Positions 1 to 64,000 of a stretch of 64,000 nucleotides of DNA are shown piece by piece. The number at the start of each line of letters is the position of its first letter. Within the stretch, counting starts at the first letter, position 1. The position numbers and the translations under genes were made by a program. The notes under the pieces were generated by a model. It saw nothing but the letters and a program-made list of their open reading frames with translations. It was not told the origin of the DNA and searched no databases. The DNA comes from Methanoregula boonei 6A8 (GTDB lineage: Archaea; Halobacteriota; Methanomicrobia; Methanomicrobiales; Methanospirillaceae), in the NCBI RefSeq assembly GCF_000017625.1, contig NC_009712.1:1364001-1428000 (forward strand). The letters run 5' to 3'.

Positions 1-637
1 TATCCCCGTTCTCTGTCTCCTTGACCGGCATGTGGGCCAGGCGGTTGAAGCGGGCGGCAAGAGGGGCAGTAAAACCCACCGGCATATGCTGGGTGAGTAC
101 CACACAAGCAGGGAAGTCGGCGGGCAGTTTAGCCAGAATAGCGTCAAGCATGGGAGGACCGCCGGCCGAAGAGCCAATCAGGACCACGCGCTCAGCACTC
201 CCCTCCCGGTGCGAAACGGTCAATGCCTCTTTTTTTGAGGCGGGGGGCGATGAGGTAAGGTGGTGGATTGTGGCTACCAGCTCATCTGCTATCAACCGGA
301 GCTGGGGGACATCCTTTGGCTTGAGCATGAAATCGTCAGCCCCCAGTCGTATCGCCTCGGCGGTCATCTCGGCACCTTCCGAAGTAAGCGATGAGAGCAT
401 GAGCGTCCGGGGGTGCCATGCCGCTTTCTTGAGCTCGCGCAGCACCTCAAGACCATTCATGCGGGGCATCTCGATATCCAGAGTTATCAGATCGGGCCGG
501 AGGGACTTTATCTTCTCCAGTGCCTCAAGGCCATTGGAGGCGGTCCCCACGATCTCGATCGAAGGATCCTTCTGCAGCATGTCCCGGATGACCGTCCGCA
601 TAAAAACGGAGTCATCAACAATGAGAACCTTTACCAT
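1..637 (-). CDS. cheB: Chemotaxis response regulator / protein-glutamate methylesterase CheB (3' part beyond window)
   Basis: About 212 residues are in the window; the C-terminal part lies beyond base 1. The product demethylates or deamidates chemoreceptor glutamates when its receiver is phosphorylated by CheA, resetting receptor sensitivity. I translated it by hand from the ATG at 637: an N-terminal receiver with the VDD acidic pair at residues 8-9 and the phospho-acceptor Asp near residue 54 (ITLDIEMP), a linker, then the esterase domain opening with GSSAGGPP (nucleophile Ser near residue 158) and TQHMP (catalytic His). It starts 5 bases after cheY stops, so the two are co-transcribed. No cheA, cheR or receptor gene lies in this window; they probably follow beyond base 1. 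Confidence 0.93.
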   Translation of the reverse strand, partial: MVKVLIVDDSVFMRTVIRDMLQKDPSIEIVGTASNGLEALEKIKSLRPDLITLDIEMPRMNGLEVLRELKKAAWHPRTLMLSSLTSEGAEMTAEAIRLGADDFMLKPKDVPQLRLIADELVATIHHLTSSPPASKKEALTVSHREGSAERVVLIGSSAGGPPMLDAILAKLPADFPACVVLTQHMPVGFTAPLAARFNRLAHMPVKETENGD

Positions 638-642
638 AGCCG

Positions 643-1005
643 TCAGGATGCAAGCACGTTTTTGACTTCTTCAAGGACTTTTGGGGCCTGGAACGGTTTG
701 ACAATGTATCCCTTGGCACCGCTTTTTATGGCAAGCTTGACCATCTGTTCCTGGCCGACTGCGGTGCACATGATAACGCGGGCGGCAGGATCCAGCTGCT
801 TAATCGATTTTAACGCTTCGATCCCGTTCACCTTGGGCATCACCACATCCATTGTAACAAGATCGGGCTTGAGTTCCTTGTATTTTGCAACCGCCTCTTC
901 CCCGTTTGCAGCTTCACCTGCTATGGTATGACCGCCCGAGAAGAGGATGTTTTTAAGGAGGGTTCGCATGAAAAGCGTATCGTCCACGATCAGAATGGTT
1001 CCCAT
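643..1005 (-). CDS. cheY: Chemotaxis response regulator CheY
   Basis: A 120-residue stand-alone receiver, the usual CheY length. Acidic pair VDD at 8-9, phospho-acceptor Asp53 (TMDVVMP), Thr81 and Lys103 (IVKPF) are all present, so it should be phosphorylated by CheA. In archaea CheY-P acts on the archaellum through the adaptor CheF, whose gene lies directly upstream. It leads the cheYB pair and has a TATA-like element of its own in the 66-base gap behind cheF, so it could be transcribed separately from the archaellum genes. Confidence 0.95.
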   Translation of the reverse strand: MGTILIVDDTLFMRTLLKNILFSGGHTIAGEAANGEEAVAKYKELKPDLVTMDVVMPKVNGIEALKSIKQLDPAARVIMCTAVGQEQMVKLAIKSGAKGYIVKPFQAPKVLEEVKNVLAS

Positions 1006-1035
1006 GGAGTATCAGACAGAGTGTTTGCGTATCAT

Positions 1036-1045
1036 GCTATAAATG
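1036..1045 (-). promoter_or_regulatory. Candidate TATA box for cheY-cheB
   Basis: Read on the minus strand the sequence is CATTTATAGC, about 30 bases upstream of the cheY ATG, in the gap between cheF and cheY. An archaeal start site about 25 bases downstream would give a short leader. No mapping data; position inferred from sequence only. Confidence 0.45.
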
Positions 1046-1071
1046 GGTAATGGAGAAAAATCAGGCGTAAT

Positions 1072-1881
1072 TTAATTTGTCTGGGTCTTTGTGGCATCAG
1101 AGATGTAACGGACCCCTTTGGTGGTGAGCTGGACCTCACGCCGTATAATGGTCACTTCGGCAATGCCGAGCTTGATTATCCGGTCGTAGATCTCATCGAG
1201 TTGCTTATGGGGGATATTGAGCATGTTCTCAATTGCATGGGAGTCCATCCCGGAATATACGAGCATGGCTACCTGCTGGTCAATCGCATCAAGCTCCGTG
1301 CCCGCCATATCGATTCCCTTAGTGGCATCCTTGAGGAAGTTTGCAAGTACCTGCAGGGTGGAAAGAGGACAAAGGACAAGGCTTGAGACAACCTCACCGG
1401 ATTCCACATGATCGATCCGGACCACATCTGTCTGCTTGCCCTGGACATCCCTTTTGGTCAGCTCGATCGCAGCTACATCGGGAAGCGGGACGCAGATCTG
1501 TTTTGCAGCGCTTGCAAACCAGATCCCGCTCTTGACCACAACGATGCTGCCTTTCTCCCACTGGGCATTCTTGGCAAGCACGCCTCCCCGTATTGCCGGT
1601 GACATGAAATACGCCATGAGCCGATACGCATTACAGCTGGCAAGGATCAGGCGCTTGAGGACAATGAGAACCTTTTCCACGCTTGCGATCCGTATGATCG
1701 CATCAGGGTTTCCCTTGACCGTCAGTACAAGAACACTCTTTTTTTCTTCCAGATCAAAGATCGATTTAAAAAGGATCTCCTTATCTACCGGTGCGGGAAG
1801 CGTGATCCGGTCTTCGCCAACGGCAGCTTTGACAACGACCCATTTTCCGTCATGTTCAACTTTCAGGGGGACTTCAGTCAT
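1072..1881 (-). CDS. cheF: Archaeal taxis adaptor CheF
   Basis: About 269 residues from the ATG at 1881; a GTG three codons upstream is less likely. The protein matches my knowledge of the CheF family (formerly DUF439), which links the bacterial-type Che system (CheY, CheD) to the archaellum switch and occurs only in chemotactic archaea. A C-terminal winged-helix-like part is suggested by the region around residues 205-265 (QVAMLVYSGMDSHAIENML, then KLGIAEVTII). There are no membrane segments. It sits between the archaellum genes and cheYB on the same strand, the usual location for this family. Confidence 0.85.
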   Translation of the reverse strand: MTEVPLKVEHDGKWVVVKAAVGEDRITLPAPVDKEILFKSIFDLEEKKSVLVLTVKGNPDAIIRIASVEKVLIVLKRLILASCNAYRLMAYFMSPAIRGGVLAKNAQWEKGSIVVVKSGIWFASAAKQICVPLPDVAAIELTKRDVQGKQTDVVRIDHVESGEVVSSLVLCPLSTLQVLANFLKDATKGIDMAGTELDAIDQQVAMLVYSGMDSHAIENMLNIPHKQLDEIYDRIIKLGIAEVTIIRREVQLTTKGVRYISDATKTQTN

Positions 1882-1949
1882 GGCACACACAGGGATTTCT
1901 TACTTGGGAAACGGAGGACAGAGCGGTACGAGTATGCAAAAGAAGCAGG

Positions 1950-3211
1950 TCATTTAATTCCCATTGCGGGGGAATCCCGTTTTTTTGCACCATTGCTTGC
2001 TGCGGTGTTCATCTGCTCTGCAATATCAGAGAGCTCCTTTTCTATGTCTGTTGCCGGAGCCTTAAAGTCTTTTAATTCACGAAGGAGGCTGACATCTTTT
2101 TCTTTCTTTACCGTCTTGATATCCGATGCAAGCGAACTGAGCATATCCTCATCGCTGTTAGGGGCTGTGCCCGCGGCAAAGGAGGAGATATCTCCCTGAT
2201 CCTCCCCGCTGTCTGCCCCGGCCGCAGTGATGGGGGTAGCAGGGACGAGACTGCCCGATCCCGGGGCCGGGCCGGTGGCTTTGATCGGCGCCGGCCCAGG
2301 AGCAGTCTCCATCATCGCGCTGTCATCGCCAAGGTCGATCTCGTCAAGGTTGATGCTGTCGAGATCACCCAGGTTTTCGCTTACGGCTTCATCCGCACCT
2401 TCAAGACCGGGCAGTTCCTCCGCACCATCCTCTGCCGCATGGGCCGCAAGTATGGCACTGGCGTCATCAGTAGTCTCATCCGGAAGGGGTGGCATATCAA
2501 GATCCGGCATGGAGAGGGCAGCATCGGCAGATTCCTGAGGGGGTGCATCCCCTCCACCATGTGAGGATGCCGGGGCAGGAAGATCAGCATCTTCCAGCCC
2601 ATCAAGCAGGCCGGTCTCCAGTTCCTCGCTTGACAGGGAGAGGAACGGATCGGTTTCTTCACCCCCCTCAGGCATTTCCCTCCCTGCCCCCCCCCGGCCA
2701 CAGGTGCGGTCGGGATCGCAGCGGCATTCTCAAGGGCCGAGCTCCGGGACACCTTCTCGGTGATGGTGCGGTCCAGCAGTTTGTCGATATCCTCGACCTT
2801 CTTTTTTGGCTTGCGGCTTTCGGAGAGGATCTTCCCCAGCGATCCTATTGATGAGGCAAGAAGGGAAAGATGGCCCTTAATCCCACCGGGAGATTCGGTT
2901 GGTTTTTTTGTAGCAGGCTTCTCCGGTTTTTTCTCAGCAACGGCCTTTGCCAGAGCAGACTTTTTCTCAGATGCCGGGGCAGGCAAAGCCGCTTTTTTTC
3001 CCTTGCCAGTACGGAAGTTTGTCGATTTGAGTGCCGACACGGCAGTCCTGATCTCGGCTACCGTGATGGTTCCAAGCGCAAAGAGAAGGAGAATGCCAAC
3101 GGCAACGACAAGGAGAATCATGTAGATAAGTGGTATATCCACAAGGATCATGACGGATCCAAGGCCTACAATGGCGATAAAAAGAACCAGCCTGCGGATA
3201 CTGTCTTTCAC
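1950..3211 (-). pseudogene. Archaellum-cluster membrane protein interrupted by a frameshift at a G9 tract
   Basis: Two overlapping reading frames look like one gene. Frame 1 starts at a GTG (3211), three bases after arlJ stops, and encodes two membrane helices (residues about 8-48), a Lys/Ala-rich linker and then an implausible basic tail ending at 2381. Frame 2 runs to 1950 and encodes a long acidic stretch and a C-terminal coiled-coil-like segment. The switch falls at nine consecutive G (minus strand; 2687-2695). One extra G would join the frames through AGGGAGREMPEGG and give about 420 residues. Possible causes are a real mutation, slippage-based phase variation or a sequencing error. Frame 2 also has its own ATG at 2675 behind a GGGAGGG stretch, so two separate products are possible. 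I do not recognise the family. Confidence 0.6.
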
Positions 3212-3214
3212 ACC

Positions 3215-4855
3215 TTACACCCCTGCTCCGGACACGCTGCCACCTATGTTCGTCAGCGCCTGGGCGCTGAAGAAGAGACCCACCACTGAAGGGGCCAGAA
3301 GGAGAACAAGCCCGGTCAATGTGCAGAATATTGCTGCGTAGAAATAATACATGTATCGATCGCCACCCCCCACAATCCGTGCTGCGACAATATTTGATAC
3401 GGTAATGATGACCAGGGTAATAACCACATACGTCTGCATCGCTGCTGCCGGAAAATTTGAGAAAAGGTTCATCCCGCCGCCAAATACGGCACCGGCAGAG
3501 ACACCACCCATATCCTGTCCGCCGGATGCTGTAGACATATTCTGGAACTGGCCCATCATAGTTGTAACTGAGCTGGTGAGCACCAGGAGGATCTGGTAGA
3601 GTGCGACAAAGAGACCCGTCATGGCCACATGCATAGGAACTAATAACACGATGAAGCCTCGAGCGAGCATGTCTTTTTTCTCCCGAAGGAGGGTCTGCTC
3701 GAGCATCGAGGAGCCTACCACCGTCCCTATGGGTTCCGGCGGTCCCCCGAGCGCAACGGTATCCCGGTAGATGTTGAGGTACTTGTAGATGAGGTTGCTG
3801 CCAGCCTCGCCGATGAACTTGTCCCATACCTGTTTTTCGTCAAGTCCCAGATTGAGTTTCGAATAAACGGAATTGATAAGTGGTTCGAGGGCAGTAAGCG
3901 ATTTGCGATCGATGCTTCCCATGGCATAGACCGCGGTTGTGCCCTGGCCACCCATCACGGCGCCAAAGCTTCTTATGAAAACGGAAAAGTCGTTATCCCG
4001 CAGCGTGATGTTGTGATCATCGATAAAACCGATAATGCCCAGGGGTGCCATCAGGATACCCACCAAAAGGAAGATCAGGCCCGCAGACACACCAAGCACA
4101 GCAAGGATAACGATAATAGCAATCGTTGCCGGGACGATGATCCGCTCCATGGCATGAATCGTGGTCTGTTCCTTCGAGGCTCGCTCCGAAAGGCCATGAC
4201 TTTTAGGATCATCGGGCACGGAGGTATACATCAGGACAATCCCAAAGACCGAGATCGCGAGAATGACCGCATAGGACATGTCAAATGTGGACTGGATATC
4301 GCTGGGTGTATAAATCACGACTGAGATCATTATAATGACTGCAATGACAGTACCGGAAAGGAGCATTGCGACATAGGCGTCTCCCCATTTTTGCAGCATG
4401 GACATGCCCTGTTCCAGCTGACTGCGATATACACTTCTGACCGTCGAAAGTTCGTTGGTCAGGAAATCTTCATCGGGAACACCTGAATCAATGGAGTTGG
4501 AAAACCGGTTGAGCATGCTCCGGAGAATCTCGTTCTGGGTTCGTTCGGCAACAATCGAGAGACTCTCAGCATAGCTGTAATTCCATTTTTTTACAAAGGT
4601 ATCCACTTTGGCGATATACTTTGATGAAATATATTCATGCCGGTTTGATGCAAAAGAGAAAATTTCAGGACGAGTAGCATTGGCAATCGCGAGCGATGCC
4701 ATATACGTGGTCATGAAGAGGAGGTCGGCCCCCATCTTCTTGCCCTCCTGAACCGCAGCCATTTTTTGCCGGATGTCGTTAACCATCCCCGCAAATGGGA
4801 TCTTTTTTTCAGCCGTGGCCTTAGTGGGAGTTTGGGCAGGGGACTCGTCAGGCAT
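3215..4855 (-). CDS. arlJ: Archaellum assembly platform membrane protein ArlJ (FlaJ)
   Basis: About 546 residues from ATG 4855, one base after the arlI stop; a TTG four codons upstream overlaps arlI and is less likely. ArlJ is the polytopic membrane platform on which the ATPase ArlI assembles the archaellum. It has two type II secretion F-type domains and clusters of hydrophobic helices around residues 165-210, 235-290 and after 400, with cytoplasmic loops between. It lies in the conserved order arlH-arlI-arlJ with almost no spacing. Confidence 0.95.
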   Translation of the reverse strand: MPDESPAQTPTKATAEKKIPFAGMVNDIRQKMAAVQEGKKMGADLLFMTTYMASLAIANATRPEIFSFASNRHEYISSKYIAKVDTFVKKWNYSYAESLSIVAERTQNEILRSMLNRFSNSIDSGVPDEDFLTNELSTVRSVYRSQLEQGMSMLQKWGDAYVAMLLSGTVIAVIIMISVVIYTPSDIQSTFDMSYAVILAISVFGIVLMYTSVPDDPKSHGLSERASKEQTTIHAMERIIVPATIAIIVILAVLGVSAGLIFLLVGILMAPLGIIGFIDDHNITLRDNDFSVFIRSFGAVMGGQGTTAVYAMGSIDRKSLTALEPLINSVYSKLNLGLDEKQVWDKFIGEAGSNLIYKYLNIYRDTVALGGPPEPIGTVVGSSMLEQTLLREKKDMLARGFIVLLVPMHVAMTGLFVALYQILLVLTSSVTTMMGQFQNMSTASGGQDMGGVSAGAVFGGGMNLFSNFPAAAMQTYVVITLVIITVSNIVAARIVGGGDRYMYYFYAAIFCTLTGLVLLLAPSVVGLFFSAQALTNIGGSVSGAGV

Positions 4856-4856
4856 G

Positions 4857-6725
4857 TTACGAACCAATGCTAAGGAGGCCCTGTTTCTTGATCTTAGTCA
4901 TCATATGGAAAAGATCCCAGAATTTCACATATCCGGCTTTATGCAGGCGTTCGAGAATTTTGGCGCGTTTCTCCACCTCAAGATAGATCTCGGCTTTCCT
5001 GCTGTCCGGGATACCAAGCATTGTCGCAATTTTATTCTCGAGCAGGAATGAGCTGCCCTTGCCGGTCCAGATGAAGGTATCGGAAACCGGTTCCCAGGTG
5101 AACATCTGGACAAACGTAAATCCCCCGGTCTCTGCATTGTATCCTACCAGTTCGTTACAACTGATCATCCGGCGGACAAGCTGCCCGTCCGGTCTCTTAA
5201 CTGCGCTCTGGATAATCACCAGATTGAGGTTGTCCACGTACGTTTTTGGGATATTAATAGGGTCCCCGCAGAGACGCTGGATAAGTTTCTCCACAGATGC
5301 CGCGTGGAAGGTACTCATCACGGGGTGGCCCGTCTGCATAGCGCCAAATGCCACAGCGCCCTCGACACCACGGATTTCACCGACAAGGATCTGGTTGGGT
5401 CGCTGACGGAGTGCGGCCTTGAGGAGATCGAACATCGTAACCCCGCCTCCCGCGCCGTCCCCTTCTCCTTTACCTTTGGCAAGTGCCACCTCACGTATCC
5501 AGTTCCTGTGCGGAACGGTGAGCTCTGGTGTATCTTCTATGGTTACAATCTTGTTCTCCGGGGGGATAAACGTGGTAATCGCATTCAAAAGCGTGGTCTT
5601 GCCACTCGCTGTCTCACCACTCACGAAAAGAGACATGCCGTACTCGACACAGATCCAGAGATACGCCGCAGACATGTAATCAATGCCATTGCTCTCAACA
5701 ATGTTGAGAATGGAGAGCGGCACCTCGTTTACCTTTCGTATGGTGAAGTTGCTGCCGTGCTTACTGATCTCCGTCCCGTACACGATGTTGATACGTGAAC
5801 CGTCTGGAAGCGTGGCATCGACCACGGGACTGCGGTACGTAATGGGCCGCTTTATCCGCTCTGCAACCTTGACCACGAATTCATCGAGTTCGCGCGAAAC
5901 CTTGAACTCAATAACCGATTTGAGTCCTTTAAACACTTTATGCTCAATAAAGATTGGTCCGACACCATCGCAGGAGATATCCTCGATATAAGAGTCGGAG
6001 AGGAACGGTTTTAACACGCCCATATCAATCTTGTCCCGGACAAGAAGATACTCGATCGCCTTGTATTCCACGTTGGAAAGGATAATTCTACCGTCAGGAG
6101 TAAGAGGGAGATTCTTGGACTTTTTGTTGGATTTCATCTTATTCTGCGCGGTAAAATCCGTGTTGAGGAATTTTACCAGTTTGGATGCTCCCCCCTGCGG
6201 TTTTCCCTCTCCCCCGGATATACTCGCGATGTCTACGCCAGGGGGCTTAATTACCGCAATTGAAGAGAGCATCTTTTTGATAACTTCGGTCCTTTCCTTA
6301 TCCGTAGTCGGATCCGTATCAAGGCCATCAATGAGGTCGATAAGTTTGGTCTCAATGACCGGCAGGATATCACTGACAGAATGCAGGAATGAGGGCTCGA
6401 TAGGGATATAGAAGTTTCTCACATCATCCGGGTCCGGCAGAATGTGCACAAACGTAGTATCGTTGACCGGATAGATAATGTTGGGATTTTTCATGGACCG
6501 GACATCCTTTTTTAACTCAGACAAAAAGAGCGGAATACCGTACGTGTTTACCGGAAAGGTGTGAAGGTACTCAAGGAGATGAGGGCTGTTCTGCACGTAC
6601 TCCTTTGCATTTGCCGGCAGCATCTTGAAAAGCGCATCCGATTCAAGGTTGGCGTACAGATCCACATCCAGATCTACCGGTTCGGGTTTGAAGGGCAGGT
6701 TGACGGCAACGGAAAGGGTGCTCAT
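4857..6725 (-). CDS. arlI: Archaellum motor/assembly ATPase ArlI (FlaI)
   Basis: 622 residues, a VirB11/GspE-type secretion ATPase that powers both assembly and rotation of the archaellum. A long N-terminal domain precedes the motor core with Walker A GETASGKT near residue 370 and Walker B-type LVGEIRG near 445, followed by a His-box region (MQTGHPVMSTFHA). The N-terminus (first about 230 residues) is longer than the bare catalytic core, which is common in euryarchaeal ArlI. It starts 3 bases after arlH stops, so the two are translationally linked. Confidence 0.96.
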   Translation of the reverse strand: MSTLSVAVNLPFKPEPVDLDVDLYANLESDALFKMLPANAKEYVQNSPHLLEYLHTFPVNTYGIPLFLSELKKDVRSMKNPNIIYPVNDTTFVHILPDPDDVRNFYIPIEPSFLHSVSDILPVIETKLIDLIDGLDTDPTTDKERTEVIKKMLSSIAVIKPPGVDIASISGGEGKPQGGASKLVKFLNTDFTAQNKMKSNKKSKNLPLTPDGRIILSNVEYKAIEYLLVRDKIDMGVLKPFLSDSYIEDISCDGVGPIFIEHKVFKGLKSVIEFKVSRELDEFVVKVAERIKRPITYRSPVVDATLPDGSRINIVYGTEISKHGSNFTIRKVNEVPLSILNIVESNGIDYMSAAYLWICVEYGMSLFVSGETASGKTTLLNAITTFIPPENKIVTIEDTPELTVPHRNWIREVALAKGKGEGDGAGGGVTMFDLLKAALRQRPNQILVGEIRGVEGAVAFGAMQTGHPVMSTFHAASVEKLIQRLCGDPINIPKTYVDNLNLVIIQSAVKRPDGQLVRRMISCNELVGYNAETGGFTFVQMFTWEPVSDTFIWTGKGSSFLLENKIATMLGIPDSRKAEIYLEVEKRAKILERLHKAGYVKFWDLFHMMTKIKKQGLLSIGS

Positions 6726-6728
6726 ACG

Positions 6729-7463
6729 TCAGATCCTCGCAAAACTCATCGGGATAACCTTCATTCCGTACCCCGGATGTACTTCGAAACTGACAAGGTT
6801 TCCGGTAGTCTTTCGGGCACCGCGTACCTTGACCACTTCCATGACCATCACGTACTTATCCCCCACGAGTGCCTTTTTCATGTTCAAGTGGGCATCGCAG
6901 ATCGAACGGATGCGCACCAGGGTATCTTCCTCAAATGCATAGGTATGGAGCGTGACAAGGATGGTCTTGCCATGGTCTACAAGGGATTTGCAGTTGGTAA
7001 AGAAGGTGAGAATGGTATCGGTCTCAGCGTATTCCGTAAAAAGCGTCAACGAATCAACGATAGCAACCTGAGAAGGGCTGTTTTTGATATAGGTGATCAG
7101 CCGGGCAAGGATCCCTTCCATCTCTTCTTTTTTCCACTCGAAACCCACAACGTGGAGAGGAAAGACTTTGAGATATCCCCATGCGAAATAATCTGATATG
7201 TCAAGGCTCATCGATTCCATCTGCTTAATAAAACTTTTGCTTGTGTTCTCAGTGGTGAAAAGGTCAACCGACATGCCCTGTTTCATTGCCCCCCATACAA
7301 TCTGCTGGGTAAGGACACTCTTTCCTGTATCGTTCTCCCCTTCGATCAGGGTCAGGGATCCCACCGGGAGCCCGTCTGCAATCTTCTTGTCCAGCTCGTT
7401 ATTGCCGGTCGAGATAATCTGCCGGTCCTCTCCCCCCATCAGGTCAGAAAGTTCCACGGCCAT
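6729..7463 (-). CDS. arlH: Archaellum ATP-binding regulator ArlH (FlaH)
   Basis: 244 residues from the ATG at 7463 (MAVELSDLMG). ArlH is a RecA/KaiC-like ATP-binding protein that docks on ArlI and regulates motor assembly. Walker A GENDTGKS is at residues 42-49 and a Walker B strand VAIVDSLTLF lies near 125-135. The open frame extends upstream to 7700, but that extension lies on top of the preceding arl gene, so the internal ATG is chosen. Confidence 0.94.
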   Translation of the reverse strand: MAVELSDLMGGEDRQIISTGNNELDKKIADGLPVGSLTLIEGENDTGKSVLTQQIVWGAMKQGMSVDLFTTENTSKSFIKQMESMSLDISDYFAWGYLKVFPLHVVGFEWKKEEMEGILARLITYIKNSPSQVAIVDSLTLFTEYAETDTILTFFTNCKSLVDHGKTILVTLHTYAFEEDTLVRIRSICDAHLNMKKALVGDKYVMVMEVVKVRGARKTTGNLVSFEVHPGYGMKVIPMSFARI

Positions 7464-7473
7464 CTTCTTAACC

Positions 7474-7974
7474 TCACACAAGATATGACGATGCAGAGAC
7501 CGCATTTGCAGTCGTGATCTGGAACCATGCAGGGGATGCCCCCGTAGTCTGTACAAGGATCCGGTAGGTTTCTCCGGGATCCAGTTCCAGGGGATGGACG
7601 ATATCGGTTCCCCGGTCAACAATCGTCCAGGTTCCGGCAGTACCGGCAGCCGAAGCATAGCGATACAGCTGATAGGATCCTGTACCAGAATCATACACAT
7701 AAACGTCCATCTGGCTGAAGTCGGAGATAATCTCGCTTCCGGTATTAGAGATCGTGCAGTTGATATCCATCATATTGGAATTGGAATCTATCTCAGTGCT
7801 GGTATTGGTAATGGCAAGCTCGGTTTTGAGCTGCTGCTCTTCAAGCAATGTCGCGGATTTCTGGGCACTGGTGACCGTCTGGGAGATGGAAAGGACACTC
7901 CCGACCAGAAGATAGGCTACGATCACAAGCAGTATCACTCCCACTGCCGCACCGATCATATCTGCAACAGCCAT
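7474..7974 (-). CDS. arlF: Archaellum stator-type protein, ArlF-like (ArlF/ArlG family)
   Basis: 166 residues with one N-terminal membrane helix (about 5-30), then a pattern of amphipathic residues (SAQKSATLLEEQQLKTELAI) typical of ArlF, followed by a Ser/Thr-rich beta-type ectodomain. ArlF and ArlG form the periplasmic complex that anchors the motor to the S-layer. The order (arlG-like first, this gene nearer arlH) differs from the usual F-then-G, so the assignment between F and G rests on the N-terminal pattern and could be reversed. Confidence 0.75.
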   Translation of the reverse strand: MAVADMIGAAVGVILLVIVAYLLVGSVLSISQTVTSAQKSATLLEEQQLKTELAITNTSTEIDSNSNMMDINCTISNTGSEIISDFSQMDVYVYDSGTGSYQLYRYASAAGTAGTWTIVDRGTDIVHPLELDPGETYRILVQTTGASPAWFQITTANAVSASSYLV

Positions 7975-7988
7975 GCCAGATCACCGTA

Positions 7989-8492
7989 TCATGGAGTTGT
8001 ACTCACGGTAAACTGGTCTGAAGTCGAAATACCATTGGGCAGGACGAACTGGAAATATACAGGGTCGGAGGAATTGATCGTTGTCGTGTAGGCATCTATT
8101 TCCAGGGTATCTCCCGGATTCCAAGAGTTGGGGGTACTGGGATTGGTCAGGGTATATGACCACTGCCCATTACCAAGAGTCCCGGTTGTTGACAAGCTCA
8201 TGCGGTTGAAGTTCCCTGCATCCCCACAGAAAACATCGGATTGCTGGATATTTGCTACCGGAATCCGGACACTTCCGGTGTTTTTTATCCAGACCCGTAC
8301 GTAATTGCTCTGGTTTGCCACATCCAGAACAATCTGCATATTTGTCCGTATCTGCTGGTCCGATGCATGACCGGCAGCGGTGAAGGTACCGGACATCTGG
8401 TATACAACCGGGAATATGGCGCTGATCAGTACGCCCGCAGCTATGACTGCAGTAATCAGGAACATGGCAGTCGTGAAAGTATCAGCGGACAT
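7989..8492 (-). CDS. arlG: Archaellum stator-type protein, ArlG-like (ArlF/ArlG family)
   Basis: 167 residues: an N-terminal helix (about 8-32) of the type MFLITAVIAAGVLIS seen in ArlG, then a beta-rich extracellular domain with WIKNTGSVRI, a motif also typical of type IV filament-like folds. It would sit outside the membrane as part of the ArlF/ArlG stator filament. It lies 14 bases upstream of the ArlF-like gene and 9 bases downstream of the arlD/E-like gene, in one operon. Confidence 0.75.
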   Translation of the reverse strand: MSADTFTTAMFLITAVIAAGVLISAIFPVVYQMSGTFTAAGHASDQQIRTNMQIVLDVANQSNYVRVWIKNTGSVRIPVANIQQSDVFCGDAGNFNRMSLSTTGTLGNGQWSYTLTNPSTPNSWNPGDTLEIDAYTTTINSSDPVYFQFVLPNGISTSDQFTVSTTP

Positions 8493-8501
8493 GGGTTATC
8501 T

Positions 8502-9419
8502 CTAGATCCTGTCCGGGAGGTTCATCCACTCTTCATCTTTCCGGGCCGGGAGGGGAGCTTCCCGTTCCTTTTCCGGAAGGGTGGCACCCGCAGTTCTTTC
8601 CTGAACTACCGTCGGTTGCAGGCGCTGTTCCATCATCACTTCAATCATATCCCGGTCAAGGGAGGAGTCATTCGGGGAGAGGATCCGGTTGAGGGCATAA
8701 AGCTCCGAGACAAATTCATCCGGCCCGACCTCGTGTTCATCGCCAAGGTTGGCTGGCATCAGGCGCGAGATCTCCTTGATCTCATCGCAGGATTCCCGGG
8801 AGATGTATCCCATGATGCGGTACGATTCAAGAATGATATCCAGCCGGTCATGCCCGAACTTGCGGATGGCGGAGTTGGTCCACTTGAAGAGTTTGTAAAC
8901 TTTCTGGAGACGAAGTTTTTCATTTGCAAGAGCGCTGGGAGGAACTGCGGCCTTATTATGACCATTCCCCATGAGCTGCGCCTTGAGAAGAGAAACCATC
9001 TGCTCATCAACCGGGAGGTGTCGCTCTTCTCCGGAGGGAACCGGAATAACCGTCTTTGTTTCGGGATCAGTCTTTTTTGAGGGGGCATCGGAGACTACCG
9101 GGCCCGGAGTGGATTTTGCCGCGGCAGCGTCAAGGGTAGATTCCCGTGCATCAAGTGCTGCCTCTTTGGCATCAAGGGCTGCCTGTTTGGCAGCATTTGC
9201 AGAATTGTCAGCACTTCCTGGGCCGGCCGATGAACCGCTTGCAGTCAGGGTAAATGGATTCTCCATCTCATTCATCCGTTCCCGGATGTCCATGAGGAGA
9301 CGCTTGATGGAGGTCTTGATCAGGTCAACTTCCCGTTCGAGGTTCTGGAGCTTGACCTCGGGGTCGTCTTCGGAAGCCGCAGTGATGATGTGGTCAACCT
9401 GCGCCTGATTTACCGCCAT
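8502..9419 (-). CDS. Archaellum cytosolic scaffold protein, ArlD/ArlE-like
   Basis: 305 residues, no membrane segment. Residues about 1-55 are predicted coiled coil (LQNLEREVDLIKTSIKRLLMDI), followed by an Ala/Asp/Ser-rich linker with repeated KEAALDA-type blocks, and then a conserved ArlD/E domain (about 165-270) containing WTNSAIRKFGHDRLDIILE. Such proteins form the cytosolic ring around the motor and connect it to CheF. In this organism one gene appears to replace the separate arlC, arlD and arlE of other euryarchaea. It heads the arlD/E-to-arlJ operon. Confidence 0.85.
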   Translation of the reverse strand: MAVNQAQVDHIITAASEDDPEVKLQNLEREVDLIKTSIKRLLMDIRERMNEMENPFTLTASGSSAGPGSADNSANAAKQAALDAKEAALDARESTLDAAAAKSTPGPVVSDAPSKKTDPETKTVIPVPSGEERHLPVDEQMVSLLKAQLMGNGHNKAAVPPSALANEKLRLQKVYKLFKWTNSAIRKFGHDRLDIILESYRIMGYISRESCDEIKEISRLMPANLGDEHEVGPDEFVSELYALNRILSPNDSSLDRDMIEVMMEQRLQPTVVQERTAGATLPEKEREAPLPARKDEEWMNLPDRI

Positions 9420-9789
9420 AACATTGAATTATTATCCTGTTTTTGATTAATATACTTTGCTCCGGAAACAAGGAGATTGGCGGGATTTTTTTCGGTTTTC
9501 GGGTTAAAAAATGATTTTCAGTGACATGGGCGATAATACAGGATAACTTTTCAATCCAGACTGCGATCAAATCAATGCGTGATTTAGTCTAGGCAGAATA
9601 ATAGACATATTTACAAAACATAGAGATCTCTGGATTACGATATTTACTATGAAAATAAAACCACATAAAATTTTCATTCGGCTCATCTGCCAGCTTTGCC
9701 CAGTTCCAGTACAATGTGGAGAGATCCTGCCCAATCATATAAATTATTAATATAAAGGGGTTTGATTCAGATTTACACAAAACAAAAAA
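9420..9789. other. Archaellin to arlD/E gap: AT-rich, promoter of the arl operon
   Basis: A 370-base stretch without a convincing gene. On the minus strand a TATA-like AGTATATTAA at about 9449-9458 lies some 30 bases before the arlD/E-like ATG, which would give a very short leader. This implies that the motor genes are transcribed separately from the archaellins. The rest is AT-rich with no clear repeat. A weak 63-codon TTG-start frame (9589-9780, minus) is not supported. Confidence 0.5.
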
Positions 9790-10410
9790 TTAATAGAGGA
9801 TGTTCACCGCATCTACAGCGGCGGGAGCGGTCCGTGTTATACTAAAGGCAGCTCCAATTGATGGCCTGACCTCAATGGTAAACTGATCGTTTGCGGGAAT
9901 GCCAGGGACATAGCAGCTAATGCCGAACTGCTCGTTTGGCTGGAGCAACAAGGATGCGGTACTCGACGGGCTATTTTGAACACTATTAACTGACCAGGTG
10001 TTTTTAACACCACCAGTAGTCGCTGGTTCTGTAGGTGGAATCAGACTTGTTGAGTTTATCAGGGTAACGACTTGGGTTTCATTACTGTAAATCAGAACCA
10101 CTTTTGAAAAGTCAATGGGAGTTCCGCCGGGAGCTAAGGCCATGCTAAAGTTGACAAAATTAATCGTATCTCCTGAAGCTCCGGTTGCACCGGAATTTGT
10201 ACCATACACATTGCCTACAATCTCCAGAGTCGAACTGGACTGTTCAACACTGGTGTGGACAGTCTGCTGTGCCTTCTGCGTCGTGAAGAACCCGGCGCCG
10301 AGTACTACATATGAAAATGCTGCTGCAACAACAACGAATGCAATCAGCACAATCGCTGCCTCAAGGCCGGTGAATCCTTCATCATCCCAATAACGTACTT
10401 TTTCATTCAT
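9790..10410 (-). CDS. arlB: Archaellin (archaellum filament subunit) 2
   Basis: 206 residues from the ATG at 10410. A 12-residue class III signal ends in DDEG; the preflagellin peptidase would cut before FTGLEAAIVLIAFVVVAA, the hydrophobic assembly helix. The rest is a beta-rich outer domain with possible N-glycosylation sequons (YSNETQ, LINSTS). A GGAGAAGG ribosome-binding site lies 5-12 bases ahead of the ATG; the frame extends upstream, but without a signal. The protein is nearly identical to the next archaellin over most of its length and is a tandem duplicate. Confidence 0.95.
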   Translation of the reverse strand: MNEKVRYWDDEGFTGLEAAIVLIAFVVVAAAFSYVVLGAGFFTTQKAQQTVHTSVEQSSSTLEIVGNVYGTNSGATGASGDTINFVNFSMALAPGGTPIDFSKVVLIYSNETQVVTLINSTSLIPPTEPATTGGVKNTWSVNSVQNSPSSTASLLLQPNEQFGISCYVPGIPANDQFTIEVRPSIGAAFSITRTAPAAVDAVNILY

Positions 10411-10627
10411 CCGCCTTCTCCTATTACCAGGACAGTACCATCCATAATTCACGTCATAAAATAATATAAAATTTTGCGTGAATAAACGATAACATAGCCG
10501 AAAATCTACTCCGGGTGCAGGAAGGAGTATGTGGAAAAATCTATTTGTCTCTCTGCAAAAACAAATACGAATTTTGAGGAGAAAAGATTACAGAAACACA
10601 ATAACGGACAATAACGGCCAAAAAAAT
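10411..10627. promoter_or_regulatory. Intergenic region with promoter of archaellin 2
   Basis: 217 bases between the two archaellins. On the minus strand an AT-rich element AAAATTTTATATTATTTTAT around 10455-10476 is a plausible TATA region for the downstream archaellin, which would therefore not depend only on read-through from archaellin 1. Confidence 0.4.
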
Positions 10628-11236
10628 TTAATAGAGGATGTTCACTGCATTTACAGCGGCGGGAACAGTCCGCGTTATACTGAAGGCAGCTCCAATTGAT
10701 GGCCTGACCTCAATGGTAAACTGATCATTCGCGGGAATGCCGGGAACATAACAGCTAATGCCGAACTGCTCGTTTGGCTGGAGCAACAGGGATGCGGTAC
10801 TCGACGGGCTATTTTGAACACTGTTAACCGACCATGTATTTGCTGCAGTAGTCGACGGTTCTGTGGGCGGAGTCAGACTTGTTGAGTTTGTCAGGGTGAC
10901 GACTTGGGTCTCATTACTATAAACCAGAACCACTTTTGAAAAGTCAATGGGAGTTCCGCCGGGAGCTAAGGCCATGCTAAAGTTGATAAACTTAACCGTA
11001 TCTCCTGGTGCTCCGGTTGCAGCGGAATTTGTACCATACACATTTCCTACTATCTCCAAGGTCGAACTGGACTGCTCGACACTGGTGTGTACAGTCTGCT
11101 GTGCCTTCTGCGTCGTGAAGAACCCGGCGCCGAGTACTACATACGAGAACACCGCCGCGACGACAACGAATGCAATCAGCACAATCGCTGCCTCAAGGCC
11201 GGTGAATCCTTCATCTTTATGTTTGAACGAACTCAT
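10628..11236 (-). CDS. arlB: Archaellin (archaellum filament subunit) 1
   Basis: 202 residues. Signal peptide of 10 residues ending KDEG, then FTGLEAAIVLIAFVVVAAVF. The ribosome-binding site AAGGTGA precedes the ATG by 4 bases. The mature protein is almost the same as archaellin 2. Visible differences are a shorter variable loop (TTAANTWS against TTGGVKNTWS) and scattered substitutions such as KFINFS for NFVNFS. It is probably the first gene of the motility locus and has its own TATA box. Confidence 0.95.
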   Translation of the reverse strand: MSSFKHKDEGFTGLEAAIVLIAFVVVAAVFSYVVLGAGFFTTQKAQQTVHTSVEQSSSTLEIVGNVYGTNSAATGAPGDTVKFINFSMALAPGGTPIDFSKVVLVYSNETQVVTLTNSTSLTPPTEPSTTAANTWSVNSVQNSPSSTASLLLQPNEQFGISCYVPGIPANDQFTIEVRPSIGAAFSITRTVPAAVNAVNILY

Positions 11237-11307
11237 GAATTCACCTTCGTGAATGAAGTAGACACTAGTCTGTACCAGCGTCTCTAATGAGTTAAAATGT
11301 CGTTATA

Positions 11308-11317
11308 CTATAAATAG
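11308..11317 (-). promoter_or_regulatory. TATA box of archaellin 1
   Basis: Minus-strand reading CTATTTATAG, about 72 bases upstream of the ATG at 11236. A start site about 25 bases downstream gives a leader near 45-50 bases that contains the AAGGTGA ribosome-binding site. Position inferred from sequence. Confidence 0.55.
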
Positions 11318-11495
11318 TTACGCTCATTTCCAAAAACCATTTGGGCATTTTCTTCATTTTTTTATGCAGATTAACCCTGATTGGCAGGAAAGAAAACCAT
11401 ATTTATGTTCTGATCACGGGTGTAATCCTCAACAACTGCAGGTGGATTTCCACCATTTTTATGTATGAATGATATCATAGTGGAAAGGTACTGTC

Positions 11496-12335
11496 ATGGA
11501 TAAAAAAGATATTACGTATATCATTGCCGCATTCTTTATCATCCTTGTTATAGCCTTTGTCATAAAACCCCTTGCTACCGGGCAGCCGGTTAATACGGGT
11601 CTTTCTTTTACCACAACGGTACCTCCAACGAGCCCTCCCCTTGTGACCTATACAAACATTACCACAATCACAACGGCTCCCACGACCTCCCCGCCTACCC
11701 CGGTCCCGACCTGGAACCAGAAAATCCAGACCATCGGTTTTGTTAACCCATCGAATTATGGGATCTCCAGCAACCAGTCACTGCCTCAAGGAAGACCCAT
11801 CAACGCAACGCTGCCGGATAATAACTTCACCGTTTATGCAACCATAACAGGAACCGCCGGTGGCACCACACAGATTGTGAACATCCCGTTTCCCTACTGG
11901 GAATTATCTTACACGATAACGCAAGCAGCGTCTCCCGCAGCGGTCTCATCGTTTCAAATAACCCCGACATTTGGCTCCGGTGCTTCCATAAGCGGAGTTC
12001 AGGGGTCATTCTCGACCGTCCAGCCGCAATTCTCGATCCAGGTTATGGACGCAACGGATCCCAACCGGATTGTACGAACCATCACACCGCCCGGCGGGAT
12101 CGATTTTAATCTCTGGAGCGGGACGGCCTATGCTGTACCTGCAGTGACAGTAACAACCTTCGCCAAATATGCCACAATATCCCCAACCCCAACCGCGTCT
12201 AATACCGATCCCCGTCCTTGGCTGGAAAAGTTCTACGAGGGAGGAAGAGGATACTATTTCATTATCAATTCACAAAATATCGGATCTTACACCTTAAAGA
12301 TCCTTATCCCGTCGCGGTATATTGGTAAGTACTAG
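11496..12335 (+). CDS. Membrane-anchored extracellular protein with Thr/Pro-rich stalk, function unknown
   Basis: 279 residues. One N-terminal hydrophobic helix (about 8-28, IIAAFFIILVIAFVI) after a short charged start suggests an uncleaved anchor. A Thr/Pro-rich stalk follows (about 38-72), then a beta-rich, Ser/Thr/Asn-rich globular domain (about 75-275) ending FIINSQNIGSYTLKILIPS. The shape is that of a surface protein held through the S-layer by a stalk. It faces away from the archaellin genes across a shared 259-base upstream region, but nothing ties it to motility. Family not recognised. Confidence 0.7.
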   Translation: MDKKDITYIIAAFFIILVIAFVIKPLATGQPVNTGLSFTTTVPPTSPPLVTYTNITTITTAPTTSPPTPVPTWNQKIQTIGFVNPSNYGISSNQSLPQGRPINATLPDNNFTVYATITGTAGGTTQIVNIPFPYWELSYTITQAASPAAVSSFQITPTFGSGASISGVQGSFSTVQPQFSIQVMDATDPNRIVRTITPPGGIDFNLWSGTAYAVPAVTVTTFAKYATISPTPTASNTDPRPWLEKFYEGGRGYYFIINSQNIGSYTLKILIPSRYIGKY

Positions 12336-12519
12336 GGAGGCGAACAGGCCGCCATCGCGTCTTTTCCGGGGGAGCAAATGCCAAAAACAAGGAACACGCG
12401 GAGCCTGTGGCACGAACAAAAAATATTCCAAAAGGGCATTATCATAATACCTAACCGGTCCCTGTGACCGGGCAGATGGATTGAATAATTAAAAATATAT
12501 TGGTAAAAACAAGCGCTTT

Positions 12520-12897
12520 TTAGTCGAGTTTGCGTTTTCCCATGGACTCGATGTACATGATCTCTTTTCCGACTTCAAGGGTACCTTTCTTGTCTTCAGG
12601 GATAGCAATCTCGAAGTTGGAATAGTCCTTCATGTCCATGAGCTGGGCCATATCGCCGGCAATGGAGATTACCTGACCGCTCTTGCGCTCGACAACGGGG
12701 ACATAGGTCTTTGCCGAAACCGGCGAGACAATGGAACGCTTGACACCGTCAAAGATCCCAACCGCATCAATCCGTGCCTTTGCCGCACCATGTTTCCCGG
12801 GCTTTGAGGTGGCAAGACCTACTACCTTGCACGGTTCTTCATCGATGACAATATAACGTCCTTCCTTGATCTTTCCGATTTCAGTCTGTTCCTTCAT
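12520..12897 (-). CDS. Translation factor aIF5A
   Basis: 125 residues. An N-terminal SH3-like barrel carries the hypusine loop TSKPGKHGAAK, with Lys35 as the residue to be modified; an OB-fold follows. aIF5A relieves ribosome stalling, for example at proline stretches, and needs deoxyhypusine synthase, which is not in this window. The full length matches the archaeal family. It is divergent from the phosphatase gene that follows and has its own upstream region. Confidence 0.96.
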   Translation of the reverse strand: MKEQTEIGKIKEGRYIVIDEEPCKVVGLATSKPGKHGAAKARIDAVGIFDGVKRSIVSPVSAKTYVPVVERKSGQVISIAGDMAQLMDMKDYSNFEIAIPEDKKGTLEVGKEIMYIESMGKRKLD

Positions 12898-13003
12898 TTA
12901 CTTTCACAACCTTGAAACGTATCCTTATCCTAAGCGCAGAAGTAATTTATCTTTATTGCCGTACATAAATACAACGGTGCCGCATTAAGAGGGTTTTTGT
13001 GCC

Positions 13004-13780
13004 ATGAATTTCTTTTCTGCCTGCAATGAGATGGCTTCCTGTGTACGGGAAAAGATAGGGCCGTATGTAGGCACACCTGCCGGAGGAGAAGTGATCCGGA
13101 TGGGCGCGGACCGGACACCAACCGAGAAGATAGATCAGGTTGCCGAAGACTGTGTTCTCGGATTCCTCCGCGAACACGAGCTCTGTTCAATCCTCATCAG
13201 CGAGGAGGCTGGGAGGGTACCCCTGGAGGGGGGAAAAGGAACGATCTTCCTTGACCCGGTAGATGGCACTTACAACGCGGTAACCGGCATCCCGTTCTAT
13301 GCCATATCCCTTGCATGGGCACAGGACGGGATCGTGGAAAAGGCATTTGTCCGGGATCTGGCATCGGGAGATACGTTTACCGCTGTACGGGGAAAATTTG
13401 CCCGGTGCAATAACAAACCCCTTCATGTGTCTGCCACCTCCCGCCTGGACCGGTGTGCCATGAGCATCTATGGCCGCAAATTTGACCCGACCCGGATGAT
13501 GCAGCTCGGCCACAAAATCCGGCGCTGGCGCCTGTTTGGCGCCTCTGCACTTGAACTCTGCTATGTGGGGGCCGGGCGGATTGACGGTTTTGTCGATCTC
13601 CGGGGAACACTCCGCGTGACCGATGCAGCGGCAGGTATGCTTATCTGTACCGAAGCCGGGGGAACAGTATCCGATTTAAATGGCGCCCCACTTGATTTTC
13701 CTGAAGAGGTGACCGTCGGAAGGTGCATGGTGGCGACAAACGGTGTGCTGCACCACAAAGTGATCGAGTACCTGCGGTGA
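13004..13780 (+). CDS. Inositol monophosphatase / fructose-1,6-bisphosphatase family protein
   Basis: 258 residues. Metal-binding motifs of the family are visible: EEAG near residue 68, DPVDGTYNAVTG near 85, and a C-terminal DAAAGMLICTEAGG. Archaeal members are often bifunctional, acting on inositol-1-phosphate and fructose-1,6-bisphosphate. It is followed after 6 bases by NAD kinase; in some archaea an IMPase-type domain is fused to NAD kinase and acts as an NADP phosphatase, so a role in the NAD/NADP balance is a reasonable inference. Confidence 0.88.
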   Translation: MNFFSACNEMASCVREKIGPYVGTPAGGEVIRMGADRTPTEKIDQVAEDCVLGFLREHELCSILISEEAGRVPLEGGKGTIFLDPVDGTYNAVTGIPFYAISLAWAQDGIVEKAFVRDLASGDTFTAVRGKFARCNNKPLHVSATSRLDRCAMSIYGRKFDPTRMMQLGHKIRRWRLFGASALELCYVGAGRIDGFVDLRGTLRVTDAAAGMLICTEAGGTVSDLNGAPLDFPEEVTVGRCMVATNGVLHHKVIEYLR

Positions 13781-13786
13781 TGATCC

Positions 13787-14599
13787 ATGAAATGCTTTCT
13801 TGTTTCCCGTATTGACATGCCCGGAGCCCTTGACTGCGCCAGCCGGATGAAAACGGCGCTGGAACGTGCAGGACATACTGTGGTTCTTGACCCGGATACG
13901 GCATCAATGCTGGGAGGTTCCGGGCATTCCATAAACAAGGTTTCCGCAGATATGGCCGTCGTGATTGGGGGAGACGGCACGATCCTGCGCACCGTGCAGC
14001 AGCTGCACGAACAGATCCCCATCATCGGGATCAACCATGGCGAGGTGGGGTTCCTTGCAGACCTCGAGCCCGAAGAGGCGGGAGCGTTCGTGCGATCCCT
14101 TGCGCCGGGCTTTGACGTTGAGGAGCGCATGCGGCTCTCCCTGTGGAACGAAGAGGATCACCTGGGCGATGCCCTGAATGAGGGGCTTATTGTCACCACC
14201 CGGCCGGCAAAGATGCTCCGGTTCTCGATTCTTGTTGACGGAAGACTCACCGAGCAGTTCCGCTCAGACGGGATTCTGGTGAGTACACCCACCGGATCGA
14301 CCGCATATGCGATGAGCGCCGGGGGGCCGATCGTGGACCCCCGGATCGAGGGATTCCTCCTTGTCCCGCTCGCCCCGTACCTGCTCTCGTCCCGTCCCCA
14401 CCTTATTTCCAGCAGCCGCAGGCTGGAGATCCGGCTGGAGAGTTCAAAACCGGCAAAACTGGTTATTGACGGCCAGAATACCGTGGAACTGGGGAGCGCG
14501 GTCTCCCTTGTAATACAGAAGGCAGCCAGCCCGGCACGGTTTATCGATGTGCACCGGAATTTCTTTGAGAAGGTGGACCGCAAACTCCGGAAACTCTAG
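13787..14599 (+). CDS. nadK: NAD kinase
   Basis: 270 residues. The nucleotide-binding signature GGDGTILR is at about residues 62-69, NHGEVGFL follows, and the second conserved block [17 protein letters not shown] lies around 165-181. The enzyme phosphorylates NAD to NADP. It is translationally close to the upstream phosphatase gene and probably part of one transcript with it. Confidence 0.95.
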
Positions 14600-14665
14600 G
14601 CAAACCCTGCCTGCGTGCGAAAATAAAAAGATTTTCTTGATACAAGCGCTATTCCTGATAGTAAG

Positions 14666-15178
14666 GTGGTACCCGTGCAGGTCTCGATGAAACTGGAGAT
14701 GAAAGACTCACCCGGACAACTGGTTGCAGCCCTCAAACCGATCTCGGAAGTCGGAGGAAACATCATTGCGGTCATCCACCACCGGGACCCGGAATCCACC
14801 AGCCGTACCCTTAACGTCCAGATCGTGCTCGCGCTTCCCGAGGGCCGGCTGGATACGCTGGTGGAACTCTTAAAAGAACAGGGAGTCCATATCCAGAGGA
14901 TCGGAAAAGAGCGCCTGCTGTACAAGCGGACGGTGATCCTGATAGGCCATCTCATGCACACCAACCTTTCTGATACGGTCGACCAGATCGATTCCACGGG
15001 GTTTGCCGAGGTCTGCGAGATCTCCATGGGCATGCCTGAGATCAATGAACGCTCGACATCCCGGGTCACGCTCAAGGCCACCAACCGGGCGGACATGGAT
15101 GCCGCGGTTGCCATCCTGCGCAAGGTTGCATCACAGAAGTCACTGCTCCTTATTGAGCCGCTGGAGGAATCCGCATGA
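14666..15178 (+). CDS. ACT-domain regulatory protein
   Basis: 170 residues with an N-terminal ACT domain (VSMKLEMKDSPGQLVAALKP) and a second, more divergent half that may also be ACT-like. Its stop overlaps the start of homoserine dehydrogenase by 4 bases (ATGA). That coupling suggests it supplies amino-acid feedback sensing to a dehydrogenase that lacks its own ACT domain. Start uncertain: GTG 14666, GTG 14675 or ATG 14687. Confidence 0.8.
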   Translation: MVPVQVSMKLEMKDSPGQLVAALKPISEVGGNIIAVIHHRDPESTSRTLNVQIVLALPEGRLDTLVELLKEQGVHIQRIGKERLLYKRTVILIGHLMHTNLSDTVDQIDSTGFAEVCEISMGMPEINERSTSRVTLKATNRADMDAAVAILRKVASQKSLLLIEPLEESA

Positions 15179-16161
15179 AGGCGGCGCTGATCGGGCTTGG
15201 CTCGGTGGGACGCGGTGTTCTTGAAATACTTGCCAACAAAAATCTCGGTATCACTATCACCGGGATCGCCGATTCCAAGAGCGGGTGCATCGATAACGCC
15301 GGCATTGATCCTGAGGTTGTGCTTAAGGAAAAGCAGAGGACCGGCTTGTGCGGTGACCGCAGGATCGATGCGGCTGCGGTGATCAGGAACGCGGACTATG
15401 AGGTTCTTATCGAAGTTACCCCGACCAATGCCCTGACCGGAGAACCGGCTCTTGGGTACATACGGGCAGCCCTGGCACGAAAGAAGCACATTGTCACCTC
15501 CAACAAAGGCCCGATTGCCCTTGCTTACCGCGATCTTGCGGGGCTTGCACAGAAGAAAGAAGTGGCGCTCCGGTACGAGGCTACGGTTGGCGGGGCAATC
15601 CCGATCATGCATACACTCCAAGACGGCCTGTGCGGGAACAGGATTGTCGCGGTCCATGGGGTTCTCAACGGAACCTGCAATTACATCCTTACCCGTATGG
15701 CTGCCGAGGGACTCACCTACGAACAGGCACTGCTGGAGGCTCGGGAGATGGGATATGCCGAGGCCGATCCCACCTACGATGTAAAAGGGATCGATGCTGC
15801 TATAAAACTCGTCATCCTAGCAAATACGGTCTGGGACAATGGTGTCACGCTTGCCGATATTGATATCACCGGCATCGACCTCCTCACCCCGGACGCCCTG
15901 CGCTTGGCTGAGGAAGGGGACAGCACCATCCGCCTGATCGCTGAGGCCATCCCGGATAAGAAAATATTCCGGGTCTCGCCGCGCATGATCGAAAAAAGCC
16001 ACCCTCTCGTAGTCGAAGGATCGCTGAATGCGCTCACCCTCGAGACCGACATGGCAAAGGAGATCACGCTGATTGGAAAAGGTGCCGGATCGATCGAGAC
16101 GGCGAGTGCGATTATCGGAGATATCCTGTATATCCGCGACCATTATGGCAAGCGTGCTTGA
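15175..16161 (+). CDS. hom: Homoserine dehydrogenase
   Basis: 328 residues. It reduces aspartate semialdehyde to homoserine in threonine and methionine synthesis. N-terminal Rossmann motif GLGSVGRGV at residues about 7-15, the catalytic-domain signature GVLNGTCNYIL around 160, and the substrate loop EADPTYDVKGIDAA near 197-210. It is the short form without a C-terminal ACT domain; the gene immediately upstream encodes an ACT protein. Confidence 0.95.
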   Translation: MKAALIGLGSVGRGVLEILANKNLGITITGIADSKSGCIDNAGIDPEVVLKEKQRTGLCGDRRIDAAAVIRNADYEVLIEVTPTNALTGEPALGYIRAALARKKHIVTSNKGPIALAYRDLAGLAQKKEVALRYEATVGGAIPIMHTLQDGLCGNRIVAVHGVLNGTCNYILTRMAAEGLTYEQALLEAREMGYAEADPTYDVKGIDAAIKLVILANTVWDNGVTLADIDITGIDLLTPDALRLAEEGDSTIRLIAEAIPDKKIFRVSPRMIEKSHPLVVEGSLNALTLETDMAKEITLIGKGAGSIETASAIIGDILYIRDHYGKRA

Positions 16162-17251
16162 ACACCGGCGGGAATACCTGCGCCTGATGCGCCGGTTCAC
16201 GCAGGAAGCCGGTTTTTTTACCGTCACCGATCTCCAGAAGGCCGCAGGTATCCCCCGAAGTACAGCTCAGGACTGGGTCACGCGCCTCGTGCACGAAGGC
16301 TGCGTGCTGGTTAAAAAGGAGAAGTCCGGGCGGACGGCTGCCCGGTACGCCGCCCTCTCTGCCCTCCCGCAGAGTACCTGCCGGCGGCTCTTTACCACAA
16401 CGGACGGCGATCGGGTGGAGATCTTCCATGACTGCATGAGCGGGGCCTGTGCCGCATTCTGCGGTTACCACCATGCCCGGGCCGGGGGAGTCATCGCCGG
16501 GGTAAAGCGTGACGGGACGCTGCTGCGGGAATGTGCCCGTATTGGTGAAGGCCCGGTGGCTATCGGCCTCCCCCCTGATTCAGCAGTAGGGATCGCCGGG
16601 ATTCGGTACATTGGCGGACATATCATCCAGCAGATCTGCTGCATTGGCGGCCCGGCTTACTCGCTCACCGACATGATGTCCAGAGCAGAAGGTGTGGTCA
16701 GAGTGGAGCATGGGCAGAGCGGGAAGATCGTGGAGGGAAGGGTCTGGACTCAGGCGCTCACCCACCTCACGATTGGGGTGGACGATACCGATTCGGCCTC
16801 GGGCGGGGCTACCTTTGCGCTCGCCCTTGCGCTGCTCACCCATATCACGGCAGCAAAGGCAGTGCTTCCCATCAGTCACCACGTGGTCATGCTCTACGAG
16901 CATGTCGAGCAAAAGACCGCCGGCAACTCTGCCAGTTATATCGAGGTTGCAGTCCACCCCTCCCGGGTCGAGAGGGTAATGACAAAGTGCCGCGAGTTTG
17001 TGGAAAACGAGTCCCTCTCACCGGAATGGGGCATTGCATTCCACTCTGGTCTGACCATCCCCCCGGCTCTGAGGGAGTACGGTAGGCATGTGCGGGAAGA
17101 GGTAGTGACCTGTGCCGAAGCAGAAACTGTGGCACAGAAAACCGGTGTGACACTTATCGGGAGAAACGGGGTGATCGGGGCGCTCGGGGCAGTTGCCCTG
17201 GCCCGGCTGCCCCATGAGATCCAGCTCGACCCGGATCAGAAAATTCCCTAA
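16145..17251 (+). CDS. HTH protein with TiaS-like / methanogenesis-marker-11-like domain
   Basis: 368 residues from ATG 16145, which overlaps the hom stop by 17 bases; the frame is open further upstream but that part lies inside hom. Residues about 1-70 look like a winged helix (TVTDLQKAAGIPRSTAQDWV). The remainder contains GVDDTDSASGGATFALALA, the motif of TiaS-like proteins and, as I recall, of methanogenesis marker protein 11. The central part is Gly/Cys-rich (MSGACAAFCGYHHA). Function not established; with an HTH it could be a regulator or an RNA-modifying enzyme with its own nucleic-acid-binding head. Confidence 0.6.
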   Translation: MASVLEHRREYLRLMRRFTQEAGFFTVTDLQKAAGIPRSTAQDWVTRLVHEGCVLVKKEKSGRTAARYAALSALPQSTCRRLFTTTDGDRVEIFHDCMSGACAAFCGYHHARAGGVIAGVKRDGTLLRECARIGEGPVAIGLPPDSAVGIAGIRYIGGHIIQQICCIGGPAYSLTDMMSRAEGVVRVEHGQSGKIVEGRVWTQALTHLTIGVDDTDSASGGATFALALALLTHITAAKAVLPISHHVVMLYEHVEQKTAGNSASYIEVAVHPSRVERVMTKCREFVENESLSPEWGIAFHSGLTIPPALREYGRHVREEVVTCAEAETVAQKTGVTLIGRNGVIGALGAVALARLPHEIQLDPDQKIP

Positions 17252-17288
17252 AAAAAAGGACCGTACCGGGAGACCAGGAAACGAGCCT

Positions 17289-17957
17289 TCAGCCCTTTTT
17301 TGCAACAAAATCCTGTGCGATCACCCGGCAGAGCCGGTTGCTATCAGCCAGGAACCGGGGGGTTTCTTTTTGGACCGCTGCCTGGATCCCCGGGTCAAGG
17401 TCTTTTACCCACTCCCTGATGATCGTATCCGTGAGCTCAAGATGGAACTGGAGGCCGAGTGCGGTCTTGTACGCAAATGCCTGGTGGTGTATCGTTTCAC
17501 CGGTGCAGAGCAGGCGGGCGCCGGGTGGGAGATCGAAGGTCTCACCGTGGAGCTGGAAAACCGAGAACTGCGGGGGGAAGCGCGAGAATATGCCGGATGC
17601 GTCCGGCGTACGGGTGAGCGTACACCAGCCGGTCTCCTGACGGTACGGATATACCCGGGCGCCAAAAGCCGACGCGATCAGCTGGGCCCCAAGGCAGATC
17701 CCCAGCACCGGCCGGTCTTTCTTTACCGCGTCGCGGATGAGCGCCTTTTCTTCAACAAGCCAGGGCAGTTCCCTCTCGTCGTTAACACTCATGGGCCCAC
17801 CCATGAAGAGAAGATGGGTGGCATTCTTTGCACCATCGGGGATCTCGTTTGTCTCGTACAGCCGGACGTACTCGAACGGGATCTCCTGTTCAAAAAAGAC
17901 CGTCTCGAAGTACCCGGCCGGTTCACTGGCAACATGCTGGAATATGGCGATCTTCAT
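17289..17957 (-). CDS. Class I glutamine amidotransferase (GMP-synthase-like)
   Basis: 222 residues from ATG 17957 (MKIAIFQHV); the frame extends to 18011 without a better start. The catalytic nucleophile lies in GICLGAQLIASAFG and the His-Glu pair in GLQFHLELT. The nucleophile elbow and C-terminal pair match free-standing GMP-synthase-like amidotransferases, which act on small molecules or have unknown substrates. It is not next to guaA. It faces the HTH protein convergently. Confidence 0.85.
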   Translation of the reverse strand: MKIAIFQHVASEPAGYFETVFFEQEIPFEYVRLYETNEIPDGAKNATHLLFMGGPMSVNDERELPWLVEEKALIRDAVKKDRPVLGICLGAQLIASAFGARVYPYRQETGWCTLTRTPDASGIFSRFPPQFSVFQLHGETFDLPPGARLLCTGETIHHQAFAYKTALGLQFHLELTDTIIREWVKDLDPGIQAAVQKETPRFLADSNRLCRVIAQDFVAKKG

Positions 17958-18127
17958 ACGTACAATGTGTGTATGCAGGAGGAGGCACATAAAATCTGTC
18001 CGCCATGACAATTCTCCGGGCTGCCGGGTGTTTTTGATCCGATGCAGGCAAAAGAATACTTATCAACCCCTCCCTGCAATATTATCTTCACAATTGTCCT
18101 GTCCAAATAAGGCAGGATGTATGGTGC

Positions 18128-18574
18128 GTGATATATTTGGCAACGTGCAGAAGAAAGGAGGAGGCAATCTCGGAAGTGGTGAGTACAATCCTGCTTGTCG
18201 CAATCACTGTAATCCTTGCCGCGGTCATCGTTGCATTCGTAATGGGCATGGCCAGCGGTATGCAGAAGGGCAAGATCGCCACCTCAACCATCAGCCGGGT
18301 GAACTCCTCGTACGTGACCGTCACATTTGTGGGAGGACAGAATGCCGGATCGGTCGTAGGCATCAACTGGACCGTAAACGGTGCCGCGCCGGCGACCTGG
18401 ATCGGCGGATCGGGCGTGACCGCCGGCATGCAGAACCTCCCGGCAAGCGGTGGTATCCTGTCCATCGGGGCAAACGCGTACCTTGCTGCACCCGACCCCG
18501 GGAAGGACCGGGTAATGGGTGTTGCGGTCTTCTCGGACGGGTCCCAGCAGGTTATCCTCGATAAAACCCTCTGA
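18128..18574 (+). CDS. Archaeal type IV pilin-like protein
   Basis: 148 residues from a GTG. A short basic leader precedes EEAISEVVSTILLVAITVIL, the class III signal and N-terminal helix of archaeal pilins (DUF1628-type). The rest is a small beta-rich domain ending in AVFSDGSQQVILDK. The start is doubtful: an ATG at 18121 opens a frame whose leader (MVRDIFGNVQKK) would join this one if a single G near 18155 were absent. It is a lone pilin gene; no pilin secretion ATPase is adjacent. Confidence 0.75.
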   Translation: MIYLATCRRKEEAISEVVSTILLVAITVILAAVIVAFVMGMASGMQKGKIATSTISRVNSSYVTVTFVGGQNAGSVVGINWTVNGAAPATWIGGSGVTAGMQNLPASGGILSIGANAYLAAPDPGKDRVMGVAVFSDGSQQVILDKTL

Positions 18575-18587
18575 TTTTTTTATCAGG

Positions 18588-19802
18588 TTATCCCGTGTAG
18601 AGCTCCAGCTGGTGGAAGGCCTGCCGGGATTCATCAGATCTCCCCATTTTCCGTAAAACTTCCCCCTTATGGCGGAGTGATTCGGCTGAACGCGGGTTGA
18701 TCTCCAGAGCCTTGTTGAATGCATCCAGGGCTTCCTGGTCCCTTCCCAGTTTCTCAAGAATTACGCCCATATTATGCCAGGCCTGGATGTTGCTTGACCG
18801 GATCTTCAGCGCTTTCTGGTATTCGGAGATTGCTTCATCGAATTTTCCCATGACCGAGAGGGTATTTGCCTGTTCCAGATGCATGAGATCGCTTATCTCC
18901 TCTAAGATCTTGTTCATCCGTGCCGAGGACAGGGATTTTAAGTTCCCGGGGGCCGCGGGTTCTTTGTGAACTGCTATTTCCGGTGTGGGTTCCTTCTGGG
19001 CGATCTTTAAGTAGGTATTGGTAATCTCACCCCGTGCGCGGCCATCGTCGATAGAGGAAAATGCTACAAGAGCGCCGATGATGATCCCCTTGGTATCAAT
19101 TACGGGTGAGAGAACACAGTCCCGCAGTAACTGCCGGCCCCCGTTTCGCGACAGGATATAGACATCCGAGGGAAAAACAGAAACTACCCCTTTGTTGAGC
19201 GTAGGGGTGATGTGGAGGATAAAGGGCTGGTCGGTGACTGCATCGTAAAACTGCAGGACCTCGTCAAGCTGTTTTAAGTAGGCATCACGGATGCTCCACC
19301 CGGTCAGCTGTTCTGCATAGGCATTAATCAGGATTATTCGCCCGTCGCGGTCAATGGTGATGATGCCCCGGTCCAGGATCTGGATGGTACGGTTGAGCCA
19401 GACCGAGGCATTCCGGATACGGTCGTCAAAGAGTTTCTTTGCGGCAGCAATCTGGATCGTGGAATGGATGGTCTCCTTGACAAACGGCTTGACCAGATAT
19501 CCGTACGGATCGGTCTCTTTTGCCCGGCCAATGGTGACATCATCGGAAAAAGCCGTCAGGTAAATGACCGGGATGCCGTAGCGTTTCCGGATCTCGGCAG
19601 CGGCATCGATACCATCCATGGTCCCTTCGAGCACGATATCCATCAGTACGAAATCCGGGCGGAACTTGCCGGCAGTTTTTATGGCATTCTCCCCGGTCTT
19701 TACCCGGGCTACGACGCTATACCCGAGGGAATTAAGCAGGTCCTCGAGGATCTTTGCAGTTATGACCTCATCTTCAACAATCAGAATCTTTTCCTGAGCC
19801 AT
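18588..19802 (-). CDS. Response regulator with receiver, PAS and TPR domains
   Basis: 404 residues. Receiver about 5-118 with acidic pair ED at 10-11, Asp55 (LMDIVLEG) and YLVKPF; PAS domain about 125-240 (DRGIITIDRDGRIILINAYA); TPR repeats from about 305 to the end (IQAWHNMGVILEKLGRDQEA and NPRSAESLRHKGEVLRKMGR). There is no DNA-binding or enzymatic output, so phosphorylation probably changes protein contacts through the TPR part. It follows the kinase gene on the same strand with no gap, and they probably form a cognate pair. Confidence 0.88.
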   Translation of the reverse strand: MAQEKILIVEDEVITAKILEDLLNSLGYSVVARVKTGENAIKTAGKFRPDFVLMDIVLEGTMDGIDAAAEIRKRYGIPVIYLTAFSDDVTIGRAKETDPYGYLVKPFVKETIHSTIQIAAAKKLFDDRIRNASVWLNRTIQILDRGIITIDRDGRIILINAYAEQLTGWSIRDAYLKQLDEVLQFYDAVTDQPFILHITPTLNKGVVSVFPSDVYILSRNGGRQLLRDCVLSPVIDTKGIIIGALVAFSSIDDGRARGEITNTYLKIAQKEPTPEIAVHKEPAAPGNLKSLSSARMNKILEEISDLMHLEQANTLSVMGKFDEAISEYQKALKIRSSNIQAWHNMGVILEKLGRDQEALDAFNKALEINPRSAESLRHKGEVLRKMGRSDESRQAFHQLELYTG

Positions 19803-21698
19803 TTAATTTTCCTCCTTTTGCAGCGCATAGTGAAACGTAAAGGTAAACGTGGTTCCCATATCCCGTTCAATCCGGATCTTCCCGTCCAGCTGGTCGTGAC
19901 CCAGCAGGTAGATGAGCGCAAGGCCTACAGTCGACGCCTTCCCCCGCATACAGGATTCAGGGATCCCGATCCCGTCATCATGGATGCAAAGGGTAAGGCC
20001 GTTATTTTCCCCGCGGTGGAACGAAATGGATATGGTCCCGATACTCCGGCCGGGAAATGCATGCCGGATGGAATTGGAGATAACTTCGGTAATGAGCAGT
20101 CCCAGGTGAAGCAGGGTGGACTGGTCGATCTGGATCTTGTCAATGGAATATTCAACATTGATGTAGGTTTTTGTCCCGTAGGCGTGGATCAGGCTGTTGA
20201 CCAGATCCCGCAGGTAGGTCTCCAGGCTGACATTGATGAAATCGTCTGATTTGTACAGCCGTTCGTGGATGAGCACCATGGAGCGGATCCGGGTCTCGGT
20301 ATCAAGTACGATCCGGGCTATCTCTGGAGAGGAGACGGTAGATGCCTGGAAATGAAGCAGCCCGATTACTACCTGCATGTTGTTCTTGACCCGATGGTGG
20401 ATCTCCCGCAGGAGGGCATCCTTTGCTTCCAGCGACGCAGTGAGGGCCTTTTCGGTCTCCTTGAGCCCGGTGATATCACGGGAGACACACAGGACCGCCC
20501 GGACTGTCCCATCCGGGTTTTTTAGCGGCGTGAGGGCGTGATCGAACCAGCGGGTACCTTCCGGAAACGGGATCTGGCCTTCGTGACGCTCAGGTCTTCC
20601 GGTAACAAAAACCCGCTGCAGGTAATCACACTGGCTGGTCCCGGCACCCGGGGGAAAGATCGTGCACCGCTCCATGTTGATGATCTCATGGTAGGTTTTC
20701 CCCAGCGAAGCCGCGGCGTAACTGTTGACATATTCAATCCGGTCGTCGGAGTCGATCACATAGATAAGGTCCTGCGAGGTTTCTGCAAGGGAATGATACA
20801 GCTCCTCACTTTTGCGGATCCGTTCCTCGTTCTCTTTTTGTTCGGTGATATCCCGGAGGACCCCGGTCCGGGCAACGATGTTCCCGGCCGGGTCTTTTAA
20901 GAGGGTACTGGTATCCTCAAGCCAGACGATAGTGCCCGCACGGTTCCTTACGCGGAAGGCAGCCCGGATCGGCTTATCCGAGGAAAAGACCTTTTCTGCC
21001 TCCGCCCGTATCCTTTTCCGGTCCCCTTCCTCGATAAATTCCCAGATACTGTGGGAGATAAAATCCATGGGCGTAAACCCGTACCGGGCAACCTGCGGCC
21101 CGACATACGTGAAAAGTCCCTTCGGGTCTATGGAATAGAGGATATCATAGGTATTCTCGGCAAGCATCCGGTATTTGGTCTCCGAGGCGCGCAGTTCGTT
21201 TTCCACGTTCTGGAGCTCATTGTACCGGGCCCGTAATTCTTCCTCGGCCGCTGCCAGCTGCTCCCGGGTTGCCTGGTGGGTTTCCCTGAGGTGTTCCATT
21301 GCGGACGTATCCCGGATCGTGACCCAGAGGGTTTTGTGTCCTTCTGTTTCTACGCTGGTAACCAGGACCGATGCAGGGAATTCCTGGCCCGTGCAGCGCC
21401 GGCACCTCCAGGAAAACGCGATCTGCCCGCTCTGGAGAGCCTTCTCGTAGACGAGCGCAGCTTTCTGGGCAGAGGTCTGCCCGTCCGGCTGGGAAGCCGG
21501 GGAGAGGTCAAGAAGATTTTTTGCTAGTAGCTCTTCTTTGCCGGAGGCCTGGAAGAGCTGGATCGATGCAGTGTTGCATGCCGAAATCTCACCGGAGAAC
21601 GGTTCGATGTTTAAGACTGCGTCCCGCGAGAGCTCAAACATCAGCTGGTAAACCCCGTCATCGCCGGCCGGGCCCCGGGAAAATGTTTCCGGCACCAT
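19803..21698 (-). CDS. Multi-PAS sensor histidine kinase (HisKA_2 type)
   Basis: 631 residues with no obvious membrane helix, so a cytoplasmic sensor. Three PAS-type modules lie at about 12-130, 165-285 and 295-410, followed by the phospho-acceptor region LLREIHHRVKNNMQVVIGLL (HisKA_2, near 425) and a HATPase domain with HDDGIGIPE. Its start codon overlaps the stop of the upstream kinase gene (ATGA). The C-terminal 220 residues are closely similar to that neighbour, a sign of duplication. Confidence 0.92.
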   Translation of the reverse strand: MVPETFSRGPAGDDGVYQLMFELSRDAVLNIEPFSGEISACNTASIQLFQASGKEELLAKNLLDLSPASQPDGQTSAQKAALVYEKALQSGQIAFSWRCRRCTGQEFPASVLVTSVETEGHKTLWVTIRDTSAMEHLRETHQATREQLAAAEEELRARYNELQNVENELRASETKYRMLAENTYDILYSIDPKGLFTYVGPQVARYGFTPMDFISHSIWEFIEEGDRKRIRAEAEKVFSSDKPIRAAFRVRNRAGTIVWLEDTSTLLKDPAGNIVARTGVLRDITEQKENEERIRKSEELYHSLAETSQDLIYVIDSDDRIEYVNSYAAASLGKTYHEIINMERCTIFPPGAGTSQCDYLQRVFVTGRPERHEGQIPFPEGTRWFDHALTPLKNPDGTVRAVLCVSRDITGLKETEKALTASLEAKDALLREIHHRVKNNMQVVIGLLHFQASTVSSPEIARIVLDTETRIRSMVLIHERLYKSDDFINVSLETYLRDLVNSLIHAYGTKTYINVEYSIDKIQIDQSTLLHLGLLITEVISNSIRHAFPGRSIGTISISFHRGENNGLTLCIHDDGIGIPESCMRGKASTVGLALIYLLGHDQLDGKIRIERDMGTTFTFTFHYALQKEEN

Positions 21699-23308
21699 CA
21701 GATCTCCTCTGTCAGGGACGGGTTAAAGGTGAACGTGAACGTTGTCCCGTTACTGCCTTCGATCAGGATGTTCCCGTTGAGCTGGTCGCGGCCCAGCAGG
21801 TAGATGAGCTGGAGGCCCATGGTTGCCGGTTTCTCCCGGATGCAGGCATCGGGAATGCCAACACCGTCATCGTGGATGGAAAGGATCAGGCTGTTATCGT
21901 CCCTGCGGCGGAACGAGAGCTGGATCGTGCCGGTTTCCCGGTTGGGAAACGCGTGCTTAAGGGAATTGGAGACCACTTCCGTGATAAGGAGCCCTAAATG
22001 GATCAGCATTGGCTGGTCAATCTGAATATTTTCTATATTATATTTTACGGTAAGGGTTGTTTTTGACCGGTAGGTATAGATAAGGCTGTCAATAAGGTCC
22101 CGGATGTATGCCTCCAGCGGGATATTGATGAGATCATCAGAATTGTACAGCCGTTCGTGGATGAGCACCATAGAGCGGATGCGGGTCTCGGTATCGAGCA
22201 CAATCCGAGCAATCTCCGGGGATGAAACGGCAGAAAGCTGAAATTGCAAAAGACCGATGACCACCTGCATGTTGTTCTTGACGCGATGGTGGATCTCGCG
22301 CAGGAGCATGTTCTTTTCCACAAGCGAGGTCCTGATAGACTCCTCTGCCAGCTTGAGATCGGAGATATCCCTCCCGACCGACTGGTACCCGGTAAGATTG
22401 CCGGCCTCATCAAAGAGCGCCCGGTCGTTCCTCTGCTGCCACCGCAGGCAGCCATCAGGCATAACAATCCGGTGCTCGATCGTGGCAACCGGGCATCTCT
22501 CTGAGAGCGATCGCAGGTGCGATGCCACGCGTGCGGCATCCTCGCGGGGGATCTGGATCTCAAACCGGCGGTTGAGAACCTCCTCGCGTGATACCCCGAA
22601 ATACCGGCAGAATGCATCGTTGACAAAAACAAAGGTCCCGTCAGGCCGGAACCGGGAGATAAGCTCGGTCTGATCTTCTACTACGGCCCGGAACCGCTCC
22701 TCGCTCTCCTTAAGGGCGCGTTCTGCGGTGCTTCTTCGTACTGCCTGCCGGATCTTGTTGCCGAGATCCGCAAACTGGACCCGGGGATCCTCCCCTTTCT
22801 GGATATAGAAATCCGCGCCGGCATTGAGGGCTTCGATGACAACGTTTTCCTGGCCTCTTCCGGTGAAAATGATAAACGGGATGGCATTGCCCTGGTAACG
22901 GAGATTCTTAAGGAAAGTTATCCCGTCGGAGTCAGGCATCAGGTAATCGGAAACAATGGCATCGTACTCGTATCTTTCAAGCGCGTTTACTGCATCAGGA
23001 ACACTCAGAACCGTACCCACGCTGAATTCGCCGGTATTTTCGAGAAAAAGCCGGGCGAGTTCCAGGAGCGCCGGTTCATCGTCAACGTAGAGCACCCGTA
23101 CCGGCCGGGGAGCGGATGCATCACCGGAAGTGTGCAGCGGAGTACTGGACGGGTGCACCACCCCGTTTCCTGTTTCGCAGGGGGGGACTGTCACCGTACC
23201 GGTCCCGCTGTTGCGAGACCGGACAACTGAAGGTAATGAGCGGGGTTTTCGGGGATCCATTACGCTGAACATCGTGCTATCTCCTCTTGACCGGGCCATA
23301 TCATGCAT
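21698..23308 (-). CDS. Hybrid receiver-PAS-histidine kinase (HisKA_2 type)
   Basis: 536 residues. After a poorly conserved 67-residue lead comes a receiver (VLYVDDEPALLE at about 70, phospho-acceptor in AIVSDYLMPD), then a PAS domain (about 205-320) and a HisKA_2/HATPase kinase core (LREIHHRVKNNMQ, then HDDGVGIPD). A receiver ahead of PAS and kinase is common in methanogen signalling proteins. Its start overlaps the 3' end of the degenerate receiver gene upstream. Starts at 23308 and 23299 are both possible. Confidence 0.9.
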   Translation of the reverse strand: MHDMARSRGDSTMFSVMDPRKPRSLPSVVRSRNSGTGTVTVPPCETGNGVVHPSSTPLHTSGDASAPRPVRVLYVDDEPALLELARLFLENTGEFSVGTVLSVPDAVNALERYEYDAIVSDYLMPDSDGITFLKNLRYQGNAIPFIIFTGRGQENVVIEALNAGADFYIQKGEDPRVQFADLGNKIRQAVRRSTAERALKESEERFRAVVEDQTELISRFRPDGTFVFVNDAFCRYFGVSREEVLNRRFEIQIPREDAARVASHLRSLSERCPVATIEHRIVMPDGCLRWQQRNDRALFDEAGNLTGYQSVGRDISDLKLAEESIRTSLVEKNMLLREIHHRVKNNMQVVIGLLQFQLSAVSSPEIARIVLDTETRIRSMVLIHERLYNSDDLINIPLEAYIRDLIDSLIYTYRSKTTLTVKYNIENIQIDQPMLIHLGLLITEVVSNSLKHAFPNRETGTIQLSFRRRDDNSLILSIHDDGVGIPDACIREKPATMGLQLIYLLGRDQLNGNILIEGSNGTTFTFTFNPSLTEEI

Positions 23309-24191
23309 TCATTTCCCCCGCAGGATGCACGGCCAGACGTTCATGCCAGGATATCAGGTCCGCACAGGTCTCCACCATCAGGAGTTCATGAATGGCGGGC
23401 GTATCGGCCGAAGGGTACACGATACTGAGGGTGCCCTTCTGGTCATCCTCTCCTAATACCGGGTAAAGGAAGACCGAAAGGGTACCGTCATTTCCGGCCC
23501 AAGCAATCCGGCCATCCTCCAGGCATGTCCATCCCGACGATATCATTCCCCTCCGGATCCTCCGGGAAAGGATCGGGAGCACGGCATAATCTGCCGGTGC
23601 ATACCGGAGGTTGCATTCGCCGGCATGCCACTCGGCTGCCGGGCAGAGAACCTTCTCCGGGGCGCGGTGATACGCCGCAAAAACTGCTGACAGGCACCTG
23701 CCGCAGGCGCCGACAATATCCCCGATACGCTCGTTTATCGTCCCCCCCGCTGAGAGTCCGGATCTTTTCAGGAGGGAATCCAGGGACTGCATGCCTCTCT
23801 GGAGTTTGGTCCTGCATACGGCAAGTTCGATCATCAGGTGCAACTCAAAAAACAGGTTATGGGGATCGTCACGGGAGGGCAGGGCAAATACCGGCTCGTG
23901 GGAGGCAATAAAGGGAAGCATATCCGGGTGCTTATGCGAAAAAGAGGATTTCCGGAGAACAATAACCGGGGTAGTATCGCCGTACGGGAGCATGGACAGG
24001 AGACCGGGGATGAGATCCGGGTCGCCAGTCTCCTGGAGGACAATAGCATCATAGGTATGGAACACGAACCAGTCGGAACCGTACTTCAGGGAGTCGAAGG
24101 CTTCGACCAGGTAACCGGCATAGTACCCAAGATAATGTGAGCCGTACTCCCGCATGGCTGAATTCCCGTCAATATAGGCAACCGTGATCAC
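23301..24191 (-). CDS. Degenerate (pseudo-)receiver protein, function unknown
   Basis: About 296 residues. The start is taken at GTG 24191 because GGAGGTGG lies at the right distance upstream; GTG 24203 is the alternative. The opening ITVAYIDGNSAMREYGSHY resembles a receiver (compare VLYVDDEPALLE next door), but the acidic pair is reduced to DG and the expected phospho-acceptor position reads YDAIVLQET instead of YDAIVSDY, replacing Asp by Gln. The C-terminal part (about 130-290) is unrecognised and Cys-containing. It heads the kinase operon by overlap, and I infer a phosphorylation-independent regulator. Confidence 0.6.
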   Translation of the reverse strand: MITVAYIDGNSAMREYGSHYLGYYAGYLVEAFDSLKYGSDWFVFHTYDAIVLQETGDPDLIPGLLSMLPYGDTTPVIVLRKSSFSHKHPDMLPFIASHEPVFALPSRDDPHNLFFELHLMIELAVCRTKLQRGMQSLDSLLKRSGLSAGGTINERIGDIVGACGRCLSAVFAAYHRAPEKVLCPAAEWHAGECNLRYAPADYAVLPILSRRIRRGMISSGWTCLEDGRIAWAGNDGTLSVFLYPVLGEDDQKGTLSIVYPSADTPAIHELLMVETCADLISWHERLAVHPAGEMNA

Positions 24192-24384
24192 GAAGTTCTC
24201 CACCTCCCCCCCAGAATTATTAGTGTTCCTTGTCCTCTCGCTTTCCCGACGAGATAGGGCAGGGCATCCTGGTACGGGTGAAAGGGTATAGACAGAGGTA
24301 TCGCGGGCAGGGAAAGATAAAGCCACCAAAATTGCGCATCAATGGAAATACTATTAAATATAAGATATATATAACCGGATTTCA

Positions 24385-25812
24385 ATGCCCGGATCGTCCG
24401 AAATACGCACCACTATCATTTCCACCCTTACGGCATCCAGCCGGCCGGTCTCCATTGCCGGCCTAGCAAGGAAGACCGGCATCTCGCGGAACACACTCTC
24501 GAAATACCTTGAGAGAATGGTGATGAGCGGCAGCGTGGGGATGATCCATCACGGGATGGCAAAGAAATTTTATCTCCGTGCACCGGGAGAGTCCGCTCCC
24601 GCGGGAACGGAGACCCAGGACCTCATTCTCGTCCTGGACCTGTCCTGCTCGGTGCTTGTTTTTGATAAGATCGAACGAAAAGAGGCAATCTCCAGCCTTG
24701 GCCCGGAACGTACAGAAGAGATCCCCTTCTCCCGGGATATCGCAGAGATCTTAGAGTCCGGGCCGTTCCTGCAGTGGATCTCCCGCATACAATTTTCCCC
24801 GGGATCACAGCAATCCCTGTACGAGATCCGGAAAACGGACAAGAGCGCCGGCGCCATGACACTTGCCTACCGGGCGTTTCCCCTCTTTTTTGCAGGGAGG
24901 GAACCGCTGGTGGTGCTCTACACCACACGATCCCCGGAGAGGGATCCCGCAGGCTCCCGGGATTCCCCCCGGTTTTCGCCGGAGGACACCCTTATTGCCG
25001 AGAGCGACTGCGTGGTCATCATCCAGGATATGCATATTATCCACGCGAGCCCCTCGTTTGCGCGGCTGATCGGACGGCCGATCAACTCGATCCGGGGGTA
25101 CAACATCAAGAGGTTCTTCCAGGCATCATCCCTGACTGCCCTGGAGACCTCTCTTTCTGCGCTGGAAAAGGAGAGCCGTGCGGCTCCTTCCCCGCTGACG
25201 CTTACCCTGACCGGAAACGGGGAAGAGACTGCCGGGGACTATGCATTCCACCTGAGCCGGATGCCGTACCCGGATTCCGGGGCAATGATCGGGGTGCTGC
25301 ACAGGACCGGGCCGCAAAAGGAGGCCGCCCGGCCGGTACACGTGGTCCCTTCGGGATGGGAGAGTTTCCTGCGGGAACTTCTGACCCGGCTCCAGATCCG
25401 CGAACGGGAAGCAAGCGCTATCCTTGTCCCCTGGGCTCTCGAACAACTGCACCCGCTGCTTGACGCTGACGAATGTGTCCTAAATATCCGGATCCGGGAG
25501 ATGGGGGATTTTTCCCGCACGTACCGTTGGAGCATGCGTAAGCCCGGCACGGACGAAGGGGCAGAAGGGAGCGACAGCGCAGAGACGGGCATGGACGAAC
25601 TGCTGCAGGTCCCGATCCGGAAAAACAAAAAGACCCTAGGCGGGTTTGGCTGGCACCCCCGGTCGCCGGATATGATACCCCCGATCGACCGGCAATCCCT
25701 TGAAACGGTCTGCACGCTCCTTGCCCTCAAGGTCTGGCACCAGGCATGCATCGAGCGGGCAATGGAGAGCCAGGCCGGATTCAACGACGTATTTGGCGAG
25801 ATCTCCCTGTAG
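24385..25812 (+). CDS. HTH transcriptional regulator with PAS domain
   Basis: 475 residues. Residues about 8-68 are a winged helix (PVSIAGLARKTGISRNTLSKYLERM); a middle region follows, then a PAS domain around 205-310 (DTLIAESDCVVIIQDMHIIH) and a C-terminal part (about 330-475) that may be a further sensory domain. It is divergent from the pseudo-receiver/kinase operon, and the 193-base gap between them could hold a shared control region. No phospho-acceptor or kinase motif is present. Confidence 0.8.
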   Translation: MPGSSEIRTTIISTLTASSRPVSIAGLARKTGISRNTLSKYLERMVMSGSVGMIHHGMAKKFYLRAPGESAPAGTETQDLILVLDLSCSVLVFDKIERKEAISSLGPERTEEIPFSRDIAEILESGPFLQWISRIQFSPGSQQSLYEIRKTDKSAGAMTLAYRAFPLFFAGREPLVVLYTTRSPERDPAGSRDSPRFSPEDTLIAESDCVVIIQDMHIIHASPSFARLIGRPINSIRGYNIKRFFQASSLTALETSLSALEKESRAAPSPLTLTLTGNGEETAGDYAFHLSRMPYPDSGAMIGVLHRTGPQKEAARPVHVVPSGWESFLRELLTRLQIREREASAILVPWALEQLHPLLDADECVLNIRIREMGDFSRTYRWSMRKPGTDEGAEGSDSAETGMDELLQVPIRKNKKTLGGFGWHPRSPDMIPPIDRQSLETVCTLLALKVWHQACIERAMESQAGFNDVFGEISL

Positions 25813-25877
25813 CAGGACACGGGGTTGTTAAAAAACGGGAACCGGATTTTGCAAATCCCGGTCTTTTTTGGTCGTAT

Positions 25878-27167
25878 TTAAAGGAAGATATGGGAAACGA
25901 CAAGGATCACGGCCGACATCAGGATACCGATAATAAAATTCTTCCCGTTCACCGGCCATTCGGAGAGGTTTGCCACCCGGTCGGAGAGGAAGAGCAGGTG
26001 CTGGATCTTTGCCATGTTCTCCCGGTCGGTAGGACTGTACCGGGAGAGCTCCTGCCGGAGTGCATTAAGCTCTTCTTTTTTCCTCTGCTTGATCCTGAAG
26101 TGGATCACCACGAGAACAACAATGGCAAAACCCACCACGGTAAGGACCTGCTGGATCGGGCCGTAATACCGGGTCAGGACGCTAAAGGGGATATTCCCGA
26201 GGGAGGTATAGAATGTGGAACTCATGGATGCGATATCGTTGATGGACTGCAGGTGGAGCTGCGAGAGCTGGGCAAGCTTGTTCTCCAGCTGGGGCAGCAC
26301 GGTGATGATCGGGTAGATCGCAACAGAGAACGTGAAGAGGAACAGGCAGTGCATCACGATCTTCCCGGCGTTTTCGGTGCCGCCCATCTCGACCAGGGGG
26401 TTGATCTCCCACGAGGGATCGAGCGTGGTGCCAAGCAGCACCAGGTACACGGAGATCACGAGAACTTCTACCGAGCAGACCAGGAAGATCAAAAAGACCA
26501 TCAGGAAACCGAGCAGGGCAAAACTCATCAGGGATAGGACAAGGTAGGCAGGATCGGCAGAGTTCTCGAAGAGCACAAAAAAGGGGGGCACCACAATGTT
26601 GTACATCTCGGAAAAGTACAACACGAAGAGCAGGACCGAGAGGATGGTGGTCAGAAATATCCGTACCCCCCGGCCCGACTGCCACCGGAAATATTTCCCG
26701 TTCACGAGCCACATGAGGTGCCGGGAGAGTTCGGAGCCCCGTTTCTCAAAGAGCGGGTATGCTTCATCTTTTACGAGTTTGCGGAACTCCCGGAACAGGT
26801 ACACATAGCCGGTCCAGAGCACCGAGGCAGCGAGGATAAGGAAGAGGAACTCCGATACGACGACCATCCGGTTGTCCGCGGTGCCCGGCATAAGCACGTA
26901 AGGCGGGATAAAGAGGACGGCGGATACGAGCAGCAGGAACAGGAAAATAATAAGGAAGTTTGTGCCGGCATCAAGGAGAGAACTCGTGGTCAGGAGTGGA
27001 TTTAAGGTTATCTTGCGTGCCCGGAGAATCTCCCGGCAGGCTCCCCGCACGGCATTTGTGACGCGGAAGAAGGACGCTTCAATGATATTCTGGTGCTCCC
27101 AGGTTGTGCCATCCTCTTCCACCGCATGGGGGAGGATCCGGTTCCGGAACAATGCATTTTCGCTCAT
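25878..27167 (-). CDS. Polytopic membrane protein, function unknown
   Basis: 429 residues from ATG 27167 (MSENALF). At least seven hydrophobic segments: two near 75-150, two around 195-235, two around 240-290, one near 315, one near 365 and one at the C-terminal end (IIGILMSAVILVVSHIF). A polar, possibly coiled-coil segment (KQRKKEELNALRQELSRY) separates the last two. No family recognised and no catalytic motif seen. It is convergent with the HTH-PAS regulator. Confidence 0.7.
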   Translation of the reverse strand: MSENALFRNRILPHAVEEDGTTWEHQNIIEASFFRVTNAVRGACREILRARKITLNPLLTTSSLLDAGTNFLIIFLFLLLVSAVLFIPPYVLMPGTADNRMVVVSEFLFLILAASVLWTGYVYLFREFRKLVKDEAYPLFEKRGSELSRHLMWLVNGKYFRWQSGRGVRIFLTTILSVLLFVLYFSEMYNIVVPPFFVLFENSADPAYLVLSLMSFALLGFLMVFLIFLVCSVEVLVISVYLVLLGTTLDPSWEINPLVEMGGTENAGKIVMHCLFLFTFSVAIYPIITVLPQLENKLAQLSQLHLQSINDIASMSSTFYTSLGNIPFSVLTRYYGPIQQVLTVVGFAIVVLVVIHFRIKQRKKEELNALRQELSRYSPTDRENMAKIQHLLFLSDRVANLSEWPVNGKNFIIGILMSAVILVVSHIFL

Positions 27168-27763
27168 GATGAACAATACCGATGCCGATAACCGGCCCGT
27201 GCCTTCCCGGCCCTCCACGTCAGACTTCCGGAAGCAGACAGCCGGGGTATGACACACCAGGGGACAGTTCCTGAGATCACATACTCCCTACGGCGGTTTA
27301 CCGGTTCCGTATCTATGTATTCTTCATAGGGGTACTTGACCTTTCTGCCCTGAATCCAGGACCAGGGAAAGGGAATCCCGGCACCCGACTAACTCCAAGC
27401 AAAGCACCGGATGAGGTACAGGAAAATGAAGGGGACCCCCATTTACACTGAGTCAAAGGGGTCCGACCAATTTTTTTGCTGACCCCAAAAAGGGCCGGAG
27501 GGGGGTACCTTTGATCCGCGAATTTTGCAAGGGACTCCCCCTTATGTTCATGATGAGGGGGTTCCCTGGATCATGAAGGAACGGGGGACCCCTGATCACC
27601 TCTCGCCGGAAGTTTCAGGGGAAATACAGGTTTTGACACTGGAACTGGCAAAGGGGGTCCCTCGTTATGGGGGGTCAAGGGGGTCCGGCTTATTTTTTTC
27701 GAGACCCTCAAACGGAGGGGAGGGGGGTGCCTTATTTTTTTGAATGGGGGGTGGGGGGTCGGT

Positions 27764-28130
27764 CTTTTTTTAAAATCTTTGGCTCGGGACGCGATCATTT
27801 TTCAAAATCCTCAGCAGCTGAGCCACTCTTTTTCCGGAATTCTCAGCTGCCAAGTTGAACATTTTTTGAAATCCTCAGCTGCCGTACCGGACTTTTTTGT
27901 AAATGATCGCGGGTGTTGTAAATGTCCCGTCGGAAAATTTGATGATTATTCGTGGGTTGACGGTTTTTGCTGCAAAACCGTATCGTTCTTTTCTGAGGAT
28001 CTTCAGCTGCGTGGGCGCTCTTTTTCCGGAATTCTCAGCTCGTGACCCACTCTTTTTTGAAAATCCTCAGCGGCCGAGCCGCTCATTTTTTGAAATCTTT
28101 GGCTCACGACCCGGACTTTTCCGAAAATAT
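27764..28130. repeat. Degenerate 31-33 bp tandem repeat array
   Basis: Runs of T begin at about 27766, 27798, 27829, 27862 and 27893 and again at 27989, 28021, 28053, 28086 and 28117, a period of 31-33 bases. Each unit reads roughly T5-7, then (C/G)AAAATC(C/T)TCAGC(T)GC, then 8-12 variable bases. The two blocks are separated by about 90 bases with little match. The units differ too much from one another, and lack constant-length spacers, for this to be a CRISPR array. Confidence 0.65.
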
Positions 28131-28174
28131 TTGGCAGGGTTGGCTTGATCCATAGTGTGTGGTGGGGATATCGC

Positions 28175-28190
28175 GGGGGCTGCCGCCCCC
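28175..28190. other. GC hairpin
   Basis: GGGGGC-TGCC-GCCCCC, a perfect 6-bp stem with a 4-base loop, followed by ACACCCCC. It lies within the gene-free stretch, near the left end of a possible small repeat element. It could act at the RNA level or be an element end. Confidence 0.45.
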
Positions 28191-28357
28191 ACACCCCCAG
28201 AGAGCGCCCCCCCGCGGCATCGGGGTCTAATCAACTCAGGCAGGATCCTTGCCCAGCGAGGGCCCGGCGAGGCGCCCGAGCGACTCCGAGCAACAGCGAA
28301 GAGGGAGTGGAATCGTAACGGGTGTTTTTGTGCTTGTGAAACTTAGCGATGCCCTAC

Positions 28358-28385
28358 GCGCAAAACGCCTCGTCGGGTTTTGCGC
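28358..28385. other. Hairpin with 9-bp perfect stem
   Basis: GCGCAAAAC at 28358-28366 pairs with GTTTTGCGC at 28377-28385 across a 10-base loop. It lies at the right end of the 28149-28420 segment, next to ACACACT, which mirrors AGTGTGT near the left end. Confidence 0.5.
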
Positions 28386-28664
28386 TACACACTTACCGTG
28401 ATCTCATTTCTCCATAGTGTAGGATTGGATAATAGCCAAGGTTGTGGGAAAAATGATTATCGCTATTCTCTGTGCATAGTGGAAAAACAAAGATACACAA
28501 AGAGGACTATGCATTAAATGAGGAAGGATGTCGGTTGATACAAACCGTTCACATTGAATATGAACATAGGTACACGGACGGATTAGAGAAATAAAAAATG
28601 ATTGGATTAAAAGATTAGTAACGTTTTCATTCCAATATGAGGGCAAAAGTGGACTACTTAATAA

Positions 28665-29732
28665 TTAAGAAGCTAAAATAACGTCCCGATCCATCCATTT
28701 TAATTTCAATGAAGAGTTGGTTATTATTGCATTATTTGAACTTACAATATTCAATGAAATGTTAACAGATGGTTTTACTTTTCCTAAATCTGATGTCGGA
28801 TAAACCCAGAATATAGTCTGATCTCCGAAAAGATTTGTTGATTTTTGGATTGTATCATTACCCAATAAAATGACTTTATTTCCGGGCTCAATTTGAATAA
28901 AATACCCATAATTTGCTTTCCAATGCATCTGATTTGGCCCATATAAGCCTTCTTGAGTTTCTGTAGCTTCTAATAACAATCCTTTATCTGAGGAAATTTG
29001 GGGATCATAGAACGAAGGGCTAGCGATAATATTTACTTCTTGTGGAACCGGGTAAACTGGCGGGGACGGCGGAGGGATATGACTGAAAAGACTGATATAA
29101 ATCACCCCTAGAAATGCACAAATTACAATAAATCCAAGTCCATGCTTCCAATTTTTTATAAATAATCGGATTACTCTTAAAACGAGAGTACTACTAATGT
29201 AATAGCCATAAGCTATGACAAAAATCGATATAGCTACAATAAGGGTTGTAACTCTCACCAAACTACTGGGATTATATATCAAAATTAAAATTAAAAAACC
29301 AATTAATGCAATCATCATCGGAAAAAGACAAAAGCTCAACATTAATCGGCTTTTATCTCCTTTCTTTAACCATCTCAAATAATTTACATTGAATACCGGA
29401 TCTTCTTGAGAATGGCATTCACGACTCCAAATTTTTTTCAATAAAATAATAAAAATTCCAAAAAGAAGCAATGCACCAAATATAAACAAAAACGCCAGAG
29501 AAGCGGACAATAGACTCATATTGTCTGATATCCAGTCAGTTCCAATGATATTCTCCCCTAGATTCGGCAACAATGCTATCATTGTTCCTGTTACACCGAT
29601 TATTGTAAAATAGTGAAAATTATCTCTGAAAAATGCATTAATCGTAAAATAATTTACAATTCTTTTACCACAGTGAGGGCAATCAATGTTTAAAGAAAAA
29701 TATTCTCTTCCACAGTGGGGGCAAGTGGCCAT
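28665..29732 (-). CDS. Zinc-ribbon membrane protein, function unknown
   Basis: 355 residues. Two CPHCG motifs (residues 4-8 and 18-22) make an N-terminal zinc ribbon. Four to five membrane helices follow between about 40 and 215, and then a predicted external, Ser/Asn/Ile-rich domain (about 230-355) with several possible N-glycosylation sites. The gene is markedly AT-rich compared with all its neighbours, which suggests acquisition from outside or weak selection. It lies between the gene-free stretch and a tRNA gene. No family recognised beyond the zinc ribbon. Confidence 0.75.
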   Translation of the reverse strand: MATCPHCGREYFSLNIDCPHCGKRIVNYFTINAFFRDNFHYFTIIGVTGTMIALLPNLGENIIGTDWISDNMSLLSASLAFLFIFGALLLFGIFIILLKKIWSRECHSQEDPVFNVNYLRWLKKGDKSRLMLSFCLFPMMIALIGFLILILIYNPSSLVRVTTLIVAISIFVIAYGYYISSTLVLRVIRLFIKNWKHGLGFIVICAFLGVIYISLFSHIPPPSPPVYPVPQEVNIIASPSFYDPQISSDKGLLLEATETQEGLYGPNQMHWKANYGYFIQIEPGNKVILLGNDTIQKSTNLFGDQTIFWVYPTSDLGKVKPSVNISLNIVSSNNAIITNSSLKLKWMDRDVILAS

Positions 29733-29892
29733 ATGACGATCCTTAAATGGGATATATGAACGTGTTATTATTTAATTCTACCAGGGTAGTAGTGTTCAAA
29801 CCTCCCCGAGTGAACCTATGACCGGCTTTTAGAACAGAGATATCGAAACGATAGGTTGCAAAACGCGATATCCAGGATCTATTGCAAAAATA

Positions 29893-29977
29893 TGCGAGGA
29901 GCCGGATTCGAACCGGCGAACCCCTGCGGGACTGGACCCTAAATCCAGCGCCTTTGACCAAGCTCGGCGATCCTCGC
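29893..29977 (-). tRNA. tRNA-Leu (UAG)
   Basis: 85 bases, class II. The acceptor stem GCGAGGA/TCCTCGC pairs perfectly with discriminator A. The anticodon arm CTGGA-TTTAGGG-TCCAG gives anticodon UAG, reading CUA and perhaps other CUN leucine codons. The T arm GCCGGTTCGAATCCGGC is canonical and there is an extra variable arm. No CCA is encoded at the 3' end. It borders the AT-rich segment, so it could have served as an integration target, but no repeated tRNA 3' end was seen nearby. Confidence 0.93.
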
Positions 29978-30057
29978 GCATTCTCACTATTGGCAGGGCA
30001 GAATAAAGAGTATATCGGGACATCGGGCCGGGAGAGTGGAGGAATATCGCTCCTGCC

Positions 30058-31872
30058 TTACATCTCCACTCTGGTAACGACACCGTGGATCTTGTCGGCC
30101 GGCAGCCGGTAGAACTGCACGACCGAAGGGGTGAGGTGCTTGATGGCCCCGAAGATCTTCCAGACCACGTGGTTGGTGGCGATATCCTCCATCCCGTAGA
30201 AGATGGTCTTCTCGTCGATGTCGGCCTCTTTTAGGATCTTTGAGATATCCACGATCTCCATGTAGCCGAGGTAAATCTCGAAGATCGAGAGCCCTTTGGT
30301 GAGCTCCCGGGTCACACCCCAGGTCACCCCGAACGGCTGCTCGGTGCGGATGATCGAGATGACAATGTTCTCCTCGTACACGATGTTGTTGACAAACATT
30401 GTCCGGGGGATGTACTGCGGGAGGCGCCGGAAGTCCCGGGCAAAGTACAGGGCGGAGCCCGAGATTTTGTTCACCGATGCATAGACCTTGTTGAACTCCG
30501 GCAGGAAATCCTCGATAGGCACGGGCTTGAGGGAGCTTGCCAGCTGGCGCTGGCCGTTTGTGTAAATCAGGATGATCCCAAGCGGTATTGCTGCGATAAT
30601 GAGCGACCAGTACCCGCCACTCGGGATCTTATGGAGGTTGGAGATCAAAAACGAGGTGGTCACGACCAGCACGCCGCCCGCAATGATGCTTTTGATGAGC
30701 TCCCCGCGGAGCACCAGGATCCAGAGGATGAAGATACTGGTGATCATCATGGTACCGCAGACGGCCAGGCCGTAGGCATGGGTAAGGCTGTTCGAGGACC
30801 TAAAGACCATAATGACCAGGAGCACCGCAAAGAGGAGCATCCAGTTCACCACGTCGATATAAATCTGGGAACGGAGGTGCGGGGAGGTGTACTCGATGTG
30901 CAGGAGCGGGAGGATACGGGTCGTGATCCCCTGGTACACAATGGAGAAGATCCCTGAGATCATGGCCTGCGATGCGATCACGGTCGCGGCAATACTCAGG
31001 AGCAGGAACGGGATGTAGAGGAATTTTGCCTCGGAGAAGATCATATCGAAGAGCACGTTCTGGGAGTTGGGGTTGGCCATCAGGAAAGCGCCCTGGCCAA
31101 AGTAGTTGATCACAAGCGCAAAAAAGACCAGGTGCCAGGCCTTGACAATGGGCTCCCGGCCCAAGTGTCCCATATCGGCATAGAGCGCCTCGCCCCCGGT
31201 GGCACAGAGGATAACGGAAGAGAGGATCAAAAAGCCCGCAAGGCCGTTATGGAGGAGATAGTCTGCCGCGTACATCGGGTTGACGGCAAAGAGCACCTGC
31301 GGGGCCAGGCAGAGGGCCACCACACCCGAGACCGCAAGGACTGCAAACCAGACCACCATCACCGGGCCAAAGGCCCAGGCCACCTTCTCGGTCCCCCGGG
31401 CCTGGAAGGCAAACAGGCAGATGGTGATGATTGCCGCGGCAAGCATGAGGAAGATCTGGGCAGTCTGCTCAAAACCCGGGATGAGGAGCACACCTTCAAC
31501 TGCCGAAAGGATACTGATCGCCGGGGTGATCACGCCATCCCCGATAAAAAGGGAGATGCCTATGATGGACAGGAGCGAGACAAACGCGATCTGGTTGCCG
31601 GACTTTAACATCGGCAGCAGGATCTCCTTGAGTACAATGGTCCCGCCTTCGCCTTTCTTCCCCATGTGCATGGCAAGGAAGGTGTACTGCACGGTAACGA
31701 GGATCGTGAGCGTCCAGAAAATAAGCGAGAGGATGCCCATAACGTTCTGGGGGGTGGGGGGGATCAAAAGGAAGATCGCGGTGAAGGTATAGATGGGGCT
31801 GGTACCGATATCGCCAAAAACGAGGCCCATCGATTTGACAACCGAAGGCATCGCAACGTGATCCCGAAGCAT
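30058..31872 (-). CDS. kup: Kup-type potassium transporter
   Basis: 604 residues, the normal Kup size. The N-terminal family motif GDIGTSPIYTF is near residue 20, about twelve membrane helices run to about 430, and a soluble C-terminal domain follows. It takes up K+ with protons. It lies in a small transport cluster with an AI-2E family permease and, divergently, TrkH, so two unrelated K+ uptake systems sit within 5 kb. Confidence 0.93.
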   Translation of the reverse strand: MLRDHVAMPSVVKSMGLVFGDIGTSPIYTFTAIFLLIPPTPQNVMGILSLIFWTLTILVTVQYTFLAMHMGKKGEGGTIVLKEILLPMLKSGNQIAFVSLLSIIGISLFIGDGVITPAISILSAVEGVLLIPGFEQTAQIFLMLAAAIITICLFAFQARGTEKVAWAFGPVMVVWFAVLAVSGVVALCLAPQVLFAVNPMYAADYLLHNGLAGFLILSSVILCATGGEALYADMGHLGREPIVKAWHLVFFALVINYFGQGAFLMANPNSQNVLFDMIFSEAKFLYIPFLLLSIAATVIASQAMISGIFSIVYQGITTRILPLLHIEYTSPHLRSQIYIDVVNWMLLFAVLLVIMVFRSSNSLTHAYGLAVCGTMMITSIFILWILVLRGELIKSIIAGGVLVVTTSFLISNLHKIPSGGYWSLIIAAIPLGIILIYTNGQRQLASSLKPVPIEDFLPEFNKVYASVNKISGSALYFARDFRRLPQYIPRTMFVNNIVYEENIVISIIRTEQPFGVTWGVTRELTKGLSIFEIYLGYMEIVDISKILKEADIDEKTIFYGMEDIATNHVVWKIFGAIKHLTPSVVQFYRLPADKIHGVVTRVEM

Positions 31873-31962
31873 TCCTGCTTTACCCGTGGGGACGACGAAG
31901 GTATATTAGTTTCCTTTCTCTGGCGGATTATGCGATTTTCCGGGAGGAGGGTGCAGGCGATA

Positions 31963-33009
31963 CTACTGCCCTGCTTCCCCGTCGTCCCCTGCATCCTGCG
32001 GCTCTTTTGACCCTTTGCGCTCGTCAGTCCAGATCCGGTAGCTCTTCATCACGAGCACGATAATGAGCGGCCCAAGAACAAACCCGGCAAGGCCAAGCGT
32101 CAGGAGCCCGCCGATGAGCCCGACAAACATGATCACCGGGTTGATCTTCACCCGGCGGCCGACAAGCACCGGGCGGATATAGATCTCAGGGAGAGCCGAG
32201 ACTACGATATACCCCAGGATGACCATGATGAGCAGGCCCCGCAGGTCCCCAAGCGCAAGCGAGTAGGCTCCGACAATGATGAAGGCAACTGACGAGCCAA
32301 GGATAGGGATGAGCTCGCAGAAAGCGGCCAGGAATGAGTAAAAGAGGATGTTCCCGTACCCGAGCAGGTAGAAGACCGGCAGGGAGATAACGAAGGTCAG
32401 GGCAGCAATTGCAAACTGGACAATATAGATCACGTACAGGGTGTCAACCGTCACCGGGGTGAGCAGCTCGCAGTAACTCCGCACCTGCACAGGAAGGTGC
32501 CGGAAGATCCGGTCCCTGAGGGCAATGCCCCGGAGCAAAAAGAGGAAGAAGGAGAGGAAAAAGACAAGGCCCTTAAAAACAATCAGAAGGATATTTGCCG
32601 TGATGGTGGCCCAGTAATTGACAAAGAGGGCGTTACCCTTGGCCACCCAGAAAAGGAGCGTGTCCTTGCTGATCGAGACCCCGAACGCCCCCGGCTGCGT
32701 GGCCGGGTTCGCAAGCCATGTTCCGATGGTACCAAAGATCTGGTTGATGAGCCCGGCATTCTGCCGGAGGACGAGATCGGTGCAGTATGCTGCCGCTGCC
32801 ACCAGGGTAAAGAGCGCAATCGTGAGCGCTGCTGCCGAGACCACAGCAGGCACCGAGCGCATGAGCCGGTGGTGTACCGGCATCAGCACAACTGCCAGGG
32901 AAGCCGAGAGTACCACCATATCAAGCACCGGCCAGAAGATGACCAGGGCCAGCAGGGTAAGAAACAGGACCACAAGAAACGGGTAGTACTCCCGGTCAGG
33001 GCACTCCAT
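31963..33009 (-). CDS. AI-2E family (PerM-like) transporter
   Basis: 348 residues. Hydrophobic segments at about 10-45, 58-80, 135-165, 195-245, 255-290 and 300-330 follow the AI-2E/PerM topology, with the conserved C-terminal block GGLLTLGLAGFVLGPLIIVLV. Substrates of archaeal members are unknown; some relatives move Na+ or small signals. It lies 90 bases upstream of kup on the same strand. Confidence 0.85.
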   Translation of the reverse strand: MECPDREYYPFLVVLFLTLLALVIFWPVLDMVVLSASLAVVLMPVHHRLMRSVPAVVSAAALTIALFTLVAAAAYCTDLVLRQNAGLINQIFGTIGTWLANPATQPGAFGVSISKDTLLFWVAKGNALFVNYWATITANILLIVFKGLVFFLSFFLFLLRGIALRDRIFRHLPVQVRSYCELLTPVTVDTLYVIYIVQFAIAALTFVISLPVFYLLGYGNILFYSFLAAFCELIPILGSSVAFIIVGAYSLALGDLRGLLIMVILGYIVVSALPEIYIRPVLVGRRVKINPVIMFVGLIGGLLTLGLAGFVLGPLIIVLVMKSYRIWTDERKGSKEPQDAGDDGEAGQ

Positions 33010-33108
33010 ACCTGATCGGTTGACGGCAGGAGCTTAAAATAGGTACGGGTGCGGTTCCCGCGATCATAACCCATAACAAGGAAAGAACACCAACTATCTC
33101 CTTATCCC

Positions 33109-34635
33109 ATGAAGCGGCTCGATCACCTTGCCATGATTATCCACGATGTGGGGCGCATCTGCGGGTTCCTGGGATACCTCTCGCTTCTTCCCTTCGTGGT
33201 TCTGGTGATATTCCAGGAATGGGACATGCTCATTCCCATGGCAAGCGCCCCCATTGCGTTCCTGGTTCTCGGGTACATCCTGACCCGGGTCGAGGTCAGG
33301 GACTACGAGCCGCCCGTCTCGATCATGCTTGTGGCCGTTGCCGCTGCCTGGTTTTTGATCGCCATTGTCGGGGCGCTCCCCTTTATGCTGGGCATGGGCA
33401 TGTCCTATACTGACGGCATCTTCGAGGCAATGTCAGGCTGGACCAGCACCGGCTTTACCATGATCCAGGCGCTTGACCAGGCGCCCATGACGCTTCTTTT
33501 CTGGCGGACCTACATGCAGTGGATCGGCGGGATCGGGATCATTGTCTTTGGGATCTCGATGCGGAGGAGAAGCCGGTTCTCGCTCTTCCAGATCTTCCGT
33601 TCCGAGGGAAAACCCGAAGACCTCATGCCCAACCTGATGTCTACGGGCTGGAGGATGTGGAAGATCTACATCTTCCTGACCGTAATCTTCACCGGCCTTG
33701 TGATGCTTGCAGGCATCCCGCTCTGGGATGCGGTAAACCTGGTCATGGTCGCAATCGCCACCGGCGGCTTTACCCTGCACTCGGCAGGCCTTGCCTACTA
33801 CCACAACCCCCTGCTTGAGGCCCTGCTCATCCCGGTGATGCTTGCCGGTGCAATTCCTTTTAAGATCTATTTCCTGATGTACCGCGGCAAGATGGGTGCG
33901 CTCTTCCGGGATCGGATAGTACGCCTCCTGCTCCTGCTGGCCCTTGTCGGCTCGATCATTGTTTCGCTTGAGTTGTACCTTTTCAACAGCATGGCACCCT
34001 ATGACGCGATCCGCGAGGGATCGTTTACGGCGGTCGCGGCCATCTGCACCTGCGGGCTCCAGATCGCCGACCTCCATGTCTGGACGGCTGTTCCGCTTGC
34101 AGTCATTGCACTGCTGATATTTATCGGCGGGGCAATGGGGAGCACGGCCGGGGGGATCAAGATCAACCGCCTGGTGCTCGCGTACGAGGGGATAAAATGG
34201 TGGTTCCGGAGGTTCTTTGTGAGCAGCAGGGTGATTGTACCGTTCCGGTACGAGGGAAAGATGCTCTCAAAGGAGATCTCGGAGATGGAGATCTCCAAAA
34301 ACATGCTGGTGATCGCCCTCTATGCCATTACGGCCTGTGTCGCCACCATCCTCTGCCTGCATCTGTATATTACGTCATTCCGCCTTGACGAGGTGCTCTT
34401 TGAATGCGTCTCGGCACTCGCAAGCTCCGGCCTCACCGTTGGGTTTATCACCGCACAAAGCCCCGTGGCCATAAAATGGATCTTTATCATGCTCATGTGG
34501 CTGGGACGACTCGAGATCGTCCCGGTGATCATCATGGTGATGGGGATCGTAAAAGGGCTGCGCGAGGAGCTTGCAAGCGAGTCACCCGCAGAATCAGAGG
34601 ATATGCATGCCCCGGCGTACGAGGAAAATAACTGA
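33109..34635 (+). CDS. trkH: Potassium uptake membrane subunit TrkH
   Basis: 508 residues with four repeated helix-pore-helix units. Pore-loop blocks are visible as MSGWTSTGFTMI, VAIATGGFTLHSAGL, VAAICTCGLQIADL and ALASSGLTVGF. It forms the K+ channel of a Trk system that needs a cytosolic RCK protein (TrkA), not found nearby. It is divergent from the AI-2E permease gene with a 99-base gap. Confidence 0.94.
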   Translation: MKRLDHLAMIIHDVGRICGFLGYLSLLPFVVLVIFQEWDMLIPMASAPIAFLVLGYILTRVEVRDYEPPVSIMLVAVAAAWFLIAIVGALPFMLGMGMSYTDGIFEAMSGWTSTGFTMIQALDQAPMTLLFWRTYMQWIGGIGIIVFGISMRRRSRFSLFQIFRSEGKPEDLMPNLMSTGWRMWKIYIFLTVIFTGLVMLAGIPLWDAVNLVMVAIATGGFTLHSAGLAYYHNPLLEALLIPVMLAGAIPFKIYFLMYRGKMGALFRDRIVRLLLLLALVGSIIVSLELYLFNSMAPYDAIREGSFTAVAAICTCGLQIADLHVWTAVPLAVIALLIFIGGAMGSTAGGIKINRLVLAYEGIKWWFRRFFVSSRVIVPFRYEGKMLSKEISEMEISKNMLVIALYAITACVATILCLHLYITSFRLDEVLFECVSALASSGLTVGFITAQSPVAIKWIFIMLMWLGRLEIVPVIIMVMGIVKGLREELASESPAESEDMHAPAYEENN

Positions 34636-34648
34636 CGGCGGGGCGGGG

Positions 34649-36496
34649 TTATTTCGAGGGGAAGAGATCGGGACGTCCCGGGATATAGAGTGCAGCCGCG
34701 TACTCCTCGGCAAACGCCGTGTCGGTCATAAGATCGATGTACACCATGTGCCGGGCCATGGACTCGGCCGCGGCCCGGCTCTTCTCCGACACAAGGCAGG
34801 CATATGCCCCCGAGAGCGACCCGTTTCCGATCATGTGGACCGTGGCTGCCGGGAACCAGGGAAGGATCCCGAACCGGACCGCCTTTTCGATGTTGGTGTA
34901 GGCCCCGAATGCACCGGCAAGGTACAGGTGCCGGACATCGCCCACCGTATGCTTGTACCGCTTGAGAAGGACCGCGATCGCCCCGCAGGCCGCGGCCTTG
35001 GAGTCCATGAGGTAATCGATGTCCTGCTGGGTAATCACGATCTCCCGCCCGGTCCCGCTCTCATCGTCCCGGACAAGGAGGTATTCTGCCCCGTCAGGCC
35101 CGGCCCGGACCCGGGGACTGGTGGAATCGAACTTGCCGGCAAAATCCAGGGCACCGGTCTCTACCAGGGCAACAGCAAGGTCCACGATCCCCGAGCCGCA
35201 GATGCCCCGGGGCGGGGCAGCGCCGATCGTGGTCCAGCGGATCTTCCCGGTTGTCGGGTCTCCCTCCACATGATCTATCGCTCCTTTCATCGCCCGCATC
35301 CCGGCCCGGATGCCGGCACCCTCGAATGCGGGGCCGGAGGCGCAGGAGACCGAGGCAGACCAGTGCCGGTCGCCAAGCACGATCTCTCCGTTTGTTCCCA
35401 GATCCACCATCAGGCTGAGGTCATCGGATTCCTGCATCCCGGCCGTGATCATATCACCTATCGCATCCCCGCCCACGAACCGGCTGACATTGGGAAGGCA
35501 GTAGACCTCAGCCGCCGGGTTGGCAAGAAGACCAAGCCCCTGTGCAGTCCGGATAAGCGGCACACGCGAGACCTCGGCATCTGCAAGCTCAAGGTAGTGG
35601 GGATCAAGGCCGCAGAGCAGGTGGTTCATCACCGTGTTTCCGGCTATAGTGAGGGCAAAGATGGCTGTGGGTTCGACACCGGCATTTAAGGCCAGGGTTG
35701 CAATCACATCGTTAATGGCAGCGGCTGCTGATTTCTGGAGCGTAGCGAGACCCGCAGGAGAGGCCGCGTACCCGATCCGGGTGAGGAGTTCCTCGCCATA
35801 GGTGATCTGGCGGTTCAGGGTGGAAGCCGTGGCAAGGATCTCGCCGGTGTCAAGCCGGGCAAGGCAGCCAACCACGGTGGTGGTCCCAAGGTCGATAGCC
35901 ACGCCGTACAGCCGGACCGGATTCTCGGCAGGCAGGAACGCAAGCACCTTGGGAGGCGAATGAAGCGTGGAGAGAAGAGCCGTCTGAGGGGTATCCGGGT
36001 CCAGGAGCGCGTGGTACTGCTCGTCGGTCATCCGGGGGCGCAGGCCGGAATAGCCGGCAAACCGGACGGACTGCGAGGCCACCGGCAGGCCTTCGATAGG
36101 AAAGAGTTCCACGAGGTACTGCATGACCATTGGTTCAACCGTGCCGGCCACAGCAGGCTTTGTTACCAGGATCTGCGGGGAGTCGATCCGGCTCTCTACC
36201 GGAATCGTAAATTCCGCATCGGAAAGCACCGTCACCTGGCAGGCAAGATGGTAGCCGGCTTCCCGTTCCTTCCGGGTGAGGCGACAGCCGGTGACGGTGT
36301 CCGGCGCGTCCGTGCAGCTGCCGGAATTCAGGATGACCCTGCACTTCCCGCAGGTTCCCTTTCCCCCGCAGATACTCTCGATAGTAAGCCCGGCAAGCAC
36401 GATTGCAGAAAGGAGCGAGGTACCGGACGGAACCGTGACCACCCGGTTCATCGGCTGGAAGATTACCCTGATCACCGGTGCATCGGGCTGTTCCAT
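34649..36496 (-). CDS. RACo-like reductive activator of corrinoid protein (ferredoxin-ASKHA fusion, DUF4445)
   Basis: 615 residues. Residues about 8-105 are a [2Fe-2S] ferredoxin with CGGKGTCGKC and a fourth Cys in HLACQ. The rest is an ASKHA ATPase-like domain (GVAIDLGTTTVVG near 215, VDLGTNGEIV near 370, GAGIRAGMRAMKGAI, GAFGAYTNI). Such proteins use ATP binding to reduce the Co(II) corrinoid of the CoFeS protein back to Co(I). Its place directly after cdhE, which encodes that corrinoid protein, points to the same role here. Ribosome-binding site GGAGGAAG. Confidence 0.88.
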   Translation of the reverse strand: MEQPDAPVIRVIFQPMNRVVTVPSGTSLLSAIVLAGLTIESICGGKGTCGKCRVILNSGSCTDAPDTVTGCRLTRKEREAGYHLACQVTVLSDAEFTIPVESRIDSPQILVTKPAVAGTVEPMVMQYLVELFPIEGLPVASQSVRFAGYSGLRPRMTDEQYHALLDPDTPQTALLSTLHSPPKVLAFLPAENPVRLYGVAIDLGTTTVVGCLARLDTGEILATASTLNRQITYGEELLTRIGYAASPAGLATLQKSAAAAINDVIATLALNAGVEPTAIFALTIAGNTVMNHLLCGLDPHYLELADAEVSRVPLIRTAQGLGLLANPAAEVYCLPNVSRFVGGDAIGDMITAGMQESDDLSLMVDLGTNGEIVLGDRHWSASVSCASGPAFEGAGIRAGMRAMKGAIDHVEGDPTTGKIRWTTIGAAPPRGICGSGIVDLAVALVETGALDFAGKFDSTSPRVRAGPDGAEYLLVRDDESGTGREIVITQQDIDYLMDSKAAACGAIAVLLKRYKHTVGDVRHLYLAGAFGAYTNIEKAVRFGILPWFPAATVHMIGNGSLSGAYACLVSEKSRAAAESMARHMVYIDLMTDTAFAEEYAAALYIPGRPDLFPSK

Positions 36497-36569
36497 GGAT
36501 TGTCTTCCTCCTGTAATCAGTATCCCTGCGGGATCAGACCGTTTGTCCGGCCCGAAAGCGACCGTCCGC

Positions 36570-38000
36570 TCATGTCTTTGGCGGCCAGTGAGCCTTTAAA
36601 AAGGCCGGGATACCGGACGAGTCTTTTGGCCCGACCAGCACATGCCAGCCGCTTGCCTCCTCGGTCTCACCGCTCAGGCGTGCGGCAAGCCCCGGGAGGA
36701 TCAGGTACCGGTGGCTGACCCGGTCGGAGATTCCGGTATCCTTGAGGACCGCAGCAATCGATTCCGCGTTGAGGTACCGTCCGGCAACAGCACTCTCCAC
36801 GCTGTTCCCGCCGGTATCTGCCACAATCAGGAAACAGTCGATCCCCGCGGCCTTGATATCGCTTTCCACGGTAAAGTAGGTCAGGGCGTAGTTTGTGGTA
36901 ATCAGCACCGGGGCATCCGGTTTGGGCGAGCCAAAAATTTTGATGCCGGTATCAACCGAGACTGGTTTTCGCGGATCGGTATAGATGTTAAAGCGCCAGA
37001 TCAGCTGGGGGAGGAGAACCCATCCCTCAAGGGAATGGAGGATCAGGAGATCTGCATACCGGGAGAGGAGCATCGATGCAGCGCACGCCTCCTTCCACTG
37101 GATCAGCTCGTGCGAGATCTCGGGGGAGAGCCACGCGGTAATCGGGGTGCCAAGAAGGGGATAGCCCAGAAGATCGTCGCCATCGGCAAAGACCGCACGG
37201 CGGATCTGCGAGAAGAGATGAATCGTGCCCGAGAGGCCGGGCTCGACTGAGGTCCCCGGGTCAAGCACGAGATCGGTCACCCCGTAGGCCACAAGCGTCT
37301 TTACCAGTGAGCGCAGAAGTGCGATATCATGGGGGGCCGAGACCACAAGCGGGCAGGCGTACCGCAGGGCAAGCTCTGCCATCTCCTTCCAGTTGTCCCT
37401 GGTGGCTGCATAGAGAAGCGGGCGGCGCTCGCGGATATGGGCAAGGCCTGCCGCCATGATCGCAGCATCGTAAGTACAGAGGATGAGAGGAAGATCGGTC
37501 TGTGAGGCAACTGCGGTTACGGCTGCGGCAAAGGCAGCCGGGTCATGCCGGGTCGAACGGATCGCAATTGCATCCAGCCGGAGCTCGCGCCCGATGTAGT
37601 TGTAGGAGAACTCCGAAATTGCCTTTACCCGGGCATCCCGCTCCTCATCAGAAAGATCATCAGAGATATCCAGGGCAATCGGGGTCGGGTTGTGGTAGGT
37701 GAACTCGTGGCGGTACAGCACGTACTTCCCGCCCAGTTTCATGGCCCGTTCCCCGGTCCCGACATGAACGGTCCTGACCGGTGGGGCCATGAGGTTTGAG
37801 AGATTCTCAAAATTGGCCCGGTACTCCTCTTTGGTGACCGGCGGGCAGTTATCCACGGCAAGCTCACCGTTTACCACCTTTGTGGCAAAGGCCATGCAGT
37901 TGGCCTCCCCGCATTCCCTGCAGTTGGTCTTGGGGAGGAGCTTGTACACGTCAATCGGGCTGATCTCCTTGATCGTCTTTCTTGGTTCGCGTTCCGACAT
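36570..38000 (-). CDS. cdhE: Acetyl-CoA decarbonylase/synthase gamma subunit (corrinoid/FeS protein, large)
   Basis: 476 residues. The N-terminal [4Fe-4S] domain has CRECGEANC and a further Cys in DNCPP; the body is a TIM-barrel/corrinoid part. With CdhD it accepts the methyl group from tetrahydrosarcinapterin on its cobalt and passes it to CdhC. Ribosome-binding site GGGAGGAG. It starts 11 bases after cdhD stops. Length is as expected for the family. Confidence 0.95.
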   Translation of the reverse strand: MSEREPRKTIKEISPIDVYKLLPKTNCRECGEANCMAFATKVVNGELAVDNCPPVTKEEYRANFENLSNLMAPPVRTVHVGTGERAMKLGGKYVLYRHEFTYHNPTPIALDISDDLSDEERDARVKAISEFSYNYIGRELRLDAIAIRSTRHDPAAFAAAVTAVASQTDLPLILCTYDAAIMAAGLAHIRERRPLLYAATRDNWKEMAELALRYACPLVVSAPHDIALLRSLVKTLVAYGVTDLVLDPGTSVEPGLSGTIHLFSQIRRAVFADGDDLLGYPLLGTPITAWLSPEISHELIQWKEACAASMLLSRYADLLILHSLEGWVLLPQLIWRFNIYTDPRKPVSVDTGIKIFGSPKPDAPVLITTNYALTYFTVESDIKAAGIDCFLIVADTGGNSVESAVAGRYLNAESIAAVLKDTGISDRVSHRYLILPGLAARLSGETEEASGWHVLVGPKDSSGIPAFLKAHWPPKT

Positions 38001-38011
38001 CGTGCTCCTCC

Positions 38012-39247
38012 CTAGATCTTCATGGTAGCCCAGCGGGCCACATCACCCGGCACCGGCGCGTCTTTCTCGGCAAACATCAGGATCGTATCCTTGCAGGTCC
38101 GGATTGCGGCCGGATGCATCATCATGAAGATGTCCACCCCGGCAAGGAGGAGCGTGAGCGCATTTATCGTCTCCCAGAGAGGGCCACGCAGTCCCCGCGA
38201 ACCGTACTTCCTGTCCATCTTCATCCATGCCTCGCGGGCCGCCCATGCGTTCGTGGATGCAGAGATGGTGGGGTGCTGGAGCTCGGTATCCCCCATCAGG
38301 GCAGCGTGCCGGGCCCGCTCGTGGATGGTAAACGAATACTCAAGGCCGTACCCGAGGGCAACGGTGGTGAGGTCCATCACAATGTCCTCGGGCGGGAGAT
38401 ACTCGTAGAGCCGGCGGTTGAGCTCCTTTGCCTTGTTGAGCTCAAGGCCGGTAAAACCGAGCACCGCGTGGTTGTGCTCCTTTGCCGCCCGGGCCACAAC
38501 ATCGAGCGTCTTTGTCTCGGTCATACCGAGCGTGACGGAGTTCAAGAGCAGCCGCTCGCCATCGGCCACCTCAGCTACCCTGCTAAAGACCTGTGCATCC
38601 TTCTTTGGGTCACCGCACCCGCCAATGATAAGCGGAACGTCAACGGCCTGGAGCACCTCCTCAACCGTCTTAGCCGCTGCCGCAGGAGAAGCATCCCGGA
38701 TGAGCGGATCGGTGGACATGAGGTGCACAGTGACCATATCCGCGCCATACTTCTTCACGTTCATCTTTGCCCATTCGGCAGGATCCCCCATGACGTCCTT
38801 GACGTTCTCCATGAGCACCCGCGGGAGCTGGGTCTCCATGTCAAAGACATCGAGTGCGAAGACGGGCGGATGCGGCGCGGGGTGATCGGCGCTAACAAAG
38901 GGAGGATAGGTCGATCCCCCGATAACAAGTGTCTTGCTCCGGCTGCCTCCATCGGCCTTTGTTGCACCCAGTTTCACCTCGTGGATCCTGCCCGCGAACT
39001 CCTCATCGTGCGGGACAAACGTCTCTGCAAAAAGTGAGGCCGGTTTCCGGGGAACGGCGGGCAGGCCCGGGGATGCGGCAGGAATGCCGGCGGGGATCCA
39101 GAACTCGAGGTCGCCCACCTCCATGGAGAAGTTCTCCAGTTCAAGGCGCTCCTTACCGGAGAGCAGGGATAGGAGCCGGGAGATCACTTCCTGGCCTGCC
39201 TGCGGTTCCGGCACCATCAGATCCTTACGCGGGTTCTTTTCCGGCAT
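38012..39247 (-). CDS. cdhD: Acetyl-CoA decarbonylase/synthase delta subunit (corrinoid/FeS protein, small)
   Basis: 411 residues with the TIM-barrel core of CoFeSP small subunits (LVIGGSTYPPFV, PLIIGGCGDPKKDAQVF and a C-terminal MMHPAAI). It forms a heterodimer with CdhE for methyl transfer. It starts 3 bases after cdhC stops, in a tightly packed operon. Confidence 0.94.
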   Translation of the reverse strand: MPEKNPRKDLMVPEPQAGQEVISRLLSLLSGKERLELENFSMEVGDLEFWIPAGIPAASPGLPAVPRKPASLFAETFVPHDEEFAGRIHEVKLGATKADGGSRSKTLVIGGSTYPPFVSADHPAPHPPVFALDVFDMETQLPRVLMENVKDVMGDPAEWAKMNVKKYGADMVTVHLMSTDPLIRDASPAAAAKTVEEVLQAVDVPLIIGGCGDPKKDAQVFSRVAEVADGERLLLNSVTLGMTETKTLDVVARAAKEHNHAVLGFTGLELNKAKELNRRLYEYLPPEDIVMDLTTVALGYGLEYSFTIHERARHAALMGDTELQHPTISASTNAWAAREAWMKMDRKYGSRGLRGPLWETINALTLLLAGVDIFMMMHPAAIRTCKDTILMFAEKDAPVPGDVARWATMKI

Positions 39248-39250
39248 CCC

Positions 39251-40624
39251 TTATGCACCTTCCCCGGGTTTTTTGGGCCGGATCGGCTCGATAATGACCC
39301 GGTCCGCGGTGATCTTCGCGTTCTTGAAGATGATCTTGAATCCCCCCGCCATCACCGGGAAATCCCCGCCGGAGAAGACCTGCACGGCACCATTTGTCTC
39401 CTCTGCAGGCACGAGCTCTTCTGCCTTCCACCGTTCGGTGACCGGGTGGGACTTGCCGGAAAGGAAGTCGCGGAGTTCGCTTACCGTCTGGACATCCTTC
39501 TCGGTTGCGATCCGGCTAAAGAGATCTGTGGGGATAAATGCCCGCATCTGCTCCTTGAGCTCGGCAGGCATCCAGACTACCCTGGCATATCCCCCGTCCG
39601 CGGCAAGGAACCGGGGGGAACGCAGGTACTCAAGCGAGATCCCGTGGAACCCGTCCACCTGCCTGCCCCCGGCAGTAGAATCCGCCATGGTGGAGAAGGG
39701 CAGACCGTTCACCGTTACGTCCCCATAGCCCCTCATAACGATCCCAAAGCCCTCAACCTCGGGAATGTAGAACGCGATCCCTTCAAAGCAGCCGCAGGAA
39801 GTATGCGGGCAGGCAAAGGCGCTGTACAGGAAGATCCGGCTCACGGTGCCAAGCGAGCGTTTCCTTGCGCTCTCATTGATCCCGGTGTACTCGCCTTTTA
39901 CAGGGTCAACGCACTCTCCTTTGCTGATGGGAAAGATCGGGCCCTTGGGATCGATCCGGGCTGCTGCCCGCCCGTCAAACCAGCTGATGGCCCCGCAGTT
40001 TGCGTACCGCTGGGGCGTGATCACGCAGACGTGGCTTGGCGCAAACGACTGGCAGAGGGCGCAGCCATAAAAGACATCCACGTCGTCGTCGGTGAGCCCC
40101 CGGGCCCGGGCATCGCGTGCCTCATACGAGGCCATTGCCTCGGCGTACCGGGCAGAGATTGCCTCTTTGTCGGTAAAGAATGTGACCTGGATCTTCTCGA
40201 TAATCGGAAGCTCATTTTTGAGGAGGTCAATGAGGACTTTTCCCACGTGCGTAAGGGAGGTGAGTCCTTTTGCATAGGCTTTTTTGGATACCCGCACCCA
40301 GATATCGTAGCGCTGGTTGAGGTGCATGAAGCCTTCGACATAGTTGGTGTACTCGTGGATCCGGCGCTCGATCACGCCTTCGATATCCTCTTCGAGTTGG
40401 GGGCCCGCAATCTCGACAAGGATACCGAGCGGGAACTTTCCGCCCTCTTCCATGGCAGAAAGGTCCGGGCCGACAACCGTGATCGCCCCATCGCGGATCT
40501 CCCCGGGCTTTCGCACTTTTACCAGCTCGAACTTCTTTTCCACTGAGGGGCCACCGAGCTCGACATGCATGTCGTTTTTCCGGATCCTCTCACCCACGTG
40601 GACAAGCCCGACATCCACCGGCAT
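39251..40624 (-). CDS. cdhC: Acetyl-CoA decarbonylase/synthase beta subunit (acetyl-CoA synthase, A-cluster)
   Basis: About 457 residues from ATG 40624, chosen because a GCAGGTG site precedes it; a GTG at 40636 overlaps the cdhB stop. It joins CO, a methyl group and CoA to acetyl-CoA on a Ni-Fe-S A-cluster. Cysteine blocks that could bind this cluster are GCALCQSF, RYANCGAISW and ACPHTSCGCFEG. In a hydrogenotrophic methanogen it mainly serves carbon assimilation. Confidence 0.95.
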   Translation of the reverse strand: MPVDVGLVHVGERIRKNDMHVELGGPSVEKKFELVKVRKPGEIRDGAITVVGPDLSAMEEGGKFPLGILVEIAGPQLEEDIEGVIERRIHEYTNYVEGFMHLNQRYDIWVRVSKKAYAKGLTSLTHVGKVLIDLLKNELPIIEKIQVTFFTDKEAISARYAEAMASYEARDARARGLTDDDVDVFYGCALCQSFAPSHVCVITPQRYANCGAISWFDGRAAARIDPKGPIFPISKGECVDPVKGEYTGINESARKRSLGTVSRIFLYSAFACPHTSCGCFEGIAFYIPEVEGFGIVMRGYGDVTVNGLPFSTMADSTAGGRQVDGFHGISLEYLRSPRFLAADGGYARVVWMPAELKEQMRAFIPTDLFSRIATEKDVQTVSELRDFLSGKSHPVTERWKAEELVPAEETNGAVQVFSGGDFPVMAGGFKIIFKNAKITADRVIIEPIRPKKPGEGA

Positions 40625-40628
40625 ATTT

Positions 40629-41183
40629 TCAAACACCTGCCGCGCCTCCCGTGGTTTCTTCGATTATGGCCTCAAGGTTCTCCTGCCAGTCCTTTTCGGA
40701 GAGGTTGGCAAACGACCAGGTGGCATTGGGCTGGTATTTGTTGTCCAGCGTGATCGTCCTTGTATGCGGGGCAAAGTGCTTGAGCCCGGAAAGAAGTGTC
40801 CAGGCCATGGGATACGGGAGGCCGGCGATGATGGCAAGATCACAGGGGCCCTTTCCCCCCGGCCCTTCCCAGACAGGATCCGCGATCCTCTGGCCGGCCA
40901 CAACTGCCGGTAAGATAAGGGCATTCATGTATCCCCTCTCTACGAGGGCCCGGTTAACGTTCCCGGTGGCAATGACCGGGATCCGGTACGCCCGGGCAAG
41001 CACGAGCAGGTAATCAACAAGCTTCCGGTCCCCGATCTCTGCTGATGCAGATTGGTTCCCAAGCAGGAGCACCGGTGACCGGGCGCGGCCGATCACGGCT
41101 TTTGCCATGGCCGGCTTGGTGATCACGGTAGCTTTCTTCGGGCCGCCCACCTCGGCTGTCTGCCAGGGATCTGCTGAACTCAT
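40629..41183 (-). CDS. cdhB: Acetyl-CoA decarbonylase/synthase epsilon subunit
   Basis: 184 residues, a Rossmann-like protein (DYLLVLARAYRIPVIATGN) that binds the alpha subunit to form the CO dehydrogenase component. Its start overlaps the cdhA stop by 4 bases (ATGA). Slightly longer than the usual about 170 residues. Confidence 0.92.
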   Translation of the reverse strand: MSSADPWQTAEVGGPKKATVITKPAMAKAVIGRARSPVLLLGNQSASAEIGDRKLVDYLLVLARAYRIPVIATGNVNRALVERGYMNALILPAVVAGQRIADPVWEGPGGKGPCDLAIIAGLPYPMAWTLLSGLKHFAPHTRTITLDNKYQPNATWSFANLSEKDWQENLEAIIEETTGGAAGV

Positions 41184-43540
41184 AGCCGGCCCTCCCCGGG
41201 CATATCACGGGTAAGCAGGGTCGGGTCCGGTATGGGCTGTTCCTTCCAGCCGGACTGGGAAAGAATACCCGTGATCTCACCTTTGAGGGTCACAGGAATA
41301 TCTGCGGTAGTGCGGATATAGCGCGGGATGTCTTCCGGCAATGCGCCGTGGCTGCGCTGGTACAGGTCAATGTAGTGCGTGAGCTTCATTGCCCGGCCCC
41401 GGGTCGTGTCATTGGGCCGCATGCAGAGCTTTGCCACAAGCACCATTGCTTCTTCTTTTGTCTCGGCGGCCACAAAGAGATGCTCCGGGGCCGGGCCGGC
41501 ATAGACTTTCTCGCCGGTCCGCTGGTCGTGAACATACCAGTCCTCATCGCGGTCAGCCCGGCCAAGGAGCATCCGGCGGTACTTGGTGCCATGGGGGCCG
41601 ACCACCACAGGGATCCCAAGCCGCCAGAACCCGCTTGCGATTGCCGCCGCCTTCTGGGACATCGCACCCCACGCAACACCTACCGCACCGACACGGTTGT
41701 GGACATAGTCGGCGATCTCGGCATAGTTCCCGCGCAGGTTGCGTCGGGCAAAGATGCTTGCGATCTTGATGGTTGCCCCGGCGATATGGGCGTTTGCGAC
41801 ACAGGAACCGACATTCACGATCCCTCCTGCAGTAAAACTGCCCGGGAACTGCTCATAGGGGGTCTTTCCCTCCTCGTCCCGGTACATCCCAATCGACATC
41901 GCGGCACAGCCCGAGGTGCAGACAATGTACCGGCGCTTTGCAAACTCCACGCTCATTTCGGCGATTTCTTTTCCGCCGTTTGCGAAATTGGAGCAGCCGA
42001 CAAATGCCACAACGCCCGGGATCTCCCCGAGAACGATGGGCCCGCCAACGTTGCGGATCTCGACATCCTGAATAGCGCCCCGCCCAGTCCGGATCACGAA
42101 CTTCTCGTTTTTGATCTTCTCTGCGGCTGCAGCCACGATCAGCGAATGGACCGGGATATCCTGCGTGCAGGCATGCTCGCACCGCCCGCATCCAACACAG
42201 GTCTCGTACAGAAGAGAAAGAAGCGAGAGGTCGCCTTCCGCCGCAGCTTTCATACCTTGCGGGATAGCAAGGTCGTTGGGGCAGGCCCGCTGGCAGAGCC
42301 GGCACCGGGTACAGTCAGCAGCCTTTTCGCGGACTGCCTCCGGTGAAAGGGCAGTGGAGGTTTTCCTCCGTGCCGGCATCACGGTCCGGGCCACCCGGAC
42401 TGCCACCTCGCCGGCCTTTTCCGAATCAAGGATCAGGGCACCCTTGGCCCGGCCTGACGAGAGATCGGCAACTATGGCATCCACCGGGTCACGGGTCCGG
42501 TCGGGAAGGCCCATGCAGTTCTTATCAGATGTGGCAATAAAGGGCGTGCCGGCAGCCACAGCCTCGTCAAACGCATCGGTCCGGACGCACTGCTCATCTA
42601 CGACGATCACATCGGGAATCCCACTCCGGATGTACCGTAGCTGCCAGGACATGGGGCCGATGATCTTTGCCCGCGGAGAGTAGCGGGTGGCATCAACCGA
42701 GGTGCAGCAGATGCCGGTCACCTCCACCTGGTCGGTAAGGTTCTCCTCCGCAAGGTAATCGATAATGGCAACCGCGGGCGGAACATTATGGCCGATGACC
42801 AGGATCACCGGTTTTGTGGTCTCAACTGTTCCCATGCCGAGCGCCGCAAGTGGTGCATCGGGATCGGCTTTCGGGTAACCGAGCGCCGAGATCTGCGCAA
42901 GGTCTGCTACCTCCATGCCCACCTGGTCGATCATGCCGGCGTGGAGCACCTTGCTCTCGAAATCCAGGTATTTGCCCTCCTGCCCGGTATGGGTTGCCGC
43001 AAGAAGCGACGTGATCTGGCTCTCGCAGTAATCTAGGACGGTTTCAAGATCCGCAAGGATCTGCGGCTTTTCCCCGCAGACAAGCCGGATGACAGGTGCC
43101 TCCACCCCAATCGCATTCCCGCCGGGATCAATTTCGCAGTCGCGACCCGAACGCTTGATGGCATAGGTCACGAGCTCACGCGCATGGCTCGTGTGGGTGG
43201 CGGCACCGATGCACGCAGTAAGGAGCACGGTCCGGGCCTGCTGGGCCGGCATCGAGATCCCACAGGCTCCTTTTTTGGTGCCGGTAAGATCGCACTTGCC
43301 GTAGGTGCACAGGCAGCAGAGATCGCAAAAGGGCATGTAGAACGGTTGGTACCGGGAGAGGAGTGTATGGTCCCACTCACGAAGGGTGGCAAGTGAAGGG
43401 TATGGCGTCGGGCCTTTTTCTTCAGCCCAGTCCCCGGCAGAAAGTTTCCCGATAGAAACCGAGAGGTCCCGGATCCGGCCAAAACCGGCATCCAGTTCCT
43501 TTATCGACAAAGAGACTTTCTTTTCCGTCACCAGCAGCAC
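41180..43540 (-). CDS. cdhA: Acetyl-CoA decarbonylase/synthase alpha subunit (nickel CO dehydrogenase)
   Basis: 786 residues from GTG 43540; a second GTG at 43531 is also possible. It interconverts CO2 and CO on a Ni-Fe-S C-cluster. An N-terminal cysteine group is CDLCCLCTYGKC, and two ferredoxin-type clusters are CTRCRLCQRACP and CVGCGRCEHACT around 405-455, a feature of the archaeal alpha subunit. C-cluster candidates are VAFVGCSNFANGG, GCAAMS and NVGSCVANAHIAG in the second half. It is the first gene of the operon behind a TATA box with a dyad. Confidence 0.95.
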   Translation of the reverse strand: MLLVTEKKVSLSIKELDAGFGRIRDLSVSIGKLSAGDWAEEKGPTPYPSLATLREWDHTLLSRYQPFYMPFCDLCCLCTYGKCDLTGTKKGACGISMPAQQARTVLLTACIGAATHTSHARELVTYAIKRSGRDCEIDPGGNAIGVEAPVIRLVCGEKPQILADLETVLDYCESQITSLLAATHTGQEGKYLDFESKVLHAGMIDQVGMEVADLAQISALGYPKADPDAPLAALGMGTVETTKPVILVIGHNVPPAVAIIDYLAEENLTDQVEVTGICCTSVDATRYSPRAKIIGPMSWQLRYIRSGIPDVIVVDEQCVRTDAFDEAVAAGTPFIATSDKNCMGLPDRTRDPVDAIVADLSSGRAKGALILDSEKAGEVAVRVARTVMPARRKTSTALSPEAVREKAADCTRCRLCQRACPNDLAIPQGMKAAAEGDLSLLSLLYETCVGCGRCEHACTQDIPVHSLIVAAAAEKIKNEKFVIRTGRGAIQDVEIRNVGGPIVLGEIPGVVAFVGCSNFANGGKEIAEMSVEFAKRRYIVCTSGCAAMSIGMYRDEEGKTPYEQFPGSFTAGGIVNVGSCVANAHIAGATIKIASIFARRNLRGNYAEIADYVHNRVGAVGVAWGAMSQKAAAIASGFWRLGIPVVVGPHGTKYRRMLLGRADRDEDWYVHDQRTGEKVYAGPAPEHLFVAAETKEEAMVLVAKLCMRPNDTTRGRAMKLTHYIDLYQRSHGALPEDIPRYIRTTADIPVTLKGEITGILSQSGWKEQPIPDPTLLTRDMPGEGRL

Positions 43541-43578
43541 AACCGGGGTAAATTGTCACCTAAAATACAGGATACTGG

Positions 43579-43607
43579 TATATATGTACACGTACAGGTT
43601 TTTAACC
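43579..43607 (-). promoter_or_regulatory. cdhA promoter: TATA box with upstream GGTT/AACC dyad
   Basis: Minus-strand TATA ATATATA at 43579-43585, about 40 bases before the cdhA GTG, implying a leader of about 15-20 bases. A dyad GGTT-TTT-AACC lies at 43597-43607, 11 bases upstream of the TATA box. The cooC promoter carries a longer version of this dyad at nearly the same distance. Confidence 0.5.
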
Positions 43608-43645
43608 AAATCGACCGGGATACCAAAGGTACGGGTACCGGGGGA

Positions 43646-44425
43646 TCACCCTGAACCGGGTTTCCCGTAACCGGCTCGTTCCATCAGGGTACAGACCGAT
43701 CGGTATCCCGGGGAATCCACCGGCAGGTCAAGGAGCGGCCGGCCTGCAATGACCGATTCCTGCACCAGGGGATCGAACGCAATCTTTCCCAGGTACTCCC
43801 GCCCGGTCTCCTCTTCTGCCCTTGCACCAAGCTCGGCAGGGAAAAGGCTTCCGCCCACCACAAAGAAGCGGTCGAACGCGATCCCGACTTCCCGTGCGAT
43901 CCGGTCGGCACGTTTGACATGGAGGAAGGATTTGTGGGACGGCCCCAGCACATCGAAGAGATCACTCACGCTGGCCGTCACCTTACGGTTGAGGTGTTCG
44001 AGGCCGGCAGGAGAATCGACCAGCACGCACCGGTAGTTTTTTGCAAGCGTTGAGAGCGCCCCTTTGAGCGCTGCATCCGGCATGCAGTAACAACCCTCGA
44101 TCCACTTGGTCCCCACAGCGATAAGGTCAAAATGCTCACTCTCATACAGCCCGTCCCGGAGCACCCGGCTCTCGATCCTTTCTGTGGGGGCGATACCCGT
44201 CATCGTCCCGCCCTTTTTAATGAAGGTCTCGGTCACGAGCTCGGCAATCGTCTTTACCCCTTCGCGTTCGAGATCAACGCCCACCATCTCGGCAAGGTTC
44301 TGGTCAGGGTCGAGATCGATGAGGAGAAGCGGGGCCTCTTCCTGCTCAAGGAAAAATTTGGTCTGCAGTGCGACAAAACTTGTCTTACCGGTACCCCCCC
44401 GGCCCATGGTTACCAGTGTCTTCAT
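43646..44425 (-). CDS. CooC/MinD-type ATPase with altered signature lysine
   Basis: 259 residues with P-loop GRGGTGKT at residues 8-15. CooC proteins bind nickel and help load it into CO dehydrogenase; the position of the gene just ahead of cdhA supports that. The usual deviant Walker signature is KGGxGK, but here the first Lys is Arg9. No CooC-type CxC nickel motif is visible; the only close Cys pair is in GCYCMPDA. Its start overlaps the stop of the second ATPase gene by 4 bases. Confidence 0.8.
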   Translation of the reverse strand: MKTLVTMGRGGTGKTSFVALQTKFFLEQEEAPLLLIDLDPDQNLAEMVGVDLEREGVKTIAELVTETFIKKGGTMTGIAPTERIESRVLRDGLYESEHFDLIAVGTKWIEGCYCMPDAALKGALSTLAKNYRCVLVDSPAGLEHLNRKVTASVSDLFDVLGPSHKSFLHVKRADRIAREVGIAFDRFFVVGGSLFPAELGARAEEETGREYLGKIAFDPLVQESVIAGRPLLDLPVDSPGYRSVCTLMERAGYGKPGSG

Positions 44426-45219
44426 GGGTGTTCTTCCTGATCGGCCATTTCCCGGCTGGTCTCTGAAAGGATCCCGGCGATGGCATCAAGCGCTGCCGAG
44501 CCTTTGAGCGCAGCGACTGCTTCCCCGGCTACACCTGCCCGCGTCACCGTCGGGTCAAACGGGATCATACCAGGAACGGGAAGATTCCGGGACCGGGCAA
44601 AATCCCGGATAACCCTATCCTGCGCCGGATCCTGGATCCGGTTTCCCACCAGTTCCACCCGGGGGATACCGGCATCCCGTGCCATCTGTGCAATCTTCCC
44701 GGCAATGGCAAGCGACTGCCGGTGGGCATCGCTTACCACGAGCATCACATCCACGTTCTCTGCAGTTCCCCGCCCGATATGCTCAACACCGGCTTCCATA
44801 TCAAGGATAACAACTTCGCGGTGCTCCACCAGCAGGTGGCGCAGCAGGGCGCGGACCACGCTGTTTGCCGGGCAGGTGCACCCGGCACCCATCGAAGTCA
44901 CGGTGCCCATGACCAGCAGGTGCGGCCCGGCAGGGGTGGGGACGGCATACTTTGTTACTATATCATTCACAGAAAAATTCAGCGCATACACGCCGGGATA
45001 GGATGTCCCGGTCTTTGCGGCGATGAGATCCGCGTTCTTCGAGACCGGGATAATGGCATCCGCTTCGCGTGGGGAGAGGCCGAGCAGGAAGGCAAGGTTG
45101 GGCGCAGAGTCTGCATCCAAGGCGAGGGTTGTATGCCCGGCGCGGGCAAAAAGGAAGGCCAGACTCCCGGCGAGAAGTGTCTTTCCCGACCCGCCTTTCC
45201 CTGCCACTGCGATCTTCAT
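44422..45219 (-). CDS. cooC: CooC-like nickel-inserting ATPase
   Basis: 265 residues from ATG 45219 (MKIAVAGKGG); the frame is open to 45609 but nothing upstream is conserved. P-loop GKGGSGKT at 7-14, LALDADSAPNL, and the CooC-type cysteine pair GAGCTCPAN near residue 112 that can bind Ni. It should mature the nickel sites of CdhA and perhaps CdhC. It is the first gene of the ATPase pair, transcribed toward cdhA. Confidence 0.88.
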   Translation of the reverse strand: MKIAVAGKGGSGKTLLAGSLAFLFARAGHTTLALDADSAPNLAFLLGLSPREADAIIPVSKNADLIAAKTGTSYPGVYALNFSVNDIVTKYAVPTPAGPHLLVMGTVTSMGAGCTCPANSVVRALLRHLLVEHREVVILDMEAGVEHIGRGTAENVDVMLVVSDAHRQSLAIAGKIAQMARDAGIPRVELVGNRIQDPAQDRVIRDFARSRNLPVPGMIPFDPTVTRAGVAGEAVAALKGSAALDAIAGILSETSREMADQEEHP

Positions 45220-45240
45220 CCCGCACCACACCCTGTTTTT

Positions 45241-45274
45241 GATATATTGGCAGAACCGGTTTAAGAAACCGGTT
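45241..45274 (-). promoter_or_regulatory. cooC promoter: TATA box with 21-bp dyad
   Basis: Minus-strand TATA (AATATATC) at 45241-45248. Directly upstream is a perfect inverted repeat AACCGGTTT-AAG-AAACCGGTT at 45254-45274. The inner core GGTTTAAGAAACC starts 10 bases from the TATA box. Such a site next to the TATA/BRE is a likely operator or activator site. The start site would fall very close to the cooC ATG, so the transcript may be almost leaderless. Confidence 0.6.
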
Positions 45275-45421
45275 ACGTTACCAATGATCTCATAGGACAC
45301 GCCCCGGCAAAAAAACAGATTTGTTGTGGGAATTGAACGGGTGGATCCGCTCCCTTCACCCGGAGAAGTCCCGTACCTTAATGAGGGTAAACGGCCAACG
45401 GTATAGGAAGTACGGTGGCTG

Positions 45422-46627
45422 ATGGCTGAACTTCGGATTGTCGGGACTGCACACGTTTCCCAGAAAAGTGTTGATGAGGTGAAAGCCGCAATCGAGGAGT
45501 TCCGGCCGGACATTGTTGCAATAGAACTGGATCCTGCCCGGTTTGCGGCCCTCAAGAAACAGGCAAAGGACCCGACCGTGGAGGATGTCCTTGAAGTCAA
45601 GAACTTCAACTCGCTTCTTGTCCAGTGGCTCCTCTCCTACCTCCAGCGCAAGATCGGCGTCGATGTTGGTGTTGAGCCCGGGGCCGAGATGAAGGCTGCC
45701 ATTACTGAAGCAGAAAGCCGCAATATCCCGGTTGCCCTCGTGGACCGCGACATCCGCCTTACTCTGCTCCGGTTCTGGAAATCCATGGGGGTAATCGAGA
45801 AGATCAAGATGTTTTTTGCATTAATCTTCTCGATTGCCGAAGTGGACAAGGGAGAACAGATCGATATCGAATCTCTCAAGGACCAGGATATCATCGATGC
45901 TGTCATGGAGGAGTTTCACCGGTTTTCGCCCAACGGGGCCCATGCGCTGATTGACGAGCGGGATGCGTTCATCGCCCACCAGCTGGTCATTCTCAAGGCG
46001 CAGAGACCGGATGCCCGCATCCTTGCCATAGTCGGTGCCGGCCACCGCCAGGGCATTACGAATTATGTCGAGAAACCGCAGACCCTGCCGCCGTTTGATT
46101 CACTCATTAAAGAGCCAAAATCCTTTCCCTGGGCAAAAATTTTCGGTTTTGCAGTCACCGGGCTCTTTGCATTCCTGCTTGCCGCGATTGCATTTTCTGG
46201 CGTAGGCTGGACAGTACTCCTGTACGCACTCCTCTTCTGGGTAATCATTCACGGGGTGCTTGCCGCGGTATTTACCCTCATTGCCGGCGGCCATCCCTAT
46301 TCTGCCCTAACCTGTTTTGCCGTGGCGTGGATGACATCACTTAACCCGCTGCTCCATGCCGGGTGGTTTGCCGCATACGTTGAGGCAAAGGTCAGGAAGC
46401 CGCCGGTTTCGGATTTCCGGAAGATCTATGAGACAGAGTCATTGCGGGAGATGGCACGCATACCGCTCTTTAAAGTCGTACTCGTGGCAGCGCTGGCAAA
46501 CCTGGGAAGCCTGATAGGTACCGTGCTGTATTTTTTCCTTGTCTTCCCGCTGCTTCACATTGACCCGGGAACGGTGATCTCCACCGGGGTTCACAACATG
46601 TATACGTGGGTCGCCGGGCTCATTTAA
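45422..46627 (+). CDS. TraB/PrgY family membrane protein
   Basis: 401 residues. The TraB signature is present: RIVGTAHVSQKSVDEV at the N-terminus, EARF-like block DIVAIELDPARFAAL, and IVGAGHRQGI near 205. Several membrane helices follow (about 240-300 and 345-400). Relatives limit pheromone activity in bacteria or act in mitochondria; the archaeal role is unknown, possibly a membrane metalloprotease. It is divergent from the cooC operon. Confidence 0.88.
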   Translation: MAELRIVGTAHVSQKSVDEVKAAIEEFRPDIVAIELDPARFAALKKQAKDPTVEDVLEVKNFNSLLVQWLLSYLQRKIGVDVGVEPGAEMKAAITEAESRNIPVALVDRDIRLTLLRFWKSMGVIEKIKMFFALIFSIAEVDKGEQIDIESLKDQDIIDAVMEEFHRFSPNGAHALIDERDAFIAHQLVILKAQRPDARILAIVGAGHRQGITNYVEKPQTLPPFDSLIKEPKSFPWAKIFGFAVTGLFAFLLAAIAFSGVGWTVLLYALLFWVIIHGVLAAVFTLIAGGHPYSALTCFAVAWMTSLNPLLHAGWFAAYVEAKVRKPPVSDFRKIYETESLREMARIPLFKVVLVAALANLGSLIGTVLYFFLVFPLLHIDPGTVISTGVHNMYTWVAGLI

Positions 46628-46661
46628 AAAAGAAAACAATAGATAATCCGGAAAGGACCGG

Positions 46662-47036
46662 TCAGGGCTCGTGTATTCCGGTCCCCACTGTGCATGCCCG
46701 GATCTCCTGGTCAATCCAGTCCTGCACTACCAGTTTCATCTGCTGCTGAGTCATGCCCGCAGAAAACCGGATCCGGATCTCCACTTCAAGCAAATCGAGG
46801 ATTGGCTCGACAGTCCGTAAATACTCCTCTGCCCCGGTAAATCCCCCGGCTTTCTCAATATGGATCATCACCAGATCGTTGAGGTGCGAGAACTCACCGG
46901 TTACATCAATAATCTGTTCGAGAGTCATACCACCTGCAACGGGAGGCGCCGGAGTACAGGAAGGGTCGGGCACTCCGGCATTTGCCTCACCGGTGTCCAT
47001 TTTTCCTTCCCGCCGGTTGGCTGAATCCTCGTCCAT
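46662..47036 (-). CDS. Conserved-looking small protein, function unknown
   Basis: 124 residues. After a disordered N-terminal tail (about 1-35) comes an alpha-helical domain (TLEQIIDVTGEFSHLNDLVM and EEYLRTVEPILDLLEVEI). No membrane segment or metal motif. It converges with the TraB-family gene and is followed by a flavoprotein gene on the same strand. Alternative start at 47000. Confidence 0.55.
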   Translation of the reverse strand: MDEDSANRREGKMDTGEANAGVPDPSCTPAPPVAGGMTLEQIIDVTGEFSHLNDLVMIHIEKAGGFTGAEEYLRTVEPILDLLEVEIRIRFSAGMTQQQMKLVVQDWIDQEIRACTVGTGIHEP

Positions 47037-47123
47037 ATACGCGCTCCCGCATACACTACCCTTACCAGAGTGGCTCGAACCTGAACCGATAAATAGGTTG
47101 GCATCAGGAGCGGGGGGCTTTAC

Positions 47124-48371
47124 TCAGGGGTGTTGTCTTTCCTTGTTTGCTCCCGACAGGATACCCCGGGCTGCGCAGTGTCCTGTAGAAAACGCGGCCT
47201 GGAGGTTAAACCCGCCGGTATCCCCATCGATATCGAGCACCTCCCCGGCAAAAAAAAGGCCGGGTACCAGTCTCGATTCCATGGTTTTGGGATTCACCTC
47301 ATCAAGTGCAACACCGCCCCGGGTTACCATGGCAACAGAAAGATTGCCTACTGATGAAACCCGGACCGGGTATTCCGTGAGCATGCTGATCAACCGGTTG
47401 CGGGCGGCAGCGGTCAGGTGGGCCCCGGTACTGTCGGCCGGAACACCCGCACATTCCGGGAGAAGACGGGCCAGCCGTTCGGGAATTCCAAGCCCGGCAA
47501 CAAGGGACTTGATCGCTTTTGAAGGTGAACGGGCAATGGCAGCAAGGATCTCGCGTTCCAGCGCATCGCGCCTGACAGACCCGGAAAACGCTATCCGGAT
47601 CTCGTCACCGGCCCGTATGTCCCGGGAGCAGTCAAGAATGCCAGGACCGGAGAGGCCGGTGTGCGTAAAGAGCAGGTCACCGTTTCCTTCCATAATCCTG
47701 CGGCCGTTGCGCCAGAGTGAGAACGGGAGCGCAGGAAAGGTTATCCCGGCAAGTGAGGAAAACGGGAACGGTTCTGCAATAACCGGGGAAAGTGCAGGGC
47801 CAACATCAGTAATCGTATGGCCAAGAGACGCCGCGATCCGGTACCCGTCACCGGTGGAGCCTGTCTTTGGGTACGAGGCCCCTCCCGTGGCAAGGACAAG
47901 GTGCCGGGCGTATACCCACCCGGCCGATATTTGAACCCTGAAACCGGGATTTGCAATCTCAACCTGCCGGACGGGTTCCCCACATTTGAGGATAACTTCC
48001 CTGAGCTCGCATTCCCGGATAAGGAGCGCGGTAATATCGGCGGCGTTACGACTTCTGGGAAAGATCTTCCCCCCCGGCGTTGTCTCAAAAGAAAGGCCGC
48101 GTTCCTCAAAAAATCCGATTAGGGCCTTGTTGGTGAAGGATAACAGGGACGGTTTGAGGAACTGGCCGTGCGAACCGTACCGGGAAAAGAACGATCGGAT
48201 ATCTCCCTCGTGAGTGAGATTGCACTGGCCGGTACCGGAGATGTTAAGTTTCGCTCCTGGCGTGGCGTTTTTCTCGAGTAAGAGTACGCGGGTTTGCGGG
48301 GCCGCAGCATGGATCGCACAGAAAATGCCGGCCGGACCGGCACCGGCAATTACCGTATCGTACTTTTCCAA
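47124..48371 (-). CDS. FAD-dependent oxidoreductase, HI0933/BaiN (YhiN) family
   Basis: 415 residues. N-terminal dinucleotide motif GAGPAGIFCAIHAA near residue 10, the family block PGAKLNISGTGQCNLTH at about 40-56, VLATGGASYPKTGSTGDGY around 178-195 and the C-terminal FAD contact GLFFAGEVLDIDGDTGGFN. Its substrate in archaea is unknown. Confidence 0.9.
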   Translation of the reverse strand: MEKYDTVIAGAGPAGIFCAIHAAAPQTRVLLLEKNATPGAKLNISGTGQCNLTHEGDIRSFFSRYGSHGQFLKPSLLSFTNKALIGFFEERGLSFETTPGGKIFPRSRNAADITALLIRECELREVILKCGEPVRQVEIANPGFRVQISAGWVYARHLVLATGGASYPKTGSTGDGYRIAASLGHTITDVGPALSPVIAEPFPFSSLAGITFPALPFSLWRNGRRIMEGNGDLLFTHTGLSGPGILDCSRDIRAGDEIRIAFSGSVRRDALEREILAAIARSPSKAIKSLVAGLGIPERLARLLPECAGVPADSTGAHLTAAARNRLISMLTEYPVRVSSVGNLSVAMVTRGGVALDEVNPKTMESRLVPGLFFAGEVLDIDGDTGGFNLQAAFSTGHCAARGILSGANKERQHP

Positions 48372-48513
48372 AAGGGCACCTGTGTACGGATTATCTCGCT
48401 TTTCCGGCAGATGAACCTTGCATTATATCACCATCAAGAGCAGGTTTTTGTAAGTCAGGTACATCGAACGATCGCAGTTTCCGGGAAGCCGGAGGGACTA
48501 CCGCACAAGGGAC

Positions 48514-48789
48514 CTAATTACACTTTTTCCGGAACCATTCTGCATAATGATGGCGCAGCTCCGCGGCCTCTTCCGGGGTAAAATCCTTCTTTTTATGGGT
48601 ATGGAGGTGTTTTTCCATCTGCCGGATGATGTGTTCGGCATCATGGTAATCCCCGACCTCAAGGTACGCGGGCACCTTGGCAACCTCGAACGCATGCCCG
48701 CAGGCCGGGCAGAGTTTCCACTTCTGGAACCGGTCCACATAGGAGAACGCCCTGCATCCCGGACACCGGAGGATGAGGTACATAGGCAT
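48514..48789 (-). CDS. DUF1922-type zinc-ribbon protein
   Basis: 91 residues from ATG 48789 (MPMYLIL). CPGC near residue 9 and CPAC near 27 form a zinc ribbon, followed by a helical part (YHDAEHIIRQMEKHL). The pattern MYLIxRC plus zinc ribbon fits the archaeal DUF1922 family known mainly from methanogens. No assigned function. The frame is open to 48897 but without a better start. Confidence 0.75.
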   Translation of the reverse strand: MPMYLILRCPGCRAFSYVDRFQKWKLCPACGHAFEVAKVPAYLEVGDYHDAEHIIRQMEKHLHTHKKKDFTPEEAAELRHHYAEWFRKKCN

Positions 48790-48939
48790 GAGGTCATCTG
48801 TGTGACCTCTATAAAAATATATTGATATCCGGGTCAGGGATTCCGGAAATGTATCCTGCCGGGAAAAACAGGGAGAACTGTTATACCATAATGCCAAACG
48901 AAATCCCTATATGGTGCGATTACCCCATACACAGGGATT

Positions 48940-49692
48940 ATGGAAAATATCGCTGTCACAGGTATCCGGGGACTTCCCCTCATAAAATCCGGTGATAATA
49001 TTCCCGCGATGATCTGTGAGAAAGTGGAGATACACAATGGAGATATCCTGTCTCTTGCTTCCACGATCTACTCAAAAGCCAAGGGCTATACCAAATCCCT
49101 TTCCGAGATCACCCCTTCACCGCAGGCTGTCCGGCTGGGAAAACTCAACGGGGAAGACCCCCGGTTTGTCCAGGCCGTTCTCGATGCCTCAAAGGAGATC
49201 CTCATGGAGCATCCTTTTATTCTCTCCGAACTTCCATTCGGCCACATCGGAGTCCGGGCAGGGGTGGACCAGAGCAACATCGATGATGGCCACGTGATCT
49301 TCCTCCCACCGGACCCGATGCAGGCGGCAGCGGAGGTAAGGGAGGAGATCAAAAGGATCACCGGAAAAACCATCGGTGTGATCATCACCGATACCTGCGG
49401 GAGATCCTTCAGGCGGGGCCAGACCGGGCATGCCATCGGGTGGAGCGGGTTTACCGCGATCCGGGACTTCCGGGGAGATACTGATCTCTTCGGCCACAAA
49501 CTCAAGATCACTGAGGAGGCAGTGGTGGACGAAATTGCAGGGTTTGCCAACTTTGTCATGGGGGAGAGCAACAACGGGGTTCCCGCAGTGATCTTCCATA
49601 ACTGCCCATCATGGACCGGCCATGACGAGATCTATTTCTCGAAATCAGAGGATATCACAAGAAAACTGCTCAAAGGGCACAACCCTTCATGA
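48940..49692 (+). CDS. cofE: Coenzyme F420-0:L-glutamate ligase
   Basis: 250 residues. CofE adds gamma-linked glutamates to F420-0 with GTP, completing the hydride carrier of methanogenesis. Family blocks seen: IRGLPLIKSGDN at the N-terminus, LASTIYSKAKGY near 40-50, GVRAGVDQSNID near 100-115 and VIITDTCGRSFRRGQTGHAIG around 145-165. A TATA-like CCTATATGG lies about 30 bases upstream. Confidence 0.95.
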   Translation: MENIAVTGIRGLPLIKSGDNIPAMICEKVEIHNGDILSLASTIYSKAKGYTKSLSEITPSPQAVRLGKLNGEDPRFVQAVLDASKEILMEHPFILSELPFGHIGVRAGVDQSNIDDGHVIFLPPDPMQAAAEVREEIKRITGKTIGVIITDTCGRSFRRGQTGHAIGWSGFTAIRDFRGDTDLFGHKLKITEEAVVDEIAGFANFVMGESNNGVPAVIFHNCPSWTGHDEIYFSKSEDITRKLLKGHNPS

Positions 49693-49723
49693 GAGAAAAA
49701 GGGATCCGGCTGTATTAGCCGGG

Positions 49724-49894
49724 TTATGCGTGTGTTGAATAGAGAAGATTAAGGGCCATAACAATGATCCCGATTACTGCTGCGATAGCCATGACCGCTA
49801 TGGGACTGATATGAACAGCCCGCCGGTCCTCGCTCTCGTAGTAGTTGACGAGACCTGCTGAGGAGAGTAACCTTCCGCCTTGCTTCTTTGCCAT
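49724..49894 (-). CDS. Protein translocase subunit Sec61-beta (SecG-type)
   Basis: 56 residues, read directly because it is very short. It begins MAKKQGGRLLSSAGLVNYYE, has a central HISPIAV stretch and ends in one membrane helix (about 32-52, VMAIAAVIGIIVMALNLLY), the exact architecture of archaeal Sec61-beta, the small third subunit of the SecYE channel. It overlaps nothing and is divergent from the amidohydrolase gene. Confidence 0.9.
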   Translation of the reverse strand: MAKKQGGRLLSSAGLVNYYESEDRRAVHISPIAVMAIAAVIGIIVMALNLLYSTHA

Positions 49895-49942
49895 ACAAAT
49901 ATATTTCCTTTTTCGCTATATAAAAGAGAGTTACGGGGATTG

Positions 49943-50989
49943 ATGCAGGCAGGACAGGTTCTCTCGGGCCAGGCTATTGTGGGTGAAGAGCTCGCGCTGC
50001 GGCCGGTGGATATCGTAATTGAAGGGGACAGGATCACGGCTATCGAAGAAAATCCCCGTGCACCTCCGGTCTGGATTTGCCCGGCTTTTTTTAATGCACA
50101 TACCCACCTTGGGGATACCATTGCCATGGACTGCGGAAGCACCGGCGATCTGGTCAGCCTGGTTACTCCTCCAGACGGCCTCAAGCACCGGCTCCTTGCT
50201 GCTGCAACAAAAAAGGATCTTACCGCGGGTATGCGTGCATCGGTTACCGGGATGATCCGATCCGGGACATTGGGCTGTGCTGATTTCCGGGAAGGTGGCA
50301 GGGAAGGGGTATTGGCACTCAGGGACGCAGTGGCCGGCCTTACTTTCAGACCGGTCATTTTCGGAAGGGGAGGGGGAGAAGATCTTGCAGACGGCCTTGG
50401 GGTAAGCAGTACCCGTGATGTTCCGGGTGTGGAAGAGATGATCAGGCACGCACGGAATGCCGGAAAAAAAATAGCATTCCATGCGGGTGAGCGGGACCGT
50501 GGCGACATTGATGCAGCCCTCTCCTTTGAACCGGATCTTCTCATCCACATGACTCATGCAACAAAAAGGCAGCTCAGGGCATGTGCGGAACAGGAGATCC
50601 CGATCGTGGTCTGCCCCCGGTCCAACTGGGTACTGGGCGTGACCTCATCGGCACGCCATCCCCCAGTCCGGACCATGATCGAGCTGGGGTGCACCCTCCT
50701 GCTTGGAACAGACAATGTAATGTTTATCCCCCCGGATATGTTCTCGGAGATGGCATTTCTCTCAACGATCTACCATCTCGATCCCCGGGTTATCCTCCGA
50801 TCTGCGGTTGCAGGATCGGAACTGACCCGTACACCATTTTTCATCCGTAAAGGTGCCCGCGCAGCCTTTTTTACGTTCGATCCGGCCCAATCCGCGCTTG
50901 TATGCAGCCGCGACCCGGTCGCATCTCTGGTAAAACGCGCTCAAACGGGCATGCGCGGGAATAACGTTTTTAATTTGAAAACTCAATAA
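49943..50989 (+). CDS. Amidohydrolase / chlorohydrolase-type metal-dependent hydrolase
   Basis: 348 residues from ATG 49943. Metal ligands are visible in order: NAHTHLGD near residue 48-55, HAGERD near 180, THATKR near 205 and LGTDNV near 260. This set matches the ATZ/TRZ branch, which includes adenosine and guanine deaminases. Substrate unknown; a purine or aminodeoxyfutalosine-type deamination is possible. Confidence 0.85.
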   Translation: MQAGQVLSGQAIVGEELALRPVDIVIEGDRITAIEENPRAPPVWICPAFFNAHTHLGDTIAMDCGSTGDLVSLVTPPDGLKHRLLAAATKKDLTAGMRASVTGMIRSGTLGCADFREGGREGVLALRDAVAGLTFRPVIFGRGGGEDLADGLGVSSTRDVPGVEEMIRHARNAGKKIAFHAGERDRGDIDAALSFEPDLLIHMTHATKRQLRACAEQEIPIVVCPRSNWVLGVTSSARHPPVRTMIELGCTLLLGTDNVMFIPPDMFSEMAFLSTIYHLDPRVILRSAVAGSELTRTPFFIRKGARAAFFTFDPAQSALVCSRDPVASLVKRAQTGMRGNNVFNLKTQ

Positions 50990-51018
50990 AAATGGCATGT
51001 TTGTTTCGGGTGATGCCA

Positions 51019-51447
51019 ATGTTTACTAACATACTTGTTGCCATCGATGGTTCAAAGGCAAGCGATCAGGCTATCGAACGGGCTGTCGACGAAGCAAAAT
51101 TATGGAACGCACGGCTTCATGCAGTATACGTGGTAGAAACGGGCCTTTTTACATCACTCCCCTCAGACAATACCGTAGAACTCATGTACCGTGCGCTTGA
51201 AACCGAGGGGAATGCAGTCCTTGAAAAAGCAAAAAAAATCGCAGCAAAAAATGGTGTAACTCTTACTCCGCACTTAAAGCAGGGACACGCCGGGAGCGAG
51301 ATTCTGGCTCTGGCCGCAAAAGAGAAGGCCGACCTTATCGTTTCTGGTTCCCACGGTAAGAGCAGGACCGACAGCATTCTCTTAGGAAGCGTCAGCACCT
51401 ATATTACTACACACAGCCCGGTCACGACCATGGTGGTGAGATCATAA
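51019..51447 (+). CDS. Universal stress protein UspA family
   Basis: 142 residues from ATG 51019 (MFTNILVAIDGS), preceded by GGGTGATG; ATG 51013 is also possible. The ATP-binding signature GSHGKSRTDSILLGSVS is complete, so it should bind ATP. It precedes a CBS-domain gene by 5 bases, and the pair probably senses adenylate status together. Confidence 0.9.
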   Translation: MFTNILVAIDGSKASDQAIERAVDEAKLWNARLHAVYVVETGLFTSLPSDNTVELMYRALETEGNAVLEKAKKIAAKNGVTLTPHLKQGHAGSEILALAAKEKADLIVSGSHGKSRTDSILLGSVSTYITTHSPVTTMVVRS

Positions 51448-51452
51448 CCGAC

Positions 51453-52301
51453 ATGCTTGTTAAAGACTACATGACGTCCGATGTCGTCCATGTCGATATC
51501 CCCGGCAACCGCGACGATGTTCTCAAGATCCTCAAACGCACCGGCATCTCAGGAGTACCCGTTCTCAAGAACAAGAAGCTGGTCGGCATCATCACCCGTA
51601 AGGATCTCCTGCGAAAACCCGAGGAAACCCAGCTCGGCCTCCTCATGACCTCAAAGCCGATAACCATCGGCCCTGATGCAGATATCCGGGAGGCGGCCCG
51701 GCTGCTGGTTTCCCACCGGATCCGAAGGTTACCGGTGGTAGAGGACAACAAGCTGATCGGCCTGATCTCAGTTGCCGACCTCATCCACGCGATTGCCCAG
51801 ATGAAGATAAAAGATGAGATCAAAGATCTCTATACAAGTACAACCTTTGCACTCTGGGAAGACACCCCGCTCCCGCTTGTAGGAAGGGTCATGGAGATCT
51901 CCGGTGTGGACGCAATCCCGATCCTCAATTCTGACAGTGTCCTCCAGGGCATCATCTCAGAACGTGACCTGATCCGGCACTCGTCAATCGAAGACTCTGT
52001 CGGCGTTTCCGACTTCTCGAACGGTACAGATGATGACGAGTGGACCTGGGAGAGCATCCGCGACAACCACTCCATCAGTTTTGGCATCTCCCGGGTGCAG
52101 CTGCCCAACCGGCCGGTGAAACTGGCCATGGTAAAGAATGTCGTGGCAGTTCCCAAGAACTCCGAAGTGAGCGAATGTGCGCTCAAGATGCGGAGATCGC
52201 GGGTCGACCAGCTCCCGGTGGTCAACGGGGATAAAAGGCTGTCAGCCATGCTCTTTGACCGGGAACTTATCCGGGCCCTCTGCAAAGAGGATACGGAATA
52301 A
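51453..52301 (+). CDS. Protein with four CBS domains
   Basis: 282 residues forming two Bateman modules. CBS repeats start near residues 5, 66, 130 and 222, with typical ends such as KLVGIITRKDLLR, KLIGLISVADLIH and VLQGIISERDLIR. CBS pairs bind AMP, ATP or related ligands. It lacks an attached enzyme domain and follows the UspA gene in the same operon. Confidence 0.9.
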   Translation: MLVKDYMTSDVVHVDIPGNRDDVLKILKRTGISGVPVLKNKKLVGIITRKDLLRKPEETQLGLLMTSKPITIGPDADIREAARLLVSHRIRRLPVVEDNKLIGLISVADLIHAIAQMKIKDEIKDLYTSTTFALWEDTPLPLVGRVMEISGVDAIPILNSDSVLQGIISERDLIRHSSIEDSVGVSDFSNGTDDDEWTWESIRDNHSISFGISRVQLPNRPVKLAMVKNVVAVPKNSEVSECALKMRRSRVDQLPVVNGDKRLSAMLFDRELIRALCKEDTE

Positions 52302-52330
52302 CAACCTTTAAGTTCCCCGGTGTCATTTTA

Positions 52331-52341
52331 CCTATAAAACG
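52331..52341 (+). promoter_or_regulatory. TATA box of psmB
   Basis: CCTATAAAACG, about 50 bases upstream of the psmB ATG. A flanking imperfect dyad AACGC...GCGTT (from about 52338 to 52360) lies between it and the AGGTG ribosome-binding site. Confidence 0.45.
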
Positions 52342-52385
52342 CTTTTAATTGATTTTAGGCGTTCATTTGTTTTTGAGGTGTTGAT

Positions 52386-53027
52386 ATGCCTGAACAATAT
52401 CAGGAATCTATGACAGGGACGACAACGGTAGGTCTGGTATTTGCCGGAGGGGTGATCCTTGCCACGGAGAAGCGTGCGACCATGGGATATATGATCGCAA
52501 GCAAGCGTGCAAAGAAGGTCTACCAGATCGCCGACCGTATCGGCATGACAATTGCCGGCGGGGTCGGGGATGCACAGCAGCTGGCCCGGATCATTACCGT
52601 TGAATGCAACCTGTACCAGATACGCAGGTCACGGGAGATCACGGTAGGGGCCGCATCTACGCTCCTTTCCAACTACTTAAACCAGAACCGGTACTTCCCG
52701 TACTACGTCCAGTTGCTGGTCGGCGGAATTGACGATCACGGGCCAAGCGTCTACTCGGTGGATGCAATGGGAGGGGCCACAAAGGAGGAGGACATTGTCT
52801 CCACCGGTTCCGGCTCGCCCATGGCCTACGGTGTGCTGGAAGACCGGTACCGCCCGGGGATGAACGAGGATGAGGCAGTCGAACTTGCGGTCCGTGCCCT
52901 GCGGTCGGCCATGAAGCGCGATGCCGGATCCGGCGAAGGAATCCATGTTGTGGTCATCACCAAAGACAGATACGAAAATGTCAGTGAGGAGACCATAAAA
53001 AAACACCTCGCCAAAACTATCGCATAA
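52386..53027 (+). CDS. psmB: Proteasome beta subunit
   Basis: 213 residues. An 11-residue propeptide ending MTG is removed to expose catalytic Thr12 (TTTVGLVFAGG); Lys and Asp partners of the active site are in the following strands (ATEKRATMG). It forms the inner rings of the 20S proteasome. Ribosome-binding site GAGGTG. It precedes the aCPSF1 gene, a pairing often seen in euryarchaea. Confidence 0.96.
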   Translation: MPEQYQESMTGTTTVGLVFAGGVILATEKRATMGYMIASKRAKKVYQIADRIGMTIAGGVGDAQQLARIITVECNLYQIRRSREITVGAASTLLSNYLNQNRYFPYYVQLLVGGIDDHGPSVYSVDAMGGATKEEDIVSTGSGSPMAYGVLEDRYRPGMNEDEAVELAVRALRSAMKRDAGSGEGIHVVVITKDRYENVSEETIKKHLAKTIA

Positions 53028-53051
53028 TCTCTTTTTAGGACGTTTACAGTT

Positions 53052-54971
53052 ATGTTGATTGAAGATCGGTTAAAAGAGCTCAGGGATAAGATCAACGAGC
53101 GGGTGCCTTCGGGAATCCGGGTCACCGAGGTTGAATTTGAAGGGCCCGAACTTGTGATCTACACGGATGATCCCAAACGGTTTGCCGATGAAGCCGACCT
53201 GATCCGGGTCCTGGCACGCGATCTGCGCAAGCGGATCGTTGTCCGTCCCACTATCCTTGAGGATCCTGAGAAAGCGGCAAACGAGATCCGGGCGGTTGTA
53301 CCGGATTCCTCAGGTATCACGGATATTTTCTTTGACGCGGATACCGGGGAAGTTCTTATCGAGGCAGAAAAACCCGGTGTAGTTATCGGGAAAAACGGGA
53401 TCACGCTGCGCGAGATCACCAAGCATATAGGCTGGACGCCAAAAGTGGTCCGCACCCCGCCAATTGAAAGTTCCACGGTCAAGCAGGTCCGGCAGTACCT
53501 GCGCTCGGTCAACGAGGAACGGAAAACGTTTTTGCGTACCATCGGGCGCCGGATCCACCGCGATATCCCGGGCCGGGACGAAACCAACAAGGATGCACCA
53601 AGGAAAGACCAGTGGGTCCGGGTCACGACCCTTGGCTGCTGCCGTGAAGTAGGCCGGGCAGCCTTCCTCTTAACCACCCCTGACAGCCGTGTGCTCATCG
53701 ACTGCGGGGAAAAACCGGACAATGCCGGCGGGACCCCATACCTCTATGTCCCCGAGATCCACCCCCTCGCCCAGCTCGATGCCGTGGTCCTTACCCATGC
53801 CCACCTCGATCACTGTGCACTCATACCCCTCCTGTACAAATACGGGTACGAGGGCCCGGTATATTCCACCCCGCCAACCCGGGATCTCTCGGCGATGCTC
53901 CAGCTGGATTACCTGGATGTCATCAACAAGGAGGATCGCAAGATCCCCTACAGTTCAAATGAGGTCAAGACCTACATCCGGCACTCGATTACCCTCAATT
54001 ACGGCAGCGTGACCGATATCGCCCCTGACATCAAGCTCACCTTCCATAATGCAGGCCATATCCTTGGCTCCGCCATCGCACATTTCCACATCGGAGACGG
54101 GCTGTACAACATCGCATTTACCGGGGACTTCAACTACAGCAAAAGCAGGCTTTTTAACCCGGCCATTAACCAGTTCCCGCGCCTCGAAGCCCTCTTCATG
54201 GAGAGCACCTATGGCGGTTCCAATGATTTCCAGCCGGCACGCTCGGACGCAGAATTGAAGCTCTACGAGACAATCAACAAGGTACTCTCGCGGGGCGGCA
54301 AAGTGATCATTCCAGCATTTGCCGTGGGCAGGTCACAGGAAGTCATGCTTGCCCTTGAAGAGGGGATGCGTCTTGGAAAAATCCCGCATGTCAAGATCTA
54401 CCTCGACGGCATGATCCGCGAGGCAACAGCCATCCATACTACCTACCCGGAGTACCTCAACAATGACCTCCGGAACCTGATATTCCGGGAGGGGATGAAC
54501 CCCTTCCTTGCCGAGTGCTTCCAGCAGGTGGACTCATCCGAGCTCCGCGAGAAGGTGATCAACGGCGATCCGTGCGTTATTATCTCCACAAGCGGGATGC
54601 TCAACGGCGGACCGGTCATGGAATACCTCCTTAACCTTGCCGAGGATGAGAAGAATGCGCTCGTCTTTGTCGGGTACCAGGCTGATGGAACGCAGGGCAG
54701 GCGCATCCAGAAGGGGTGGCGCGAGGTACCCCTGGGCCGGAAGGGCACGATCACAATTAACCTCGAGATTGACACCATCGACGGCTTCTCAGGGCACTCT
54801 GACAGGCGCCAGCTGATGAACTACATCGGCCAGATCCAGCCCCGGCCCGAGAAGATCTTCTGTATTCACGGCGATGAGAACAACACCATCGATCTTGCCA
54901 GTTCCATCTACAAACGTTACCATATCCAGACGCACTCTCCGATGAACCTGGAAACGTACCGCATGGTATAA
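53052..54971 (+). CDS. Beta-CASP ribonuclease aCPSF1 (KH-domain)
   Basis: 639 residues. The N-terminal 150 residues hold two KH-like RNA-binding domains ([16 protein letters not shown]). The metallo-beta-lactamase core follows with [15 protein letters not shown] near 250, [20 protein letters not shown] and a beta-CASP insert ([17 protein letters not shown]), closing with [10 protein letters not shown] and HGDENNT. In archaea this enzyme cleaves transcripts at U-rich ends and carries out transcription termination. Confidence 0.95.
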
Positions 54972-54984
54972 CACTGAACTATCA

Positions 54985-56088
54985 ATGAAGGCATACCTCG
55001 CTGTCATTTGTCTGGGCGTCTTTGCGCTGATGGCACTTTCAAATGCGATCGTCCCGGTGCTTCCTGCATTTGCACCGGGAGCGGCAGAGGAGGGCGCCAT
55101 CTATGCTGCCTATTTTCTTGGTGCCTTCCTCTTCACGCTCCCCGGGGGCATTCTTTCCGACAGATACGGCAGGGTGCCGGTGATCCGCGCCGGCCTTGTG
55201 CTGACGGTGATAAGCGGGGCCCTGCTTTTCTGCGCATCGGGGCCCCTGCCGGTGATCGCGCTTCGCTTCATTGAGGGTCTCGGAGCCGGTCTTTTTATCG
55301 CGGCAGGGATGTCGTATATCAACTCGCAACCAAACCACACCCGCCTGAGTGGTTATTACCTGGCCATGCTCAATGTGGGGCTGGTGGCCGGTCTTGCGAT
55401 TTCGGGATGGCTTGCCACCCGGTTTAGTGAGCCAGCACTGGGAATCGGCGTTTTTACCCTAATTTCCCTTGGGGCACTTGCCGCAGGCCTCATCATCCGC
55501 GAAACACCGGTGGCACATTCCTGCACCGCTGCCAGCCCCCGACAGGATCTCCGGGGGATTGCCGCGCTCATTCGTGCCCATGTACGGTTGTGGTATTCTG
55601 CGATTGTCCTTGTGGGGATCACCGGCGTGATCTCGTCACTGTACCCGGGTTTCTCAAAAGAACCGGCAGATGTCCTTGGTATCTGGCTCGCGGCGATGAG
55701 CGTGGCTACAATTATTACGGTGCTGGTGATCTCCCGATTTCCCCTGCCTGCACGGGATACTATCCGGTGGTCAGCGGTCCTTATGGCCGGGGGGGTTCTT
55801 CTCTCCTTTGTTTCTCCCTTTGGTTTTGTGGTGCTCGGGGCCCTTGCCGGTATCGTGATGGTTGCCCAGATGGCGATCCTCGCAGGAGAACAGGACCGGC
55901 AGGGGCTGGTCATGGGCCTGTTTTCTACCGCAAGTTACCTGGGTATGACTATCCTGCCGTTTATTGCCGGGATCCTTGCTGAAGGAGCAGGGTATCCTTA
56001 CGCATTCGTTTTCACCGCAATCCTTGGCGGAACGGTAGCATTTTTGATCTGCGGCAGGCGCTGCAACCCGGCCCCGACAGGAATGTAA
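54985..56088 (+). CDS. MFS transporter
   Basis: 367 residues with about eleven or twelve membrane helices. The MFS loop motif GGILSDRYGRVPVIRAG (near 52-68) and a strongly hydrophobic remainder are clear. The substrate is unknown; drug-export-like by general appearance. It starts 13 bases after the aCPSF1 gene. Confidence 0.85.
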   Translation: MKAYLAVICLGVFALMALSNAIVPVLPAFAPGAAEEGAIYAAYFLGAFLFTLPGGILSDRYGRVPVIRAGLVLTVISGALLFCASGPLPVIALRFIEGLGAGLFIAAGMSYINSQPNHTRLSGYYLAMLNVGLVAGLAISGWLATRFSEPALGIGVFTLISLGALAAGLIIRETPVAHSCTAASPRQDLRGIAALIRAHVRLWYSAIVLVGITGVISSLYPGFSKEPADVLGIWLAAMSVATIITVLVISRFPLPARDTIRWSAVLMAGGVLLSFVSPFGFVVLGALAGIVMVAQMAILAGEQDRQGLVMGLFSTASYLGMTILPFIAGILAEGAGYPYAFVFTAILGGTVAFLICGRRCNPAPTGM

Positions 56089-56150
56089 ACCACGCCAGAC
56101 CGTTAGGGTAAAACAATACCTTCATCTGTTACAAAAGAGCATTTTCGGAT

Positions 56151-57152
56151 ATGCAGATGAGCACAAAAGCTGGTATGCTGGTCCTTGTTCTCCTTATTCT
56201 CATTCCCGCGGTGGCAGCTGAGGATGCTACGGACTGGTACACCAAAGCCCAGAACGCTGCTTCAGCAGGCGACTATACCGATGCAGTGATCTATTACACC
56301 AATGCAATCAGTCTCAATCCTACCTATGATGCCGCATACGCCGGGGAGGCGGCGGCACTTAATTCACTCGGGCAGTATTCCGCGGCACTTACCGCAGCAA
56401 ACCAGGCCCTTGCAATCCGTTCAAGTCCCACAGCGCTTGGAGCGCAGGCGGATGCCCTTTTTTACCTGGGCAGGTACAATGACGCGATCGGGGCTTATAC
56501 CAATTATACTGCAGTCGTAACCAATCAACAATCGGCATACTGCAATCTTGCATATTCCTATGTTCAGGTCAACTATACAACACAGGCACTTGCCACGTAT
56601 TCCCAATGTACAAATCTTAACCCAAATGATCCATTGGTATGGAACCAGATTGGCCTTGTGGATATGTCCTTGGGCAAGTATACTGATGCCCTGAATGCAT
56701 TTAACAAGGCAACTGCTCTTACCGTCAATAATGCTGAGATCTGGAACAACAAAGGAGAGGCACTTGTTGCACTGGGCCGGTATCAGGATGCAGTTCCCTG
56801 CTTTAACACCGCGCTCACGTTGAATCCGACCTACACTGCAGCACAGGAAAACCTGAATGCGGCCATGGGCAAGGGCCAGGTCTATACGTATACAATGACA
56901 CCCACCCCGACAGAGTCCCGCTGGTACCTGGGAGGGATTACCCCAACAAGCGCAACCCCGACTGAAGTTGCAGTATCCCTTGAAAATATTACCCAGGTTG
57001 TCCAGACAGCAACGCCGGTTACTACAATCCAGGCAACAACACCTGTCCCGACACGGACCACGTATACGCCGCTCTCACCAGTTCCGGTGCTTGCGGGCCT
57101 TGGTTTTGCAGTATTCCTTCTGGTCCGGATCAGGAGAGGTAAGAACCGGTGA
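56151..57152 (+). CDS. Secreted TPR protein with C-terminal membrane anchor
   Basis: 333 residues. A signal peptide (about 1-24, GMLVLVLLILIPAVAAED) leads to five or six TPR repeats (about 28-245), each with the pattern LGRYxDAxxxF/Y. A Thr/Pro-rich linker (about 248-305) and a single C-terminal helix followed by basic residues (VLAGLGFAVFLLVRIRRGKNR without its last residue) complete it. This is an S-layer-spanning surface protein that probably holds partners outside the cell. Either of the first two Met may start it. Confidence 0.8.
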   Translation: MQMSTKAGMLVLVLLILIPAVAAEDATDWYTKAQNAASAGDYTDAVIYYTNAISLNPTYDAAYAGEAAALNSLGQYSAALTAANQALAIRSSPTALGAQADALFYLGRYNDAIGAYTNYTAVVTNQQSAYCNLAYSYVQVNYTTQALATYSQCTNLNPNDPLVWNQIGLVDMSLGKYTDALNAFNKATALTVNNAEIWNNKGEALVALGRYQDAVPCFNTALTLNPTYTAAQENLNAAMGKGQVYTYTMTPTPTESRWYLGGITPTSATPTEVAVSLENITQVVQTATPVTTIQATTPVPTRTTYTPLSPVPVLAGLGFAVFLLVRIRRGKNR

Positions 57153-57192
57153 GTTTCTAAAAAAAACAGGAAGCTCATTTTCTTTTTATCGT

Positions 57193-58374
57193 TTAGGACA
57201 GGTGTGAACTATACTCCCGCATAACCCGCAGATAAATTTCTGCGGCTTTTTTGAGTGCTGCAACAGAAACCCGTTCATTGATCCCATGCAGCGTGGCTAG
57301 ATCGCCGGGACCATACTCGATCACCCGGAATCCCGCTGCACGCAGGTGCCGGGCATCGCTTGCCGCCCACTGGAGGATTGGGCTCGCAGGTCTGCCCTGC
57401 ACGGCACTGACCTCCCGACAGACCACGGAAACAAAATCACAGAGAGGATCGGTCAGGGAAGGCTCATGAAGGGCTTTCCTGACAAGCGCGGCATGGGGTG
57501 CGTGAGCCATAATCCCTTCAACCAGCATCCGTATATCGCATCCCCACGGGATACGCAGTTCAAGATCGAGATTGCAATGCTGGGCCACAATGTTGACCTT
57601 CTCCCCTCCGGCTATTATGCCGGGGTTAAACGACACCCGCTCCAGGATATCCCCTCCCTTATCTAACCCGAACTCTTCGGCAAAGACTGCTGACGAAGAC
57701 CTGATCAGGTCCCTGAGATCTTCATCCAGGGAAAAAACATGATCGGGAAGACCCCTGACATATTCAAGCAGGTGTACGGCTTCCATAACTGCACTCCTCC
57801 CCACGAGGGGATACAGGGACCCATGGCCGGGTTTCCCGGTAAACCGGAGTTCAAGCCGGCAGAGCCCCTTCTGCCCGATGCAGGGATGCAGGGCAGGAGA
57901 GGGTTCGGCAATCAGGCAATCACAGGGAGGAAGAAGACCTTTTTCAAGCAGGAGCCTTACTCCGTACTCGCCTCCGGTCTCTTCGTCACACACAAAAAGG
58001 AGGGTGGCTGGCAGGGGCTCACCGGCTTCAAGAAGGGTATCGCAGGCAGAGAGGATGGCAGCGACACCGCCTTTCATATCGCTTGTACCCCGGCCCCAGA
58101 CATATCCCTCTTCGATGGCCCCGGAAAACGGGGGGCGCTCCCAACCCTCTTCAAGGGCCGGTACTACATCCACATGCCCGCAGAGCATGAGCGAACGGGG
58201 ATCTCCCCGGGTCACCAGGTTGCAACGTCCCCCAGGAGAACAAATAATATCCGATTTTATGCCCCGGTCGGTGAGAAAGTCCCTGATGTATCCTATGGGT
58301 CCGGAGGTATCGCCCGGCGGGTTTTCACTCCGCATAGAGACAAGGTCCGAACAGATAATATCAGGCTCCATCAT
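57193..58374 (-). CDS. M20 family peptidase / deacylase (ArgE/DapE-like)
   Basis: 393 residues. Metal ligands: LCGHVDVVP near 83-91, GRGTSDMKGG near 110, DEETGGEYG near 148 and EPSPALHPC near 175. A dimerisation domain begins at GLCRLELRFTGKPGHGS. Relatives remove acyl groups from ornithine or diaminopimelate; dapA begins 5 kb away but is not linked. Substrate not assigned. Confidence 0.88.
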   Translation of the reverse strand: MMEPDIICSDLVSMRSENPPGDTSGPIGYIRDFLTDRGIKSDIICSPGGRCNLVTRGDPRSLMLCGHVDVVPALEEGWERPPFSGAIEEGYVWGRGTSDMKGGVAAILSACDTLLEAGEPLPATLLFVCDEETGGEYGVRLLLEKGLLPPCDCLIAEPSPALHPCIGQKGLCRLELRFTGKPGHGSLYPLVGRSAVMEAVHLLEYVRGLPDHVFSLDEDLRDLIRSSSAVFAEEFGLDKGGDILERVSFNPGIIAGGEKVNIVAQHCNLDLELRIPWGCDIRMLVEGIMAHAPHAALVRKALHEPSLTDPLCDFVSVVCREVSAVQGRPASPILQWAASDARHLRAAGFRVIEYGPGDLATLHGINERVSVAALKKAAEIYLRVMREYSSHLS

Positions 58375-58396
58375 AAGGGCTTCCGGTAAAGGGGAT

Positions 58397-58906
58397 TCAG
58401 GATTGTTTCTCTGTCATGAACTGGACAAACAACCGGGAGAGCGAGGCCTCCTCGTACAGGCTCTTGAGGAACTCCTGTTCGAAAAGCTCATCGATGAGGA
58501 CAATGAAAAAGTCGGGAGGCACTGCCTGCCTGCTATCCGGGTCGGGCACAATGCGGAAGCTCCGGTAGCTTGCAGGATCCTCCGTGTCATAGATGATCTG
58601 CCAGAGCGAGGGGAGTTTTGCGAATTTCTCCGGGTGTGTCTCTTTAAGCCAGGTCATAAATGCAGGGAACCGGGGGCGGTCCCCTTTCTTTTCCTCATCG
58701 ATACGCCAGCGCATATACTCTGCACCCATGACATTCTTTGGCGACTGGTAGTTGTAGGCATAGACACTGCAGGTGTAGTCGATATGGGCAAGGGCATCAA
58801 CGAAATAGAAATACAGGGTCTTGTCAAAAAGGGAGGTATCATGAAGGATCAGGGATTTTTCATAGAGATGGGAAAGGACCTGGACATACTCGTTGTCTGA
58901 TGTCAT
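58397..58906 (-). CDS. Uncharacterised protein
   Basis: 169 residues, mostly alpha-helical and acidic, with aromatic-rich segments (YFYFVDALAHIDYTC, QIIYDTEDPASYRSF). No membrane segment or catalytic motif. It lies 22 bases upstream of the M20 gene on the same strand, so the two may be co-transcribed. Family not recognised. Confidence 0.6.
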   Translation of the reverse strand: MTSDNEYVQVLSHLYEKSLILHDTSLFDKTLYFYFVDALAHIDYTCSVYAYNYQSPKNVMGAEYMRWRIDEEKKGDRPRFPAFMTWLKETHPEKFAKLPSLWQIIYDTEDPASYRSFRIVPDPDSRQAVPPDFFIVLIDELFEQEFLKSLYEEASLSRLFVQFMTEKQS

Positions 58907-58980
58907 ACTCCTAGTGTGGGCGTGATTCGTAAATAAACCCCCGTAACTGGCACTGCCTTCCGGTCCTGGGGCAAATACGA

Positions 58981-59871
58981 TTATTTGAAGAAAGGTTCCC
59001 TTTGTTCGACAGCCTTGCGGAAGAGTGATTCCAGCTCGGCCCCTTTCGTTCCCCGGATAGAGAGATGGTTATCCGTCCGCAGGAGGCAGGGTTTGAGTTT
59101 GCCATCCGAGGTAACACGAAGGCGGTTACAGTAAGCGCAGAATTCAGTATTGTGAAGCGGGCGCACCACTTCTACTTCTGCACCATCAAGACAGTACTTT
59201 TTCCGGTGATGCATCCGGCGTGTGAGGATCCCACTTGACCGCGAGGCGAGCATTGCCTCGACTCCCTTCAGGTCACCGTGGTAATCACAATCCTTGAAAT
59301 GCATCAGCTCGATAAGCTGGAGGACGAGATTTCGGTTGTCCCGCACGTAATCCAGAAAATCATCAATCTCGTTATCGTTTATCCCGGAAAGGATCACCAT
59401 GTTAAGTTTGACCGGAGTAAGTCCGGCCCGAAGGGCGGCATCTATCCCGGCAAGCACGTTGTTTAAGCAATCGCAGCCGGTAATCCTTTTATAGGTCTCC
59501 GGGTTCAGGCTGTCCAGGCTGACATTGACACGGCGAAGGCCGGCTGTTTTCAGATCATAGGCCATATCCGCAAGAAGGATCCCGTTTGTTGTAACAGATG
59601 ATTCAATCCCCACAGGAACGGCCCTGATAATATCGAGAATGTCCGGACGGATAAGGGGTTCACCGCCGGTGAACTTGATGCTCCGGATCCCGAATTTTGC
59701 CGCAACATTCATGATCGCGATGATCTCGTCAGTACTCATCTCTGTGGCCGGGTTCTTCTCACCCTCGGCATGGCAGTAGATACAGGAAAGATTGCACCTG
59801 GAGGTAAGGCTGATACGGAGGTTGGTGACCGGGCGGCCATAGGAATCCCTGAGCGTTTCTGTTGCAGACAT
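58981..59871 (-). CDS. moaA: GTP 3',8-cyclase MoaA (molybdenum/tungsten cofactor)
   Basis: 296 residues. The radical SAM cluster motif is CNLSCIYCHAEG near residue 27-38, and the second cluster is CAYCNRL...C near 246-266. GTP is rearranged in the first step of molybdopterin synthesis, needed for formylmethanofuran dehydrogenase and formate dehydrogenase. The usual C-terminal GG tail is absent (ends EQREPFFK); archaeal members vary at this end. Confidence 0.92.
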   Translation of the reverse strand: MSATETLRDSYGRPVTNLRISLTSRCNLSCIYCHAEGEKNPATEMSTDEIIAIMNVAAKFGIRSIKFTGGEPLIRPDILDIIRAVPVGIESSVTTNGILLADMAYDLKTAGLRRVNVSLDSLNPETYKRITGCDCLNNVLAGIDAALRAGLTPVKLNMVILSGINDNEIDDFLDYVRDNRNLVLQLIELMHFKDCDYHGDLKGVEAMLASRSSGILTRRMHHRKKYCLDGAEVEVVRPLHNTEFCAYCNRLRVTSDGKLKPCLLRTDNHLSIRGTKGAELESLFRKAVEQREPFFK

Positions 59872-59882
59872 ATGCAGATTGT

Positions 59883-60464
59883 TTAGCCTTTGAAGTTTTT
59901 TGCGATAATATATATTTCCGTACTTCCCTTACGGGTCGCCTTGGTGGAATAGGTCTTTACGGCATAGAACTGCCCCTGGATGGCTGCGAGCAGTTCGGGG
60001 AAGTCGGCCCCCTGGAAAGACTTAATCACAAAATTCCCGCCAGGTTTTAAGACATTGCAGGCAAAGAGAAGCGCTTCTTCACCAAGAGCGATCGCCCGTG
60101 CCTGATCGTAGCTCTTGTGACCAGAGAGTTTTGGGGCTGCATCGCAGACAACAATACACACCGTGCCAAGCATCTCCTTAGCCTGCTTCTGGACAACAGG
60201 ATCGGTGAGATCGCCTTCAAGGGTCTCGATGCCTTCAATGTCTGCAATCGGATTAAGGTCGATTCCCAGGACACGGCCATCAGTGAGCGTACGCAGCACC
60301 TGGAGCCAGCTCCCCGGGGCAGCACCGAGATCGATAATATTGTCGTCTCTGCGGATGACCGCAAATTTTTCCTGAATCTCGATAAGCTTGTACGACGCCC
60401 GGGACCGGAATCCTTCGTGCTTTGCCCGGAGATAGACCTTATCCCGTGACCATTGAGAACCCAT
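59883..60464 (-). CDS. rlmE: 23S rRNA 2'-O-uridine methyltransferase RlmE/FtsJ
   Basis: 193 residues. SAM-binding motif DLGAAPGSWLQVL near 45-57, catalytic tetrad residues K-D-K-E with Lys in RASYKLIE, Asp in VVCDAAPKLSG, Lys in GGNFVIKSFQG and Glu near the C-terminus (STEIYI). It methylates U2552-equivalent in 23S rRNA. It is divergent from pcn across a 94-base gap. Confidence 0.92.
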   Translation of the reverse strand: MGSQWSRDKVYLRAKHEGFRSRASYKLIEIQEKFAVIRRDDNIIDLGAAPGSWLQVLRTLTDGRVLGIDLNPIADIEGIETLEGDLTDPVVQKQAKEMLGTVCIVVCDAAPKLSGHKSYDQARAIALGEEALLFACNVLKPGGNFVIKSFQGADFPELLAAIQGQFYAVKTYSTKATRKGSTEIYIIAKNFKG

Positions 60465-60558
60465 GCAATTTCACCTGAAATTTTACCGATTCAGACCCAA
60501 AACGCTATAATTAAAGTATGACGATATACTGTATAAGACAGTTGTTAAGGGGAAAGCG

Positions 60559-61302
60559 ATGTTAAAAGCAACCATTGACGCAGAGATATTCCGGGAGGCC
60601 ATTGAAGCGATCTCGGCACTCGTTCCCGAGTGCCGTCTGCATACCGCGGAAGATGGGATTACCACCCGGGCTGTAGACACCGCCAATGTCGCCATGATTG
60701 CGTTTACGCTGAAAAAAGAGGCGTTTGACACCTTCAAGGCAACCAAGAGCGAGATCGGTGTCGATATCTCCAAGATGAAGAACATCTTCAATATGGGCGG
60801 GAAGGGCGATCTCATCAGTCTCGAACTTGCGGACAACGCCCAGAAAATGGCGGTCAGCGTCCACGGTTACCATTACTCGATCACCCTCCTTGATACCAAT
60901 ACTATCAGGAAGGATCCCAATTCCCCGACAATCAATCTGCCGGGGAAAGTTGTAATCTCCGGTGAAGACCTTAATAATGCAATCAAGGCTGCTGCAGTCA
61001 TCTCCGACAAGATTGCCATGGGTATCAATCCCAAGGACCAGACATTCTACATGGTTGCCGAAGGCGATACCGATCACATCCAGCGCGAGTTTGGCAAAGA
61101 CGAACTCAAGTCGCTCTCCCCGGTTGAGGCGCGTTCCCTCTTCTCCCTTGACTACCTCAGGGACATGGGCAAGGTAATGTCAAAGGCGACGGAAGTTGAG
61201 GTCTGCCTGGGCATTGACCACCCGGTTCGGTTCTCCTTTGATATCGCGGGCGGCAACGGGCACGTGGAGTACCTGCTTGCACCTCGTATTGAGGCTGACT
61301 GA
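60559..61302 (+). CDS. pcn: DNA polymerase sliding clamp PCNA
   Basis: 247 residues with two PCNA folds; N-terminal MLKATIDAEIFREAIEAIS, a central connecting loop and the C-terminal VEYLLAPRIEAD where the PIP-box partner binding site is completed. It forms the trimeric ring that holds PolB/PolD, ligase and FEN1 on DNA. The ribosome-binding site is AAGGGG. It ends one codon before priL starts (TGA-ATG). Confidence 0.96.
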   Translation: MLKATIDAEIFREAIEAISALVPECRLHTAEDGITTRAVDTANVAMIAFTLKKEAFDTFKATKSEIGVDISKMKNIFNMGGKGDLISLELADNAQKMAVSVHGYHYSITLLDTNTIRKDPNSPTINLPGKVVISGEDLNNAIKAAAVISDKIAMGINPKDQTFYMVAEGDTDHIQREFGKDELKSLSPVEARSLFSLDYLRDMGKVMSKATEVEVCLGIDHPVRFSFDIAGGNGHVEYLLAPRIEAD

Positions 61303-62391
61303 ATGGAATATGTGCCCTCAGGCAAGGAACTATCCCATTTTCCGTTTTTGAAAAAAGCCCAGGATCCTATCCGGTCCCGGTTTGCTTCGCTTGGAACAAT
61401 ACTTTCTACTCCCAAAGGAGAGGAGCTCGTCTCATTTGCGGTCGCCCGGATCCGGGACGCACTTTCCCAGAAAAAAACCCGGGCCCCGGAGGTGCGCGAT
61501 TCTCCTGAGGACGAGATCGCCGCATATGCGCTGGCCCGCATTGTCGTTTCCTGTGTGAATGACAAACAGCTTATAGACCGGCTCACCCGGTATGAGGCAG
61601 AGAGGGCGTATTATTTCCTCGTTAACGAAGAAGAGTGGAACAGCCGGTACACTCAGGGCGAGGGAGAGTATTCCCGCCTCTGGGAAGCAATCGTAGATGA
61701 ACTGGGCATCAGAATAGAGAACAACCGGATGCCGGTACCCGATTACGTGGAACTTGTGGCTCCCCTGCACGAGGACCGTTACCGGTTGATTAACCGGCGC
61801 GTGGAGCAGGGATTTGTCACGATCAACAGGGACGAACGCTATGATCTGCTGCGGGAGCGGGTCCGTGTACTCCTGCGCCGCGATCTCCCCCACCGGGTGC
61901 CAAAGGAGGTTTGCGAGCTGCTTGCTCCAAAAGCTGCGGAGATCAAGAAAGTATACCAGGAGCAGATGCTCCGGCAGTTTGGCAAAGTGGAAGAAAGTGC
62001 CTTTCCCCCGTGCATGCAGGCATTAATTTCTGCTCTTGCAGCGGGCACTAACCTCACGCATGCAGGCCGGTTCTCGCTTACTGCATTCCTCCATAACATA
62101 GGTATGGACCTCACCGGGATTGCAGAACTGTACGCACGCTCCCCGGACTTCGATATTGAGAAGACCATGTACCAGGTTGAGCATATCACCGGTCGCGGGG
62201 GAACAGGGACTGAGTATACGACCCCGGCCTGCGCAGCTATGCAGACCACAGGCCTCTGCGTGCACCGGGATGCAATCTGCGAGAAGATCAGCCATCCCCT
62301 GAGTTATTACAAAGTAAAAAAGTCCCGACCTCTCAAACCTGCCCCTCAGAACAGAGAGACTAAAAATGCCGGTGACCCGGAGAACACATAA
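61303..62391 (+). CDS. priL: DNA primase large subunit PriL
   Basis: 362 residues. Four cysteines that bind the [4Fe-4S] cluster are visible in CMQALIS near 237, ACAAMQTTGLC near 308-318 and ICEKISHP near 325. PriL works with PriS (not in this window) to start primers. Its start follows the pcn stop immediately, so both replication proteins are co-expressed. Confidence 0.94.
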   Translation: MEYVPSGKELSHFPFLKKAQDPIRSRFASLGTILSTPKGEELVSFAVARIRDALSQKKTRAPEVRDSPEDEIAAYALARIVVSCVNDKQLIDRLTRYEAERAYYFLVNEEEWNSRYTQGEGEYSRLWEAIVDELGIRIENNRMPVPDYVELVAPLHEDRYRLINRRVEQGFVTINRDERYDLLRERVRVLLRRDLPHRVPKEVCELLAPKAAEIKKVYQEQMLRQFGKVEESAFPPCMQALISALAAGTNLTHAGRFSLTAFLHNIGMDLTGIAELYARSPDFDIEKTMYQVEHITGRGGTGTEYTTPACAAMQTTGLCVHRDAICEKISHPLSYYKVKKSRPLKPAPQNRETKNAGDPENT

Positions 62392-62512
62392 AAAAAATTC
62401 TATGCTGTCGAAAACCTTGCGGATCCCACCAGACAAGAGATCACGAAATATGCGGATTGCTAGGAATAATTAGGATGACCGGGTTTTTTGCCGGGAAAAA
62501 TGCCGGCATTTC

Positions 62513-62530
62513 TTTTTTCGCGCGAAAAAA
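62513..62530. terminator. Palindromic TTTTTTCGCGCGAAAAAA element after priL
   Basis: A perfect 18-base palindrome that can pair as A6/T6 around CGCGCG. Being symmetric it places a T run on both strands and so suits bidirectional termination between priL and the convergent small membrane-protein gene. A nearby pair GCCGG...CCGGC (about 62489-62507) adds to the structure. Confidence 0.45.
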
Positions 62531-62644
62531 AAGATCCGGGTGGAATCCGTACTCCTGGACAATACCGCAGTACATACACCGGTAACAAACGGTTATATTT
62601 CCAAGTTTCTGACAGGGCCAAAAAACAAAAAATCGCCAGGCTAT

Positions 62645-62824
62645 TCAGACGATCTTCTCGTTAACCATGTATCCTGCCCCGGAGAGGAACAGGATAAAGA
62701 TGACAATGGCGATGATATAGGCTGCTCCTGTAGCGGGAATGACCATAGGGAGTATCGCAAGGCAGACAACCAGGATCGCAAAGCCCGTTACGCCAATAAG
62801 AACATCGAGCAGTCGTGCATCCAT
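62645..62824 (-). CDS. Small two-helix membrane protein, function unknown
   Basis: 59 residues, found by direct translation. It begins MDARLLDVLIGVTGFAILVV and has two hydrophobic helices (about 5-27 and 33-52) split by a Pro/Gly turn (PATGAAY), ending GYMVNEKIV. A TATA-like GCATATAACC lies about 20-30 bases upstream. Start, length and frame are well formed, but no relative is recognised. Confidence 0.65.
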   Translation of the reverse strand: MDARLLDVLIGVTGFAILVVCLAILPMVIPATGAAYIIAIVIFILFLSGAGYMVNEKIV

Positions 62825-63014
62825 CCCAGAAATGTGGGCTTTTATCGGTTATATGCATATCCCCGGGAATAAGTTATTGTGATGACGATACGGCAATCAT
62901 ATTTATTTACAACCTCGGGGCAGATTCAGGTCGATAAGAATCGCAGCGGATCACAGGCTATGACATAAGAGAAGAGAATAAAAGCCCTCCGGATAAACAA
63001 AAGGAGCAGATACG

Positions 63015-63572
63015 ATGACCAGTCCGGATCGACAGAGAGATGAGGTCCTTGCAGAGCTTTCCAAAGCCACTGCATCTCTAGGGGGTACGATGGCTTCGGT
63101 GCTGGCAGTTAAAGGGATAACCAACATCGGGTATGCGATCCGGGGGGCCCGGGACAGTGCCGGTGTTGCCGCAGTGACAGGAGGATTTGAGGTTCAGGGC
63201 GATACGGTCAGGGCAGCGGGAGCATGCACATTTGATGCTGATGCTGCTCTTGCAGCAATTATCCTTACTGCCTCAAAATTTGATCCGGTGATGCGCTCGG
63301 CCGCTACGATCCGATTCACTGACGAGGCAGGCCAGATCCTTGAAGGCATGTTCCTTGAATGCTGCACCGTTGACCGGCGCGGGAAACCCCCGGGAATCGG
63401 TACCATGGACTGGGGAATCGCATCCTGCTGCAAAGAGGGGGTGCCGGAAGCAATTATCGACCGCGGGAATCCTGACCATCTCCCCCGGATTCACCTGTTC
63501 GGCGAAAAACCCGGAGATGTTGCAGCCAATATTATTATGTTGTCGAACCGCATTATACCTATAGAACTTTGA
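63015..63572 (+). CDS. Uncharacterised protein
   Basis: 185 residues. Alternating strands with Gly/Ala-rich N-terminal part, then FLECCTVDRRGKPPGIG and GIASCCKEGVPEAIID, giving two Cys pairs. A strong ribosome-binding site AAAGGAG is 8 bases ahead of the ATG. It precedes rps17e by 10 bases and is probably in its transcript. No family recognised; the Cys pairs could bind metal. Confidence 0.6.
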   Translation: MTSPDRQRDEVLAELSKATASLGGTMASVLAVKGITNIGYAIRGARDSAGVAAVTGGFEVQGDTVRAAGACTFDADAALAAIILTASKFDPVMRSAATIRFTDEAGQILEGMFLECCTVDRRGKPPGIGTMDWGIASCCKEGVPEAIIDRGNPDHLPRIHLFGEKPGDVAANIIMLSNRIIPIEL

Positions 63573-63582
63573 GGAATAACGC

Positions 63583-63774
63583 ATGGGAATCAAGCCATCG
63601 TATATCAAAACTATCGGTACGGCACTCCTTTCCACCCAGAAAGAGCATTTCAGTAACAACTTCGACGCAAACAAGCAGCAGCTTGCCAGCTCGGTCTCCG
63701 TTGACAGCAAAAGGGTCAGGAATCGAATCGCCGGGTATATAACAAGAAAAATTAATACAAAAAGACACCCATAA
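63583..63774 (+). CDS. rps17e: 30S ribosomal protein S17e
   Basis: 63 residues with the family pattern MGIKPSYIKTIGTALL and IAGYITRKI. A short, basic archaeal/eukaryotic-type ribosomal protein of the small subunit. GAGGA ribosome-binding site. It is followed after 8 bases by dapA. Confidence 0.95.
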   Translation: MGIKPSYIKTIGTALLSTQKEHFSNNFDANKQQLASSVSVDSKRVRNRIAGYITRKINTKRHP

Positions 63775-63782
63775 CGCATGGT

Positions 63783-64000
63783 ATGTTTGAAGGTGTCCTT
63801 CCCGCTATTATCACTCCTTTTCGGCGCAATTCCGCGACGAGCCTGGATATCCCGGGGCTTGAGCGGAATATCAGTTACCTCCTTTCCTGTGGCATCCACG
63901 GAATTGTCCCCTGCGGCTCGACCGGTGAGTCGGCAACGCTCTCGTTTGCCGAGCATGAAAAGGTCGTAAGCACTACCATCGACAAGGTCAACGGCAAGGT
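63783..64000 (+). CDS. dapA: 4-hydroxy-tetrahydrodipicolinate synthase (5' part only)
   Basis: The first 72 residues from ATG 63783, running off the window edge. MFEGVLPAIITPF and VPCGSTGESATLS are the classic DapA N-terminal and substrate-loop motifs. It condenses pyruvate with aspartate semialdehyde in lysine synthesis; the pathway shares its precursor with the homoserine dehydrogenase encoded at 15 kb. Confidence 0.92.
   Translation, partial: MFEGVLPAIITPFRRNSATSLDIPGLERNISYLLSCGIHGIVPCGSTGESATLSFAEHEKVVSTTIDKVNGK

What the first reader, a model, noticed from the sequence alone, without database searches (positions are those of the whole stretch)
43579..45274. Same TATA-proximal dyad at the cooC and cdhA promoters
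The cooC promoter carries a perfect 21-bp dyad AACCGGTTT-AAG-AAACCGGTT (45254-45274) directly upstream of a TATA box at 45242-45248. The cdhA promoter carries GGTT-TTT-AACC at 43597-43607, 11 bases upstream of its TATA box. The cores (GGTT-N3 or N5-AACC) and the TATA distance (about 9-11 bases) agree. A single regulator could bind both and coordinate the CO dehydrogenase/acetyl-CoA synthase genes with their nickel-loading proteins, perhaps in response to nickel, acetate or carbon state.
Basis: partly seen in the sequence, partly recalled or inferred. Interest (0 to 1): 0.6.

Follow-up and report, generated by a model that had tools for sequence, protein, structure and literature searches.

The report
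Possible switch sites at CODH genes
In a methane-producing archaeon, two short mirror-image DNA elements next to the promoters of the carbon monoxide dehydrogenase operon and its nickel-loading genes are kept in the closest relative but not beyond, so they are plausible ordinary control sites, and it is unproven that one regulator uses both.

Summary
The sequence claims are correct. A perfect 9-3-9 dyad (45254-45274) lies 34 bp upstream of cooC, and GGTT-TTT-AACC (43597-43607) lies about 57 bp upstream of the annotated cdhA start. In the nearest relative (Methanoregula sp. fen_34) both elements are conserved footprints in the same gene order. The cooC element is 17/21 identical, against 41% upstream; the cdhA core is 11/11, and 20/22 with flanks, against 48% upstream. 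"Same dyad" goes too far. Spacers are 5 and 3, so the arms are not in the same register. The cooC symmetry decays in fen_34 (6 of 9 pairs). The elements are absent at the same place from the 26 other cooC and 26 other cdhA promoters examined, and neither genome holds a coherent set of further sites. My reading: two lineage-restricted operator-like elements at adjacent operons, most likely sites for a dimeric winged-helix regulator; one shared regulator about 30%. No evidence bears on nickel or acetate as the signal.

The parts
45254..45274 (.). Perfect 9-3-9 dyad AACCGGTTTAAGAAACCGGTT upstream of cooC; operator-like element, conserved 17/21 in Methanoregula sp. fen_34
45241..45249 (-). The 8-bp TATA score is 7.1 bits, but it implies an almost leaderless mRNA
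45259..45268 (-). Alternative cooC TATA inside the dyad (TTTCTTAAA on the minus strand, 5.2 bits; TTTATTAT in fen_34), aligned with the genus TATA TTCTTTCA
44422..45219 (-). cooC-like Ni-insertion ATPase (265 aa, CXC motif GCTC); best solved relative is CooC 3kje, E 9.6e-32
43646..44425 (-). Second CooC-like ATPase (259 aa, CXC motif GCYC), overlapping the first by 4 bp, so probably one operon; 3kje E 1.4e-11
43597..43607 (.). GGTT-N3-AACC dyad upstream of cdhA; 11/11 identical in fen_34, where it extends to CGGTT-AAA-AACCG
43593..43614 (.). Conserved block around the cdhA dyad (20/22 identical to fen_34)
43579..43588 (-). cdhA TATA box (ACATATATAC on the minus strand, TATA score 6.4 bits), aligned with the genus TATA AACCTTAT
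41180..43540 (-). cdhA, first gene of the CODH/ACS operon (start perhaps GTG at 43531, which aligns with orthologue starts)
36570..41183 (-). cdhB (40629-41183), cdhC (39251-40636), cdhD (38012-39247), cdhE (36570-38000)

Best explanation
Two operator-like elements occur at the promoters of two adjacent operons, cooC-cooC and cdhABCDE, in the lineage that holds this genome and its nearest relative. The cooC element is an inverted repeat (CCGG-N9-CCGG inside AACCGGTTT...AAACCGGTT) just upstream of, or around, the TATA box. The cdhA element (YGGTT-AAA-AACCK) lies about 10 bp upstream of its TATA box. Shown: the sequences, their positions, and their conservation as footprints between the two species. 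Inferred: a dimeric winged-helix regulator binds each site and acts on TBP/TFB recruitment, probably activating at cdhA (site upstream of a weak BRE/TATA) and either activating or repressing at cooC, where the site may overlap the TATA box. One regulator may serve both through half-site CGGTT/AACCG with variable spacing; I give that about 30%. The signal is unknown.
For: Exact dyad, single copy in the genome. Footprints: cooC element 17/21 (81%) against 61/147 upstream and 19/34 down to the ATG; cdhA core 11/11 and extended block 20/22 against 15/31 upstream. Synteny cooC-cooC-cdhA is kept in fen_34. In fen_34 the cdhA dyad is extended to CGGTT..AACCG, matching the cooC half-site. Chance sharing of such a dyad between a cooC and a cdhA promoter of relatives is 1 in 780 pairs. 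Activators upstream of the BRE/TATA are established in archaea: EarA (PMC5512572) and SurR (PMC12162507).
Against: Absent at the same position from 26 other cooC and 26 other cdhA promoters. Spacers differ by 2 bp. Three of the four substitutions in fen_34's cooC element break the symmetry (6 of 9 pairs remain, read). Further sites in both genomes lie mostly in ORFs or at unrelated genes. Only two species support the footprints, and no regulator gene is linked.
Confidence: 0.5

Rival explanations
1. The conserved sequence is core promoter rather than operator. The AT-rich centres (TTTCTTAAA in the cooC dyad, TTAAAAA in the cdhA dyad) are the TATA boxes, and the flanking GG/CC are BRE and context, so the symmetry is incidental.
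For: Genus alignment puts the cooC TATA of relatives (CCAATATTCTTTCA) over the dyad core, and fen_34 has TTTATTAT there. The dyad-internal TATA scores 5.2 bits and would give a leader of about 20 nt carrying a GGTG.
Against: For cdhA the same alignment puts the genus TATA over ACATATATAC, not over the dyad, and the dyad-internal score is only 2.7. A perfect 9-bp arm on both sides of a TATA box is not needed for promoter function.
Confidence: 0.25
2. Chance. The cooC dyad is one of several perfect 9-bp dyads expected in 64 kb of CCGG-rich DNA, and GGTT-N3-AACC at cdhA is a short match found after the fact.
For: 7 perfect 9-bp dyads in the window against about 4 expected; CCGG is over-represented, 938 against 758 expected; not conserved beyond one relative.
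Against: Both elements are better conserved than their flanks in fen_34, and both lie in the promoter zones of functionally linked operons.
Confidence: 0.25
3. Only the cooC dyad is an operator (for example of a repressor sitting on the TATA box), while the cdhA GGTT-AAA-AACC belongs to an unrelated element or to the 3' end of the cooC transcript, about 40 nt after its stop codon.
For: The spacings differ. GGTT dyads also occur between the second cooC gene and cdhA in three other genomes at other distances (L170 -92, L179 -127, L185 -125), and GGTT is the most frequent non-palindromic tetramer dyad there together with GCAG, 5 of 28 genomes.
Against: The cdhA stem is only 4-5 bp with no T-run after it, and its distance from TATA is kept in fen_34.
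Confidence: 0.3

Closest known systems
SurR operator (Thermococcales), GTTn3AAC or GTTn3AACn5GTT (PMC12162507)
   Same: cdhA carries GTT-n3-AAC upstream of TATA, the position where SurR activates
   Different: the n5GTT extension is absent; the cooC site is GTT-n5-AAC; a Thermococcales sulfur regulator, whose presence in Methanoregula was not tested
EarA sites of the Methanococcus maripaludis fla promoter (PMC5512572)
   Same: activator sites immediately upstream of BRE/TATA in a methanogen
   Different: four 6-bp repeats rather than a dyad; unrelated genes
TrmB-family operators and MreA (PMC4158304)
   Same: inverted repeats at the BRE/TATA; MreA affects cdh genes in Methanosarcina (PMC11218639)
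   Different: TACT-N3-AGTA and TATCAC-N5-GTGATA are not present at these two sites; no motif is known for MreA
HdrR palindrome at hdrBCA of Methanosarcina barkeri (PMC11218639)
   Same: palindromic site at a methanogenesis operon promoter
   Different: other operon; its sequence is shown only in a figure that was not available
NikR operator GTATGA-N16-TCATAC (PMC7055735)
   Same: would fit a nickel hypothesis
   Different: sequence and spacing do not match

Membership tests
Archaeal palindromic operator at BRE/TATA | inverted repeat adjacent to the core promoter | tested here: met
Archaeal palindromic operator at BRE/TATA | conserved at orthologous promoters | tested here: inconclusive
   conserved in fen_34 only; absent from the other Methanoregulaceae and Methanomicrobiales promoters examined
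Archaeal palindromic operator at BRE/TATA | bound by a protein and affects transcription | not testable with these tools
   needs footprinting or a reporter
One shared operator at cooC and cdhA | same half-site with the same spacing | tested here: not met
   half-site GGTT shared, spacer 5 against 3
One shared operator at cooC and cdhA | further sites at related genes (regulon) | tested here: not met
SurR site | GTTn3AAC with or without n5GTT at both promoters | tested here: not met
   short form at cdhA only, cooC is GTTn5AAC
NikR operator | GTATGA-N16-TCATAC | tested here: not met
   not at either site by reading the sequence
CooC ATPase | deviant Walker A (GKGG) and CXC motif, similarity to CooC1 | tested here: met
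   MKIAVAGKGGSGKT, GCTC; 3kje E 9.6e-32

The most novel reading that the evidence does not exclude
A lineage-specific winged-helix regulator recognises CGGTT/AACCG half-sites with flexible spacing and co-ordinates the CODH/ACS operon with its nickel-insertion ATPases. It would be, to my knowledge, the first regulator dedicated to CODH and its maturation known in archaea.
Probability: 0.2. Interest if true: 0.5.

Novelty: new member of a known kind. Interest (0 to 1): 0.25.

Why it matters
As far as I know, and as far as the papers I searched show, no regulator of CODH/ACS or its Ni-insertion proteins has been mapped in hydrogenotrophic Methanomicrobiales. If the two sites share a regulator, it would show how assembly of a nickel enzyme is matched to its maturation factors. 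On present evidence the case is a testable lead restricted to one small lineage.

Tried and rejected
Genome-wide repeat family: rejected, the dyad is single copy. Regulon by motif search (CCGGTT-N5-AACCGG, CGGTT-N3-5-AACCG, GGTTWWWAACC, and the cooC consensus with 3 mismatches in both genomes): further sites are mostly coding or at unrelated genes, e.g. an aldo/keto reductase at 1308876 and an upstream site of an ABC transporter ATPase at 2081479. Known regulators NikR, SurR and TrmB: the motifs do not match. The first alignment of genus cdhA promoters (A3) used wrong strands for several loci and was redone. Papers on M. boonei regulation: nothing found.

Full report
Setting. The window lies in a single-contig genome of 2,542,943 bp. 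Its relatives are Methanoregula, and the size is that of Methanoregula boonei 6A8 from memory, so that name is an inference. On the minus strand run two CooC-like ATPases (44422-45219 and 43646-44425, overlapping by 4 bp), then cdhA, cdhB, cdhC, cdhD, cdhE and an AcsV-like corrinoid activator. Both ATPases carry a CXC motif, and their best solved relative is CooC 3kje (E 9.6e-32 and 1.4e-11). A traB-family gene diverges at 45422.

Observation. The dyad AACCGGTTT-AAG-AAACCGGTT at 45254-45274 is exact and single copy; the other matches with up to 3 mismatches that were inspected lie in ORFs. GGTT-TTT-AACC at 43597-43607 is also there. Perfect 9-bp-arm dyads with spacer 0-12 number 7 in the window against a mean of 4.0 in simulated sequence, so the dyad alone is no proof of function. 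GGTT-N3-5-AACC occurs 119 times in the genome. In a null made of 780 mismatched cooC/cdhA promoter pairs of relatives, one pair shared any non-palindromic 4-bp dyad with spacer 3-5 within 90 bp.

Nearest relative. The cooC element reads AACCGGTTTATTATGCCGGAT: 17/21 identical, against 61/147 upstream and 19/34 between element and ATG. The cdhA element reads CGGTTAAAAACCGG: core 11/11 and 43593-43614 20/22, against 15/31 just upstream. Both are therefore phylogenetic footprints. Symmetry at cooC is partly lost (6 of 9 pairs); at cdhA it is extended.

Other relatives. Among 28 cooC promoters analysed (L063 and L084 left out), a GGTT-N3-5-AACC dyad or a CCGG-N9-CCGG pair at this position is found only in these two species; L078 has an unrelated CCGG pair at -120. 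Among 28 cdhA promoters the dyad is at -70 only in these two. Three others have a GGTT dyad further upstream (L170 -92, L179 -127, L185 -125), and GGTT is, with GCAG, the commonest non-palindromic tetramer dyad there.

Core promoter. A 14-bp BRE/TATA matrix was learned from 27 tRNA promoters of this genome (consensus CGCAACATTTATAA). It finds strong boxes at other Methanoregula cdhA promoters (CGATAACCTTATTT 9.2, CAATACACTTATTT 11.2). In this genome both promoters are weak. The claimed equal distance of dyad and TATA at both promoters is therefore not established.

Regulon. Searches of both genomes with several forms of the motif gave mostly coding sites and a few unrelated promoters. Known archaeal or nickel regulators do not fit: SurR sites are GTTn3AAC(n5GTT), TrmB sites TACT-N3-AGTA or TATCAC-N5-GTGATA, NikR GTATGA-N16-TCATAC. 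MreA and HdrR act on methanogenesis genes of Methanosarcina, but no motif could be compared.

Mechanism. Most likely each element is an operator for a dimeric winged-helix protein near the BRE/TATA, where archaeal activators recruit TBP or TFB at weak promoters (PMC5512572, PMC12162507). The elements and their conservation in two species are shown; binding, direction of control, a shared protein and the signal are inferred or unknown. I give 0.5 to two functional operator-like elements and about 0.3 to one shared regulator.

Verdict. Observation confirmed, interpretation partly supported, an ordinary kind of feature restricted to a small lineage.

Noticed in passing
L166, L168, L172, L173, L178, L180, L184, L186 (cdhA upstream, 100 bp): Other Methanoregula share a strongly conserved cdhA core promoter, close to CGATAACCTTATnTnACyCATCCCTCAATGTATAG, which this genome and fen_34 lack.
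   Followed up: partly
L064, L065, L070, L073, L078, L083 (cooC upstream): cooC promoters of several relatives share a block close to CCAATAyTCTTTyA; in L070, L073, L078 and L083 it is followed about 10 bp later by ATAACGTC.
   Followed up: partly
L170, about 94 bp upstream of cdhA: Perfect CCGGTT-TTTTC-AACCGG dyad (6-bp arms, N5 spacing as at cooC of the window) in another Methanoregula.
   Followed up: no
L235 1500-1570 (genome position about 1308875-1308945): CCGGTTCTGTAACCGG dyad and a TetR-like palindrome TGACTGACCAGTCA upstream of an aldo/keto reductase with a 4Fe-4S domain.
   Followed up: no
34649-36496, minus strand: AcsV-like corrinoid activation protein (615 aa; E 4.7e-125 but below the curated cut-off) directly downstream of cdhE.
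   Followed up: no
43529-43540: The annotated cdhA start (GTG 43540) is three codons upstream of the GTG that aligns with starts in relatives (43531).
   Followed up: partly
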